48,945 bases of DNA from Clostridia bacterium (lineage in GTDB: Bacteria > Bacillota > Clostridia > Oscillospirales > CAG-272), in assembly GCA_017441005.1 (NCBI GenBank), contig JAFSAM010000060.1:1-48945 (forward strand). The letters run 5' to 3'. The notes beneath the pieces were generated by a model. That model saw only the letters and a program-made list of their open reading frames with translations, did no database searches and had not been told where the DNA came from. Below are positions 1 through 48,945 of this stretch, in pieces. A program made the translations under genes and the position numbers. The first letter of the stretch is position 1. The number at the start of each line of letters is the position of its first letter.

Positions 1-431
1 CCCGCAGCCTTGATCATTTCGGCAAGTCCTAAAACCGCATTACCCTCGGCAAGAAAATCGTCGATTATCAAAATCTTGTCTCCTTGATGCAAATGCTCTT
101 TGGAAACAACGATATCATACTCGATTCCCTTTGTAAAAGACATAACCTTTGCAGTATAAACATCATTACCTATATTCTTATGTCCGCTTTTCTTAGCGAA
201 AACCACGTCACAATCCATCGCCATACCGGCACTGCAGGCAAAAGCTATACCGGATGCTTCGACCGTAAGGATCTTGTCGATTTTGCAGTCTGAAAAAAGG
301 CGTGCAAACTCTTCACCGATCTGCTTCAAAAGTCGGATGTCAATATTCTGATTTATAAAACCGTCTACCTTAACAATATTACCGGGAAAAATCTTCCCGT
401 CGGCAACAATTCTGTCTTCAAGAATTTTCAA
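1..431 (-). CDS. xpt: xanthine phosphoribosyltransferase, partial (C-terminal end beyond window)
   Basis: Converts xanthine and PRPP to XMP in cytoplasmic purine salvage. About 143 N-terminal residues are visible and the rest runs off the left edge. The translation starts LKILEDRIVADGKIFPGNIV and contains the PRPP-binding block ILIIDDFLAEGNAV, matching the B. subtilis Xpt pattern VLIIDDFLANG. The start is taken as TTG at 429-431, because GGGAG (441-445) lies 9 nt upstream and no ATG or GTG is available in frame. A strong promoter sits at 470-498. The leader is only about 30-35 nt, so there is no room for the purine riboswitch often found before xpt in Firmicutes. Family assignment is confident; the non-ATG start is inferred from the ribosome site. 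Confidence 0.9.
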   Translation of the reverse strand, partial: MKILEDRIVADGKIFPGNIVKVDGFINQNIDIRLLKQIGEEFARLFSDCKIDKILTVEASGIAFACSAGMAMDCDVVFAKKSGHKNIGNDVYTAKVMSFTKGIEYDIVVSKEHLHQGDKILIIDDFLAEGNAVLGLAEMIKAA

Positions 432-469
432 AACACTATTCTCCCATATAATTATAAAAACTATAATCT

Positions 470-498
470 ATTGTACAACATTTCTTAATATTTTTCAA
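470..498 (-). promoter_or_regulatory. sigma-A promoter of xpt
   Basis: On the minus strand a TTGAAA box (493-498) and a TACAAT box (470-475) are separated by exactly 17 bp. Transcription would start near 463 and give a very short leader. Confidence 0.75.
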
Positions 499-527
499 GT
501 ATTTTCGACAATTTGTTTATTATGTTT

Positions 528-656
528 TTGGTAATTAACTACACTCGCTTTTTCACTCGTTTAACTTTATTTTATTAAGTGTTTTCTTAAGATTTTTAAT
601 AAAATTAAATACAGCACCTTGTTTTTTTGAACAAACTTTACAAAATTAATTACCAA
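528..656. promoter_or_regulatory. 11-bp inverted repeat between xpt and gdhA (possible operator pair)
   Basis: TTGGTAATTAA at 528-538 is repeated as its exact reverse complement TTAATTACCAA at 646-656. A related TTTGGTAGTTTTTT occurs at 668-681, just before the gdhA -35 box. The rest of the 340-bp gap (432-771) is very AT-rich and holds only the two divergent promoters. A regulator binding both arms is possible but unproven. Confidence 0.35.
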
Positions 657-684
657 CACATTGTATCTTTGGTAGTTTTTTATA

Positions 685-714
685 TTGACACTTTTGTATA
701 AAAAAAGATATAAT
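685..714 (+). promoter_or_regulatory. sigma-A promoter of gdhA
   Basis: Perfect TTGACA (685-690) and TATAAT (709-714) with an 18-bp spacer. The GGAGG ribosome site follows at 757-761, 10 nt before the gdhA ATG. Confidence 0.8.
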
Positions 715-771
715 AATATCAAGATCAAGAAAAGCATTTGATTAGGCTAAAAATCCGGAGGATATATTACT

Positions 772-2118
772 ATGAATAAGTATGTAAAAAGAACGATCAA
801 ACAGATAAAAGCAAGAAACAGACATGAGCCTGAGTTTATTCAGACTGTCGAAGAGGTATTTGAAAGCTTATCGAACGTTTTGGATAAACACCCCGAATTT
901 GAAAAAAACGGACTTCTTGAGCGTATGGCAGAACCCGACAGACAGATTTCATTCAGGGTTTCATGGGTAGATGACAAGGGCAAGGTACAGGTAAACCGCG
1001 GATACAGAGTTCAGTTCAACTCTGCAATCGGTCCGTATAAAGGCGGTCTCCGCTTCCACCCCTCCGTATATATGGGTATGATGAAATTCCTCGGATTCGA
1101 GCAGACATTCAAAAACAGCCTTACAGGACTTCCGATCGGAGGTGCCAAGGGTGGCTCTGATTTCGACCCCAGAGGAAAGAGCGACGGCGAGATCATGCGC
1201 TTCTGTCAGAGCTTTATGTCTGAGCTTTACAGACATATCGGCAAAGACATCGACATTCCCGCAGGTGATATCGGTGTAGGCGCAAGAGAGATAGGCTATC
1301 TCTTCGGCCAGTACAAAAGACTGAGAGGCAATTTCGAAAACGGTGTAATTACCGGTAAATCGCTCAGCTACGGCGGATCGCTCATCCGTCCCGAGGCTAC
1401 CGGCTACGGTGCAGTATATTTCACAATGGAGGTACTCCGCCACTTCGGTGAAGTCATCCATGACAAGACAATAGCGATCTCGGGCTTCGGCAACGTTGCT
1501 TGGGGCGTATGTAAAAAGGCTGAACAGCTTGGAGCCAAAGTAGTTACCATTTCTGGCCCCGACGGATACGTTTATGATAAAGACGGTATACTCGGCGAAA
1601 AGGTTGATTATCTGCTTGAAATGCGCGCATCCGGAAGAGACAAGGTTGAAGACTACGCGCTTCGATTCCCTTCCGCTGTATTTGTAAAAGGAAAGAAGCC
1701 TTGGGAAGTCAAAGCTGACATCGTAATGCCCTGCGCAACCCAAAACGAGGTTGGTATGACTGAAGCCCGGGACATCGTTGCAAACGGAACAAAATTCTAC
1801 GTCGAGGTATCTAATATGTCTACAACCAACGAGGCTTTAAGATTCCTAAAACAAAACCTCTTGGGCGTCGGCCCCTCAAAAGCGGCAAACGCAGGCGGTG
1901 TTGCGGTTTCGGCACTTGAAATGAGCCAGAACAGCATGAGATATAGCTGGACAGAAGAAGAAGTCAACCAAAAGCTTCACGAAATTATGAAGAACATACA
2001 TGACAACTGCGCGTCAAGAGCAGCTGAATACGGTCTCGGATACGACCTTGTAGCCGGTGCAAATATAGCAGGCTTCCTTAAGGTTGCAGACGCAATGATA
2101 GCTCAGGGAATTTATTAA
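772..2118 (+). CDS. gdhA: glutamate dehydrogenase (NADP-type)
   Basis: Catalyses reductive amination of 2-oxoglutarate with ammonia to glutamate; cytoplasmic, hexameric in this family. The 448 residues match the usual 445-450 of bacterial GdhA. Visible landmarks are the substrate region GPYKGGLRFHP (about 88-97), the catalytic-lysine block PIGGAKGGSDFDPRGKSD (Lys126) and the Rossmann signature ISGFGNVAWG (about 235-244). NADP preference is inferred from overall similarity to the 450-residue GdhA class rather than tested. Strong promoter, good ribosome site, and a terminator just after the stop indicate a monocistronic gene. Confidence 0.95.
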   Translation: MNKYVKRTIKQIKARNRHEPEFIQTVEEVFESLSNVLDKHPEFEKNGLLERMAEPDRQISFRVSWVDDKGKVQVNRGYRVQFNSAIGPYKGGLRFHPSVYMGMMKFLGFEQTFKNSLTGLPIGGAKGGSDFDPRGKSDGEIMRFCQSFMSELYRHIGKDIDIPAGDIGVGAREIGYLFGQYKRLRGNFENGVITGKSLSYGGSLIRPEATGYGAVYFTMEVLRHFGEVIHDKTIAISGFGNVAWGVCKKAEQLGAKVVTISGPDGYVYDKDGILGEKVDYLLEMRASGRDKVEDYALRFPSAVFVKGKKPWEVKADIVMPCATQNEVGMTEARDIVANGTKFYVEVSNMSTTNEALRFLKQNLLGVGPSKAANAGGVAVSALEMSQNSMRYSWTEEEVNQKLHEIMKNIHDNCASRAAEYGLGYDLVAGANIAGFLKVADAMIAQGIY

Positions 2119-2124
2119 TACTAA

Positions 2125-2153
2125 AAAAATGCACACGTTTTGTGTGCATTTTT
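2125..2153. terminator. bidirectional terminator (gdhA / surface-protein operon)
   Basis: A 12-bp stem (2125-2136 with 2142-2153; core GCACAC/GTGTGC, loop GTTTT) has A-runs on the left and T-runs on the right. It can end transcription from gdhA and from the convergent gene at 2213-3532. Confidence 0.85.
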
Positions 2154-2212
2154 CTTTATAAAAAGAAAAGAAGAGGGGGTGCAGTCTAATCCAAAAGTGC
2201 ATCCCCTTAATA

Positions 2213-3532
2213 TTATTTTTTTCTGTATACAGCTCTGTACGAAAGAATCACGATTGCTACAGCACTAATCGCCACCAGCAGTATGATCACGGTAAATGTT
2301 CGGCTTTTAGTTCCAAGAAAATAACCTCTTCCGTTTTCCTTACTTTCTTCGGTTTGCTCTGATTCATTCGGTAAGCTTTCGTCAGGCTCAATATCAGTAT
2401 CTCCCATCGTTTCCGACAGTGCAGGCAAAGTTTCGATTCCCTGCCCACCTTCGGTATTTTTGTTGATCAATACGCCCTGACCTTCTATCTTACGCACCAA
2501 CGTATCAACGTCCCAATCGTATGAATTGATATTAACAACCGAATAGTTTACCCGATCGTCGCCCTCATCAACGGTTTCTCCTTTTTCATCTGTTTCAGGT
2601 GCTTTTACTATCACGTCGGCAATTTTCAACAGACTCAAATTTTGCATATTTCCGCCGTTTATGTCTATAACGTTATGCTTTCCAAGTGCATAAATGCTCT
2701 TTTTGAAGGTACCGCCGTTTACAACGAATATGAATCCGCCGTCTACTCCGCCGATAGCTCCGACAGGTCCGTTAAAAACACCGCCGTAGACCGTAAGTTC
2801 AGCTCCGCCCTGTTGTTCGGTTTGTCCGACGACACTTGTTGCGGATACACGCCCCTCAAACATTCCTCCGTGAATTATCAACGTGGTATACCCCTTGACC
2901 CCGTTATCTCGGTTACCGGCACAAACGTCATTATACGTTCCGCTTCTGATAACAAGCATTCCCGAGCCGTTTTGGGCATCCGCATCATCCAATGATACCC
3001 CGATGACGGATATATATGGTGCATCTCCCTGCTTTTTACACACGATTCCTTCGCCAAACACCGTATCGTAGCCACCGCATATTATTGCCCTGGCCTTATC
3101 GGTTCCGTTCGTAACGATGTTGAGTTCTTCAAAAACAAACTTGCCCGCAAGTATCATATTTGCGGATTCTTTTCCGTCGCCAAAGCACAGCATAGCGTTG
3201 TCGGTCTCTCTGTAGTCATGGGAGCCGTCAAGGCTTGTTACCGTAATAATGTTATTACCATTTGACGTTCCGCCCCTCACCGACAGGTTAACCAACTCAG
3301 TTACGGTATATTTACCGCATATTATGATCTTTCCTCCACTGTGTTTTAACAGCTTTACAGCATCCCTGAAGCTTCCGACAGCCGCCGAGGGCGATGAGCC
3401 GTCCCCCGTTCCTCCGTCTTTGAGATACACTTTTTGGGGAACTGCCGCCTCTGCCGAAAATGTTATAAGCGCGCAAAAAAGCAAAACGAAAAACGCGCAT
3501 ACTGTATATTTAATTGTCTTTCGCCCGCGCAT
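2213..3532 (-). CDS. secreted, membrane-anchored beta-helix-like surface protein
   Basis: 439 residues of unknown function. It has an N-terminal signal peptide (MRGRKTIKYTVCAFFVLLFCALITFSAEA, cut near residue 29) and a C-terminal transmembrane helix with a short RKK tail (about 413-439), preceded by an acidic Ser/Glu-rich spacer. The segment VYLKDGGTGDGSSPSAAVGS and the repeated short Gly/Asn/Val strand pattern (GGMFEG, GGVFNG, GGTFKK, GGNMQN) suggest a right-handed parallel beta-helix exposed outside the cell. No LPXTG motif is present, so anchoring is by the helix. It is the second gene of an operon: its AAGGAG ribosome site overlaps the TAA stop of the upstream gene, 11 nt away, implying translational coupling. 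Confidence 0.7.
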   Translation of the reverse strand: MRGRKTIKYTVCAFFVLLFCALITFSAEAAVPQKVYLKDGGTGDGSSPSAAVGSFRDAVKLLKHSGGKIIICGKYTVTELVNLSVRGGTSNGNNIITVTSLDGSHDYRETDNAMLCFGDGKESANMILAGKFVFEELNIVTNGTDKARAIICGGYDTVFGEGIVCKKQGDAPYISVIGVSLDDADAQNGSGMLVIRSGTYNDVCAGNRDNGVKGYTTLIIHGGMFEGRVSATSVVGQTEQQGGAELTVYGGVFNGPVGAIGGVDGGFIFVVNGGTFKKSIYALGKHNVIDINGGNMQNLSLLKIADVIVKAPETDEKGETVDEGDDRVNYSVVNINSYDWDVDTLVRKIEGQGVLINKNTEGGQGIETLPALSETMGDTDIEPDESLPNESEQTEESKENGRGYFLGTKSRTFTVIILLVAISAVAIVILSYRAVYRKK

Positions 3533-3543
3533 AATTTGTCTCC

Positions 3544-5781
3544 TTATTCTTCTGCTTCCTCTACTGCATCTCCGTAATTGCAGGTAATCTCAAGCCAATC
3601 GAGACTACCCGCATAACAATAATTTACAGTCTCGCTTTCAAACCTGCCAAGCAAATTAGTGAATGTAAATGTGAATTCACTTTGCTCTGCGTATTCATAT
3701 AACAGCTCTTCACCGAAATACAGCGAAAAAGTCATACTTTCCGCATCATATCTAACAGACCACTCGCCCATCTCTCTGTTCATTTCGCCTGCTTCGCCGT
3801 AGCGGAGATAAAACGCCTTACCTCCATCGTCGACCAATCTTACCGAGTTAATATTCTTTGCAAAGGGGGCAAGATAAATACATCCGTAGGGACTTGAATC
3901 GTTACCCATCAGCATTCCCGTATCGTTAAGCATTCCCTTCCAGGCAATGCTCCAATCGGATGACGACGTAAGCTTAAGCGGCTTTTGCAAAACAAAATCC
4001 ACCTGCTTTTCGTTGGTGATCAATATACCGTTTTCAATTATATACTTTTCTGCATTACTCTTTTCGGAAAGGATAAGATCGTTTCTGCCAAGACTCTCGG
4101 CAAGTCCGTCAAAATCCCATCTGTAGGTAACGTTTCTCGAATCGGAAAACTCTTCCTCTACCCTTCTCTTCACATTAAAGCTGAAATCAACGTTAGAACA
4201 TTCAAATGTTATCTCAGCGACACCGTCAAAGCCCTCGATGTAATTCATTTCGATCACGCCACCCGTATAATAGGTAAGAAGAGTACTGTCATATTTTACA
4301 TTTACGGTCTTGTTTTCTGCATAGAGAGGAAGAACAAGCGCAACCGTTCTGACCGTCTCTCCGTTTTTTAACTCAACTGTAGCATTATCTTCAAGCAAGG
4401 TGTGGTGGGCATTTCCAAATACCTCGATTTTTTGTACCGCCCTGTCGCTTTCGGGCGAGTAGCACATAAACAGATTATAGGCAACGTCCTTACCTATCTC
4501 GTTATATCCGTTCTGTGTGTAATACAAATTTCCGTTGCTGATAAAGCCATTTTCTTCGTTAGCAGTTTCGGTAAGACGGGTAATGATCCTGATATCGGGA
4601 TTAGTATTCGCCAAAGCATACTGAGCGGAGCAAACAGCCTCGATCGCACCGTCGGTCTCAAGAGAGGAACGTACGGGGATGATTGCAAACATATCGGGAG
4701 AAGCTTTTTCTTTAAAGCCGTTATAAAAATCGTTAAAATAATAAATATACTCGCCTGAAGTCATATTGTTTGCTATATCCCATTCGCCGTGAAGCCAGAT
4801 GACAAACGTTCTTTTTACCGTATAAGGCGAATTCTCGTCGTTGAGTTTATCTCTATAATACTCAAATCTGCTCATAGCAAGATCAAAGGCCTCTCCGCTC
4901 TGTACCCATTCGGTGATGGACACATCGGAAACCGCCGTTTGAATAAACAAGCTCTTTTCACCGGTAAGAGAATACCAATTCTCAGCTAAAGCGGGTGTAA
5001 AGCCCGTTCTTCCCTCGGAAAGATCCTTCATTTCGTAATATCTGTCGTTTAATTCTGCGGTATATGCCGTTCCCGAAGGAGGATTTATACTTTCAAAAGC
5101 AGAGCCGTTTTCTCCTGCGGCATTTCCCTGACCGGCAACTATAAAAATATCTATAACAGCATTCACAGTTTCGTTTACTGTCATACTATCTACAAGAGTC
5201 TCGTTCACGAAGGCATTAACAGTGGCAGACCGATCACTTACCCCAACCGCTCTGATAACACCGTTTTCGTCGACAACAACGTTTGCGCCCTCTCCTACGA
5301 CCTGATATGTAAACACCTCATTTTCCTTTAACGTATAATCAGGCACAAATGTATATCTGTCATCGTACTGAAGGACAAAGCCCTCCGCTTCGGTCTTAAC
5401 AAATTTGACCTCATAGCTGTTTTGCATCTTACCGTCATCAAGATAGATTTTGGCAGAAGCAACGGTCGCTCCGCTTCCCATAATAGCCTGATCAACTTTT
5501 ATATCTACGTTTCTCGAAGCTGAGACTGCCATCACCTGAGGAATGACCGGATTTCCGTCAGGAATCTTTATTTCGTAATACCGCGTCTCGGGATCAAATA
5601 TCAAAGTCTCCCCGACGACCTTGATATCAGAAAGTCTGGGAGCTTCGGGGGGCGCCGGGATCGCCTCAGGCTCCTTAGGTACAACTTTATCAGTTTTGTA
5701 TGACACCATTAAAAGCATCAATGCGAATGATATCATCAAAAATACTATATATCCGATTTTCACTCTTTTCATTTTTTCCAT
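3544..5781 (-). CDS. extracellular SGNH/sialate-O-acetylesterase-like protein, probably catalytically dead
   Basis: 745 residues: N-terminal signal anchor (about 7-27), a Pro/Glu linker, a beta-rich region (about 50-205), an SGNH-hydrolase domain of SASA type (about 208-440), and a C-terminal beta-sandwich (about 555-740) resembling a LamG/concanavalin fold. The SGNH fold is recognised from IFIVAGQGNAAG (214-223), VIWLHGEWD (327-335) and LYYTQNGYNEIG (419-430). In active members these read GQSN, WxQGExD and DxxHxTxxGYxxIG. Here the nucleophilic Ser is Gly219, the oxyanion Gln is His331, and the Asp/His pair is Gly417/Tyr420. The substrate-fold scaffold is kept while all catalytic positions are changed. 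First gene of an operon with the 2213-3532 surface protein. The start may instead be Met4. Confidence 0.75.
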   Translation of the reverse strand: MEKMKRVKIGYIVFLMISFALMLLMVSYKTDKVVPKEPEAIPAPPEAPRLSDIKVVGETLIFDPETRYYEIKIPDGNPVIPQVMAVSASRNVDIKVDQAIMGSGATVASAKIYLDDGKMQNSYEVKFVKTEAEGFVLQYDDRYTFVPDYTLKENEVFTYQVVGEGANVVVDENGVIRAVGVSDRSATVNAFVNETLVDSMTVNETVNAVIDIFIVAGQGNAAGENGSAFESINPPSGTAYTAELNDRYYEMKDLSEGRTGFTPALAENWYSLTGEKSLFIQTAVSDVSITEWVQSGEAFDLAMSRFEYYRDKLNDENSPYTVKRTFVIWLHGEWDIANNMTSGEYIYYFNDFYNGFKEKASPDMFAIIPVRSSLETDGAIEAVCSAQYALANTNPDIRIITRLTETANEENGFISNGNLYYTQNGYNEIGKDVAYNLFMCYSPESDRAVQKIEVFGNAHHTLLEDNATVELKNGETVRTVALVLPLYAENKTVNVKYDSTLLTYYTGGVIEMNYIEGFDGVAEITFECSNVDFSFNVKRRVEEEFSDSRNVTYRWDFDGLAESLGRNDLILSEKSNAEKYIIENGILITNEKQVDFVLQKPLKLTSSSDWSIAWKGMLNDTGMLMGNDSSPYGCIYLAPFAKNINSVRLVDDGGKAFYLRYGEAGEMNREMGEWSVRYDAESMTFSLYFGEELLYEYAEQSEFTFTFTNLLGRFESETVNYCYAGSLDWLEITCNYGDAVEEAEE

Positions 5782-5831
5782 TATTTAACCCTTTCGAATT
5801 CTATGTGTTTGTTAAAAAGGTTTTTCATATT

Positions 5832-5860
5832 ATTATACCATTTTTAAGCCTCTGTGTCAA
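5832..5860 (-). promoter_or_regulatory. sigma-A promoter of the surface-protein operon
   Basis: Consensus TTGACA (5855-5860) and TATAAT (5832-5837) on the minus strand with a 17-bp spacer. It drives the genes at 3544-5781 and 2213-3532. Confidence 0.85.
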
Positions 5861-5928
5861 GGTTACGGTTTAGAGCTCGCTTCTTTGGGTAATACTGTAT
5901 ACATATAATATGTTATGAGGTGATTGGT

Positions 5929-6240
5929 TTGTTTAGCTTAAAACTCAAAAAAAACTTCTGTTTTTACTCGATACTGTTGATCATTGTATTCTTCCTTTGC
6001 GCCTGCAGTGCAAACCTTACAGGACACAAGATAGTCGGGATCTGGGAACACGAGGGAAACAGGATAGAATTTACCGACAACGGTTATTTTAAAAAGGGGA
6101 AGGAAAAATACACCTTTTCCGTTACCGACAGTCAGGTTACGATCGACACGGGCGGCGAGGCAATGACCCTTGACTACTCAATAAACGCAAACGGCACACT
6201 CACGATGAACGGTATAATCTACTACCCCGTCGGAAAATAA
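5929..6240 (+). CDS. small lipoprotein of unknown function
   Basis: About 103 residues. A hydrophobic leader ends in the lipobox LCAC, so the mature protein is a lipid-anchored piece of about 75 residues with a beta-rich sequence (VGIWEHEGNRIEFTDNGYF, TLTMNGIIYYPVG) resembling small lipocalin-like or DUF5640-type domains. The start is put at TTG 5929: GAGGTGAT (5917-5924) is a near-perfect ribosome site whose AGG lies 8 nt upstream. The alternative in-frame GTG at 5920 falls inside that site. A TATAAT at 5904-5909 could be its -10 box, but no convincing -35 is seen. Stands alone and ends in a strong terminator. Confidence 0.7.
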   Translation: MFSLKLKKNFCFYSILLIIVFFLCACSANLTGHKIVGIWEHEGNRIEFTDNGYFKKGKEKYTFSVTDSQVTIDTGGEAMTLDYSINANGTLTMNGIIYYPVGK

Positions 6241-6252
6241 AACCAAAATAAT

Positions 6253-6294
6253 AAAAAAAGACTTGATACGTTTTTTCGTATCAAGTCTTTTTTT
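6253..6294. terminator. bidirectional terminator
   Basis: A perfect 18-bp stem (6253-6270 with 6277-6294; core GACTTGATACG/CGTATCAAGTC) with a TTTTTT loop and A/T runs on both sides. It serves the convergent genes ending at 6240 and 6293. Confidence 0.9.
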
Positions 6295-7336
6295 ATGCGC
6301 CAAACAGTTCTTTTTTTATTTCCTCCGCAATCTTCATATTTTCGGAAAAATCCATAGATTCCGTGTAATATTTTTCAAGCTCCGAGTGCAGTGCAAAAAT
6401 ATCGTCAAAACCTTTTTGAACCCCCTCGTACAGCGAATTGAGACACCTTCTTGCAAATCTGTTTTTCTGTTTATTTTTTCTGAGTGCATCAAGGTCAATA
6501 AATCTGTCCATATTGATCTGACGTACATCAACAGAATCGTCATCACAGATCACAAACGAACTTTTTACCTCGGGAAAATATATAGCTTTGATGGCAGAAG
6601 GGTCAAGAACGCTCGGACTGTATACCGTCATAAGTCCCTTTTCCTTGGCAAGATCGATAAGCATATCCATAAAAATACAGCCTATTCCGTATCTGTCTTT
6701 GACTGCAAATTTATTTTCAGCCAAACTATTATATGTACCGTATACTATCCTACCCGCATGACTTATACTTTCAATCGGCCTAATGCTTCTCTTGTAGCCC
6801 TTTCCCCTTTTCCAGATACGCCCCAAACGCTGAACAGCCATATTCATTTTTTCTTTAAGCAAACACCGTCCATTGCATACCGTAAGCTCGTTTTCAACCC
6901 TCCCAGCAGCAGAAAGATAATTATATACGTTGTTGTACAGTATCTTTTTTGTGTCGGTTATTTCGCAAATCTCATTTGTATACATTCTCAATTTTTCACT
7001 GTTCCAATTATCCCCCAGATTGATTATTACGTCTCTTACTCCGGGATATCGAGGCTCGTATGAATGCGGCAGTGTGCCGTCTATTATTCCGCAATTCAGT
7101 TCCTCGATTATAATTCCGTCAAGCGACAAGGGATCTGACGAGCAGTAAAAGTATTCTATCGTATAACCTTTTCTTTCCGCTCCGTCCGCTATGTTTCTGA
7201 TAAGGCTTGATTTTCCCGTTCCCGGTCCCCCCTTGATTATATACAGTCGATCAAGTCCGCCGTATATTTCATCAAAATAGGAAACAAAGCCTTTTTCCGT
7301 ATTAGCGGACGCAAAATATCTCTTTTCGTTCTGCAT
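6293..7336 (-). CDS. PRK06851-type P-loop ATPase of unknown function
   Basis: 347 residues. A Walker A motif GGPGTGKS lies at 36-43, following the family-typical RYFASANTEKGFVSYFDEIY opening. Further family-like pieces are YFYCSSDPLSLDGIIIEELN and PGVRDVIINLGDNW. Recognised as the PRK06851 family of Firmicutes ATPases from memory of its pattern; no substrate or pathway is known to me. The ribosome site GGGGAG lies 9 nt before the ATG. It is monocistronic, convergent with the small lipoprotein gene, and follows purL on the same strand but with a terminator between them. Confidence 0.7.
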   Translation of the reverse strand: MQNEKRYFASANTEKGFVSYFDEIYGGLDRLYIIKGGPGTGKSSLIRNIADGAERKGYTIEYFYCSSDPLSLDGIIIEELNCGIIDGTLPHSYEPRYPGVRDVIINLGDNWNSEKLRMYTNEICEITDTKKILYNNVYNYLSAAGRVENELTVCNGRCLLKEKMNMAVQRLGRIWKRGKGYKRSIRPIESISHAGRIVYGTYNSLAENKFAVKDRYGIGCIFMDMLIDLAKEKGLMTVYSPSVLDPSAIKAIYFPEVKSSFVICDDDSVDVRQINMDRFIDLDALRKNKQKNRFARRCLNSLYEGVQKGFDDIFALHSELEKYYTESMDFSENMKIAEEIKKELFGA

Positions 7337-7399
7337 TAAAATAACTCCCCTTTTGATTTTTGTTTTCTATCATATTCTATGCAAAAGGGGTAATATTTG

Positions 7400-7441
7400 T
7401 TAAAAAGCAAAGAGGTATACGCATATAAAAGCGCATACCTC
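7400..7441 (-). terminator. terminator of the mtaB-purL operon
   Basis: On the minus strand an 11-bp stem GAGGTATGCGC / GCGTATACCTC (one mismatch; 7431-7441 with 7412-7422) is followed by TTTGCTTTTT. Confidence 0.75.
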
Positions 7442-7457
7442 AAAATTGCAGTATTTA

Positions 7458-10400
7458 TTATTTGAAATATTCAACACCGGAGAGGAATATCTTTTGATCT
7501 TGATTACCGGGAACGTTGATGGCAACTCCGTTTCCGATACGCTCGCTGTGAGCCATCTTGCCGAGGATCCTGCCGTCGGGGCTTGTGATACCCTCGATCG
7601 CATAGTCGGATGCGTTGGGGTTAAAGGTAATATCCATTGTGGGATTACCGTCTGCATCAACGTACTGAGTTGCGATCTGTCCGTTTGCGGCAAGCTCTCT
7701 CAGCATTGCCTCCGGAGCAGTAAATCTACCCTCGCCGTGGCTTATCGGTACTGTGTGAACGTCGCCTGTATTAACGTTTGCAAACCAAGGAGACTTAACG
7801 GAAGAAACTCTGGTCTGTACCATCTGAGACTGGTGTCTTCCGATAGCGTTGAACGTCAGTGTGGGACTGTCTGTATCCATTGTATCCATGATCTTACCGT
7901 AGGGCAACAGACCCGATTTTACAAGTGCCTGGAAGCCGTTACAGATACCGAGCATAAGTCCGTCTCTGTTTTCGAGAAGGTTGGTTACAGCCTCCTTGAC
8001 CATAGGGTTACGGAGAACCGCGGTTATAAACTTACCCGAACCGTCAGGCTCGTCACCGCCGCTGAATCCGCCGGGGATCATCAGGATCTGGCTGTTATTG
8101 ATCTTCTGTGCGAATTCCTTTATAGACTGTGTAAGAACATCGGAATTAATATTACGAAGAACGAATATTTCAGCCTCTGCCCCTGCTCTTTCAAATGCTC
8201 TTGCAGTATCGTATTCGCAGTTTGTACCGGGGAATACAGGAATAATTACGCGAGGTCTTGCTACCTTGAGTGCAGGTCTTGCGGTATTTCTTTCGGTATA
8301 TGCAAACTTTTCGGTAACTTCTTTACCTATACCCTTCGCTTCTGTGGGGAATACCTTAAGAAGGGGTGCTTCCCAAGCTTCTTTGAGCTCTTTTATACAA
8401 ACAGTTTCGCCGTTAAGCTTGATAACTGCCTCGGAAATGGTCTTACCGAGAAGCTTACCGTCGATCTTCTCCGTTGCCTCAACGATAAAGCTGCCGTATG
8501 CAGTTTCAAGAAGCTTCTTCATATCTTCTTTTTCTGCAAATTCAAAGCCGATCTCGTTACCGAAGGTCATCTTTGCAATACCCTCTGCAACGCCGCCGAA
8601 GCCCAACGTATATACTGCCTTTGCCTTCTTTTCTATAATCAAAGAATGAACGTATGTGTATACCTTCTTCAAGGATTCAAAGCATACGATACCGTTTTCG
8701 TCATATTCGGGAGAAATAACGTATACGTCGTTGCCCGCTTCCTTGAATTCGGGAGTGGTGATGTTCTGTAATCTTGTTGCCGCACAAGCGAACGAAACGA
8801 GTGTGGGAGGAACGTCGATGTTTTCAAACGTACCGCTCATACTGTCCTTGCCGCCGATCGCCGCAAGTCCCAAGGAGGTCTGCGCCTTGAATGCGCCAAG
8901 GAGGGCTGCAAAAGGCTTGCCCCATCTTTCGGGCTTGCCGCTTGTTCTCTCGAAATATTCCTGGAATGTCAGATAGCAATCCTCGTAAGGAACACCTGCC
9001 GCTACCATTCTCGATACGCTCTCGGTTACGGCATAGAGTGCGCTGTGGTAAGGGCTCTTTTCTGCGATCATGGGGTTGTAGCCGTATGCCATAACGGACA
9101 CGGTATTTGTCTCACCCTTAAGTACAGGCAGCTTTGCCGCCATAAACTGAGGAGAAGTGGACTGTGTTTTACCGCCGTAAGGCATTACTACGCTTCCTGC
9201 ACCGATGGACGAGTCGAAGCGGCTTACCAAGCCTCTCTGCGAACAAACGTTAAGGTCGCTTACCAATGATGTAAAGCTTTCTTTCACGCTGTCCTTTGCG
9301 TGTACGGTTGCAGATGCACCGAAGATATTATTGTCATCTGCTTTGGTTACGTTTATCTGTGTATGCTTTTCAGCACCGTTTGAATTCAAAAACTCTCTGG
9401 AAAGGTTGACCGTAGTCTTGCCGTTCCAATGCATCTTGAGTCTCTTTTCCTCGGTTACTCTTGCAACTACCGTGGATTCAAGGTTTTCGTTCAGAGCAAG
9501 CTGCATAAACCTTTCTGCATCCTTCGCTCTGACAACAACTGCCATTCTTTCCTGGGATTCGGAAATTGCAAGCTCCGTTCCGTCAAGACCCTCGTACTTC
9601 TTCGGTACCTTTGAAAGGTCGATGTCAAGTCCGTCAGCCAGCTCGCCGATGGCAACCGAGATACCGCCCGCACCAAAGTCGTTACAACGGCGAATAAGCG
9701 TGGTCGCTTCCTTCGATCTGAACAGTCTCTGCAATTTTCTTTCTTCGGGGGGATTACCCTTCTGTACCTCAGCGCCGCATTTTACAAGCGATTCTGCCGT
9801 ATGCGCCTTGGAGGAACCGGTAGCGCCGCCGCAACCGTCACGACCCGTTCTGCCGCCGAGAAGGATAACTACGTCACCGTCCTCAGGCACCTCTCTGATT
9901 ACGTTTTCTGCGGGAGCAGCACCGACAACAGCACCGATCTCAAGTCTCTTTGCAACGTAGTTGGGATGATAGATCTCGTTTACGCTGCCCGTTGCAAGTC
10001 CGATCTGGTTTCCGTAGGATGAGTAGCCGTTTGCCGCACCGGTTGTGATCTTCGACTGAGGAAGCTTACCGGGAATGGTCTCGCTTACCTTCTTGCGGGG
10101 ATCTGCCGCACCGGTAACACGCATTGCCTGATATACGTAAGATCTGCCGGAAAGAGGGTCACGGATTGCACCGCCGAGACAGGTAGCCGCACCACCGAAG
10201 GGTTCGATCTCAGTAGGATGGTTATGCGTCTCGTTCTTAAACATCAAGAGCCAATCCTGTGTTTCTCCGTCGATCTCCGCTTTGATCTTTACGGAACAAG
10301 CATTGATCTCTTCGGATTCGTCAAGATTTTTGAGAATGCCCTTCATCTTGAGATATTTTGCAGCTAAGGTACCGATATCCATCAAGGTCATGGGCTTCAT

Positions 10401-11189
10401 CTTTCTGCCCGCATATACCTCTTCTCTCTTTGCAATGTAATCCTTATAGGTGTCTGCAATATAGGAATCCTCGATCTTTACATCGTCAATGTGTGTAAGG
10501 AAGGTGGTGTGACGGCAATGGTCAGACCAGTAGGAGTCGATAAGCCGAAGCTCTGAAAGTGTGGGATCTCTCTTTTCCTCGTCTCTGAAATGACCGACGC
10601 AGAATTCAACGTCGTCTTCATCCATTGCGAGCGCATATTTTGCGATAAAGCCCTTGAAGTCGGGTCTTGTCATCTTGATAAAGCCGTCGATGGTGGGAAC
10701 CATATCGGGCATCTCGTGTACCTCTGCCAAAGATGCAGGCATCTCGAAGGATGCCTCGCGGCTTTCGACGGGGTTGATCACGTATTTCTTAATGCTCTCA
10801 AATTCGCTGTCGGAAATATTGCCGGACAAAATATAGATCTTCGCTGTTTTTACAATGGGTCTCTCACCCTGAGTAAGTATCTGGATACACTGCGAGCACG
10901 AGTCCGCTCTCTGGTCAAACTGACCGGGCAGATACTCTACTGCAAAGATCTTATCATCCTTTTCGTATTCGATATCCTCAGTCGCAATGTCGGTCTGCGG
11001 CTCGGAAAAAATGGTGTATTTTGCTTTCTCAAAAATATCCTCGCCGATTCCCTCTACGTAATATCTGTTAATAAGTCTGACATTTTCAAGCCCGCTTATC
11101 ATCAAATTCTCGCGAAGGTCTCTCTTCACGCTGTCCGCTTCAATGCGGTTTTCCTTTTTTCTTTCAACAAACACTTTGAAAACGCTCAT
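7458..11189 (-). CDS. purL: phosphoribosylformylglycinamidine synthase, single-chain
   Basis: Fourth step of purine synthesis: FGAR + glutamine + ATP to FGAM. The 1243 residues make this the fused large form, in which the synthetase and the glutamine amidotransferase (separate PurL/PurQ/PurS in many Bacillota) are one chain; clostridial fusions of about 1,250 residues are typical. An N-terminal PurS-like segment is followed by the synthetase core (SDHCRHTTF, FKNETHNHPTEIEPFGGAATCLGG). The C-terminal amidotransferase starts near PRVIIPVFPGTNCEYDTARA; its nucleophile is Cys1083 in GICNGFQ and the triad His/Glu are in MAHSERIG (His1214). It overlaps the mtaB stop by 4 nt (ATGA) with GGGAG upstream, so the two are co-translated. 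Confidence 0.97.
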   Translation of the reverse strand: MSVFKVFVERKKENRIEADSVKRDLRENLMISGLENVRLINRYYVEGIGEDIFEKAKYTIFSEPQTDIATEDIEYEKDDKIFAVEYLPGQFDQRADSCSQCIQILTQGERPIVKTAKIYILSGNISDSEFESIKKYVINPVESREASFEMPASLAEVHEMPDMVPTIDGFIKMTRPDFKGFIAKYALAMDEDDVEFCVGHFRDEEKRDPTLSELRLIDSYWSDHCRHTTFLTHIDDVKIEDSYIADTYKDYIAKREEVYAGRKMKPMTLMDIGTLAAKYLKMKGILKNLDESEEINACSVKIKAEIDGETQDWLLMFKNETHNHPTEIEPFGGAATCLGGAIRDPLSGRSYVYQAMRVTGAADPRKKVSETIPGKLPQSKITTGAANGYSSYGNQIGLATGSVNEIYHPNYVAKRLEIGAVVGAAPAENVIREVPEDGDVVILLGGRTGRDGCGGATGSSKAHTAESLVKCGAEVQKGNPPEERKLQRLFRSKEATTLIRRCNDFGAGGISVAIGELADGLDIDLSKVPKKYEGLDGTELAISESQERMAVVVRAKDAERFMQLALNENLESTVVARVTEEKRLKMHWNGKTTVNLSREFLNSNGAEKHTQINVTKADDNNIFGASATVHAKDSVKESFTSLVSDLNVCSQRGLVSRFDSSIGAGSVVMPYGGKTQSTSPQFMAAKLPVLKGETNTVSVMAYGYNPMIAEKSPYHSALYAVTESVSRMVAAGVPYEDCYLTFQEYFERTSGKPERWGKPFAALLGAFKAQTSLGLAAIGGKDSMSGTFENIDVPPTLVSFACAATRLQNITTPEFKEAGNDVYVISPEYDENGIVCFESLKKVYTYVHSLIIEKKAKAVYTLGFGGVAEGIAKMTFGNEIGFEFAEKEDMKKLLETAYGSFIVEATEKIDGKLLGKTISEAVIKLNGETVCIKELKEAWEAPLLKVFPTEAKGIGKEVTEKFAYTERNTARPALKVARPRVIIPVFPGTNCEYDTARAFERAGAEAEIFVLRNINSDVLTQSIKEFAQKINNSQILMIPGGFSGGDEPDGSGKFITAVLRNPMVKEAVTNLLENRDGLMLGICNGFQALVKSGLLPYGKIMDTMDTDSPTLTFNAIGRHQSQMVQTRVSSVKSPWFANVNTGDVHTVPISHGEGRFTAPEAMLRELAANGQIATQYVDADGNPTMDITFNPNASDYAIEGITSPDGRILGKMAHSERIGNGVAINVPGNQDQKIFLSGVEYFK

Positions 11190-12499
11190 ATTAAATCTCC
11201 CTCGGTCATTCCGTCTTTTTCGTTGTATTTTCTCAAAACGACGCTTCTCAGTTTTCCTCCGAGCACCTCGCCGCTTTTAACCTTTACGTAAATAAAATTC
11301 TCCGTGTGTCCGTACCATTCACCGTTTTTCTCGTTCTCGAACAATACGTCCATTTTTGTTTTGCTTTTGATAAATCCCTCGACACACCGCTTTTTCATCC
11401 TGTCTGCAACAAGCTGCAGTTCACCGTGTCTCTTCGACTTTACGTCTTCGGAATTCTGCTCATTCATTGCCGCAGCCTCGGTATCGGGTCTTACCGAATA
11501 CGAAAAAATGTGGCTGTTCAGTATTTCAAGCGAATCCACGAATTCGAGTGTATTCCTGTGATCGGCATCCGTCTCGCCGGGGAAACCCACGATGAAATCG
11601 GAGCCGAATGTCACCTTCGGAATTTTCTCTCTCATATAGCTGACGGTCTCTGCAACCATTTTTGTATTATACCGCCGCCTCATTGCATTCAGCATTCTGT
11701 CAGATCCGCTTTGAAGTGACAGATGATAGTGTGGCATTGGCTTTTTAAGTAATGCCAGCCTGTCGATGACGTTCCTTTTCAGATATGCAGGCTCGAGTGA
11801 ACCCATCCGTATTCTTTCAAGTCCGTCGATATATTCAAGCCTTTCAAGCAGATCGATCAGGCTGTAGCCCATTCCATCGCCGTATGCCGCCGTCTCTATT
11901 CCGACAAGTACTATTTCCTTGTAGCCGTTTGCAACAAGTGCGCTCACCTCTTTGAATACGTCATCCATCGGCTTCGACCGCACCCTTCCCCTCGCCTTGG
12001 GGATAATGCAGTAGGAGCATTTATTGTTGCACCCGTCTTCTATTTTCAAAAAAGCCCTTGTTCTATCCTGAGATGTCGCCGCCATCGACTCAAATTCAGC
12101 CGTAAACGGATCGCCCACACAGATCTCGGGTAAACTCTTCTTCTGTGTCATTACAAGCTCGGCAGCCATATCTGCCAGCCTCATCTTGTCGGTAGTACCG
12201 CCGACATAATCGACTCCGTCTATTGCGCCCGTTTTGTCCGGAAAGATCTGCGAATGGCAACCGCACACAAGGATTCTTGCATTCGGATTGGTCTTTTGCG
12301 CCCGCCTTATCATCTGCCTCGATTTTCTGTCACTTTCGGCGGTTACGGTGCAGGTATTTATAATATAAACGTCGCACTTCTCCGAAAACTCGTTTATCTG
12401 AAAACCGAGCTCTGTAAGTCGGTCGGTAATGGCCTCACTCTCATACAAGTTCACTCGGCAGCCCAAGGTGCATACCGAAGCTTTGTATTTTTTGTCCAT
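11186..12499 (-). CDS. mtaB: tRNA t6A37 C2-methylthiotransferase
   Basis: Radical-SAM enzyme that converts N6-threonylcarbamoyladenosine-37 to its 2-methylthio form (ms2t6A) in ANN-decoding tRNAs. 437 residues with the MtaB signature CTLGCRVNLYESEA at the start (MiaB reads TFGCQMN), the UPF0004 iron-sulfur cysteines (about Cys10, Cys14 and INTCTV), the radical-SAM motif CNNKCSYC, and a C-terminal TRAM-like region. The start is ATG 12497-12499, since GGAG at 12506-12509 is 6 nt away; a GTG one codon earlier is only 3 nt from it. Promoter at 12531-12559. First gene of an operon with purL. Confidence 0.92.
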   Translation of the reverse strand: MDKKYKASVCTLGCRVNLYESEAITDRLTELGFQINEFSEKCDVYIINTCTVTAESDRKSRQMIRRAQKTNPNARILVCGCHSQIFPDKTGAIDGVDYVGGTTDKMRLADMAAELVMTQKKSLPEICVGDPFTAEFESMAATSQDRTRAFLKIEDGCNNKCSYCIIPKARGRVRSKPMDDVFKEVSALVANGYKEIVLVGIETAAYGDGMGYSLIDLLERLEYIDGLERIRMGSLEPAYLKRNVIDRLALLKKPMPHYHLSLQSGSDRMLNAMRRRYNTKMVAETVSYMREKIPKVTFGSDFIVGFPGETDADHRNTLEFVDSLEILNSHIFSYSVRPDTEAAAMNEQNSEDVKSKRHGELQLVADRMKKRCVEGFIKSKTKMDVLFENEKNGEWYGHTENFIYVKVKSGEVLGGKLRSVVLRKYNEKDGMTEGDLI

Positions 12500-12530
12500 C
12501 ACTTTCTCCGTAGATATACTTAATCAATAT

Positions 12531-12559
12531 ATTTTAACATTTTTTATTCCTTTTGTAAA
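12531..12559 (-). promoter_or_regulatory. sigma-A promoter of mtaB-purL
   Basis: TTTACA (12554-12559) and TAAAAT (12531-12536) on the minus strand, 17-bp spacer. Confidence 0.65.
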
Positions 12560-12598
12560 CACTAAACTTTATATTTTTTTATATATTTTACTTTTTTA

Positions 12599-12627
12599 TT
12601 GCATTTTTGTGCAAAAAGACTTATAAT
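12599..12627 (+). promoter_or_regulatory. sigma-A promoter of the pseudouridine synthase operon
   Basis: TTGCAT (12599-12604) and TATAAT (12622-12627), 17-bp spacer. The roughly 90-nt leader contains a small perfect hairpin GGCGA-AACA-TCGCC (12682-12695) followed by TATATTTTT, which might act as a weak attenuator. Confidence 0.6.
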
Positions 12628-12723
12628 TATGCTGTACAGATATTATATTCAACGATCAACACATCACAAAATCGTCGTTACGGCGAAACATCGCCTATAT
12701 TTTTCAGCAAAGGAGAATCCCTT

Positions 12724-13677
12724 ATGCGGACTCTTACAGTTAAAGAAAACGATTCGGGCCAACGACTCGACAAATTTCTCACAAAAACCTTGAAAACACT
12801 CCCCCTCTCTCTTATGTACAAACAGATCAGGACAAAAAAGATCAAGGTAAACAGAAAGCGCACCGAACCTAAATATATACTTCAGACAGGTGACACCGTC
12901 GAGCTTTTTATTTCCGAGGAATTTTTTGAAAAAGACGGAAATACTCCCGCCTTCACAAGGCTTACGCCCAATATCGACGTTGTATACGAGGACAGCAACA
13001 TCCTCCTTGCCGACAAACGCCCGGGACTGATCGTCCATTCGGATGCAAAGGAAGAAACAAACACCCTCATCAATCATATAAAAGCATATCTTTATCAAAA
13101 AAAGGAGTACGATCCCGAAAACGAAAACTCCTTTGCGCCCGCCCTCTGTAACAGGATCGACAGAAATACGGGAGGGATAGTAATTGCGGCAAAGAATGCA
13201 GAAACGCTCCGCATTCTCAACCAAAAGATCAAGGATCGCGAGATCACAAAAAAGTATTTGCTTGCAGTACACGGCAGAGTCATACCGAATAACGGTACTT
13301 TGAAAAATTATATACTCAAGGACGAGAAAACAAATACGGTAAAGGTGTATGACAACAGAGTTAAAGACTCAAAGACCGCCGAAACAAAATACCGTGTGAT
13401 CGAAGAAAAAAACGGTCTTTCTCTTATTGAGGCAGAGCTTTTGACGGGACGTACCCACCAGATCAGAGCACAGTTTTCATATATCGGCCATCCTCTGCTC
13501 GGCGACGGCAAATACGGCATAAATAAAAACGACAGAAGGTCGGGATATAAATGTCAGGCTCTCTATTCATACAAGTTAGGCTTTGATTTCACGACCGAAT
13601 CGGGAATTCTCTCTTACCTCAAGGGAAAAACCTTTGAGGTAAAAAAAGACAACGTATATTTCCTCAAAGAATTCTGA
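12724..13677 (+). CDS. RluA/RluD-family RNA pseudouridine synthase
   Basis: Isomerises specific uridines in rRNA or tRNA. 317 residues: an N-terminal S4 RNA-binding domain (QRLDKFLTKTLKTLPLS through GDTVELF, about 9-60) and a catalytic domain with NRIDRNTGGIVIAAK, whose Asp is the catalytic residue. Most RluC/RluD members have HRLD at this place, and Asn in place of His is a subfamily variant. TGRTHQIRAQFSYIGHPLLGDGKYG is the second family block. The start is ATG 12724 because AAGGAG lies 8 nt upstream; the frame is open further upstream, but that part lacks a ribosome site. The target uridine cannot be told from sequence. Operon with the following glycosyltransferase (17-nt gap). Confidence 0.88.
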   Translation: MRTLTVKENDSGQRLDKFLTKTLKTLPLSLMYKQIRTKKIKVNRKRTEPKYILQTGDTVELFISEEFFEKDGNTPAFTRLTPNIDVVYEDSNILLADKRPGLIVHSDAKEETNTLINHIKAYLYQKKEYDPENENSFAPALCNRIDRNTGGIVIAAKNAETLRILNQKIKDREITKKYLLAVHGRVIPNNGTLKNYILKDEKTNTVKVYDNRVKDSKTAETKYRVIEEKNGLSLIEAELLTGRTHQIRAQFSYIGHPLLGDGKYGINKNDRRSGYKCQALYSYKLGFDFTTESGILSYLKGKTFEVKKDNVYFLKEF

Positions 13678-13694
13678 TATAAGGGAAAAAATAA

Positions 13695-14663
13695 ATGAAG
13701 AAATTTTTTAAGAAGATCTACAGAAAATTGTACAGCAGCAAGATAAGTATTATTTTCAGACCGTTTGTCTCGTTTCTTTTTTGGTGCGACTACCACATAC
13801 TTGTTTTCAGCTGTAAACGCAAGGGCAATAAGATGCCGAACAAGCAGGAGATCGAGCTTGTAAAAAATAACGTCACTTTTATCTATAAATCATTTGAACG
13901 CCAGCGTTTGGCAAGAAAGCTGTATAAGAATATCCAAAAATACTATCCCGGTGTTAAGGTAATTGTTGCCGATGACAGCAAAAAGCCGCTTAAAATAAAG
14001 GGAGAACACGTCGAAGTGTTGCAGTTGCCCTTCAACACCGGACTCAGCTACGGTCTCAACCGAGCACTCGAAAAAGTCACCACTCCTTACCTCGTGAAAC
14101 TTGATGACGATGAGCTTCTTACTCCGTCAAGTAACTTTCATAAACAGCTTCAGTTTCTTTTTGAGCATCCCGAAGTTGACCTCTGTGCAATTCTTTTTGT
14201 CGATGCTCTTCACAGCAGAGATCTGAAGAAAGTGGCTGACCGATTCTTCAACGCAGAAATTAAATACGCCTTAAAGCCGCTTCTCATCCCCGCACGCACA
14301 CCTATCGATGCGACACACATCGTCTCACCTAAAACTCCCCAGATTTTTATTGCAAGAACAGAAGCCATAAAAGCTGTCGGATATGATGATAACATAAGAA
14401 TTTGTGAACATCACGAATTTTTTATCCGTGCCTCGGGCAATATCGTTTCGGTTATCGATCCAACAAGCTTTGTCTTCCACGGACATAATTTATTTAACCC
14501 CAAGTACAATACCTACCGTAATGACTGCAAGGGCGCACTCGACTATATGTCGAAAAAAATTGCATGGATGTTAAAAGAGCAAAAAGATCAACAAACACAA
14601 ATAGAACAAGAAGCATCACAAGTGCAAGAAAAACAACCGACACAAGATCAACAAGACAACTAA
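13695..14663 (+). CDS. GT-A-fold (family 2-like) glycosyltransferase with Gln-rich tail
   Basis: 322 residues. A basic N-terminus with one hydrophobic stretch (SIIFRPFVSFLFWCDYHILVF, about 18-38) may associate with the membrane. The GT-A core (about 55-290) shows VIVADDS, LPFNTGLSYGLNRAL and the nucleotide-sugar metal motif LVKLDDDELL (DxD-like), followed by ICEHHEFFIRA, a plausible catalytic acidic/His block. The last 30 residues are low complexity and Gln-rich (KDQQTQIEQ, QDQQDN), with every Gln coded CAA. The donor and acceptor sugars are unknown. It lies 17 nt after the pseudouridine synthase, with AAGGG 9-10 nt before the ATG, and is terminated at 14673-14706. Confidence 0.75.
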   Translation: MKKFFKKIYRKLYSSKISIIFRPFVSFLFWCDYHILVFSCKRKGNKMPNKQEIELVKNNVTFIYKSFERQRLARKLYKNIQKYYPGVKVIVADDSKKPLKIKGEHVEVLQLPFNTGLSYGLNRALEKVTTPYLVKLDDDELLTPSSNFHKQLQFLFEHPEVDLCAILFVDALHSRDLKKVADRFFNAEIKYALKPLLIPARTPIDATHIVSPKTPQIFIARTEAIKAVGYDDNIRICEHHEFFIRASGNIVSVIDPTSFVFHGHNLFNPKYNTYRNDCKGALDYMSKKIAWMLKEQKDQQTQIEQEASQVQEKQPTQDQQDN

Positions 14664-14672
14664 ACAACAAGC

Positions 14673-14706
14673 AAAATCGGGATGCCTGATACGGCATCCC
14701 GATTTT
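14673..14706. terminator. bidirectional terminator
   Basis: A perfect 14-bp stem AAAATCGGGATGCC / GGCATCCCGATTTT with loop TGATAC, between the convergent genes ending at 14663 and 14712. Confidence 0.9.
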
Positions 14707-14711
14707 TGGTT

Positions 14712-15695
14712 TTATAAAAGTGTTTTTCTTAAAGTTGCGCCGTCCATTGCCGACAGGTATGCAGGAGGAATATCGAAGATAGTCTTTGCTCCCGTCTGTC
14801 CTTCTTTATACAGTCTGTAAGCCGCTCTTGCATAAGCCACAAGAACGCTTGCCGTAAACTCGGGATTGGAATCGAGTTTGAGAGAATACTCGACAACGTG
14901 GTTGGATTTACCGCCGTTCGTTTTACCCGTTCTTATAACAAAGCCTCCGTGGGGGATACCCGCGTGATCTCTTTTCAGTTCTTCCTCTGTAATAAAGTTT
15001 ACCGTGGTATCGTAATCCGCAAAATATGAAGGCATTTCCTTGATTACCTTTTCAATTCTTGCCTTATCAGCTCCCTCCTCGGCAACAACAAAGCACTCTC
15101 TTGTATGCTTTTCTCTTGTCGAAAGAGTGGGATTTTCACCGTTTCTTACCCTTCTCAATGCATCCTCAACGGGTACTGTATACTGCTTTGCATCCTTAAC
15201 GCCCTCGATTCTTCTAATGGCATCGGAGTGTCCCTGGCTTACCCCTCTGCCCCAGAAAGTATAGGTATCACCGACAGGAAGAAGCACCGTTCCGTAAAGT
15301 CTGTTGAGCGAGAACATTCCGGGGTCCCAACCAATCGACATAACACCGATATATCCGCCCTCTTTAGCCGCCATATCCACGTTTTCAAAATGGGTGGGAA
15401 TCATCGGGTGGTTGTCAAAGCTGTCAACAACGTTGAACATTTTTGCATACTTGGGCGTCTGCACGGGAAGGTCTGTCGCACTTCCGCCGCATATAATAAG
15501 CACGTCAATTTTGTCTCTGAAGCTCTCGATCTCATCGATATGCAATACAGGTACACCGACGGTGTTGATCTTAACCGACGAAGGGTCTCTTCTGGTAAAT
15601 ACTGCCGTAAGCTCCATGTCTGCGTTATCCTTGATGGATGCCTCAGCTCCCCTTGCAAGGTTTCCGTATCCTACTATTCCTATTCTGATACTCAC
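14712..15695 (-). CDS. ddh: meso-diaminopimelate D-dehydrogenase
   Basis: NADPH-dependent one-step formation of meso-2,6-diaminopimelate from tetrahydrodipicolinate, feeding lysine and peptidoglycan synthesis. 327 residues, the usual length. The Rossmann motif RIGIVGYGNLARGAE is at the N-terminus; FTRRDP marks the NADPH site, and VDSFDNHPMIPTH, MSIGWDPGMFSLNRLYG and WGRGVSQGHSDAIRRI are family blocks around the substrate site. The start is GTG (15693-15695), with AGGAAG about 8-9 nt upstream and no better ATG. Monocistronic, with its promoter at 15737-15765. Confidence 0.95.
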   Translation of the reverse strand: MSIRIGIVGYGNLARGAEASIKDNADMELTAVFTRRDPSSVKINTVGVPVLHIDEIESFRDKIDVLIICGGSATDLPVQTPKYAKMFNVVDSFDNHPMIPTHFENVDMAAKEGGYIGVMSIGWDPGMFSLNRLYGTVLLPVGDTYTFWGRGVSQGHSDAIRRIEGVKDAKQYTVPVEDALRRVRNGENPTLSTREKHTRECFVVAEEGADKARIEKVIKEMPSYFADYDTTVNFITEEELKRDHAGIPHGGFVIRTGKTNGGKSNHVVEYSLKLDSNPEFTASVLVAYARAAYRLYKEGQTGAKTIFDIPPAYLSAMDGATLRKTLL

Positions 15696-15736
15696 TGAAA
15701 ATCTTCCTTTCCAATCTTGTTTTTACTTAAGTTTAT

Positions 15737-15765
15737 ATCATATAATTGTTTTTTTGAAAGTACAA
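15737..15765 (-). promoter_or_regulatory. sigma-A promoter of ddh
   Basis: TTGTAC (15760-15765) and TATGAT (15737-15742) on the minus strand, 17-bp spacer. The same AT-rich stretch must also hold the promoter of the divergent gene at 15795, for which only weak boxes are seen. Confidence 0.65.
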
Positions 15766-15794
15766 TATACTATTATTTGTTGGAGGTATATTTT

Positions 15795-16478
15795 ATGAAG
15801 CCGCTGATCGGGATAACTCCCCCTTACGACCATTATATCGGTGCATATAAGCTAACACCGTTTTATGCAAAAGCCATCGAGAAATCGGGCGGAATACCCA
15901 TTATTCTTCCCTTTTGCGACAATAATGAAACAGTCAATGAATACTTAAAGCACCTTGACGGCATCGTTTTATCCGGCGGAGACAATATCTCTCCCGACCT
16001 TTACGGCGAAAAAACCGACAAAAAATGCGGATCTATCGAACACGAAAGGGACAAATATGAACTAATGCTTTGCCTCAATGCTGTAAAAATGAATATGCCA
16101 ACATTGGGGATTTGCCGCGGATGTCAGCTGCTTGCTGTTGCATTCGGCGGCTCATTATATCAACACATCGAAAATCATATACAAACTACCGACAGACATA
16201 TTGCGTCACATTCGGTGAAAATACTGCCCAACACTCCGCTTTTCAATATTTTAAAAGCAAAAACGATCGATGTAAACAGCTTCCACAGGCAGGCTGTTAA
16301 ATCTTCGGGTAAAATGAAGATTTCCGCCATATCCGAAAAAAACACTGTCGAAGCAATTTTTCTGCCCAATCAAAGGTTTTGTCTCGGTGTACAATGGCAT
16401 CCCGAAAGGATGTACTCCGTTTCTTTTCACTCAAAGCTGCTTTTTGATGCCTTTATTTCTTCTTGTTTGCCGTCTTAG
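15795..16478 (+). CDS. gamma-glutamyl-gamma-aminobutyrate hydrolase-like class I glutamine amidotransferase
   Basis: 227 residues of the peptidase C26 (PuuD) family, which cleaves gamma-glutamyl amides. It opens PLIGITPPYD, has VLSGGDNISPDLYGE, the nucleophile elbow LGICRGCQ (Cys107) and the triad end GVQWHPERM. GGAGG lies 8 nt before the ATG. No polyamine or GABA genes are adjacent, so the substrate is unknown. The 3' end overlaps the convergent diacylglycerol-kinase-like gene by 26 bp with no terminator between them. Confidence 0.87.
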   Translation: MKPLIGITPPYDHYIGAYKLTPFYAKAIEKSGGIPIILPFCDNNETVNEYLKHLDGIVLSGGDNISPDLYGEKTDKKCGSIEHERDKYELMLCLNAVKMNMPTLGICRGCQLLAVAFGGSLYQHIENHIQTTDRHIASHSVKILPNTPLFNILKAKTIDVNSFHRQAVKSSGKMKISAISEKNTVEAIFLPNQRFCLGVQWHPERMYSVSFHSKLLFDAFISSCLPS

Positions 16479-17364
16479 TCAAATCAAATGGGGGCATTTC
16501 TATGTTCAAAGCCCTTGGTATTACCGTTATTTCTACACTTTCTCCGTCAAAAATCTCTCCGTCGATTCCATATCTTTTTATGTTTTTAACGGTCATCTTT
16601 TTGCACTTGAAATAGCTGATCTCACTCTTGAATTTTTCTCGCGGTTCGCACCTTTCGACGTCTACGTGCGTACCCGATCTGTAAGCACCGACAAGTTTCA
16701 AAAAGGTAAATCTGCCCATCTTTTTTACGACCAAAGCATCAAAGCTTCCGTCGTCCAACACTGCCGCGGGAGCAAACTTGAAGCCTCCGCCGCAATACTT
16801 GCCGTTGCCCACCGCAGTAAGTAAAAACTCTCCGTCGAAGTTATGTATTTTACCGTTTTTTTCGGTAATTTCTATCTGCATTTTGCTTCCGAGTTTACGG
16901 AACAATACTTTTATAACACCGACAATATAACCCATACTGCCCGATGTCAGTCTATGCCTTTTTAGTTTATCGGTCTCAACGACAACGTCGCAGTCAAAGC
17001 CGATATTTACGGAGTTTATACCGTATCGGTCATTTATCTTCAAAACGTCGACTTTTCCGTTAAATTTTTCGGTATCCGAGAAATTGCGCGCATAATCGTT
17101 ACCGGAGCCCTTGGGTACGACTGAAAGAACGCATTTTTCAATAGCCTCATTTCCGGCAGTCATAATTCCGTTGACTGCCTCGTTTACGGTTCCGTCGCCA
17201 CCGTATACCGTAAAATGTACAGAAGGGTCTTCCGATGCAGTCCTTCTTATAAAATTCTCCATATCGCGAGGCCCCTTTGTCTCGTACACCTCGACGTTTT
17301 CGGGTACTTTATAATTAGCTTTTGCCATTCCTGCCGCAGGGTTAAGAATATGTATATTCCTCAT
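16453..17364 (-). CDS. diacylglycerol kinase / YegS-type lipid kinase
   Basis: 303 residues of the DAGK catalytic family, which phosphorylates diacylglycerol or related lipids with ATP on the inner membrane face. The nucleotide motif GGDGT lies at 55-59, followed by VPKGSGNDYARN and LTAVGNGKYCGGGFKFAPAA with DDGSFDALVV, all typical of DgkB/YegS proteins. Residues 1-15 (MRNIHILNPAAGMAK) match the usual N-terminal NPxAG block. The ribosome site is GAGG. Its promoter (17421-17449) overlaps the 3' end of trmO. The exact lipid is not known. Confidence 0.87.
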   Translation of the reverse strand: MRNIHILNPAAGMAKANYKVPENVEVYETKGPRDMENFIRRTASEDPSVHFTVYGGDGTVNEAVNGIMTAGNEAIEKCVLSVVPKGSGNDYARNFSDTEKFNGKVDVLKINDRYGINSVNIGFDCDVVVETDKLKRHRLTSGSMGYIVGVIKVLFRKLGSKMQIEITEKNGKIHNFDGEFLLTAVGNGKYCGGGFKFAPAAVLDDGSFDALVVKKMGRFTFLKLVGAYRSGTHVDVERCEPREKFKSEISYFKCKKMTVKNIKRYGIDGEIFDGESVEITVIPRALNIEMPPFDLTKTANKKK

Positions 17365-17420
17365 ACTTCTACCTCTGTAGTCACAAAAAAGTCATATAAA
17401 TGCAAAACAAAATACGTTTT

Positions 17421-17449
17421 ATTTTATCATCTTTTCAGAAAAAAATCAA
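17421..17449 (-). promoter_or_regulatory. sigma-A promoter of the lipid kinase gene
   Basis: TTGATT (17444-17449) and TAAAAT (17421-17426), 17-bp spacer on the minus strand. The -35 box overlaps the stop codon of trmO. Confidence 0.6.
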
Positions 17450-18150
17450 CACTTTTCGTGAATTTCAGTCACATCAGTTACGGTAAGCACACCATCCTCT
17501 ACCTTAAAGGATACCTCGACATTGGCAAATGCCATTTTGTATACCCTTTCTCCATCATCCTTGTAAGACGGTCTCGGGTCGTCCCCAAGGCACTCGATCA
17601 ATGCTTCCCTTTTTACTTCAGGGATCAAAGTCAGAAACGACTCGTCTATTTCAACCTTCAGCTTATATCCTGCCTGCATATCGGCGTATCCGCCTTTTGC
17701 ATCCGGCTTTGAATCGGCATACGGCAAATAAGGCTTGATATCATATATAGGCGTGTTGTCCAAAAGATCTGCTCCGCCGACGATCAGCACGTCTCCGTCT
17801 TCTGTACCGTACTCAACCTTTACAAGCTCAACACAGGACAGACCCATACTGTTCGGTCTGAAGGGGGAACGACTCGCAAAAACTCCAACCCTTTTGTTTC
17901 CACCGAGACGAGGGGGTCTTACTGTAGGAGTCCAGCCCTCTCTGTGGGCAAGTGAGAAATCGAATATCAGCCATAAATGCGAAAAGCTTTCTATCTCGCG
18001 CAATGACTCTCTCGAGCGGTATTCGGGCAAAAACACGATCCTTCCGCGCAGAGAGCTTACCCTCCCGCTCTGCCTTGGGATACCGAATTTCTGTGAAAAA
18101 TCGGTTTTTATATACGCTATCGGTCTTATCTCTCTGGGTTCAAAATCCAT
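17446..18150 (-). CDS. trmO: tRNA (N6-threonylcarbamoyladenosine37-N6)-methyltransferase
   Basis: SAM-dependent methylation of t6A37 to m6t6A37 in tRNA-Thr. 234 residues with the TsaA/TrmO beta-barrel blocks: IRPIAYIKTDFSQKFGIPRQ, FSHLWLIFDF, TVRPPRLGGNKRVGVFASRSPFRPNSMGLS, and DLLDNTPIYDIKPYLPYAD. The C-terminal helical part resembles the E. coli YaeB extension. AGGA lies 6 nt before the ATG. Monocistronic. A second t6A37-tailoring enzyme (mtaB) lies 5 kb away. Confidence 0.93.
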   Translation of the reverse strand: MDFEPREIRPIAYIKTDFSQKFGIPRQSGRVSSLRGRIVFLPEYRSRESLREIESFSHLWLIFDFSLAHREGWTPTVRPPRLGGNKRVGVFASRSPFRPNSMGLSCVELVKVEYGTEDGDVLIVGGADLLDNTPIYDIKPYLPYADSKPDAKGGYADMQAGYKLKVEIDESFLTLIPEVKREALIECLGDDPRPSYKDDGERVYKMAFANVEVSFKVEDGVLTVTDVTEIHEKC

Positions 18151-18195
18151 TTTGATTCCTCATACTATTGTATTATTCTAACTAATTCTCTTTGT

Positions 18196-18224
18196 ATATT
18201 AACATATTTTGCTCTCATTTGCAA
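18196..18224 (-). promoter_or_regulatory. sigma-A promoter of trmO
   Basis: TTGCAA (18219-18224) and TAATAT (18196-18201), 17-bp spacer on the minus strand. Confidence 0.6.
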
Positions 18225-18249
18225 CAATCAATATTCAACATGCCCAATC

Positions 18250-18266
18250 GACATTCACAAGATGTC
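18250..18266. promoter_or_regulatory. short dyad upstream of the XRE gene (possible operator)
   Basis: GACAT-N7-ATGTC inverted repeat. It lies upstream of a TATAAT (18288-18293) that may serve the XRE gene at 18337. An operator for that regulator is a guess; the arms are only 5 bp. Confidence 0.25.
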
Positions 18267-18336
18267 ATAATAACCTCCAAGGTAACATATAATAAAACCA
18301 AATTGACACACTGTAAATGTTAACAAGGGGAATTAT

Positions 18337-18576
18337 ATGTTTATAAACAAGCATCAAGGAAAGAATAACCTCTGCGGAACAAAGGTTGCATTCTACCGCA
18401 AGCAGCTAAAAATATCACAGAGAGAGCTTGCAAGCAGACTTCAGCTCAGCGGACTCGATATCGATAAAAATGCAATTCAGCGAATCGAAGCAGGACTTCG
18501 CTTTGTCACCGACATTGAGATCGTACATCTTCAAAAGGTACTCGGCGTATCATTTGCGGATCTGCTCGAAATCTGA
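18337..18576 (+). CDS. small XRE-family helix-turn-helix regulator
   Basis: 79 residues, essentially one HTH domain: VAFYRKQLKISQRELASRLQ is the first helix and turn, and IDKNAIQRIEAGLRFVTDIEI the recognition region. There is no sensor domain, so any signal would act on DNA binding directly or through a partner. AAGGGG is the ribosome site, 9 nt before the ATG. Monocistronic and ended by a strong terminator. The target is unknown; it is divergent from trmO and convergent with the lipoprotein operon. Confidence 0.88.
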   Translation: MFINKHQGKNNLCGTKVAFYRKQLKISQRELASRLQLSGLDIDKNAIQRIEAGLRFVTDIEIVHLQKVLGVSFADLLEI

Positions 18577-18584
18577 CACTTATC

Positions 18585-18615
18585 AAAAAACGGACGATTT
18601 GATCGTCCGTTTTTT
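18585..18615. terminator. bidirectional terminator
   Basis: AAAAAA-CGGACGAT-TTG-ATCGTCCG-TTTTTT: a perfect 14-bp stem between the XRE gene and the convergent four-gene operon. Confidence 0.92.
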
Positions 18616-20023
18616 ATTGCAATGATTCGGGGGCAAATTCAACAAGATCCGACATTTTCGGATAATATCTGCCTATATTGACTCCGCGGGTACCCGTTCC
18701 GTCCTTCGTTCTTTTTTGAACGTTCATACCGAAAAAGACAAATCCGCGCCCCTCTCCCCTACTCGTCTCAAACGTCGGGTCGCAGTAGTAATTCAGTCCG
18801 TCAATCGTAACGAATGACCAAGCGTGTGCCTCCCCGTTTACCATAAGTCCTGAAACCTGACTGTTTGCCACTTCTACCTGAGTCAACAGTTGCAAATACG
18901 CATTTGCAAACGTGATGCACACTCCCCTGTTTTGGGTAAAAGCATAGTACGGATTATTCATATCAAGTCTTTCCAATGCGTCGTAATCGTACTTAACCGC
19001 CGGGCATAAAGCATGATATGCAGACTTTGCTCTGTCTTTTTCGCCTGCCTCGGGATCAATCCCCGACAGAAATCCGTCCATTTTTTCGAACATATCTTCT
19101 ATGAGAGCATCGTGCTCCTCGCGGCTTTTTTTATAGCGAATATTTATTCTTTTCTCATAAGGGTCGTAGTCGGTTATAAAATCATATATTCCATCGGCTT
19201 CAAACACAGCCCCCTCGAAGAAAAGAACGGTCGACAGTATTTTTGCATACTCAATATCGGGACATTCGCAAGCCCCCTCGTAATTTATATATGCATCGAT
19301 AAAATCAACGTAAAATGCGGCAAATCCCCCGCCAAGCTCTGTCAAAGCTTCGTTTGACAGCTTATACGGGTTATATTTATACTTCCCGTCCTCGATTACT
19401 GTTTTCATTTTTTCAGGAATAATGACCGTTTCACCATCGGGGGCTATCCTTTCGGGCTTTTTTACATCGGGGTCATTATGACTCATTTTGGTGTTCCTGC
19501 CCATACGGATAGAGTAGACGGATAGATTTACTCCGTCATAGCCATTATATGACAACACGCCCTCGACGGTCACAGTAGCGCCGAGATAAACGCTTTTGTC
19601 TATTCCGTCGACCGAGCTTTCGGGCATACCGATTTTTGTAAGCTGTGTAAACTCGCGTTCATTTTCATTATCTTGCAAAACTATATGTAGCGGCGAATCG
19701 AGCGACAAAGTCCAGCCTAAAGAATCACGTACAACCTTTCCTACGATGACCACCCCGCCCGAGGTCGTTATTATCTCGGGATAATCGGGCTCTGTCCACA
19801 CGTTCTCCTGTTCGGTAAACGCTTCGGTTACTTCGGGAATAACTGTCTCGTGGGGTGTTTCGGGAGAAGATTCATCTGCTTCCTCTGTAGCCCTTTCGGT
19901 ATCCTCGGCAGATTCTACGGTAATTTCAGCAGATTCGCACTCGTTTGTATTTTTATTTTCTTCACCGCAAGCTATCAGCAGTAATGCCGACAGCATAATT
20001 GCAATATATAATAATTTTTTCAT
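18614..20023 (-). CDS. lipoprotein with transglutaminase-like domain
   Basis: 469 residues. The lipobox LLIACG gives a surface lipoprotein. An acidic Glu/Thr/Ser linker (about 20-80) is followed by a beta-barrel-like segment (IVGKVVRDSLGWTLSLDSPLH through VTVEGVLSYNGYDGVNLSVYSIRM, about 92-175), then a C-terminal transglutaminase core. The papain-like triad is complete: Cys369 in GVCITFANAY, His400 in EAHAWSFV and Asp415 in YYCDPTF. Such domains act as proteases, cross-linkers or peptide hydrolases at the cell surface; the substrate is unknown. Last gene of an operon, 14 nt after the oxidoreductase. No strong ribosome site is visible, so it may depend on coupling. Confidence 0.82.
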   Translation of the reverse strand: MKKLLYIAIMLSALLLIACGEENKNTNECESAEITVESAEDTERATEEADESSPETPHETVIPEVTEAFTEQENVWTEPDYPEIITTSGGVVIVGKVVRDSLGWTLSLDSPLHIVLQDNENEREFTQLTKIGMPESSVDGIDKSVYLGATVTVEGVLSYNGYDGVNLSVYSIRMGRNTKMSHNDPDVKKPERIAPDGETVIIPEKMKTVIEDGKYKYNPYKLSNEALTELGGGFAAFYVDFIDAYINYEGACECPDIEYAKILSTVLFFEGAVFEADGIYDFITDYDPYEKRINIRYKKSREEHDALIEDMFEKMDGFLSGIDPEAGEKDRAKSAYHALCPAVKYDYDALERLDMNNPYYAFTQNRGVCITFANAYLQLLTQVEVANSQVSGLMVNGEAHAWSFVTIDGLNYYCDPTFETSRGEGRGFVFFGMNVQKRTKDGTGTRGVNIGRYYPKMSDLVEFAPESLQ

Positions 20024-20037
20024 ACTTTTTTAGTTTC

Positions 20038-21006
20038 TTATTCAAATGATAATCCGATATGTTTTCTGACTCGGTCCATTTGCTCCAATACTCTGACGGT
20101 ACTGTCAAGCGGAACAAGCAAGCTTTCATTGCAATTCTCAGCAATGCATCTGCAAGCCTCGGTTATCTCGAATTCAAAACCGTTTTCTCCATAAGGAAAT
20201 TCTTTTGTCAAAACCTTGCCGTCTTTATATCTTATCTCATATCTGTCAGCCTTATAAAAGTTTGGAACATAAATATATCCATTTGTGCCGTAAACGTATG
20301 CACTGTACGGCTTTTCGGCCTTTATTGCCGAAGAGAGTGTCGCTATTGCACCGTTCTTATACTTAAAATTCATTACTGTATGATAATCAACCCCGTCAAC
20401 AATGTCGGACACGGCACTGCATTCGACAGGCTCTCCCAAAACAAGGCTTGCAAAATGGATACAGTATACACCGACATCAAGCAACGATCCGCCCGCCATT
20501 TTCTTTTCAAAAAGCTTTGGGTCTTCTGATTTCTCGATATCATAGCAAAAGTCGGCAGATAATGCCCTGATCTCGCCAATGGCTCCGTCATTAATATCAT
20601 CAAGCAATGCTCTGACAGACGGCAGACAAGCCGTCCACATAGCCTCCATCAAAAAAACGCCATGCTTTCTTGCTGTTTCGGAAAGGTCCTTTGCGAGGTC
20701 GGAATTTATACACATCGGCTTTTCGCAAAGCACGTGTTTTTTTGACTCTAAAAACATTTTGGCTACGGGATAGTGCTGTGTATGTACGGTTGAAACATAT
20801 ACGGCATCGATATTATCCGACGCCGCCATTTTTTCATAGGTCTCAAACACTGTCGGTATTGCGTATTCCTTTGCAAATTCGTTTGCTCTTTCGCAGTCAC
20901 GCGATGCCACACCGACAAGAACTGCACAGTCTGTATTTTTTATCGCCTCGGCAAACTTATGGGCGATCACACCCGGACCGACGATTCCCCACCTTATTTT
21001 TTTCAT
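20038..21006 (-). CDS. Gfo/Idh/MocA-family oxidoreductase
   Basis: 322 residues; NAD(P)-dependent sugar or polyol dehydrogenase family, cytoplasmic. The Rossmann motif WGIVGPGVIAHKFA is at 6-19, the family EKP motif in HVLCEKPMCINSD (about 90-100), and the catalytic-region block GGSLLDVGVYCIH (about 170-182). The trans-1,2-dihydrobenzene-1,2-diol dehydrogenase-like subgroup is the closest pattern, but the substrate cannot be assigned. Its GGAG ribosome site overlaps the stop of the alkaline phosphatase gene, with a gap of only 6 nt. Confidence 0.88.
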   Translation of the reverse strand: MKKIRWGIVGPGVIAHKFAEAIKNTDCAVLVGVASRDCERANEFAKEYAIPTVFETYEKMAASDNIDAVYVSTVHTQHYPVAKMFLESKKHVLCEKPMCINSDLAKDLSETARKHGVFLMEAMWTACLPSVRALLDDINDGAIGEIRALSADFCYDIEKSEDPKLFEKKMAGGSLLDVGVYCIHFASLVLGEPVECSAVSDIVDGVDYHTVMNFKYKNGAIATLSSAIKAEKPYSAYVYGTNGYIYVPNFYKADRYEIRYKDGKVLTKEFPYGENGFEFEITEACRCIAENCNESLLVPLDSTVRVLEQMDRVRKHIGLSFE

Positions 21007-21012
21007 ATATGC

Positions 21013-22242
21013 TTACTCCGTCTCGGCAGTTTTTTCGGTAAGTGCATTTTTTATAAACGTTGCAATCTCGGTATTGTCTACAGTTTTGTCTGAGAAATAC
21101 TCACTTCCCTTACCGACGGCAAATACTCTTACCTCTGCCGCAGTATGGGTGGTTGCCGTAAACACCGACGCATCGGGCTCCTTGCCCTCCTCGGGCAATG
21201 AAACTCCGCCGGTCTCATGATCTGACGTAATGATCAGCAGAGTGTCCGGGTGGCTTTGCATAAATGCCAACACCGCTTCGACCGTCTTATCGAGATTCAA
21301 CACCCCGGACTTCTTGCCATCTATCGTATTTGAATGGCCGAAAACATCAGTTCCGCAACCTTCGATCATCAAGAAAAATCCGTTTTCGTTTTCAAGCAAG
21401 GAGAGTGCCGTCTTTGCAGATATCGCCAAATGCTCGGACACACCTGTCGTGCAGCCTCCGTTGAAGCCCGCAAAATATTTCCCGTTTGCGGTACTGTCGG
21501 TCGAAACGGTTTCAAAATCAGCAAGACTCTGTGCTATAGCGTATTTCTCGTTCAAAGCTGTCTTTCCCTCTTCGGTAAGATTATTGAAATAATTATCGTA
21601 TGAAGAACCGATCATTACCTCGGGAGCAAAATTGAGCATACCCATAGCTAATTCGCCGTAATTATATCTGCTTATATTGTGGGTAACGAACGAAGCGGGA
21701 GTAGCGCCGAAAAGCTCATCGTCGGTCACAATGCCGATCTTTTTATTTGACTTTCTTGCAAACTCTGCCAAAACCTCAAGGTCTGTGCCGTCAGCCGCCT
21801 TACCTATATATCCCAAATTGGTCTTTGTTCCCGTTGAAAGAGCCGTGCCCGATGCCGCAGAATCGGTAACCGCATTGTCAAGTGCCCCAGTCGTAACAAG
21901 ACCTTTGTTTGTGATCTTATTCATAACAAGACCGAAATCGTATAAGCCATCGGAATACTTTTCGGCAATCACAAGATCGTTTATACCCATACCGTCGCCG
22001 ATTATGAGAATAACATTTTTAGGCTCTGTATACTCTGCCGATATAATACCGGTAATATATTCCTCGACAGTAGGCTCGGGAACAGAGGGAGTCGGAACGT
22101 CTGTCTGCTGTGTTTCGCTTTCGGGCGGGGCATCCGTCATCCACTCAGGCTCAGAAAAGCCATAGTCACCCTCGGGCTTACACGCACACAACGATAAAGC
22201 CAATAATAATGCAAGTAATAAAGCAGTTAGTCTCTTCATCAT
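21013..22242 (-). CDS. alkaline phosphatase, lipoprotein
   Basis: 409 residues. The signal peptide ends LSLCAC, predicting lipidation at Cys21 and display outside the membrane. The PhoA-type active site is complete: metal site IGDGMG (81-86), nucleophile Ser128 in VTDSAASGTALSTG, TSDHETGG, and the final His in TATTHTAAEVRVFAVG. MIEGCGTDVFGHSN is the metal-binding Glu/Asp/His block. It releases phosphate from organic monoesters. GAGG lies 7 nt before the first ATG. Second gene of a four-gene operon that starts with a small lipoprotein. No Pho box was recognised. Confidence 0.93.
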   Translation of the reverse strand: MMKRLTALLLALLLALSLCACKPEGDYGFSEPEWMTDAPPESETQQTDVPTPSVPEPTVEEYITGIISAEYTEPKNVILIIGDGMGINDLVIAEKYSDGLYDFGLVMNKITNKGLVTTGALDNAVTDSAASGTALSTGTKTNLGYIGKAADGTDLEVLAEFARKSNKKIGIVTDDELFGATPASFVTHNISRYNYGELAMGMLNFAPEVMIGSSYDNYFNNLTEEGKTALNEKYAIAQSLADFETVSTDSTANGKYFAGFNGGCTTGVSEHLAISAKTALSLLENENGFFLMIEGCGTDVFGHSNTIDGKKSGVLNLDKTVEAVLAFMQSHPDTLLIITSDHETGGVSLPEEGKEPDASVFTATTHTAAEVRVFAVGKGSEYFSDKTVDNTEIATFIKNALTEKTAETE

Positions 22243-22276
22243 TTTCTTTCCTCAATTTTCAAAAAATTGACCTGAT

Positions 22277-22906
22277 TTAATTCGCTTCTGTCTGTTCGCT
22301 GTAAATAAAATCGGACATCTTACCGTATGGAGTTATATCGTGTACATTTTCGACAGCAACTTCAAGAAGACCGTTTTTAAGACTCAAGCGCGGGCTGTAT
22401 TCAACGGTCTTGCCGTCCTTTTCTGCTACAACGATAAAATCGGGAATTATATCGCTAACATTACCGTTAAGGAAAAAGGGTTCGCCATCCGATTTCAAAA
22501 GCTCGTTGCCCTTTAACAATTCACCCTCTTCACTTATCTTGCATTCGTATACGGTTACCGATACTCCCTCCAAAGGAAGAACAACGTAAAGCTCATATCC
22601 GAATTCAACTCTGCAGATTTTAGACGTATCTACATTTTCAAGAAAAATCATCTGATCCCAATAATCCTGAACGTTCAAAAATTCAATTAATTCTCCGGCG
22701 GTATGATCGAAGCTTCCGAGATAAGCAACACCGATGAGAGCATCCTTTCCGGCTATTTCCTCTCTGTATGACTCTATACTGTAAGCCGCGGGTGGTGCTT
22801 CTTCCGTTGTTTCTTCTTCCTCTTCGTTATCCTTTTTTGTGTTTCCGCAAGCAGTCATTGATATGACCAGAACAAGTGCCATCAACATTACAAATAATCT
22901 TTTCAT
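22277..22906 (-). CDS. lipoprotein of unknown function
   Basis: 209 residues: signal peptide and lipobox MTACG, a Glu/Thr-rich linker, then a globular region with no motif I recognise (IESYREEIAGKDALIGVAYLGSF and later beta-rich parts). First gene of the operon with alkaline phosphatase (34-nt gap). Strong GGGAGAG ribosome site and a consensus promoter at 22965-22993. Confidence 0.7.
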   Translation of the reverse strand: MKRLFVMLMALVLVISMTACGNTKKDNEEEEETTEEAPPAAYSIESYREEIAGKDALIGVAYLGSFDHTAGELIEFLNVQDYWDQMIFLENVDTSKICRVEFGYELYVVLPLEGVSVTVYECKISEEGELLKGNELLKSDGEPFFLNGNVSDIIPDFIVVAEKDGKTVEYSPRLSLKNGLLEVAVENVHDITPYGKMSDFIYSEQTEAN

Positions 22907-22964
22907 TATATTCTCTCCCGTTTATTATTATAATATCCGTCATATATACAAGATAGACACATTG

Positions 22965-22993
22965 ATTATACCATACTGTCAATTCTTTTTCAA
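22965..22993 (-). promoter_or_regulatory. sigma-A promoter of the lipoprotein / alkaline phosphatase operon
   Basis: TTGAAA (22988-22993) and TATAAT (22965-22970), 17-bp spacer on the minus strand. Confidence 0.75.
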
Positions 22994-23005
22994 CACAAAT
23001 ATGTT

Positions 23006-23037
23006 AAAAAAAAAGCACCCCTCTCAACGAAGGGTGC
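23006..23037 (-). terminator. terminator of the gene at 23057-24112
   Basis: Minus strand: GCACCC (23032-23037), an 11-nt loop region, GGGTGC (23015-23020), then a run of nine T. Confidence 0.85.
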
Positions 23038-23056
23038 CAAAAATATGCTTTATCGC

Positions 23057-24112
23057 TTATTTCATATATTTTTTGCGGTTTTCTTCGAGTATCCTGTCTC
23101 TTTCGATCGCACGAACTCGCTTCATAGCTTCAACAGTCATATCCCATACTCTTGCAGGGTTCTTTGCCGCATAGTTATTGGATTCGCTTCCCATATAGCC
23201 CCAAGCAAGAAGTGTTCTTGCGCCTGCGTCATAAGCTGCGTGGGTAGCCTGAATTATCTCTTCCTCTCTGCCACGGGGAGTCTTATACGTCTGGATCCAG
23301 ATATTGTGATCCTTTTTGAACTGCTCACAAACCTCGAGCGTTCTCTTGGTTCCTCTGTACACAAAATCATAAGGATCGGCATCCTTGTAATTGAGCCAGT
23401 AGGGGTCAGAGCCGATATTGTCAAGCGTGGGAATGCTGCAAAGCTTGTCGATTGTGTTAAGATCCATACCGGTATGGGGACGGAGCATTACACAGATAAC
23501 GTTTTTGATTCCGAGGGATGCGCTGTATGAGGTCACGTCCTTGTAATAATCAACGATCGTATCCGTTCTGAAATTTTCCACATCCTCATCTGCGAACAAG
23601 GGCATTTCTTTTCCGTACTTTTCTTCAAAAAGCTTCTTACATCTTGGGCAGCAACAGCCGTAGTATCTGTCCTCGGATTCGGGAGATACCTTTTTCTTGG
23701 GAATATGAGGCTCGTCCCAAATGATCGTCTTGCCGCCGAGCTCTGCTACGGTATCGATCCAGTCCTTTATGAACTTACGGAAGTCGGGGCTGTTAAGGCA
23801 AGCATAAGTGGGCATCATATCGCCGTTACTGAAATACATGTGTGAATCGGGATAGTAAGCCAGGAAATGAGACTTGTCTCCGGGAGGGCCTCCGAGTCCC
23901 CACGGGTCAACCCATACCTCCATTCCCGCATCCTCTGTGATTGCGAAAATGTCCTTCATTCTGTCCTTGTGTCTGTCCCAGTCTGTGTGGGAAAGCATAT
24001 GAACTACAATGTCCATATCAGCCTTTGCGATCTCGCGCATATCGTCTCTTACATGAGACGGCATACGGTTTCCGTGGTATGCAACACCTGTCAACAACGA
24101 TCTTTTTGCCAT
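23057..24112 (-). CDS. conserved TIM-barrel-like protein, possible glycoside hydrolase
   Basis: 351 residues, no signal peptide. Segments such as MEVWVDPWGLGG, KTIIWDEPHIPKKK (an Asp-Glu pair at a strand end, as in retaining glycosidases) and ARTLLAWGYMGSESN look like successive strands of a (beta/alpha)8 barrel. A CCCPRC cluster around residues 145-150 may bind a metal. I recall similar hypothetical proteins in other bacteria but no established function. The start is ATG 24110-24112: GAGG is 9 nt upstream, while the GTG five codons earlier is part of that ribosome site. Monocistronic, with promoter and terminator seen. Confidence 0.6.
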   Translation of the reverse strand: MAKRSLLTGVAYHGNRMPSHVRDDMREIAKADMDIVVHMLSHTDWDRHKDRMKDIFAITEDAGMEVWVDPWGLGGPPGDKSHFLAYYPDSHMYFSNGDMMPTYACLNSPDFRKFIKDWIDTVAELGGKTIIWDEPHIPKKKVSPESEDRYYGCCCPRCKKLFEEKYGKEMPLFADEDVENFRTDTIVDYYKDVTSYSASLGIKNVICVMLRPHTGMDLNTIDKLCSIPTLDNIGSDPYWLNYKDADPYDFVYRGTKRTLEVCEQFKKDHNIWIQTYKTPRGREEEIIQATHAAYDAGARTLLAWGYMGSESNNYAAKNPARVWDMTVEAMKRVRAIERDRILEENRKKYMK

Positions 24113-24145
24113 TTGTTTGTACCTCACTTTTTTCTGTAATAGAAT

Positions 24146-24173
24146 AAATCGGCCGAAGTCCCTCGACCGATTT
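24146..24173 (-). other. 5'-leader hairpin at the transcription start
   Basis: Minus strand AAATCGGTCGA-GGGACT-TCGGCCGATTT: an 11-bp stem including one G-T pair. It starts 1-2 nt after the -10 box of the promoter at 24175-24203, so the mRNA of the 23057-24112 gene would begin with it. It could stabilise the 5' end or end upstream transcription weakly; the following ATTCTATTAC is a poor U-tract. Confidence 0.5.
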
Positions 24174-24174
24174 C

Positions 24175-24203
24175 ATCCTATCATATTCAAAAAGTATTGT
24201 CAA
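24175..24203 (-). promoter_or_regulatory. sigma-A promoter of the TIM-barrel-like gene
   Basis: TTGACA (24198-24203) and TAGGAT (24175-24180), 17-bp spacer on the minus strand. Confidence 0.65.
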
Positions 24204-24239
24204 TAAATAAATGGCATTTTTTCACTTTGTTTTATTCTA

Positions 24240-26150
24240 TCACCCGATATCGACCTTTACGGGAATTATCTTTTCATCGTTTGACGCAAAGATATAAAAC
24301 CAGCCGTCACTGTAATAGCCTCGTACTCCGTCGGAATAATATACTATTTCTTTCTTGAATATTTCTTCAAACTTTCCGTCACGACAGCTTACCAAGGTGT
24401 ATTTTGAATTAAGCAAAAATCCGATCAGGAAATTATCTTTATCGATATAATAGTCCTTGTAGTTTTGGGAGTAGCCGGGATATGAAGGAGTAATATACTC
24501 CATTTTTTCAAGGTAGGTATCGACCGACACGACTGCATTCTCGGTCTCCTTAAACAGCTCCAGCTTGAAATCCTCCCCTGTTTCACCCACTCCGATTCCG
24601 AGAAGGTAATCGCCTATACGAACCAATGAGCTTGAATATCCCACTATTTCGCCGGTATCCTTATAAGTTATGTTTTTGGGATCCGAAAGATCAAAGCAAA
24701 AAACGGGATCCGTCACCTTTGTTGTTGTTTGTGCTTTAACGACCTTTGCTGTACAAACGTAACACAGATCACCTTCAAATCTTACCGATTGCACAGACTC
24801 GCCCTTTGGCATAAAGCCCTCTATTTTCCCTACGGTCTTCCAGCTATCGGTATCTATGCACAGTACAACGGCATTCCGTTTAATCTCTCCGAAATAATCG
24901 AAATAAGTTTCGTCGGTGATTCTCTTGCTGACTTTCTCGTAATAGTCTGCCGCAATTCGCAATATCCCGTCCTTTTCGCTCATCTGATATCTGCCGTCTA
25001 TATTGCAGTTCAGTTTGGTATCACCCTTGTATTCTATATGTTCTTCATCATAAGAATAGCATATAATATCGGAATAATACCCATTAGTCAGAACTGTTCT
25101 GGAATCGTTAAGATTTTCTTCGTAATAAGAGTAAGCTAAAAATATTTTGTCCCTTGTTACGTAATCGGTGATCGTACTCCGATGTACGGGAGCAAATATC
25201 GTTTTGCAGTCCTTGTATTCAAGGGTAGTTGCATCAAACAGCCAGACGGACGCGTAATTCATTCTCGTTCTCCAGCCGTTGTACCCCATTACCTTGATAT
25301 CCTCGGACGGAATATAACGCTTTTCTCCGTTTATTTCTATATACGGCACATAGGTATCTTTGTTTTCGTAATCTATATCTTTATCATCTTTTTTGGATTG
25401 ATATGCTGTAATGATAAGGGTATTTCCGTACAGTCTTGCGCCCTGTATACTACCTGAAAATACAACCTTGTTTTTTGTCTCAATATTCTTTGCATCGGAC
25501 ACATCAAGCAACCACAATGCCCCTCTGCCGACTTGAATTACGGAATTGCAATCATTTGTCAGCAGTATCTCTCCGACACCGTCGGAACTTGAGCCTACGA
25601 CCTCGCTGTTTTCGCCATCGTATTTTATTACCGATAGCCCCCCTGCACCGTAGTAAGCATATTTATCGGTCAATTTCAGATAGTCGGACTCGATCACCGC
25701 TTCGACCTCGTTGTCGGTCACCTCGATATATGTTTGTTCGGCCGTCGTATTATTACCATCCCCAGAAACAGCAACCCTTTCCGTTGGGTTTTCAAACCAT
25801 TCTTCTCCTCTGATCTTTGAAAGAATATACTTTTCAAAATTATTTTTATAAACAGGGTGAAACATATTCGATACATATTCGCTGTATTGTTTGTCCTGCT
25901 CCATTTCTTTTATAAGCTTATAATACTCATAGTCTTCATATTCAGCCGCTACGTCTTCAAACCAGCTGAATGGCAGGAAAAGCCACAGGCAAAGTGCTGT
26001 CAATGATATAAGCACCACTGCCGCAACAAGTATCGATACTATTCTTTTCGTCTTTCTTTTTTGCTTTCTATCTAAATGCTTAGGGGCGCTTTCTTCGATG
26101 TACTTATCGTCTGCAAGATCGAGTATTTCTGTCATTTTTTCATTTTTCAC
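24240..26150 (-). CDS. membrane-anchored beta-propeller protein, probable ECF anti-sigma/sensor
   Basis: 636 residues. A short cytoplasmic N-terminus (about 1-36; ILDLADDKYIEESAPKH then KRKTKR) is followed by one transmembrane helix (about 37-61). The large outside part matches the secreted beta-propeller family (PF09826 type): its TYIEVTDNEVEAVIESDYLKL block corresponds to the family's VEGVDEADxVKTDG opening, followed by repeated beta-blade segments. The start is GTG, overlapping the sigma-factor stop by 4 nt (GTGA). This coupling, and the DDKYIEE-type segment that I recall at the N-terminus of other Firmicutes ECF-linked membrane proteins, suggest it holds the sigma factor at the membrane. 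There is no zinc-binding anti-sigma domain. Confidence 0.75.
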   Translation of the reverse strand: MKNEKMTEILDLADDKYIEESAPKHLDRKQKRKTKRIVSILVAAVVLISLTALCLWLFLPFSWFEDVAAEYEDYEYYKLIKEMEQDKQYSEYVSNMFHPVYKNNFEKYILSKIRGEEWFENPTERVAVSGDGNNTTAEQTYIEVTDNEVEAVIESDYLKLTDKYAYYGAGGLSVIKYDGENSEVVGSSSDGVGEILLTNDCNSVIQVGRGALWLLDVSDAKNIETKNKVVFSGSIQGARLYGNTLIITAYQSKKDDKDIDYENKDTYVPYIEINGEKRYIPSEDIKVMGYNGWRTRMNYASVWLFDATTLEYKDCKTIFAPVHRSTITDYVTRDKIFLAYSYYEENLNDSRTVLTNGYYSDIICYSYDEEHIEYKGDTKLNCNIDGRYQMSEKDGILRIAADYYEKVSKRITDETYFDYFGEIKRNAVVLCIDTDSWKTVGKIEGFMPKGESVQSVRFEGDLCYVCTAKVVKAQTTTKVTDPVFCFDLSDPKNITYKDTGEIVGYSSSLVRIGDYLLGIGVGETGEDFKLELFKETENAVVSVDTYLEKMEYITPSYPGYSQNYKDYYIDKDNFLIGFLLNSKYTLVSCRDGKFEEIFKKEIVYYSDGVRGYYSDGWFYIFASNDEKIIPVKVDIG

Positions 26151-26701
26151 AGTATGATCCCCTCCTTTTCAAGATGCGTCTTGAATTTTTCTCTGGTTCT
26201 TTTCAGGCTCACTTTTACGTTCGTTTCTGTCATGGAATTTTCAAGAGCTATCTCTTTTATGCTTAGAAAATACCAATATCTTTGGAAAAACACTATTCTT
26301 GTCTTTGGATTTAAGCTCTCCAAAAATCCGTTTACCGCCATTTTCAATGCGATCTCGTCGGCAACGTCGCTTCCTTCGGTCGACGGAATACACTCGTCAA
26401 GCTCGGATATCACAGAAACACATTCGCCCTTTCGCTTTTTCGCATTTGAATGAGCGTATTTCTTTAAAGCAAGATTACGGGTTATCCTTCCCAGAAACGC
26501 AGACAGTCGATGGGGATTTTGCGGCGGGATCGCATTCCACGCATTCAAATACGTATCGTTTACGCACTCCTCGGCATCAAGATCGGAATATAAAATATTG
26601 TAAGCGATCTTGCGGCAGTACCTTCCGTACTTTTCGTTTGTCGCTTCTATAGCTTTCTCTGATCTTTCAAAGTAAAGCTGTATTATATCTTTATCTTCCA
26701 T
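26147..26701 (-). CDS. ECF-type RNA polymerase sigma factor
   Basis: 184 residues with region 2 (YGRYCRKIAYNILYSDLDAEECVNDTYLNAWNAIPP, about 25-60) and region 4 (LNPKTRIVFFQRYWYFLSIKEIALENSMTETNVKVSLKR, about 128-168). Regions 1.1 and 3 are absent, as in ECF factors. GGAGGGG is the ribosome site, 5 nt before the ATG. The promoter upstream (26745-26775) has the ECF-like boxes TGTAACC and GTCTATA, suggesting autoregulation. The coupled downstream propeller protein is the probable partner. Confidence 0.9.
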   Translation of the reverse strand: MEDKDIIQLYFERSEKAIEATNEKYGRYCRKIAYNILYSDLDAEECVNDTYLNAWNAIPPQNPHRLSAFLGRITRNLALKKYAHSNAKKRKGECVSVISELDECIPSTEGSDVADEIALKMAVNGFLESLNPKTRIVFFQRYWYFLSIKEIALENSMTETNVKVSLKRTREKFKTHLEKEGIIL

Positions 26702-26744
26702 ATATTCCCCTCCGTTTTCTGTCTATTTTAAAGGCCTTCACCTA

Positions 26745-26775
26745 TATAGACCCAAAAAACACCAAAAAGGTTACA
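26745..26775 (-). promoter_or_regulatory. ECF-type promoter of the sigma factor operon
   Basis: Minus strand: TGTAACC (26769-26775), 17 bp, GTCTATA (26745-26751). The AAC-containing -35 and GTC-containing -10 are typical of autoregulated ECF promoters, and no sigma-A boxes are seen. Confidence 0.6.
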
Positions 26776-26793
26776 TACTGACAAAACAAAAAA

Positions 26794-27390
26794 TTATTCG
26801 GTTATATAGCTTATTCCCTCAATCAAAGCCTCGTACGGCAGCATACTGTTTGCATAAGTCACAAGATATCCCTCACTGTCTATAAACCAGGTTGTCGGAT
26901 ATCCCGTTATATAGTAACTGTATACCGCTTCCCCTCTTGTATCGAATACAACGGGAAAAGTAAAACCGTTCTCCTCTAAATACTCCTTAGCGATGTCGAC
27001 GGTTTCCCTTACTCCGTCGGTAGCGTTTACCATCAAAAACTGTACGTCGGGATACTCCTTGTATGCCCTTTCAAAATCGGGCATCTCTTCCTTACAGTAG
27101 TAGCACCACGTTGCCCAGAAATTCATAACTATGGGCTTTCCGAAGTAGTCTGATAATTTTACCTCCTCGCCATTTTCGTTTATAACCGTAAAATCGGGTG
27201 CCATCATTCTGCCGTCGTTCTCTGTGTTTTCGTTATTATCGTTTGTTTGCTCCTCTCCGTTTAAAGCGGGCGGATCGGCAAAAGTATCGGGAGCATATTT
27301 TTCGCTCAATATTCCGTATCCCCATACAGCAGCGCAAAAAAATACTACTGCCAATAATAATATCACAGCTAATTTAATCTTCTTATTCAT
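26794..27390 (-). CDS. TlpA/ResA-type membrane-anchored thioredoxin-like protein
   Basis: 198 residues: N-terminal membrane anchor (about 5-25), an acidic Asn/Glu linker, then a thioredoxin fold (about 65-198) opening APDFTVINENGEEVKLSDYFGKP. The redox motif is WCYYC in FWATWCYYCKEEMP; the cis-Pro loop is GYPTTWFID. It reduces disulfides outside the membrane using electrons from CcdA. The start is ATG 27388-27390, since GGAGG lies 5 nt upstream; the longer frame begins inside the ccdA 3' region. It lies 16 nt after ccdA. No cytochrome c or haem-ligation genes are nearby, so the target thiols are unknown. Confidence 0.88.
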   Translation of the reverse strand: MNKKIKLAVILLLAVVFFCAAVWGYGILSEKYAPDTFADPPALNGEEQTNDNNENTENDGRMMAPDFTVINENGEEVKLSDYFGKPIVMNFWATWCYYCKEEMPDFERAYKEYPDVQFLMVNATDGVRETVDIAKEYLEENGFTFPVVFDTRGEAVYSYYITGYPTTWFIDSEGYLVTYANSMLPYEALIEGISYITE

Positions 27391-27406
27391 ATTTTCCTCC
27401 GTTTCA

Positions 27407-28072
27407 TCAAGCAAGAACTGTCAATGCTCTGCCCAAAACTCCTGTCATCATCAATACACCGACCAATATAAGCAAGCATCCGCACACAATATTTATAACT
27501 CTGTAATGCCTTTTTACAAAGTCAAATGCGCTCTTCAAGCGGTCAATAAGCAATGCGCTTACAACAAACGGTATGCCGAGACCGAGCGAATACAGCAAAA
27601 GCATAATTATGCCCGAAAGTACCTTTCCCTCGACAGAAGCAAGCATTAAAGCCGAGCCTAAAAAAGCACCGACACAGGGGGTCCAGCCGATCGAAAAAAC
27701 TATTCCGAACAGTATTGACGATATAAAGCCCATATTGCTTACGTCGCCTTTGTTGCTTATTCCCTTAAAAATGTTGAATTTTAATATTCCCGTATAATTC
27801 AGACCGAACACGATTACTACCAAGCCCGTCACTATATTTACAAATGTCCTGTATTCCTTCAAAAAGCTGCCAACACTTCCCGCCAACGCGCCCATACACA
27901 CAAACACTGCGGTGAAGCCCAAAACAAAGCCCAAAGAATTTTTGATGGTTTTTGCCCTATTTGCCTCTCCGCCTGCAAAATACGAAATATATATCGGAAG
28001 CATCGGCAACAAGCAAGGCGATATAAACGTTATTATTCCCTCTAAAAAAGTTATCAAATATTGCAAAAGCAT
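27407..28072 (-). CDS. ccdA: CcdA-type thiol:disulfide interchange membrane protein
   Basis: 221 residues, six predicted transmembrane helices, DsbD/CcdA family. It passes electrons from cytoplasmic thioredoxin across the membrane to the TlpA-like partner. The conserved cysteines are in FISPCLLPMLPIYISY (helix 1) and IGWTPCVGAFLGSA (helix 4). The start is ATG 28070-28072: AAGGAG lies 4-5 nt upstream. The frame is open for 20 more codons, but these lack a ribosome site and would run into the promoter. First gene of the pair. Confidence 0.9.
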   Translation of the reverse strand: MLLQYLITFLEGIITFISPCLLPMLPIYISYFAGGEANRAKTIKNSLGFVLGFTAVFVCMGALAGSVGSFLKEYRTFVNIVTGLVVIVFGLNYTGILKFNIFKGISNKGDVSNMGFISSILFGIVFSIGWTPCVGAFLGSALMLASVEGKVLSGIIMLLLYSLGLGIPFVVSALLIDRLKSAFDFVKRHYRVINIVCGCLLILVGVLMMTGVLGRALTVLA

Positions 28073-28103
28073 TTCTCTCCTTTTCATATTCTTTTCTAAA
28101 ACA

Positions 28104-28132
28104 ATATTATCATATATTTTTTTATTATTCAA
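28104..28132 (-). promoter_or_regulatory. sigma-A promoter of ccdA-tlpA
   Basis: TTGAAT (28127-28132) and TAATAT (28104-28109), 17-bp spacer on the minus strand. Confidence 0.65.
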
Positions 28133-28155
28133 CCTTTTTTACGTTAAAAACATTG

Positions 28156-28184
28156 TTGACACCCAAAGACAAAAATGATATACT
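28156..28184 (+). promoter_or_regulatory. sigma-A promoter of the zinc-ribbon/DUF4177 gene pair
   Basis: TTGACA (28156-28161) and TATACT (28179-28184), 17-bp spacer. Confidence 0.8.
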
Positions 28185-28242
28185 CAAGAGTGAGCAGTAA
28201 TATCTGCCAAATAATTACGCTAATGTTTTGGAGGACATTTCT

Positions 28243-28605
28243 ATGTTTTGTACATCTTGCGGAGCAAATCTCCCCGAAGGTACTGCCTTTTGCACCGTAT
28301 GCGGTGCTAAGCTCGCTCCCATTCAAGGCTTTACTCCCCCTTCACAATCATCGAATCAAGGAATGAATTTTGACTTTGACACCAATACCGCTTCAGAAGC
28401 ATCCTCTGCTCGCTTTGAGTACAAGATCCTTTCTCAAAAGGATAAGTGGTTTTCGGGTAAATTCGATCCCGTCTTGCTCGAGCAGGCGATCAACGCCTAC
28501 GCACAGCAGGGCTGGCGTGTGATAGGATGCGCTACTGCCGATATTCCCGGCTTCGGAGGTCCGAGACAGGAGTTTATCACCCTACTTGAAAGAGAGGTAA
28601 AATAA
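28243..28605 (+). CDS. zinc-ribbon protein with DUF4177-like domain
   Basis: 120 residues. The N-terminus is a classic double-CxxC zinc ribbon (CTSCGANLPEGTAFCTVCGAKL, residues 3-24). A Ser/Asn/Thr-rich linker leads to a C-terminal domain (FEYKILSQKDKWFSGKFDPVLLEQAINAYAQQGWRVIG) with the pattern of DUF4177, a small alpha/beta fold of unknown role. The start is ATG 28243 because GGAGG lies 8 nt upstream. Its stop overlaps the next ATG (TAATG). Confidence 0.8.
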   Translation: MFCTSCGANLPEGTAFCTVCGAKLAPIQGFTPPSQSSNQGMNFDFDTNTASEASSARFEYKILSQKDKWFSGKFDPVLLEQAINAYAQQGWRVIGCATADIPGFGGPRQEFITLLEREVK

Positions 28606-28916
28606 TGGCATTCGTCACTATGCACGAGGGTATTGTCTTTATCGAAGGCGATCACCCCAGAGCGACCAAATATTACTCCGCTGAAACACGTGTCGGCGGA
28701 TTCGGTGCACAGCTCCGTAATCTTAACGACCTCAAAAGCATTATGGCGCAAACCGCACGTGCAAACGGCTGTAACTGTGTCGTAAACTTCAGTTACGGTC
28801 AAAAGTCAAAGCTCATCGCTATCGACGACGTAGCCTTTGTCGGAAACGGCTTTTATGCTGTTCTCTCCCCGCAGGACTATAACGCGATCGTCAGTCAGCT
28901 TTCGGGTAACAGATGA
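28605..28916 (+). CDS. small conserved-looking protein, function unknown
   Basis: 103 residues, no signal peptide or membrane segment. The central part AQTARANGCNCVVNFSYGQKSK vaguely recalls the YbjQ-type fold (GANAVV motif), but I do not assign it. It is translationally coupled to the DUF4177 gene (TAATG overlap), so the two probably act together. A strong terminator follows. Confidence 0.6.
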   Translation: MAFVTMHEGIVFIEGDHPRATKYYSAETRVGGFGAQLRNLNDLKSIMAQTARANGCNCVVNFSYGQKSKLIAIDDVAFVGNGFYAVLSPQDYNAIVSQLSGNR

Positions 28917-28922
28917 TTATCT

Positions 28923-28967
28923 AAAAAAACAAAAAAGTATGCATCTCTGCATACTTTTTGTTTTTTT
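28923..28967. terminator. bidirectional terminator
   Basis: A long stem built on AAAAAGTATGCA / TGCATACTTTTT with loop TCTC and outer A and T runs, between the gene ending at 28916 and the convergent hdr-frd operon ending at 28966. Confidence 0.9.
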
Positions 28968-29310
28968 ACTGTATTTTTCCTTCGTCTCTGAGCTTGTCGA
29001 GCTTGGTGTTGCGGAAATAGAGCGCAACGTCGATGGATATCTCGATGAAGTTCAGTACGTAGAAGAAGAAGCCGAGGTAAAATACGAATGCTCCGAAGCC
29101 GCCTGTTGTGGGATAACCGAGCGAACATACCTGAATTATCTTTCTTGCGATTCCGAATGCGTAACCGACAAGCAAGAACACCTCAAAAAACAGTGACTTT
29201 CCCTTTGCAGTTCTTGATATGAGAGATTTACGGATGGATACCGGCCAGGAAAGACCGAAGCAGAATATTGTGAGAGCCTCGAAAAGCTCTGTCAAAAGAT
29301 GAAGATCCAT
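28966..29310 (-). CDS. small membrane protein at the end of the hdr-flx-frd operon
   Basis: 114 residues with about three hydrophobic helices (near 8-25, 42-60, 73-98). The segment SWPVSIRKSLISRTAKGKSLFF has the look of a PQ-loop/SemiSWEET-type half transporter, in which a Pro and a Lys/Ser-rich loop follow helix 1. It is not a cytochrome b or quinone anchor: no His ligand pairs are seen. It lies 17 nt after the fumarate reductase flavoprotein gene with its own GGAG site, so it is co-transcribed. It may anchor the complex or move a dicarboxylate; both are guesses. Confidence 0.65.
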   Translation of the reverse strand: MDLHLLTELFEALTIFCFGLSWPVSIRKSLISRTAKGKSLFFEVFLLVGYAFGIARKIIQVCSLGYPTTGGFGAFVFYLGFFFYVLNFIEISIDVALYFRNTKLDKLRDEGKIQ

Positions 29311-29327
29311 AGTTTGGTACTCCTATA

Positions 29328-30938
29328 TTATAAATATTTTTTTGCTCTGTTTGTATAGTCGGGGAGAAGCTTGGGAGAAACTGCGTTTGTTTCGATCTTT
29401 GCATCCCTGATCTCTTTTTCGAACTTTTCGATGTGGCTGAGTGTAAGCTTACCTACAGTCGTTTCCTTCGCTTTTGCCGCCGCAGACTGTCCCGCAGAAC
29501 GTCCGAACACGATTATATCAAGCAAAGAGTTGCCCATAAGTCTGTTCTTGCCGTGGATTCCGCCTACTGCCTCGCCGGCAACAAAGAGGTTTTCTACGTT
29601 TGTCGTCATACAGTCGGGAGTAATATCAAGACCGCCGTTCTGGTAATGGAGAGTCGGATAAATAAGAATAGGCTCCTTGCGGATATCGATTCCGTACTGA
29701 CCGAACATTCTCATCATTGCGGGGATTCTCGCCTCGATCGTGCCCTCGCCGCCTATCTTTTCGATCATAGGCGTATCGAGCCATACAGCAAGGCCGTTTC
29801 CTGTATCAATGCCGTTTCCTCTTTCGAGACATTCGCGAATGACCGATGCCGCGGTTACGTCACGTGTCTCAAGAGGATGCATAAACACCTCGCCGTTCTT
29901 GTTTACAAGCTTCGCTCCGAGCGATCTGACCTTTTCGGTAACAAGTGCGCCGAAGATCTGCTCGGGGAATGCCGCACCCGTTGGGTGATACTGGAGTGTT
30001 TCGGCATACATAAGCTTAGCACCCACTCTGTAACCGAGAACAAGTCCGTCCGCCGTTGCACCGTAGTGGTTGGAGGTCGGGAAGCCCTGATAATGCATAC
30101 GTCCCGCACCGCCCGTTGCGATAATAACAGTCTTTGCCTTTGCAACGTAAAGCTCTTTGGTTTCCATATTCATAAGGACGGCGCCCGATGCCTTGCCGTT
30201 TTCATCAAGTATAAGCTCGATTGCCGCAGTGAAATCAACAACGGGGATCTGACGGTTCAAAACCTCGTCTCTGAGTGTTCTCATGATCTCGGCACCCGAA
30301 TAGTCCTTTGCCGCGTGCATTCTCTTTCTCGAGGTGCCGCCGCCGTGGGTAGTGATCATATTTCCGTCTTTATCCTTGTCAAACTCGACACCGAGGTTTG
30401 AAAGCCACTGAATAGCCTCGGGTGCATCGCATACAAGCTTGCTTAAAAGCTCTCTCTTTGCCGCAAAGTGACCGCCGCCGAATGCGTCGACAAAGTGAAT
30501 TGCGGGCGAATCGTTCGGCTTATCGGCAGCCTGAATGCCGCCCTCTGCCATCATTGTGTTTGCATCACCGATACGGAGCTTGGTTACGATCATAACGTTT
30601 GCTCCCGCCTCGTGCGCCTCGATTGCCGCAGAAGAACCTGCTCCGCCACCGCCTATTACAAGCACGTCTACGTCATAATCGGGAGATTCAAGATCAACTG
30701 CATCAGCAGTAATTCTGCTGTGCGCCTGAAGCATTTCCGCAAGCTCGTGAGGAACCTTGTCGCCCTTGTTTGCGCCAATCTTCAGCTCGCTGAATTCTTC
30801 TTTCTTATAGTCGGGATGGAATGCCGCAAGGAGGTCTTCCTTTTGTTTTGCCGTCATTCTGACGGGCTCATACGCTATATTTTTGTCTCTTGCCGCTTCA
30901 ACCGCAGCTAAAGATTCTTTGAAGTTTTCTGAATACAT
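29328..30938 (-). CDS. fumarate reductase/succinate dehydrogenase-type flavoprotein subunit, non-covalent FAD type
   Basis: 536 residues. About 90 extra N-terminal residues precede the FAD Rossmann motif VLVIGGGGAGSSAA (94-104). Active-site blocks of the FrdA/SdhA family are present: LQYHPTGA, LETRDVTAASVIREC (catalytic Arg region) and HGKNRLMGNSLLDIIVFGRSAG. The His that binds FAD covalently in E. coli FrdA (SHTVAAEGG) is Asn127 here (ANTMMAEGG), so FAD must be non-covalent, as in soluble fumarate reductases, thiol:fumarate reductase and L-aspartate oxidase. There is no signal peptide, so it is cytoplasmic. The gene sits 17 nt after its iron-sulfur partner. The reaction direction, probably fumarate to succinate, is inferred from the anaerobic electron-bifurcation context. 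Confidence 0.88.
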   Translation of the reverse strand: MYSENFKESLAAVEAARDKNIAYEPVRMTAKQKEDLLAAFHPDYKKEEFSELKIGANKGDKVPHELAEMLQAHSRITADAVDLESPDYDVDVLVIGGGGAGSSAAIEAHEAGANVMIVTKLRIGDANTMMAEGGIQAADKPNDSPAIHFVDAFGGGHFAAKRELLSKLVCDAPEAIQWLSNLGVEFDKDKDGNMITTHGGGTSRKRMHAAKDYSGAEIMRTLRDEVLNRQIPVVDFTAAIELILDENGKASGAVLMNMETKELYVAKAKTVIIATGGAGRMHYQGFPTSNHYGATADGLVLGYRVGAKLMYAETLQYHPTGAAFPEQIFGALVTEKVRSLGAKLVNKNGEVFMHPLETRDVTAASVIRECLERGNGIDTGNGLAVWLDTPMIEKIGGEGTIEARIPAMMRMFGQYGIDIRKEPILIYPTLHYQNGGLDITPDCMTTNVENLFVAGEAVGGIHGKNRLMGNSLLDIIVFGRSAGQSAAAKAKETTVGKLTLSHIEKFEKEIRDAKIETNAVSPKLLPDYTNRAKKYL

Positions 30939-30955
30939 TGTGCTTTCCCTCCCCC

Positions 30956-31630
30956 TTATTTCTCGATCTCACGGGTGTTGTAGAGCTCTTTCAATTCATC
31001 GATCGGCTTCTGCATAAGAGCCTCGATCAATTCATTGAAATCACCGTTTTTGATCTCTTTTACTCTGTCTTCGAGGTGACCGCATCCGGGAGCTAAATAC
31101 TTGCCGTTTATTCTTCTTGCAAGCATCGCAACCTGCGGATGTGAAATACCTGCGGGACATCTCGACGAGCATACTCCGCACATTACGCAGTCAAACGAAA
31201 GATCGGCGCACTTTTCAAAATCGCCTCTCTGCGCATAAGCTATGTACTGCATTACGTTAAGTCCCTGAGTACAGCTCTTCGTGCAGGCATTACAGCCGAC
31301 ACAAGCGTATATCTCGGGATAAAGCTGCATCATAACAGCTTCTGTCGCGGGTATCTTTTCTACGTCGTATACCTGCTTTACAAGCGGGAAGAAAGGCAGT
31401 GTCGCAATATACATATTGTCCTCTACCTTGGTCTGACAAGCGAGACAAGCCTTGAGCTCTCTGTCTCCCTTGATCCTGTAAATGGTGGCACAAGCACCGC
31501 AGAAGCCGTTTCGGCATCCGCATCCGCGTACCAGCTGGTATCCCGCATATTCCATCGCGGTCATGATCGTCAGATTTTCGGGAACGGAATACTTTTTCCC
31601 GAAAAGAAATATATTTACCATATTTTCCAT
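30956..31630 (-). CDS. fumarate-reductase-type iron-sulfur subunit ([2Fe-2S] plus two [4Fe-4S])
   Basis: 224 residues. An N-terminal plant-type ferredoxin domain carries cysteines in RGCGCRNGFCGACATIYR and LKACLAC. A C-terminal alpha-helical ferredoxin domain has two complete four-Cys motifs, CVGCNACTKSC and CVMCGVCSSRC. E. coli FrdB instead has one [4Fe-4S] and one [3Fe-4S]; the present set is closer to the N-terminal half of archaeal TfrB. It should wire HdrBC or HdrA to the flavoprotein. The start is ATG 31628-31630, 8 nt after GGAG; the longer frame runs back into flxA and has no ribosome site. Confidence 0.82.
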   Translation of the reverse strand: MENMVNIFLFGKKYSVPENLTIMTAMEYAGYQLVRGCGCRNGFCGACATIYRIKGDRELKACLACQTKVEDNMYIATLPFFPLVKQVYDVEKIPATEAVMMQLYPEIYACVGCNACTKSCTQGLNVMQYIAYAQRGDFEKCADLSFDCVMCGVCSSRCPAGISHPQVAMLARRINGKYLAPGCGHLEDRVKEIKNGDFNELIEALMQKPIDELKELYNTREIEK

Positions 31631-31643
31631 ATCTTTTTCTCCT

Positions 31644-32477
31644 TTAATACTCGTCGGGAAGCTCACCGAGCTCATCGTAACGGAATACGGGTCCGTCCTT
31701 ACATACGTACTTGGAACCAATGTTACAACGTCCGCACTTGCCTACTCCGCACTTCATACGAAGCTCCATTGTGGTGTATATCTGCTTATCCTTGAAACCG
31801 AGCTCCTTCAATGCGGCTACTGTATACTTGATCATGATCGGAGGTCCGCACACAATAGCAACTCGGTCGGGGGTATACTTAAGTTCCTTGACGTAGTTGG
31901 GTACAAAGCCGACGTGCTTGACCCAGTCGGGGTCTTCCTTGTCGACGGTGAGATAAATATACATCTCTTTATCCTTCGTCCACTCGTTCAGTATCTCGTC
32001 GTAGTTTACAAGGTCATCCATGCTTCTTGAGCCGTAAACAAGGTTTATACTCTTATAATTATCTCTGTAGTGACGGCAATAATTTATTACCGAGCGAAGA
32101 GGAGCAATACCGATACCGCCCGCAATAAACAAAAGCTTTTTGCCCCTGAATTCGGTCGACTCAACGGGAAATGCATTTCCGTAAGGTCCGCGTATCGTGA
32201 TCTGCTGACCTACCTCTGCCTGATGTAACCATTCGGTTACACAACCGCATTTCTTTATGGAAAACTCCATATATTCGGTGTTTGTGGGTGACGAGGTTAT
32301 CGAAAACATTGCCTCGCCGACGCCGGGAATCGAAAGCATAGCACACTGTCCCGGCATGTGATCAAACGCCTTCTTGCCGTCGGGAGTGACTACTCTGAAG
32401 GTCTTTATGTCGGCAGTGTCTATTCTTACGTCGGTAATTACGCCTACCTTCGGGATAAGGGTCTCTGTCTTATTCAT
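31644..32477 (-). CDS. flxA: FAD/NAD(P)H-binding electron-entry subunit (FlxA-like)
   Basis: 277 residues of the ferredoxin-NADP reductase superfamily, closest in build to sulfhydrogenase gamma, AsrB, PyrK and FlxA. It has an FAD-binding barrel (about 8-100, with GQCAMLSIPG and FSITSSP), a nucleotide-binding domain (LLFIAGGIGIAPLRSVI, VYGSRS, VAIVCGPPIMIK) and a C-terminal [2Fe-2S] motif KCGVGKCGRCNIGSKYVC. In Desulfovibrio FlxABCD-HdrABC this subunit oxidises NADH. It overlaps flxB by 8 nt. NADH rather than NADPH is assumed from that precedent. Confidence 0.85.
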   Translation of the reverse strand: MNKTETLIPKVGVITDVRIDTADIKTFRVVTPDGKKAFDHMPGQCAMLSIPGVGEAMFSITSSPTNTEYMEFSIKKCGCVTEWLHQAEVGQQITIRGPYGNAFPVESTEFRGKKLLFIAGGIGIAPLRSVINYCRHYRDNYKSINLVYGSRSMDDLVNYDEILNEWTKDKEMYIYLTVDKEDPDWVKHVGFVPNYVKELKYTPDRVAIVCGPPIMIKYTVAALKELGFKDKQIYTTMELRMKCGVGKCGRCNIGSKYVCKDGPVFRYDELGELPDEY

Positions 32478-33498
32478 TTTCCTTACCTCCCAGTGCTTTC
32501 ATTACTTTTACTATATTCATTGATATGGGGCATCTCGACAAGCATCTGCCGCAGCCTACACAGCCGAATATTCCCTCGTTGTTTTCGGGATAGTATACAA
32601 GCTTGTGCATAAATCTCTGGCGGAAGCGCTCCTTCTGACTGTTTCTGTTGTTTCCGTGAGCCATTCTTGTGAACTCGGAATACATACACGAATCCCAGCA
32701 TCTGTATCTTATTATTCCCTTGCCCGTATTGAAGTCCTTAATATCATAACACTGACAGGTAGGACATACAAATGTGCAGGTTCCGCAACCGAGACAGGTC
32801 TCCGAAAGCTCATCCCACGCGGGAGAATGGAAAAATTCGTCTGTCTTTCCGCCGCCGAATTCCGACGTGTCAAGGCCGGCAAGAGGAAGTCTCTTCATTA
32901 TAGAAGATATCTGTTCCTTTTGTTCGTTTACCTTTTCTTCGTCAGCTTCATCCGTTACATCCGCAAGCACTTTCAAAAGCTTTTCGCCCTTTTCGGTGTT
33001 TGACTGCATATAAAGTTCTTTTTCGGTCTTCCAAGCCGATACGTCTGCCTTAGGGTTTGAAGGATCGATACCGAAAGCTGTGCAGAAGCAGGTTTCCGAC
33101 GGTCTTGTACAAGCAAGTGAAACTATAATACCGTGTTCACGCTTTGTTGCATAATAGCTGTCGCATGGATCGGTGAGAAATACTCTGTCGAGTATATCAA
33201 ACGCCCTTACGTCACAAGCTCTGACACCGAATACAACGAAATCCTCCGATGCCTTACGTGTGTCGATGACCTCGATGTTTTTGCCGTCGACCTTAAATTC
33301 CATCATATCCTCTGTCTGAGGAAAGAAGAAATCCTTGGGGCTTTTTACGGTATTGAGAGCACAGCTCCACTTTTTACCCTCTTCCCATTTGGTATAAGCA
33401 GCCTTACCGTCGTTCTGATCTACGGGAAGAAAAAGGGACATCTTATCCGATATTGCACTGAAAAGCATATCGATGTTTTCTAAAGCTATCTTACGCAT
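32470..33498 (-). CDS. flxB: 4Fe-4S dicluster electron-transfer subunit (FlxB-like)
   Basis: 342 residues, related to sulfhydrogenase beta / anaerobic sulfite reductase subunit A. The N-terminal alpha/beta part includes VVFGVRACDVRAFDILDRVF and SLACTRPSETCFCTAFG, with cysteines that may hold a further cluster. The C-terminus has two ferredoxin motifs, CLGCGTCTFVCPTC and CVGCGRCLSRCP. The start is ATG 33496-33498, after GGGGGGA; it overlaps the flxC stop by 8 nt. It relays electrons between FlxA and FlxC/MvhD in the homologous complex. Confidence 0.82.
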   Translation of the reverse strand: MRKIALENIDMLFSAISDKMSLFLPVDQNDGKAAYTKWEEGKKWSCALNTVKSPKDFFFPQTEDMMEFKVDGKNIEVIDTRKASEDFVVFGVRACDVRAFDILDRVFLTDPCDSYYATKREHGIIVSLACTRPSETCFCTAFGIDPSNPKADVSAWKTEKELYMQSNTEKGEKLLKVLADVTDEADEEKVNEQKEQISSIMKRLPLAGLDTSEFGGGKTDEFFHSPAWDELSETCLGCGTCTFVCPTCQCYDIKDFNTGKGIIRYRCWDSCMYSEFTRMAHGNNRNSQKERFRQRFMHKLVYYPENNEGIFGCVGCGRCLSRCPISMNIVKVMKALGGKENE

Positions 33499-34516
33499 TT
33501 TCGTCCCCCCTATCAAATACTTCGCCGGGTTCAACGTCGTTTACGGTGTAGTCAACCAGCGGTGCGCGCGAGCCAACCTCTGCTCCCGCCTGGTAATCAC
33601 CGTAAAACTCGTTTATATCCTTTATAAACTTTCTGTTCAACAAATGAAGAGGTATGTTCTGCGGACATACTCTCGAGCATTCGCCGCAGTCTGTGCATCT
33701 GCCCGCAACGTGATATGCTCTTATGATATGGAAGAGCTTTTCCTCAAAGCTGTTTGCGGGTGATTTGTTTTCTACTCCCGATTTCGGGTTATCAAATACG
33801 CACTTTTCGCAAGTGCAAGCGGGACAAGCATCGCGGCAGGCGTTACATCTTATGCATTTCGAAAGCTCGTTCTGCCAAAATGCGAATCTTTCGTCGGGAG
33901 TCATTTTTTCTATTCTTTCAACCTCATCAAAGCGGTTGGAATCAATGACCTCACCCGTTTCTCCGAGCAGTTCGTCATAAGCAACGTGCTTCTTGCTCTT
34001 ACAGTTTACACATCTCTCGGCAAGAACGTCTGCCTTTGCAATTTTCATATCTCCGTTGTAAAGCGTTTTTACAACAACGTCATTGCCGCTTGTGTCGACA
34101 GATAATAATCCGTCGCCTGCGATCTTCTTTACCTTTTCAATATCTACCATACCGTCGCACTGTACGCCCACGGCATATACCTTCTCGCGGTCGAATCTAT
34201 GCTCTGTAAGAAGTTGATTAAAGCTATATGAGTCGCAAGGCTTCAAAAATATTAGTATCTTTCTTTCCGTCTTCAAAAATACAAGTGCCTGGCCTTGCAC
34301 CATCTCGGTCTTTTTTACAAGATATTTGGAAAGGTTTGCCGCCGAAAAGTCGCCGTAGACAAACTTAGCCTTAAGTTCATCAACGCTTCCGAAAATACCG
34401 GGAGTAACGTCATAACCGAATTCGCCCTTCTCCCATCCGAGGACCGAGGCAACCTTGCCTTCGTTCATAAGCTCAGCCGCTTTTTCGATAAGCTGTTCTG
34501 TAGTTATCTTTTGCAT
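33491..34516 (-). CDS. flxC: 4Fe-4S dicluster electron-transfer subunit (FlxC-like)
   Basis: 341 residues. The N-terminal region (ILIFLKPCDSYSFNQLL, VYAVGVQCDGMVD) resembles the F420-hydrogenase beta / coenzyme-binding fold. Cysteines at AERCVNCKSKK suggest a cluster, and two ferredoxin motifs follow: CIRCNACRDACPACTC and CTDCGECSRVCP. It overlaps mvhD by 13 nt with a GGAGG ribosome site inside that gene. Assignment as FlxC rests on order and architecture; flavin binding is not certain. Confidence 0.78.
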   Translation of the reverse strand: MQKITTEQLIEKAAELMNEGKVASVLGWEKGEFGYDVTPGIFGSVDELKAKFVYGDFSAANLSKYLVKKTEMVQGQALVFLKTERKILIFLKPCDSYSFNQLLTEHRFDREKVYAVGVQCDGMVDIEKVKKIAGDGLLSVDTSGNDVVVKTLYNGDMKIAKADVLAERCVNCKSKKHVAYDELLGETGEVIDSNRFDEVERIEKMTPDERFAFWQNELSKCIRCNACRDACPACTCEKCVFDNPKSGVENKSPANSFEEKLFHIIRAYHVAGRCTDCGECSRVCPQNIPLHLLNRKFIKDINEFYGDYQAGAEVGSRAPLVDYTVNDVEPGEVFDRGDENA

Positions 34517-34938
34517 CGTAAGTCCTCCAATCTCTTGTTTTCTCCGAGGGATGCGACAGTCTTGACAAAGTCGTTCATTGTAGCTGCAAACTTTGCTCCC
34601 TCAGCCGCAGATACCCACTCAACGCGAGTTCTCTCTTTTTCTATGCCGAGATAATCGAGCATCGAGAAAAGCGTCGCCATACGTCTTCTCGTGTAATAGT
34701 TACCCGAGGTGTAGTGACAGTCGCCGGGATGGCATCCGCAGATGATCACACCGTCTGCCCCCCTCTGGAATGCTCTCAAAATAAACATCGGGTTTACTCT
34801 GCACGAGCAGGGCACTCTTATTATCTTTACTTCTGCGGGATAGTTCAGTCTGTTGTTTCCTGCAAGGTCTGCGCCCGCATACGAACACCAGTTACAGCAA
34901 AATGCTACTATTAAAGGCTTATATTCTTTCATTTGCAT
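34504..34938 (-). CDS. MvhD/FlxD-type [2Fe-2S] subunit linking Flx to HdrA
   Basis: 144 residues, standard MvhD (hydrogenase delta) family: FCCNWCSYAGADLAG, VPCSCRVNPMFILRAF and ICGCHPGDCHY supply the cluster cysteines. In methanogen Mvh-Hdr and bacterial Flx-Hdr complexes this subunit docks on HdrA and hands over electron pairs. The start is the first of two ATGs, 10 nt after GGAGG; it overlaps the hdrA 3' end by 10 nt, implying coupled synthesis. Confidence 0.92.
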   Translation of the reverse strand: MQMKEYKPLIVAFCCNWCSYAGADLAGNNRLNYPAEVKIIRVPCSCRVNPMFILRAFQRGADGVIICGCHPGDCHYTSGNYYTRRRMATLFSMLDYLGIEKERTRVEWVSAAEGAKFAATMNDFVKTVASLGENKRLEDLRCKR

Positions 34939-36923
34939 ATCGCGTCTACCTCCGCCATAATTTGTGTATTCTTAAATCCGCTAAGATCCATAGCTCCCGA
35001 AGGACAAGCGACTGTACACGCACCGCATCCCTGACATACGGCAGGATTGACAACTGCGACTCTTCTTGTCTTTGTCGTTCTGTTTGGTCCCGGGAAGTCC
35101 TTGTCTTCATAGCTGATCGCACCGTAAGGACATACTCTTTCACAACTTGAACATCCGTTACACATAAGCTGATCCGAGCTTGCAACACAGGGGTTGCCAA
35201 CCAGCTTATCCTTCTGAAGGAGTCCTATTACCTTGGATGCCGCCGCTCCCGCCTGCGAAACGGTCTCGGGGATATCCTTCGGTCCCTGACACGTTCCCGA
35301 AAGGAACACGCCTGCCGTCGGGCTTTCTACGGGACGGAGCTTGGGATGCGCCTCTGTAAAGAAGTCGTTTGTATCCATACTTGCAGTAAGCATTGTTGCC
35401 AACGGTCTCGCCGACTTGTCGGGCTCGATCGCCGCCGCAAGGACAACGAGATCGGCATCGATCTTGATCTGCTTATTGGCAATAAGATCGGATCCGCGAA
35501 CCTTGAGCTTATCGCCCTCGGGCGTGATCTTTCCGACCATACCCTTTATATAATTTACGCCGTATTCTTCAACGGCCCTTCTCTGGAACTCGTCAAAGTT
35601 CTTTCCCGGAGTTCTTACGTCTATGTAGAATACCGTGACCTCTGTATCGGGATATTTATCTCTTGTAAGCATTGCGTGCTTTGCAGTATACATACAGCAT
35701 ATCTTCGAGCAGTATTCCTTGCCCTTTTCAGCACACGCAGAGCATCTTGAGCCGACACACTGAACGAATACTATCTTCTCGGGATGCTTACCGTCGGAGG
35801 GACGGAGAAGCTTACCCGCTGTAGGACCTGCCGCATTGGTAAGTCTTTCAAACTCAAGTGACGTAATAACGTCCTTTGACTGACTGTATGCAAATTCATC
35901 GAATTTGTCCATTGAAATGGGCTCAAATCCCGTAGCAACAACGATCGCGCCGTACTTCTCCTCGATCATCTCGTCCTTCTGCTTGTAGTCAATAGCTCCC
36001 GCCGCACAGAATTTTGTACAAACTCCGCACTTGCCGTTCTTCAGCATATTACAGTAATCGGGGTCGATGGTCGCAACCTTCGGTACTGCCTGTGCAAACG
36101 GAATATATATTGCACGTCTTGTATCCATACCGAGGTTAAACTCGTTCGGAACCTTTTTCTGGGGACACTTTTCGATACAAGCACCGCAACCGGTACACTT
36201 CGTCTCATCAACGAAACGCGCCTTTTTCTTTATCTTTACTTCAAAATTACCTACAAAGCCCTTTACAGCCTCAACCTCGCTGTATGAGAATATTCTGATA
36301 TTTTCATTTTGCGCAACATCGACCATCTTCGGTGTCAAAATACAAGCCGCACAGTCGAGCGTGGGGAACGTCTTATCAAGCTGTGCCATCTTGCCGCCGA
36401 TGGTAGGCTTTTTCTCTACGATATCAACGGGAAAGCCCGCATCCGCAATATCAAGAGCGGTTTGTATTCCTGCAATACCGCCGCCTATTACGAGTGCTCT
36501 CTTGGTTACGGGTGATTCGCCCGGAGTCAAGGGTGTATTGAGGTTGACCTTTGCGACCGCCGCCTTACCCAATATAATTGCCTTTTGTGTACCAAGAGGC
36601 ATTTCCTTATGTACCCACGAGCACTGCTCACGGATGTTTGCGATCTCTACCATATACGGGTTTAGCCCTGCCGCAGACGCAGTCTTGCGGAAGGTAGCCT
36701 CGTGCATACGAGGTGAGCACGAGCAAACAACTATTCCCGTTAAGTTATGCTCCTTTACGGCATTCTTGATCAGATCCTGACCCGCCTGCGAGCACATATA
36801 CTGATAATCGGTGGAAAAGACAACGCCGGGTTCATTTTTCAATGCCTCGGCAACCGCTTTTACGTCGACCGTTCCCGCGATGTTGCTTCCGCACCAGCAT
36901 ACAAATACGCCAATTCTCTGCAT
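34929..36923 (-). CDS. hdrA: heterodisulfide reductase subunit A, flavin-based electron bifurcation
   Basis: 664 residues, full-length HdrA. N-terminal domain with cysteines (CWCGSNIAGTVD, YMCSQAGQ, CSCSPRMHE, about 9-75), FAD Rossmann domain (VIGGGIAGIQTALDIADAG, 145-163), CAAC at 191-194, an inserted ferredoxin domain (CTGCGACIEKC 243-253; Cys291-Cys306 region), the second half of the FAD domain (CVGSRCSACAEKG; FLSGTCQGPKDIPE) and a C-terminal dicluster ferredoxin (CNGCSSCERVC, CQGCGACTVAC). In characterised complexes its FAD splits electron pairs between ferredoxin and HdrB. All cluster motifs appear intact. AAGGAGG lies 9 nt before the ATG. Confidence 0.95.
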   Translation of the reverse strand: MQRIGVFVCWCGSNIAGTVDVKAVAEALKNEPGVVFSTDYQYMCSQAGQDLIKNAVKEHNLTGIVVCSCSPRMHEATFRKTASAAGLNPYMVEIANIREQCSWVHKEMPLGTQKAIILGKAAVAKVNLNTPLTPGESPVTKRALVIGGGIAGIQTALDIADAGFPVDIVEKKPTIGGKMAQLDKTFPTLDCAACILTPKMVDVAQNENIRIFSYSEVEAVKGFVGNFEVKIKKKARFVDETKCTGCGACIEKCPQKKVPNEFNLGMDTRRAIYIPFAQAVPKVATIDPDYCNMLKNGKCGVCTKFCAAGAIDYKQKDEMIEEKYGAIVVATGFEPISMDKFDEFAYSQSKDVITSLEFERLTNAAGPTAGKLLRPSDGKHPEKIVFVQCVGSRCSACAEKGKEYCSKICCMYTAKHAMLTRDKYPDTEVTVFYIDVRTPGKNFDEFQRRAVEEYGVNYIKGMVGKITPEGDKLKVRGSDLIANKQIKIDADLVVLAAAIEPDKSARPLATMLTASMDTNDFFTEAHPKLRPVESPTAGVFLSGTCQGPKDIPETVSQAGAAASKVIGLLQKDKLVGNPCVASSDQLMCNGCSSCERVCPYGAISYEDKDFPGPNRTTKTRRVAVVNPAVCQGCGACTVACPSGAMDLSGFKNTQIMAEVDAICK

Positions 36924-36937
36924 AATTCTTTTCCTCC

Positions 36938-37324
36938 TTACTTACTGTATTTTCTGAATGCGCTGACGATCGCCTGCTGCGGCATATCGCTGTCAAGATA
37001 TTTTGCAATATCGTCAGCCTTAAGTCTGTTGGATTCCTTCTGCCTTATCACAGAAAGCTTAACCGCCTCGACCAGCTTTGCGGGCTCGACACCTCTCGGG
37101 CATCTGTCTACACAGGCAAAGCAGGAGAGACATTTATAAAGCGATTCGGAATGGAGCAACGGCTCGATGTCACCGGATTCGACCATATATACGAACTGGT
37201 GGGGGTGGTACTCCATCTCGTCAAATGACGGACAGGTCGCGGTGCACTTGCCGCACCTCATACACTTTTTCGGATCAACTCCGCTTATCCGTACCACTTC
37301 ATCCTTCAAATACTTATTCTCCAT
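36938..37324 (-). CDS. hdrC: heterodisulfide reductase subunit C
   Basis: 128 residues with two complete [4Fe-4S] motifs, CMRCGKCTATCPSF and CLSCFACVDRCPRGV, in the usual HdrC alpha-helical ferredoxin fold. It conducts electrons from HdrA to HdrB. It overlaps hdrB by 11 nt, with its ribosome site AAGGAGG inside the hdrB end; hdrA follows after 14 nt. Confidence 0.93.
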   Translation of the reverse strand: MENKYLKDEVVRISGVDPKKCMRCGKCTATCPSFDEMEYHPHQFVYMVESGDIEPLLHSESLYKCLSCFACVDRCPRGVEPAKLVEAVKLSVIRQKESNRLKADDIAKYLDSDMPQQAIVSAFRKYSK

Positions 37325-38108
37325 CGTTCTCCTCCTTTACCCCGAACGCCTCCGCAAGAAGCTCGGTAAAGTATACTACGGGAATGTCTGCCCCGTTTTT
37401 GATAAGATTGTATTTGCAAAGGGGGCAAGCCGTTATGATCATTTCAGCACCGTTCGCCTTTGCATTTCTGATTATATCAAGACTTCTTTTCTCTGCCGAT
37501 TTGGGGTCCTCAAGTGCAATATAGCCGCCGCAGCACTCATTTCTGTTTGCATATACAACAGGCTCTGCACCAAGCGCGGAAATAAGATCCTCAATTATTC
37601 TCGGATTCTCGGGATCGTCCATCTTCATTACCGTAGACGGTCTTAAAAGCAAGCATCCGTAATATGCACCGATCTTTTTGCCGGTCAGAGGATTAACGAC
37701 CTTTTCCTTGATCTTGTCGAAACCTATGACGTCTCTCAGCAATTCAAGATAGTTGTATACATCGGTCTCACCGTTATATGCATCCTCTTCTGCCATATAT
37801 CTGTTTACCTTGTCGGCAAAATCTCTGTCATTTTGCATAACGTAATTGGTCTGCTTGATGACGTTGTGACAGCCGGAGCATACGGTTACCAGGGGCTGAC
37901 CCTTTTTATATGCCGCCTTTAACGCTCTCACAGACGAAAGCTTACTTGCGATCTCATCCTTCGCCGTCGAGAATACTCCTCCGCAACACTGCCATTCCTC
38001 GATCTCTTCCAGAGCAACACCCAAAACCTCGGCGGTCCTGTAAGTATACCTGTCAAGATCCTTCGCTTTGTTTTTTAGTGTACATCCGGGAAAATAACTG
38101 ACCTTCAT
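37314..38108 (-). CDS. hdrB: heterodisulfide reductase subunit B (two CCG domains)
   Basis: 264 residues. Both CCG-domain cysteine sets are complete: Cys9, Cys41-Cys42, Cys77, Cys80 (in FPGC, CCGG, CSGC) and Cys152, Cys192-Cys193, Cys228, Cys231 (in YYGC, CCGG, CPLC). In archaea these bind the two non-cubane [4Fe-4S] clusters that reduce the CoM-S-S-CoB disulfide. Bacteria lack that substrate, so the acceptor here is unknown; the linked fumarate reductase genes suggest electrons continue to FrdAB. The start is ATG 38106-38108, 9 nt after GGAGG; earlier in-frame starts are too close to or upstream of that site. First gene of the operon. Confidence 0.93.
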   Translation of the reverse strand: MKVSYFPGCTLKNKAKDLDRYTYRTAEVLGVALEEIEEWQCCGGVFSTAKDEIASKLSSVRALKAAYKKGQPLVTVCSGCHNVIKQTNYVMQNDRDFADKVNRYMAEEDAYNGETDVYNYLELLRDVIGFDKIKEKVVNPLTGKKIGAYYGCLLLRPSTVMKMDDPENPRIIEDLISALGAEPVVYANRNECCGGYIALEDPKSAEKRSLDIIRNAKANGAEMIITACPLCKYNLIKNGADIPVVYFTELLAEAFGVKEENDGE

Positions 38109-38193
38109 CCGCATTGACCTCCATATATCAACGTATTTTTTCTGCAATTATATGTAAAGCGATATTTTCAGTTTTTTAATACTATATACAGTA

Positions 38194-38222
38194 ATTATAT
38201 CACACTTTTTCTGACAAGTCTA
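38194..38222 (-). promoter_or_regulatory. proximal promoter of the hdr-flx-frd operon
   Basis: Minus strand extended -10 TGATATAAT (TATAAT at 38194-38199) with a poor -35 (TAGACT, 17 bp upstream). Leader of about 80 nt to hdrB. Confidence 0.5.
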
Positions 38223-38263
38223 TCAGCAAAACGATAAATCTGTAAATTATTTATAGATAGTAC

Positions 38264-38280
38264 TTGTATCTATTTAACAA
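38264..38280. promoter_or_regulatory. Rex-like operator candidate
   Basis: TTGTATCTATTTAACAA on the plus strand: one half is the perfect Rex half-site TTAACAA, the other only TTGT. It lies just after the start point of the distal promoter (38293-38321), whose spacer holds another TTTTAACAAAA. Rex senses the NADH/NAD ratio and controls fermentation genes in Clostridia. Confidence 0.35.
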
Positions 38281-38292
38281 AATAACAGTTTA

Positions 38293-38321
38293 ATTATACC
38301 ACTTTTAACAAAATTAATCAA
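38293..38321 (-). promoter_or_regulatory. distal promoter of the hdr-flx-frd operon
   Basis: Minus strand TTGATT (38316-38321) and TATAAT (38293-38298) with TGG before the -10, 17-bp spacer. The 371-bp gap 38109-38479 otherwise holds the two promoters, the Rex-like site, a TGACA-TT-TGTCA dyad (38356-38367) and the terminator of the VWA gene; no open frame of interest was seen. Confidence 0.65.
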
Positions 38322-38433
38322 TTAGCAACATTACATTAAATTTTACAACGTAAATTGACATTTGTCATAAAAAAGTTAATTTTGTCGCATTTTATCACGT
38401 TTTTCAATTGTCGATTTCCGTTATTTCCAAGCA

Positions 38434-38467
38434 AAAATAACAAAAAGACGGAGAAAAATCCTCCGCC
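38434..38467 (-). terminator. terminator of the VWA gene
   Basis: Minus strand stem GGCGGAG (38461-38467) with CTCCGTC (38447-38453), then TTTTTGTTATTTTT. Confidence 0.75.
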
Positions 38468-38479
38468 TCATTAGTTTGA

Positions 38480-39136
38480 TCATTTTCTTTTCTTCACATT
38501 TCTTTTGTCGAGCTCGTCACGCCAACCGCAGCTTTGCAGGCTTCTGTTTTTACGCACGCCTGTAATCGCCATTGACATAGCATCGTAGCTGGCGCCTATT
38601 CCCTCCTCATCCTGCACAAAATTTACAGCCATTTGCGGAGAAATACCCATTTTTTCTGCCGTATCCTCAGCATCGATGTTTGCCGCCATGAATATGAATT
38701 CCCAGCCGTCCTTTTTGGTGCGCTCCTTTATCATTTCCTTTACCTTTTTACTGCTGTATCTGTGGCTTGCGTTCTCCATTCCGTCGGTGGTTATAATAAA
38801 GACAGTATGCTCGGGAACATCCTCGGGACGGGCATATTTGTGTATGTTACCTATGTGGTGTATTGCATCTCCGATCGCATCGTAAAGTGCTGTGCATCCG
38901 CCGACGACGTAGTCTTCCTCGGTCATTTTTCCTATTTTTTCGATATCGACTCTGTCGTGAATAGCCTCGCTCTCATTCGAAAACAGAACGGTCGATACAT
39001 ACACCTTTCCATCCTCCTTTTTTTGCTTTTCGATCGTTGAATTGAAGCCGCCTATGGTATCCTTTTCAAAGCCCGACATCGAGCCGCTTTTGTCAAGTAT
39101 AAATACGATCTCAGTTACGTTGTTTCTTTCTTTCAT
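38480..39136 (-). CDS. von Willebrand factor A-domain protein, cytoplasmic
   Basis: 218 residues, almost all one VWA domain, no signal or membrane segment. The metal-ion-dependent adhesion site is complete: DKSGS at 15-19, the Thr in VGGCTALYDAIGDAI and the Asp of ITTDGMEN. Such TerY-like VWA proteins assemble complexes through the bound metal. The C-terminal basic tail (KRNVKKRK) could contact nucleic acid or membrane. GGAGG lies 9 nt before the ATG. It follows the macro-domain gene after an intercistronic terminator-like hairpin, so partial co-expression is likely. Confidence 0.85.
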   Translation of the reverse strand: MKERNNVTEIVFILDKSGSMSGFEKDTIGGFNSTIEKQKKEDGKVYVSTVLFSNESEAIHDRVDIEKIGKMTEEDYVVGGCTALYDAIGDAIHHIGNIHKYARPEDVPEHTVFIITTDGMENASHRYSSKKVKEMIKERTKKDGWEFIFMAANIDAEDTAEKMGISPQMAVNFVQDEEGIGASYDAMSMAITGVRKNRSLQSCGWRDELDKRNVKKRK

Positions 39137-39152
39137 CTTTTGTTTCCTCCAT

Positions 39153-39195
39153 ATTTAAAAAATTAAGACCGTAAGGAGCTTTCTCTTCCTTACGG
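39153..39195 (-). terminator. terminator or attenuator between macro and VWA genes
   Basis: Minus strand: perfect 13-bp stem AAGACCGTAAGGA / TCCTTACGGTCTT (39183-39195 with 39161-39173), followed by AATTTTTT. No promoter was recognised between it and the VWA gene, so some read-through is expected. Confidence 0.75.
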
Positions 39196-39247
39196 TCTTA
39201 TTGTACTGTTTTTTGGGGGTTATATGGTCGCTCTTCGGGAGACTTTT

Positions 39248-40342
39248 TTATACCCCCAGAGTAACCTGATCAAACTGATATAAAACCTCATTTACATCAT
39301 ATATATTCTCATATTTTCCGCTTGTTATGAAATACTCGATTATTATATCAAACTTGTTGCTTCCCGAAAGTGACAGACCGACTGTTTTCAAAAGTCTGTT
39401 CGTTTCCTCGAGACTAAGCTTCAGTCCTATCGCAAATGAAACAGCAGTCACCTTACTCGGTCTGTAATCCTTGTTGCACTTGATCTTCGAAAACGTTTTT
39501 TTGTCCACGTTTGATCTTTTATAGCACTCTACATCGGTAAGTCCCTTTTGGTCGATAAATTCAAACAAAGTTTCGGCAAAGCCCTTGTCCATTTTGCTCA
39601 ACATATCCTCAAGGCTCTTGCTTTTACAGGGCATCGGCATTGCCATTGATGCCGCCGTCGGGCAGACCGTGGTCATCAGTTTCTTCTTTTTACGAGACTT
39701 CGATATGCCCCCTCCCGCCGCCGCATCTATATTTCGTGAAACGCGGAACATATCAGCAGTATCATCATCCGTGGGAGGAAGCATACACTCCTGACATTCG
39801 GTCAATTCATATTCTTCGATATATCTGTCATTTATATATGAAGTGATCTCATCGAAAAGCTTGCCGCTTATTTCGTATGAATTCTTATCGTAAACGACTA
39901 TATATACCGTCATTTCATTTTCAAGCAAAAAGCTTCCGACAGCATTGATGGCTACCCTCATTACCTTGTCCTTGGGATAGCCGTTCGTACCCGAGGAGAT
40001 GAGCGGGATCGCAATGCTCCTGCATCCGTTTTCCAAAGCTAACGTTAAACAGCTTTTATAACAGGAAACAAGAAGCTCGGTTTCGCCGCAGCCGCCGCCC
40101 TTCCATACGGGGCCTACGGTATGTATCACGTATTTCGAGGGGAGCTTATAGCCGTCCGTTATTTTTGCCTGTCCGACCGAGCAACCGCCAAGCTTACCGC
40201 ACGCCTCAAGCAGACCCTTGCCCGCCGCCTTGTGTATGGCAAGATCGGCACTTCCGTACGGATAAAGATCATTGTTTGTCGGATTTACAATGCAATCGCA
40301 TTTCATCTTCGTGATATCGTTTCTTACTATTTTTAAAGGCAT
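39248..40342 (-). CDS. macro-domain protein with C-terminal helical (HTH-like) domain
   Basis: 364 residues. Residues 1-165 form a macro domain (MPLKIVRNDITKMKCDCIVNPTN, YVIHTVGPVWKGG, IPLISSGTNGYP), a fold that binds or hydrolyses ADP-ribose derivatives. The usual GGGVDxAIH glycine loop is YGSADLAIH here, so ADP-ribose handling may differ. A basic, Ser/Met-rich linker (SRKKKKL, about 210-235) leads to a helical domain (KRSNVDKKTFSKIKCNKDYRPSKVTAVSFAIGLKLSLEETNRLL, about 270-330) that looks like an HTH/XRE-type fold. The start is ATG 40340-40342, 10 nt after AAGGA. It has its own promoter (40378-40406). Confidence 0.8.
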   Translation of the reverse strand: MPLKIVRNDITKMKCDCIVNPTNNDLYPYGSADLAIHKAAGKGLLEACGKLGGCSVGQAKITDGYKLPSKYVIHTVGPVWKGGGCGETELLVSCYKSCLTLALENGCRSIAIPLISSGTNGYPKDKVMRVAINAVGSFLLENEMTVYIVVYDKNSYEISGKLFDEITSYINDRYIEEYELTECQECMLPPTDDDTADMFRVSRNIDAAAGGGISKSRKKKKLMTTVCPTAASMAMPMPCKSKSLEDMLSKMDKGFAETLFEFIDQKGLTDVECYKRSNVDKKTFSKIKCNKDYRPSKVTAVSFAIGLKLSLEETNRLLKTVGLSLSGSNKFDIIIEYFITSGKYENIYDVNEVLYQFDQVTLGV

Positions 40343-40377
40343 CCGCTTCACATCCTTTTTTCGGTTCGTCCGACTGT

Positions 40378-40406
40378 ATTCTATCACACACCGTAATTTT
40401 TTTCAA
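40378..40406 (-). promoter_or_regulatory. sigma-A promoter of the macro-domain gene
   Basis: TTGAAA (40401-40406), 17 bp, TAGAAT (40378-40383) with TG one base before the -10; minus strand. Confidence 0.7.
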
Positions 40407-40429
40407 CTTTTTTATTCAGACTTACAACT

Positions 40430-40462
40430 AAAAAGGAGTATGGGTAAAAAAACTCATACTCC
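40430..40462 (-). terminator. terminator of the SPFH/zinc-ribbon/TPM operon
   Basis: Minus strand stem GGAGTATG (40455-40462) with CATACTCC (40435-40442), then TTTTT. Confidence 0.8.
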
Positions 40463-40471
40463 AAATATTTG

Positions 40472-41230
40472 TCAGAATCTTCCGCCGCCTATCTTTCGTG
40501 AGCCTCCGGAGCTTCCCGCACTTGCGCTTGGTTTTTGTATCTTCACTCTTGTCACGTTGCTGTACAAAAACAGATCGTTTCTCACACTCAGATTCATACT
40601 ACCCTTACGTGTGTACAGATTTGCCGTCTTTTGCTCTTTTACCGATTTGAGCTGACCCTTCATCACAAGAGTTGCGATCAAAGCAACCACAAGTCCGACG
40701 CCGATTGAAATCAGCAGATTTTGTGTAAACTTAAAAGGAAATCCGTTTATATGCCCGTCTATCAGATATTCGCACTTTTCGGCAAACATTTCAAAGGCCT
40801 CGTAATAGTCTCCGTCACTCAGGTAAGATACAATATCCTCACCTATCGAATCTATGTCGTCATAGCTTATCGCATCGTCGCAAAGTCCGTTTGCCATTAT
40901 ACGATATTCTCCGTACTCCATATCGATCATAAGAATAACGCCGTCATTGGTATCTCCGACACCAAAATCATTGCCGTCATAAAACAACTCAATATATCTG
41001 TCTATACCGTAACCGTCCGTACCGTCTACTGTCGAAACTATCACGTCAACGTTTAATTCTTCGCTGATCCTGTCGAGCAAACCCTCCAAATCCTCTTTCT
41101 CGAGCATACTGAGAAGATCTGCATCATCAAATACTCTGACCTTTTCGCCTGCCTCGGATGCAGAAGAAGTGATACAGAGAGAAACCAAAAGACAGACGGT
41201 CATAACAAAGATAAACAATCTTTTTTTCAT
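40472..41230 (-). CDS. TPM-domain membrane protein (YdjH/YgcG-like)
   Basis: 252 residues: signal peptide (cut near SSASEA), an extracytoplasmic TPM domain (about 30-165; VRVFDDADLLSMLEKEDLEGLL, LNVDVIVSTV, GVILMIDMEYGEYRI), one transmembrane helix (about 172-196) and a Ser/Gly-rich tail ending GSSGGSRKIGGGRF. In B. subtilis, YdjH of this type works with YdjG and PspA at the membrane. The start is ATG 41228-41230, 8 nt after GGAGG; the ATG two codons earlier is only 2 nt away. The ribosome site overlaps the stop of the upstream zinc-ribbon gene. Confidence 0.85.
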   Translation of the reverse strand: MKKRLFIFVMTVCLLVSLCITSSASEAGEKVRVFDDADLLSMLEKEDLEGLLDRISEELNVDVIVSTVDGTDGYGIDRYIELFYDGNDFGVGDTNDGVILMIDMEYGEYRIMANGLCDDAISYDDIDSIGEDIVSYLSDGDYYEAFEMFAEKCEYLIDGHINGFPFKFTQNLLISIGVGLVVALIATLVMKGQLKSVKEQKTANLYTRKGSMNLSVRNDLFLYSNVTRVKIQKPSASAGSSGGSRKIGGGRF

Positions 41231-41243
41231 CGTCATGACCTCC

Positions 41244-42329
41244 TTACAGTATGTGAACGAGATAGCTTATGCCGAATGCCGCGGCACTGACCGCCGTCGC
41301 TATTCCCATAAACCACCTTGCAAACGCGCCCTTATCCATAGGCAGGTCTCCTGCCAGCTTGCCCGTTTGTCCGTTCATTGCAAACATATACTTTTGGCCG
41401 TTCCACGAGGTATTGAGCAACCACACGGGATACAAAGCATACTTTTTCTTGCCGTTTTTAAGCTCGATGCCGGTAGATACGGGTAAAACTGAATTATAGC
41501 CTACGACCGTGCTTGCGAATGCCTCCTCGGTACTGCGCTTGATCCTTTCGTTTGCCCTGCTTACGCTTTCCTCGGCATCGACATCATATTTATCGGCAAG
41601 ATATCCCGCAAGATATGCCGTCTGAAAATCAACAGCCTCATTAAAGTTAAAAGGCTCTATCGACTCCATCAACTTATCGTCTATCTTCGACGAGCCGTCA
41701 ACGGGAATAAGATCAAAGCCAATCTCGCCGGCACGCGTTACAGAATAAAAACTCGTTCTTGTATATCGGTAATTGCTGTCCGACCACATCGTGATCCTTG
41801 TCGCCTTATATCTTATATTTGCATCGGCATCGGCATCAAACAACCAAAACGGAACATAGACACCCTTGATCTCATCGATATGATTCTCGTCCTTAAAAGC
41901 CTTCGGCAACAGCCATTTGCCCTTATAATGCTTCTTCAAAGCCTCGACTGCCGCTTTTTTATCCAATTTGAACGGTATAACGCAGTCCGGCTTCAGCGAT
42001 CCCGACAACTGTCCCATCATTACAACGGGATTACCGCAGAACGGGCAGCTGGTAGCCGCCGTAGTCTCGTCACCGACGATCTCGCCGCCGCAGGAATTGC
42101 ACACGTACACTCTGAGACCGTCTTCCTCACCCTCTGACCATTCGCCTCCGACATTCGAGTCCCATTCCATTTTTTCTTTGGGTTCGTTTTTCAGCTCTTT
42201 ATCATAAGATATCAAAGTCTCAACATCAAACTCGGTGTCGCAATAAGGACACTTCATCTTTTGCAGCTCACTGTTAAACTCTATAGCACCGTCACAACAC
42301 GGGCATTTATACTCTTGTATTACTGCCAT
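41244..42329 (-). CDS. zinc-ribbon membrane protein (YdjG-like)
   Basis: 361 residues. Two zinc ribbons at the N-terminus (CPCC with CPYC, about 9-30; CNSC with CPFC, about 78-98) are followed by a soluble domain (CVIPFKLDKKAAVEALKKHYKGKWLLP, VYVPFWLFDADA, YALYPVWLLNTSWNGQKYMFAMNGQTGKLAGDLP) and a single C-terminal transmembrane helix (about 338-358). This is the architecture of B. subtilis YdjG, which is thought to help recruit PspA to the membrane. A GC-rich hairpin (42348-42377) lies between it and the SPFH gene upstream. Confidence 0.83.
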   Translation of the reverse strand: MAVIQEYKCPCCDGAIEFNSELQKMKCPYCDTEFDVETLISYDKELKNEPKEKMEWDSNVGGEWSEGEEDGLRVYVCNSCGGEIVGDETTAATSCPFCGNPVVMMGQLSGSLKPDCVIPFKLDKKAAVEALKKHYKGKWLLPKAFKDENHIDEIKGVYVPFWLFDADADANIRYKATRITMWSDSNYRYTRTSFYSVTRAGEIGFDLIPVDGSSKIDDKLMESIEPFNFNEAVDFQTAYLAGYLADKYDVDAEESVSRANERIKRSTEEAFASTVVGYNSVLPVSTGIELKNGKKKYALYPVWLLNTSWNGQKYMFAMNGQTGKLAGDLPMDKGAFARWFMGIATAVSAAAFGISYLVHIL

Positions 42330-42347
42330 CGCTTTATGCCTTTCTAC

Positions 42348-42377
42348 CGCGTGGGGGGGCGTAAAGCCCCCTACGCG
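42348..42377. repeat. GC-rich intercistronic hairpin
   Basis: CGCGT and GGGGGC (42348-42360) pair with GCCCCC and ACGCG (42366-42377) around loop GTAAA, with a small bulge. There is no U-tract, so it is unlikely to be an ordinary terminator; an mRNA processing/stability element or a remnant of an intergenic repeat is possible. Confidence 0.5.
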
Positions 42378-42399
42378 ATAAATTCTTTCTCAAAAAAAA

Positions 42400-43800
42400 T
42401 TACTTAACGTCTCCGTCGTTAAAGGGGTCTCCGCATTCGGGACAGAATTTAGGCGGATTCTTGGGATCTTCGGGCTCCCATCCGCATTTGTCGCAACGGT
42501 AAAGGGGTGCGCCAATAGGCTTTTTTGCGCCGCATTCAGAACAGAACTTGCCCTTGTTTACTGCACCGCAAGCACATTTCCAGCCGTCGTTCTCAGGCTT
42601 CTTTGCTCCGCACTCGGGGCAGAACTTTCCTGTTGCAACAGCTCCGCATGTACATTTCCAACCGTCGTTTTCAGGCTTCTTTGCTCCGCATTCGGGACAG
42701 AATTTACCCGTCGCAACCGCTCCGCAAGCACACTTCCAGCCATCCTTTGCAGGCTCTTCCTTAGGCTGCTGCTGTTGCTGCTGTGCACCCATATTATAGA
42801 ACTGCTGTGCCGCATTGAAGCCGCCGCCCATAGCACCGCCGGCCATACCCATGCCCATAAAGCCGGTCATAGCTCCGCTTTCGTTTGTCGCCGCATTTTC
42901 CATTGCGTTTGCTGTAGCGGTAGTCATTCTGCCCGCCATCATAAACGCATTTCCGCCATAAGTTGCCGCATCCTCCATATCGTTGATCTTCTTCATATCG
43001 TCATCGGTAAGAGTGATGGGGTTAAGTGCGATCTTTTCTACAGTGATACCCCTTGATTCTTCCCATTCAGCCTTCAAGGAGTCGTTCATCGCCTTCTTTA
43101 GCTCGTTGACCTTTGCGGGAAGCTGTGCGGGACGTAATTCAAGCTCTGCCAACGCACCGAATGCGGGCTGGAGCGCAGAAACAAACTCTGTCTTGAGCTG
43201 GCTGTCGATCTCCTCGCGTCTGTATTCGTCTTCTACGTTTCCGCAGACCTTTGTGTAGAATAAAAGGGGGTTGCTGATTATATAAGAATATACGCCGTTG
43301 CAACGAACGTTTACGGTACGGCTCATTCCTATTCTCTTATTCATAACCTCAAAAATAATGGGGCTGGGTGTGCCGAATTTATTTCCGATTATCTCTTTTG
43401 TATTGAAGTAATAAACTCTCTGATCCTTACCGGTATCGCCGCCGTATGTAAAACGCTTACCTATCGTTTTGAAGGTCTCCTTGAGCGAAGTACCGAACTT
43501 GCCCGAGAAAAGTGAAGGCTCTGTGGATTTATCATAAGTAAATTCACCGGGTTCTGCGCAAAATTCAACTACCTTGCCCTGTTCAACTATGATCATACAC
43601 TGACCGTCCGCAACCGCGATTCCCGAGCCGTTTGATATAACGTTGTCACTGCCCTTTGTGTTGGAGGATCTGCCTCCTACCCTCTTCTCACCTTTTTTTA
43701 CAAGCACATCCGTAGGCAATGCGTCACAGTAGAAAAACTCCTTCCACTGGTCTGCAAGTGTTCCTCCGAGTGCTCCGAGTCCTGCTTTAATAAGTCCCAT
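42400..43800 (-). CDS. SPFH-domain protein with tandem zinc ribbons (YdjI-like)
   Basis: 466 residues. The N-terminal part (about 25-280) is the SPFH/flotillin-like 'virion core protein' domain of the YdjI family: GSGIAVADGQCMIIVEQGKVVEF, YYFNTKEIIGNKFGTPSPI, GVYSYIISNPLLFY. A Met/Gly/Ala-rich stretch and a Gln run (QQQQQQ) lead to three nearly identical 26-residue zinc ribbons (DGWKCACGAVATGKFCPECG) and a fourth, diverged one (CDKCGW to CPECGD). No membrane segment; SPFH proteins bind membranes peripherally. AAAGGAG lies 8 nt before the ATG. Part of a ydjGHI-like operon without pspA. Confidence 0.88.
   Translation of the reverse strand: MGLIKAGLGALGGTLADQWKEFFYCDALPTDVLVKKGEKRVGGRSSNTKGSDNVISNGSGIAVADGQCMIIVEQGKVVEFCAEPGEFTYDKSTEPSLFSGKFGTSLKETFKTIGKRFTYGGDTGKDQRVYYFNTKEIIGNKFGTPSPIIFEVMNKRIGMSRTVNVRCNGVYSYIISNPLLFYTKVCGNVEDEYRREEIDSQLKTEFVSALQPAFGALAELELRPAQLPAKVNELKKAMNDSLKAEWEESRGITVEKIALNPITLTDDDMKKINDMEDAATYGGNAFMMAGRMTTATANAMENAATNESGAMTGFMGMGMAGGAMGGGFNAAQQFYNMGAQQQQQQPKEEPAKDGWKCACGAVATGKFCPECGAKKPENDGWKCTCGAVATGKFCPECGAKKPENDGWKCACGAVNKGKFCSECGAKKPIGAPLYRCDKCGWEPEDPKNPPKFCPECGDPFNDGDVK
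42511..42744 (-). repeat. three tandem 78-bp repeats encoding zinc ribbons
   Basis: Units 42667-42744, 42589-42666 and 42511-42588, each 26 codons. The first two are almost identical in protein (one Ala/Thr change) but differ at many third positions; the third has NK for AT, Ser for Pro and IG at its end. The synonymous drift shows the array is not a very recent duplication and that the protein is under selection. Confidence 0.9.
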
Positions 43801-43837
43801 AATTTGTTCTCCTTTCGGGTATGTAAATAATTATTTT

Positions 43838-44155
43838 TCAGTTTTCACCGACATTGTCCCTATCTGCCTTACTGTCGGGGATTGTTTTATTCTTATTGTT
43901 TCCAACAGAGTATGGATTTTTGTTTTCTCTCGGTTCCTGCTTTGTGTCACAGCCCCTTGCCCAAGTTATTATGATCATCCAGATCAGTATGATCACAAGC
44001 CAAGCGCCCAATGCTATCCAGAACCACATCAGCGACAGATCGATACAAAAATGCAGAATAAGCAACACCAATGCGGGAATGCAAAATTCCAACGTGAACA
44101 GCATATTGATCAAAAAACACAAAAAGAAGCTTACGATTCCGTTAGGTTTTTTCAC
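43838..44155 (-). CDS. small two-helix membrane protein
   Basis: 105 residues: two hydrophobic helices (about 8-36 and 42-65) and a hydrophilic, Asn/Lys/Asp-rich cytoplasmic-looking tail (QEPRENKNPYS to the end). Function not recognised. The start is GTG 44153-44155, 8 nt after GGAG; the earlier in-frame GTG falls inside the ribosome site. First gene of the operon that includes the SPFH, YdjG-like and YdjH-like genes (37-nt gap). Confidence 0.65.
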   Translation of the reverse strand: MKKPNGIVSFFLCFLINMLFTLEFCIPALVLLILHFCIDLSLMWFWIALGAWLVIILIWMIIITWARGCDTKQEPRENKNPYSVGNNKNKTIPDSKADRDNVGEN

Positions 44156-44178
44156 TACAATCACTCCTATCTTATGAT

Positions 44179-44207
44179 ATTATAACTCATATTCTTTAAC
44201 ATTTCCA
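44179..44207 (-). promoter_or_regulatory. promoter of the SPFH-zinc-ribbon-TPM operon
   Basis: TGGAAA (44202-44207), 17 bp, TATAAT (44179-44184) on the minus strand. A dyad CCACAC (44205-44210) / GTGTGG (44226-44231) overlaps the upstream edge of the -35 and may be a regulator site. Confidence 0.6.
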
Positions 44208-44399
44208 CACACTTTTTGAGTTTTGGTGTGGTATTTTAAAAGTTTTTTTCGAAATAACATTATTTTTTTGTTTTACGGATGAATAATTCTACCAACCGGT
44301 ATCCACTTCGAATAAACCTTCAATAAAGTTTCGTTTTGTCCATATTGCTTGCATTGTGTATTGACTTTGTTTTTTGTTGAATGTAATATAAAAACAAGA

Positions 44400-45179
44400 T
44401 CAAAATAAATCGTCTGTATAAATGCTTCTGTACTCAGTCGGGCTGACACCCATACTCTTTTTGAATACACGACTGAAATACAGCGAGTCTTTATACCCTA
44501 CTTCGGAAGCAATCTCGGATATACTTTTCCCATTGCCGTCAGCCAACATCATACAGGCAAGACGTATTCTTTCCTTCGTCACGTAGCCTGCGGGCGATAA
44601 TCCGTATTTCCTCTTAAACACACGTCTCAGATACACATCGCTGACACCGCTTATCTCGGACAGATTTTCCAGAGAAAATTCCTGATCCATCAAATGATTG
44701 TCTATGTATTCCACTGTAGGTTCAAGCAGCTGACGGTCTCTCTTCGATATATAATTCGTATCGCTTCTGCTTGTTTTTTCAAGCAAGCTGTAGAGCCACG
44801 ACAGCGCACCGTATACATTTTCCTTCTGCCAGCAGCAAAATAATTTTTCGGCATACGAGCCTATATCGGTACTTGTTTTTATCGGTAGCTTTTCCATATC
44901 ATGCTTAAAGCACTCGGAAGCCTCGAAGTTCACAACGTAAGAATATCCCGGAGTTACCTCTCTTATATAGTAAGAGCTTCCCTTTTCGACAAACAGCACC
45001 TGTCCCGGAGCCAAAAGCCAGGTCTTATCTCCTATGAAATACTCGGTCTCACCCTTCAGCTTAATAATAAACCCGTGGTTCTTCCTTCCCGACATTTGCC
45101 GTGTGCCCACCATGGATTCATCACGCAACACGCTTTTTATCTCTATTCCTTGGTACGGATACGGTTTTGAAGATTCCAT
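44400..45179 (-). CDS. AraC-family transcriptional regulator
   Basis: 259 residues: N-terminal cupin-like ligand domain (about 10-95; FIIKLKGETEYFIGDKTWLLAPGQVLFVEKGSSYYI) and a C-terminal double HTH (about 160-250) with EFSLENLSEISGVSDVYLRRVFKRKYGLSPAGYVTKERIRLACMML and the classic KSISEIASEVGYKDSLYFSRVFKKSMGVSPTEYR. The start is taken as ATG 45177-45179; GTG at 45192-45194 is an alternative, since the GGGGTG ribosome site overlaps it. Divergent from the aldolase operon it probably controls. Its promoter overlaps a 22-bp repeat (45248-45269). Confidence 0.9.
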   Translation of the reverse strand: MESSKPYPYQGIEIKSVLRDESMVGTRQMSGRKNHGFIIKLKGETEYFIGDKTWLLAPGQVLFVEKGSSYYIREVTPGYSYVVNFEASECFKHDMEKLPIKTSTDIGSYAEKLFCCWQKENVYGALSWLYSLLEKTSRSDTNYISKRDRQLLEPTVEYIDNHLMDQEFSLENLSEISGVSDVYLRRVFKRKYGLSPAGYVTKERIRLACMMLADGNGKSISEIASEVGYKDSLYFSRVFKKSMGVSPTEYRSIYTDDLF

Positions 45180-45185
45180 ATAAGT

Positions 45186-45269
45186 CTTTTTCACCCCAAT
45201 CGGTCAAAAATCATCCGAAATTTATGTATTCCATAATTATATTATAGCATTTTCACACCGACCAGTCAA
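45186..45269 (-). promoter_or_regulatory. two 22-bp direct repeats, probable AraC-type operator
   Basis: Minus strand copies at 45248-45269 and 45186-45207 agree at 17 of 22 positions; both begin TTGAC and contain GTGAAAA near the end. The first covers the regulator's -35 box and spacer, the second its ribosome site and GTG. Their 62-bp separation is close to six helical turns. Confidence 0.55.
45241..45269 (-). promoter_or_regulatory. sigma-A promoter of the AraC-type regulator
   Basis: TTGACT (45264-45269), 17 bp, TATAAT (45241-45246) on the minus strand. For the divergent operon only a weak -10 (GATAAT-like, about 45269-45275) is seen, as expected for an activator-dependent promoter. Confidence 0.75.
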
Positions 45270-45298
45270 GATAATTTATATAAGGAGATCTTTTTATT

Positions 45299-46231
45299 AT
45301 GATCAAACAAAAAAAATACAGCGGTATTACAGTTCCCGTATTAACTCCCGTGCTCCCCGACGAAACGGTTGACGAGATCGGCTACCGCAAGCTTATCAAC
45401 TACATTGTAAGCAACGGCGCAAACGGTATTTTTGCCTGTGGTACTCTCGGCGAAACGATGTCCCTCACTCAAAACGAGCGCGACCGTGCTATCCGTATTG
45501 CCGCAGACGAATGCCGCGGAAAGGCTAAAGTTTTTGCGGGAGTTATGGACACATCCACAAAAAGAGTTATCGAAAACATCAAGAGGATCGAGGACTGCGG
45601 CTGTGATGCGGCGGTAATCACCCCCGTTTTCTACGACAGGCATACGTCTCAGGGCGAGATCATCCGTCTCTTCGAGGACGTCGCAAAGGCTACGACCATG
45701 GACCTTGTTGCATACAACATTCCCACCTTCGTTGTCGAAAAGATCGAGCCTGCCACGGTTAAGGCACTCGCAGACATCGACTCCGTAAAGGCATACAAGG
45801 ACAGTGCAGCCAATTTTAACGATACTGTAAAAGTATGTAATATGCTTGCAGACAGAGACGATTTCTCCATTCTGAACGGCACTCCCGTACAGTATATGCC
45901 CTCCGCCCTTCTCGGATGCGACGGCTGTGTTCCCGGTATGGCCTCCATGTACCCCAAAGTATTCTCCGAAGCGTACAAAGCTTCTCTCACAGGTGACGTC
46001 GACCTTATGCAGAAATTCAACAAGCTCATCTGCCTCGCAGGCTCTGTTTACGCATCCGCTAAAAACGGCACGGCGGCTGTTAAATATGCAGTATCCACCC
46101 TCGGCATCATCGACGAGAGGATCATTCGTCCGCAGGACGGATGTTCTCCGGAGGAAAAAGCTAAAATCCACGCACAAATGGCCATCTGCGAGGAGACCTT
46201 CCGTAAAGAAGGAGTGGAAAGCATACTATGA
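45299..46231 (+). CDS. dihydrodipicolinate synthase/N-acetylneuraminate lyase-family aldolase
   Basis: 310 residues, class I aldolase (beta/alpha)8 fold. The keto-acid loop is CGTLGETMSLT (GTTGE-type, 48-53), the proton-relay Tyr139 is in VAYNIP and the Schiff-base Lys167 in VKAYKDSAAN. All family catalytic residues are present. It is probably not biosynthetic DapA, because it sits in a catabolic operon with an Ldh2-type dehydrogenase and an aldehyde dehydrogenase under an AraC regulator; cleavage or dehydration of a 2-keto-3-deoxy sugar acid, or a hydroxyproline-type intermediate, is more likely. AAGGAG lies 11 nt before the ATG; a 4-nt overlap with the next gene. Confidence 0.88.
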   Translation: MIKQKKYSGITVPVLTPVLPDETVDEIGYRKLINYIVSNGANGIFACGTLGETMSLTQNERDRAIRIAADECRGKAKVFAGVMDTSTKRVIENIKRIEDCGCDAAVITPVFYDRHTSQGEIIRLFEDVAKATTMDLVAYNIPTFVVEKIEPATVKALADIDSVKAYKDSAANFNDTVKVCNMLADRDDFSILNGTPVQYMPSALLGCDGCVPGMASMYPKVFSEAYKASLTGDVDLMQKFNKLICLAGSVYASAKNGTAAVKYAVSTLGIIDERIIRPQDGCSPEEKAKIHAQMAICEETFRKEGVESIL

Positions 46232-47271
46232 AAGTAAATGCTGTTAAATACAAGGAATTTTGCCGTCAGGCTCTTATAAACTGCGGTGTTTCCGGTGACG
46301 TTGCAGAGGCTACGGCAGACTGTTGCGTAATGACGGACATGATGGGAATTACCACTCACGGCTCCGTTAACCTCCCTAAATATATCAATAAAATGAAGGC
46401 CGGCGGTATGCTCGGTGACGTTACTCCCTCCGTTATAAACGAAGGACCTACCTGGGCAAGACTTAACGGCAACGGCGGATTCGGTATGTATAACGGCAGA
46501 TACGCTATGGATCTTGCCATGAAAAAGGCTGACGAGGTCGGTATGTCGATCGTTACTGTAAGCGACAGCGGTCACTTCGGTGCTTGTTGCTGCTACAGCG
46601 TCTATGCCGCAGAAAAAGGCTATCTCGCAATCGCTATGTCAAACACTAACAAGCTTATGTGCGTTCCCGGCGGTAAGGGCAATATAATCGGAAATGCGCC
46701 TATTTCTTATGCGATCCCGAGGGACGGTATGCACCCCATATTTATGGATATCGCCCTCAGCGAGGTCGCAAAGCTTAAAGTAGTCCAGTACCAAAAGCAG
46801 GGCAAAAAGGTTCCCGACGGATGGGTCGTTGACGAAAACGGTCTGCCAACAAATGATCCTCAGGGTAATAATTTCTCTATGTGCCCCATGTCCGCACACA
46901 AGGGATATTGCCTCGCGTTCCTGGTCGAAACTCTTACCACCGTTCTTTCTGGCGGAAGCTTTGACATTAAGAGCTGGCTGTTCTCTCCCCCTGAAACTCA
47001 GGCTAACCTCGGTCATACGATGATCGTAATCGACCTCAAAAAAATGATGGATCCTATGGAGTTTGCATCAAGACTGCGTGAATACACCGACGAGATCGTA
47101 AATGCACCTAAAGCCCTCGGCTCGGACAAGATATTCTATCCCGGAGAGCCCAACTGGATAAACTACGACAAGGCTGTAAAAGAAGGACTTGAGCTTCCCG
47201 ATGCTACTGCAGAAGCGGCAAAAACCTTAGCAGAGCTTGCAAATCTTTCTATTGAGGAGGTAATCTTATGA
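46228..47271 (+). CDS. Ldh2-family (malate/L-lactate/ureidoglycolate-type) NAD(P)-dependent dehydrogenase
   Basis: 347 residues of the Ldh2/MdhG/YlbC family. It has GITTHGSVNLPKYI, where the His is the conserved catalytic residue, plus VSDSGHFGACCCY, AMSNTNKLMCVPGGKGNIIGNAPISYAIP and MSAHKGYCLAFLVETL. Members reduce 2-keto acids or cyclic imines: 2,3-diketo-L-gulonate, delta-1-pyrroline-2-carboxylate, pyruvate, oxaloacetate or ureidoglycolate. The exact substrate cannot be told. Start and stop overlap both neighbours by 4 nt (ATGA), so the three genes form one translational unit. Confidence 0.87.
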   Translation: MKVNAVKYKEFCRQALINCGVSGDVAEATADCCVMTDMMGITTHGSVNLPKYINKMKAGGMLGDVTPSVINEGPTWARLNGNGGFGMYNGRYAMDLAMKKADEVGMSIVTVSDSGHFGACCCYSVYAAEKGYLAIAMSNTNKLMCVPGGKGNIIGNAPISYAIPRDGMHPIFMDIALSEVAKLKVVQYQKQGKKVPDGWVVDENGLPTNDPQGNNFSMCPMSAHKGYCLAFLVETLTTVLSGGSFDIKSWLFSPPETQANLGHTMIVIDLKKMMDPMEFASRLREYTDEIVNAPKALGSDKIFYPGEPNWINYDKAVKEGLELPDATAEAAKTLAELANLSIEEVIL

Positions 47272-48701
47272 AAATGCTTATCGGCGGAAAAGAAGTTGAT
47301 TCTTCCGATCTTTCCTATGTGAACAATATCAATCCCGCAACTGGCGAGGTCATCGACACCGTTCCCACGGCGACGGCAGAGGACCTTGAAAAAACAATAT
47401 CCAATGCAGTGATCGGTCAGAAGGAATGGTTTGCCATCCCCTTCCACAAGAGAATGGAGATCCTCGAAAAATTCGTTATACTCATTCAGGAAAACGAAGA
47501 AAAGATCGCTCGTACTATGTCGATCGAGGGCGGTAAGCCCATCGGACAAGCTATCGGTGAGATCGGCAGAGTTAAGGATGCATTCAGACTATATATGGCG
47601 GAAGCACGTACTATGTACGGAAAGACTATCCCACTTAACTCCGAGCCCCGCGGAATAGGTGACGTTTGCTTTACAGTTTATGAGCCGCTCGGCGTTATTG
47701 CCGCAATATGCGCATTTAACTTCCCCGGCGTTCTCTTCTCTCACAAGGCGGCTGCCGCCCTTTGTGCAGGCAACAGCGTTATTCTTAAACCCGCATCCGA
47801 CACTCCCGGAGCAACACTTATGATGACAAAGCTCCTTCTTGAAGCGGGTGTTCCCGGAAATGCCGCACAGTGCATTACAGGCTCGGGAGCTGTTGTAGGT
47901 GACGGTCTTGTTGCTGATCCGAGAATTGCAGGGGTAACACTTACGGGAAGCACTCGCGTCGGCATCAACGTCGCAAAGCAGTGCGCATCCCAGCTTAAGC
48001 CCTACTCACTCGAGCTCGGCGGAAACGATCCGCTTGTAATTATGGGCGATACTCCCATCGGCGAAGCTGTCAATCAGGCACTCGGCGGCAGGATCGCAAA
48101 TGCAGGTCAGATCTGCTGCTCAAGTAAGCGCTTTATCGTTCACAATTCCATCAAAGACGAATTCGCAAATGCTCTCGCCAAAAAGCTTGCCGCAATGAAA
48201 ATGGGCGATCCTCTCGAAAAAGATACGCAGATCGGACCTGTCATCAACGAGAAGGCCGCAAAAAACATCATCGAGCAGATCGAAAGAGCGATCGGTGAGG
48301 GTGCTACCCTCGTATACGGCGGTCAGCGCAACGGCTGCTTTGTTACGCCCACTGTATTGAACAACGTTCCGAAGAATTCCTCCGTCGCTACCGATGAGGA
48401 GATATTCGGCCCCGTATTCCCTGTTATCGGCTTCGACACCCTTGACGAGGCGATCGAGATCGCAAACAACAGCCAATACGGTCTGTCCTCCGGCATTCTT
48501 ACAAATGATATCAAAATCGGTATGAAGTTCGCTCTCGCAGTCGATGCGGGCGGCGTGGTCGTCGGCGCAAACGGTAACTACCGCTTGACACAGCAGCCCT
48601 TCAACGGTCACAAGATGTCAGGTGTCGGCTCCGAGGGTACAATGTACACTCTCCACGAAATGGTGAAAGTTAAAACCGTCGTTCTCAAAAACGTCTTTTG
48701 A
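47268..48701 (+). CDS. NAD(P)-dependent aldehyde dehydrogenase
   Basis: 477 residues, standard ALDH length. Catalytic pieces: oxyanion Asn in AFNFPG (about 151), general base Glu249 in LELGGNDP, nucleophile Cys283 in NAGQICCSSKRF, and the EEIFGPVFPVI cofactor block. It is closest in pattern to lactaldehyde/glycolaldehyde and succinate-semialdehyde-type enzymes. With the upstream aldolase it would oxidise the aldehyde released from a keto acid (for example lactaldehyde, glycolaldehyde or 2-oxoglutarate semialdehyde). GAGGAGG lies 7 nt before the ATG. Last gene of the operon. Confidence 0.92.
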   Translation: MKMLIGGKEVDSSDLSYVNNINPATGEVIDTVPTATAEDLEKTISNAVIGQKEWFAIPFHKRMEILEKFVILIQENEEKIARTMSIEGGKPIGQAIGEIGRVKDAFRLYMAEARTMYGKTIPLNSEPRGIGDVCFTVYEPLGVIAAICAFNFPGVLFSHKAAAALCAGNSVILKPASDTPGATLMMTKLLLEAGVPGNAAQCITGSGAVVGDGLVADPRIAGVTLTGSTRVGINVAKQCASQLKPYSLELGGNDPLVIMGDTPIGEAVNQALGGRIANAGQICCSSKRFIVHNSIKDEFANALAKKLAAMKMGDPLEKDTQIGPVINEKAAKNIIEQIERAIGEGATLVYGGQRNGCFVTPTVLNNVPKNSSVATDEEIFGPVFPVIGFDTLDEAIEIANNSQYGLSSGILTNDIKIGMKFALAVDAGGVVVGANGNYRLTQQPFNGHKMSGVGSEGTMYTLHEMVKVKTVVLKNVF

Positions 48702-48752
48702 ATTCAATAACTATACCGTGATTCAAAACACCGTCTGTTTATGGGTGATACT

Positions 48753-48830
48753 CTTAGCGGAGAATTTAAAAAATGTCGCTAAGTGCGAGCATCGCGTTTG
48801 TCGTGTCAAACGCAAATGGGCTAAGCCCAA
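48753..48830 (+). ncRNA. structured 3' region, several consecutive hairpins (possible small RNA or intergenic repeat)
   Basis: After the ALDH stop come perfect arms CTTAGCG (48753-48759) / CGCTAAG (48777-48783), then GCGTTTG / CAAACGC (48794-48813, loop TCGTGT), then TGGGC-TAA-GCCCA (about 48818-48830). No open frame covers them. The series is followed by a terminator, so a 3'-UTR-derived RNA is possible; no known RNA family was recognised. Confidence 0.35.
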
Positions 48831-48849
48831 ACCCTTATACAAGCAGAAA

Positions 48850-48899
48850 AGAGCAAGGATAAAAGGATATAAAACCTTCTATTCTTGCTCTGTTTTTTC
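48850..48899 (+). terminator. terminator of the aldolase operon
   Basis: A 12-bp stem AGAGCAAGGATA (48850-48861) / TATTCTTGCTCT (48880-48891, one G-T pair) with an inner AAGG/CCTT helix, then GTTTTTTCTTTC. Confidence 0.85.
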
Positions 48900-48903
48900 T
48901 TTC

Positions 48904-48936
48904 TGTCGATATGTCAACTTCGTTGACTCGATATGC
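48904..48936. repeat. hairpin GTCAAC-TTC-GTTGAC flanked by direct TCGATAT repeats
   Basis: A perfect 6-bp stem with a three-base loop lies between two copies of TCGATAT at the right end of the window. It resembles short palindromic intergenic repeats of Clostridia genomes as I remember them; the window is too short to show other copies. Confidence 0.4.
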
Positions 48937-48945
48937 TTTCACTTC

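Follow-up and report, generated by a model that had tools for sequence, protein, structure and literature searches.

The window, meaning the whole 48,945-base stretch of DNA that was analysed, carries on its reverse strand a gene for a 745-residue protein with an esterase-like SASA domain that appears, from its residues, to be catalytically dead. The gene for this pseudo-SASA protein, its promoter and its neighbours are arranged as follows.

2213..3532, (-): beta-helix protein with a C-terminal hydrophobic helix; 11 bases downstream of the pseudo-SASA gene, same orientation
3544..5781, (-): pseudo-SASA protein, 745 aa, probably membrane-anchored (intact ORF, Pfam, orthologues)
3577..4143, (-): lectin-like C-terminal domain, residues 547-735, AbnA domain 4 fold (5hon_A)
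4150..4446, (-): beta-rich domain, residues 446-544 (model; the equivalent part of paralogues matches Pfam Big_2)
4456..5160, (-): SASA/SGNH domain, residues 208-442, catalytically dead by sequence (Pfam, VIA-align)
5161..5646, (-): N-terminal beta-rich region, residues 46-207 (model secondary structure; aligned in relatives)
5692..5778, (-): N-terminal helix, residues 2-30, likely an uncleaved membrane anchor of presumed topology (AlphaFold model, sequence)
5832..5860, (-): perfect sigma-70-type promoter, TTGACA-17-TATAAT, its second hexamer preceded by TG (12/12 consensus)
5920..6240, (+): small lipoprotein-like gene, DUF5640-like below cut-off, conserved neighbour
6293..7336, (-): P-loop ATPase gene, PRK06851-like below cut-off, conserved neighbour

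Domain layout and genomic setting

A preliminary description of this DNA gave the ORF, its strand, coordinates and residue numbers correctly, and the motifs that it quoted, IFIVAGQGNAAG, VIWLHGEWD and YTQNGYNEIG, are found in the protein. The SASA/SGNH domain that it proposed is real. SASA (PF03629) is the sole Pfam family above cut-off and matches residues 210-403 (E 1.7e-6, 28.2 bits, cut-off 24.8). An AlphaFold model based on six related proteins is of moderate quality (mean pLDDT 75.7, pTM 0.59), and pLDDT falls below 50 in stretches that include the pocket loops at 222-229 and 334-337. Residues 208-442 of the model were aligned by VIA-align with At4g34215 (2apj_C; Z 20.9, rmsd 2.4, 211 aligned), and the domain also fits 1zmb (Z 20.7) and NanS 3pt5 (Z 18.3). 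The SASA/CE6 esterases At4g34215 (2APJ), NanS (3PT5) and the putative acetylxylan esterase of C. acetobutylicum (1ZMB) share this fold and the block I Gln with the window protein. Unlike them, the window protein lacks the nucleophile Ser, the catalytic His and the block II Gly, and it adds an N-terminal helix and a lectin-like C-terminal domain. The latter, residues 547-735, matches domain 4 of the arabinanase AbnA (5hon_A; Z 14.8, rmsd 3.0, 173 aligned), a comparison of beta-sandwich fold at 12% identity rather than of ligand residues. The structure of AbnA domain 4 was solved with arabino-oligosaccharide bound. As for the surface attachment suggested earlier, the helix at residues 2-30 makes a membrane anchor likely, and the outward orientation is presumed.

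The ATPase, small lipoprotein, pseudo-SASA and beta-helix genes occur together in all five members of the clade described below (the ATPase of RUG13077 is a fragment at a contig end), and the gene of the more distant relative SIG694 has other neighbours. The short gap, the common orientation and the conservation of this arrangement in 5/5 members agree with the earlier suggestion that the pseudo-SASA and beta-helix proteins are made together. The beta-helix protein has hydrophobic helices at both its N- and C-terminus and matches nothing in Pfam or NCBIfam. In Foldseek it has no match at E 0.001 or better; the weak matches, many of them to beta-helix proteins, would indicate at most its fold class. 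Its family is expanded: at E <=0.001, genome G000 has 16 matching stretches (not genes), G018 has 38 and G101 has 22. Judged by eye, none of the genes directly beside the pseudo-SASA gene encodes a transporter, regulator or glycosidase. This points to a constant part in the envelope or in adhesion and away from a locus for inducible utilisation. The housekeeping-looking surroundings (by eye), taken together with the consensus promoter, also suggest a constant envelope role.

The promoter, described earlier as strong, is real as sequence. Exact consensus promoters number two in the window against 0.06 expected. A 12/12 promoter precedes the gene in all four genus members that carry it, and RUG13077 has TTGACA-17-TAAAAT, an 11/12 match read by eye whose position implies that the true start there would be the internal Met 16. 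The second exact consensus promoter of the window, at 685-714 (+), lies upstream of the gene at 772-2118, which is glutamate dehydrogenase-like by eye.

The catalytic site and its conservation

Five positions of the SASA catalytic blocks are altered in the window protein.

5125..5127, (-): Gly219 codon, replaces the nucleophile Ser (paralogue alignment, residue table, tree)
4924..4926, (-): Asp286 codon, replaces the block II Gly (residue table)
4789..4791, (-): His331 codon, replaces the block III Gln; not diagnostic (residue table)
4531..4533, (-): Gly417 codon, block V Asp position, variable in intact relatives (residue table)
4522..4524, (-): Tyr420 codon, replaces the catalytic His (paralogue alignment, residue table, tree)

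Both an alignment with six paralogues from the same genome and a residue table of 27 proteins place Gly219 at the nucleophile Ser and Tyr420 at the catalytic His, in agreement with the preliminary description; both replacements are common to all five clade members. Outside the clade and SIG694, the relatives in the table keep Ser in 21/21 and His in 21/21. The block II position is Gly in 19 of these 21 intact relatives. It is occupied by Asp286 in the four genus members and by Arg in RUG13077, a loss overlooked in the earlier list. The other two positions behave differently. Asp is found at position 417 in only 8/21 intact relatives (counted by hand from the table), and position 331 is Gln in 19/21 and His in 2/21. 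Even within the clade of five, Asp417 is kept in two members and Gln331 in two, and the block III motif is WLHGE in the window protein and WLQGE in 2/5 members. Since both positions vary in relatives with intact Ser and His, the losses of Asp417 and Gln331 are not diagnostic and were dropped as proof of a dead site, although the preliminary description had counted Gly417 among the telling losses. The variation at the Asp position is in line with the published SGNH enzymes, taken up below, that function without an Asp in the usual place. Its statement that every catalytic residue is replaced is true of the window protein and overstated as evidence. Nor does His331 mark a lost oxyanion Gln, as had been proposed. 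In SASA enzymes, the residue beside the catalytic Ser serves as the oxyanion Gln and is kept in position by the HQGE motif of block III (PMC9487903, section 8), and this block I residue is retained as Gln218 in 5/5 clade members. The argument for a dead site is carried by Ser, His and the block II Gly because these are kept in nearly all intact relatives, and it supports a site that is probably dead throughout the clade. Tyr420 is gained in all five members. Trp334 was considered as a second clade-specific aromatic gain and was dropped, as the other 22 table rows also have an aromatic residue at position 334 and the alignment crosses a gap there.

The gene is under purifying selection. The closest pair, G003/G004, has a dN/dS of 0.093 (dS 1.44; 741 codons; our own Nei-Gojobori script), and the measure is usable for this pair only because other pairs are near or past synonymous saturation. 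The window protein is most like its three genus orthologues in the SASA domain, at 57-62% identity; the N-terminal region follows with 48-54% and the C-terminal domain with 44-46%. Within the SASA domain, the four genus proteins all have the same residue at 44 of 64 positions of the four block loops vs 66 of 171 elsewhere (one-sided p 3.2e-5), and counting the five catalytic columns with the remainder gives 41/59 vs 69/176. For relatives with Ser and His intact, taken in three sets of four, the figures are 47/64 vs 73/168, 33/64 vs 53/165 and 42/64 vs 59/168. The same contrast in intact sets implies that the pocket, relative to the domain, is still as constrained; the need for a stable fold, and not a ligand, may account for this constraint.

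Relatives and phylogeny

Relatives were sought in 97 near genomes, 395 family genomes and 394 order genomes (overlapping sets), and by a pattern scan of 84,980 species genomes that gave 121 candidate stretches and 7 loci. Five full-length relatives were found besides the window protein, with identities to it of 53% (G001), 49% (G004), 47% (G003), 36% (RUG13077) and 32-33% (SIG694). The record of G001 gives water buffalo cecum as its source, and the clade records bear the names Oscillospiraceae, Clostridia and Ruminococcus. Gly for Ser and Tyr for His are found in the window protein, G001, G003, G004 and RUG13077. Chance or assembly error is unlikely because the same two changes occur in five different genomes. 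The fifth genus genome, G002 (70% complete), lacks the pseudo-SASA gene, and this absence is uninformative because the conserved neighbouring ATPase is also missing there.

The five catalytic columns were masked for tree building. The window protein, G001, G003, G004 and RUG13077 form one clade with support of 90/90 in a 27-row tree and 98/94 in a 37-row tree, so that the Ser and His losses are fixed in a clade (5/5 members), the outcome on which the preliminary description had proposed an alignment of homologues. SIG694 (L039:5915-8284) adjoins the clade (97/93 in 27 rows, 97/91 in 37 rows); it keeps the SASA Ser and Asp, but its catalytic His is replaced by Ser. SIG694 is thus a possible intermediate, and an order in which His was lost before Ser may be read from this one protein only. 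Its His loss may also be separate because the replacement differs (Ser, not Tyr). Among the other 32 proteins of the 37-row tree, 30 keep Ser and His, SIG694 lacks His only and L071 lacks both. Parsimony on this tree gives two Ser losses and two His losses, and 78 of 500 label shuffles were as clustered, the clade being small. L071 is on a long branch in this tree, and G003 and RUG13077 differ from the other rows in letter composition. In the 27-row tree, the clade and SIG694 together have the fully intact L066 (G338) as their sister (100/97), whereas the 37-row tree leaves L066 unplaced. The compact SASA protein L081:2049-3683, also listed for G338, has an intact set of Ser, block II Gly, Gln, Asp and His, and its GEFD motif is close to the GEWD of the clade. 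It is a candidate for an active sister of the clade, judged by these residues.

For the 27-protein table, the ORF pattern required GQ followed by S, G, A or T and so excluded other replacements. Re-examination of 20 loci, most of them excluded earlier, gave one more pseudo-SASA, L071 (the same gene as L130), which is in the 37-row tree. That tree omits nine of the 19 re-examination ORFs: the duplicates L079, L086, L089 and L082_2086, the fragments L072 and L080, and the three weakest matches, L047, L048 and L054, which keep Ser and His. The canonical SASA ORFs in L113 and L114 had no match in the re-examination and stand outside the residue counts, and L055 was excluded for a match confined to residues 50-129.

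By phylogeny, L130:66-2387 (G290; also L071) is a separate pseudo-SASA. It encodes 773 aa with a lipoprotein-like start, reads GGPN in block I and has Leu for the catalytic His and Asn for the block II Gly. Its C-terminal region differs from that of the window protein. The gene is followed by response regulator-like and histidine kinase-like genes (by eye), and a role as a sensor is possible.

Within the window's own genome, 20 stretches matched in a search: the pseudo-SASA gene itself accounts for one, and the rest lie in six further ORFs, on contigs C17, C36 (C36a and C36b), C2, C49 and C77. These paralogues resemble the window protein in their homologous N-terminal, SASA and following domains, and 4/6 also have its C-terminal domain; three have extra copies of that domain and two a dockerin-like repeat below cut-off. 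They differ in keeping the block I Ser and block V His in 6/6. C17 has Gly at the block V Asp position, and C77 has GG in block II. The pseudo-SASA protein is the only SASA protein that the near-genome, family and SASA-family searches found in G003 (80% complete) and G004 (97%). The SASA-family search was not exhaustive, as paralogue C2 of G000 and L084 of G101, both known from other searches, escaped it.

A probable change from esterase to glycan-binding protein

The best explanation, to which we assign a probability of about 0.6, is that the window protein is a pseudo-esterase turned surface glycan-binding protein. In one Clostridia clade, the nucleophile Ser, the catalytic His and the block II Gly have disappeared from a SASA/CE6-type domain, and ester hydrolysis by the altered domain would no longer be possible. 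The emptied pocket, its loops still constrained, may then hold a glycan, with a second glycan contact provided by the lectin-like C-terminal domain. The N-terminal helix would tether the protein outside the membrane beside its beta-helix partner, where it could capture or anchor polysaccharide. Carbohydrate binding is plausible given the conserved pocket loops and the AbnA domain 4-like fold predicted for the C-terminal domain. Any ligand may differ within the clade because the charges of Asp286 in the genus and Arg286 in RUG13077 differ. Against a glycan role, there is no glycan-degradation gene beside the pseudo-SASA gene.

The closest functional likeness is to CtCE2, an SGNH esterase of family CE2 from Clostridium thermocellum. 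The active site of CtCE2 also binds cellulose (PMC2661963), and the enzyme inactivated by one replacement is reported to have a nearly 8-fold higher affinity for cello-oligosaccharides (PMC7828330). One of the structures that the window protein matches in fold is 2wab, that of an active-site mutant (Z 13.0). The likeness lies in the use of an SGNH esterase pocket for non-catalytic polysaccharide binding, which for the window protein is proposed by analogy. CtCE2 differs in belonging to another family and in keeping its Ser-His dyad and activity, whereas the window site is dead by sequence. By this analogy, the window protein may work like CtCE2, though it is not of the CtCE2 family. A natural pseudo-esterase that binds polysaccharide is described in the C-terminal domain of PgaB, which is CE4-related (PMC7828330) and so of an esterase family other than SASA/CE6. 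This precedent is disputed, as glycoside hydrolase activity is reported for PgaB orthologues (PMC5933820). In the text available, the review of glycan-binding scaffolds names one natural sugar-binding pseudo-esterase, a disputed case (PMC7828330). No SASA/CE6-derived pseudo-esterase was found in the literature searched, which included few subscription papers.

A role other than glycan binding by the pocket has to be weighed. The dead domain could be structural, a scaffold or partner platform for the beta-helix protein or the lipoprotein, with any sugar binding done by the C-terminal lectin-like domain alone. We regard this as unlikely, though it is the most serious of the alternatives. Pseudoenzymes are described as often acting through protein contacts (PMC11266112), and the pseudo-SASA, beta-helix and lipoprotein genes stand together in 5/5 clade genomes and not beside the Ser-bearing gene of SIG694. 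However, the old substrate pocket is the most conserved part, as judged by linear positions rather than by mapping on the structure surface, and this speaks against the scaffold reading. The six Ser/His-intact paralogues in the window's genome raise the further idea of a dominant-negative or regulatory partner of active SASA enzymes in the same cell. This idea is weakened because G003 and G004 show no other SASA protein, and its chances are slim.

Only slightly less slim are the chances that the protein is still an enzyme by relocated or unusual catalysis. SGNH esterases tolerate loss or displacement of the Asp: CE2 Ser-His dyads and NanS are described as SGNH enzymes without a normally placed Asp (PMC9487903), and the water-mediated triad of CE20 is reported to give SGNH activity in the same situation (PMC12313940). 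The CE2 and CE20 variants retain Ser and His, however, and here both are gone together with the block II Gly. Moreover, over the whole length of the five clade proteins no His is invariant, so that they share no relocated Ser-His pair; the relocated triad that the preliminary description had raised against its own reading finds no shared candidate. Decay of the gene would account for the lost catalytic residues and is the least probable reading of all, since the protein is full-length in 5/5 members, dN/dS is low in the closest pair, and the pocket loops, promoter and neighbourhood are conserved. The preliminary description had likewise judged that the gene is not decaying.

The acetyl binding suggested in that description is without specific support in this analysis. 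A more elaborate form of the glycan-binding reading, in which the former esterase became a constitutive surface receptor, or reader, of the same O-acetylated sugar that it once cleaved, is doubtful as a whole. It would combine a target on a plant polymer, host mucin or the cell's own envelope, a conversion that removed His first and then Ser, a dedicated beta-helix partner, and conversion at least twice in the bacterial family, in the window clade and in L130. For the glycan-binding reading in general, the clade offers living stages in the form of intact relatives, the Ser-only SIG694 and the five proteins without both residues, so the change from enzyme pocket to receptor is testable with a handful of proteins. 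The clade proteins could also serve as ready-made polysaccharide probes.

Other SASA proteins have unusual architectures. The SASA paralogues L010:4086-8933 and L012:471-3779 have an N-terminal hydrophobic stretch followed by dockerin-like repeats, an odd placement for dockerins; the Dockerin_1 matches have E values of 0.015 and 0.001, respectively, both below cut-off. L046:2659-12930 (G015) encodes a protein of 3423 aa with a SASA-like domain in which Ser and His are kept.
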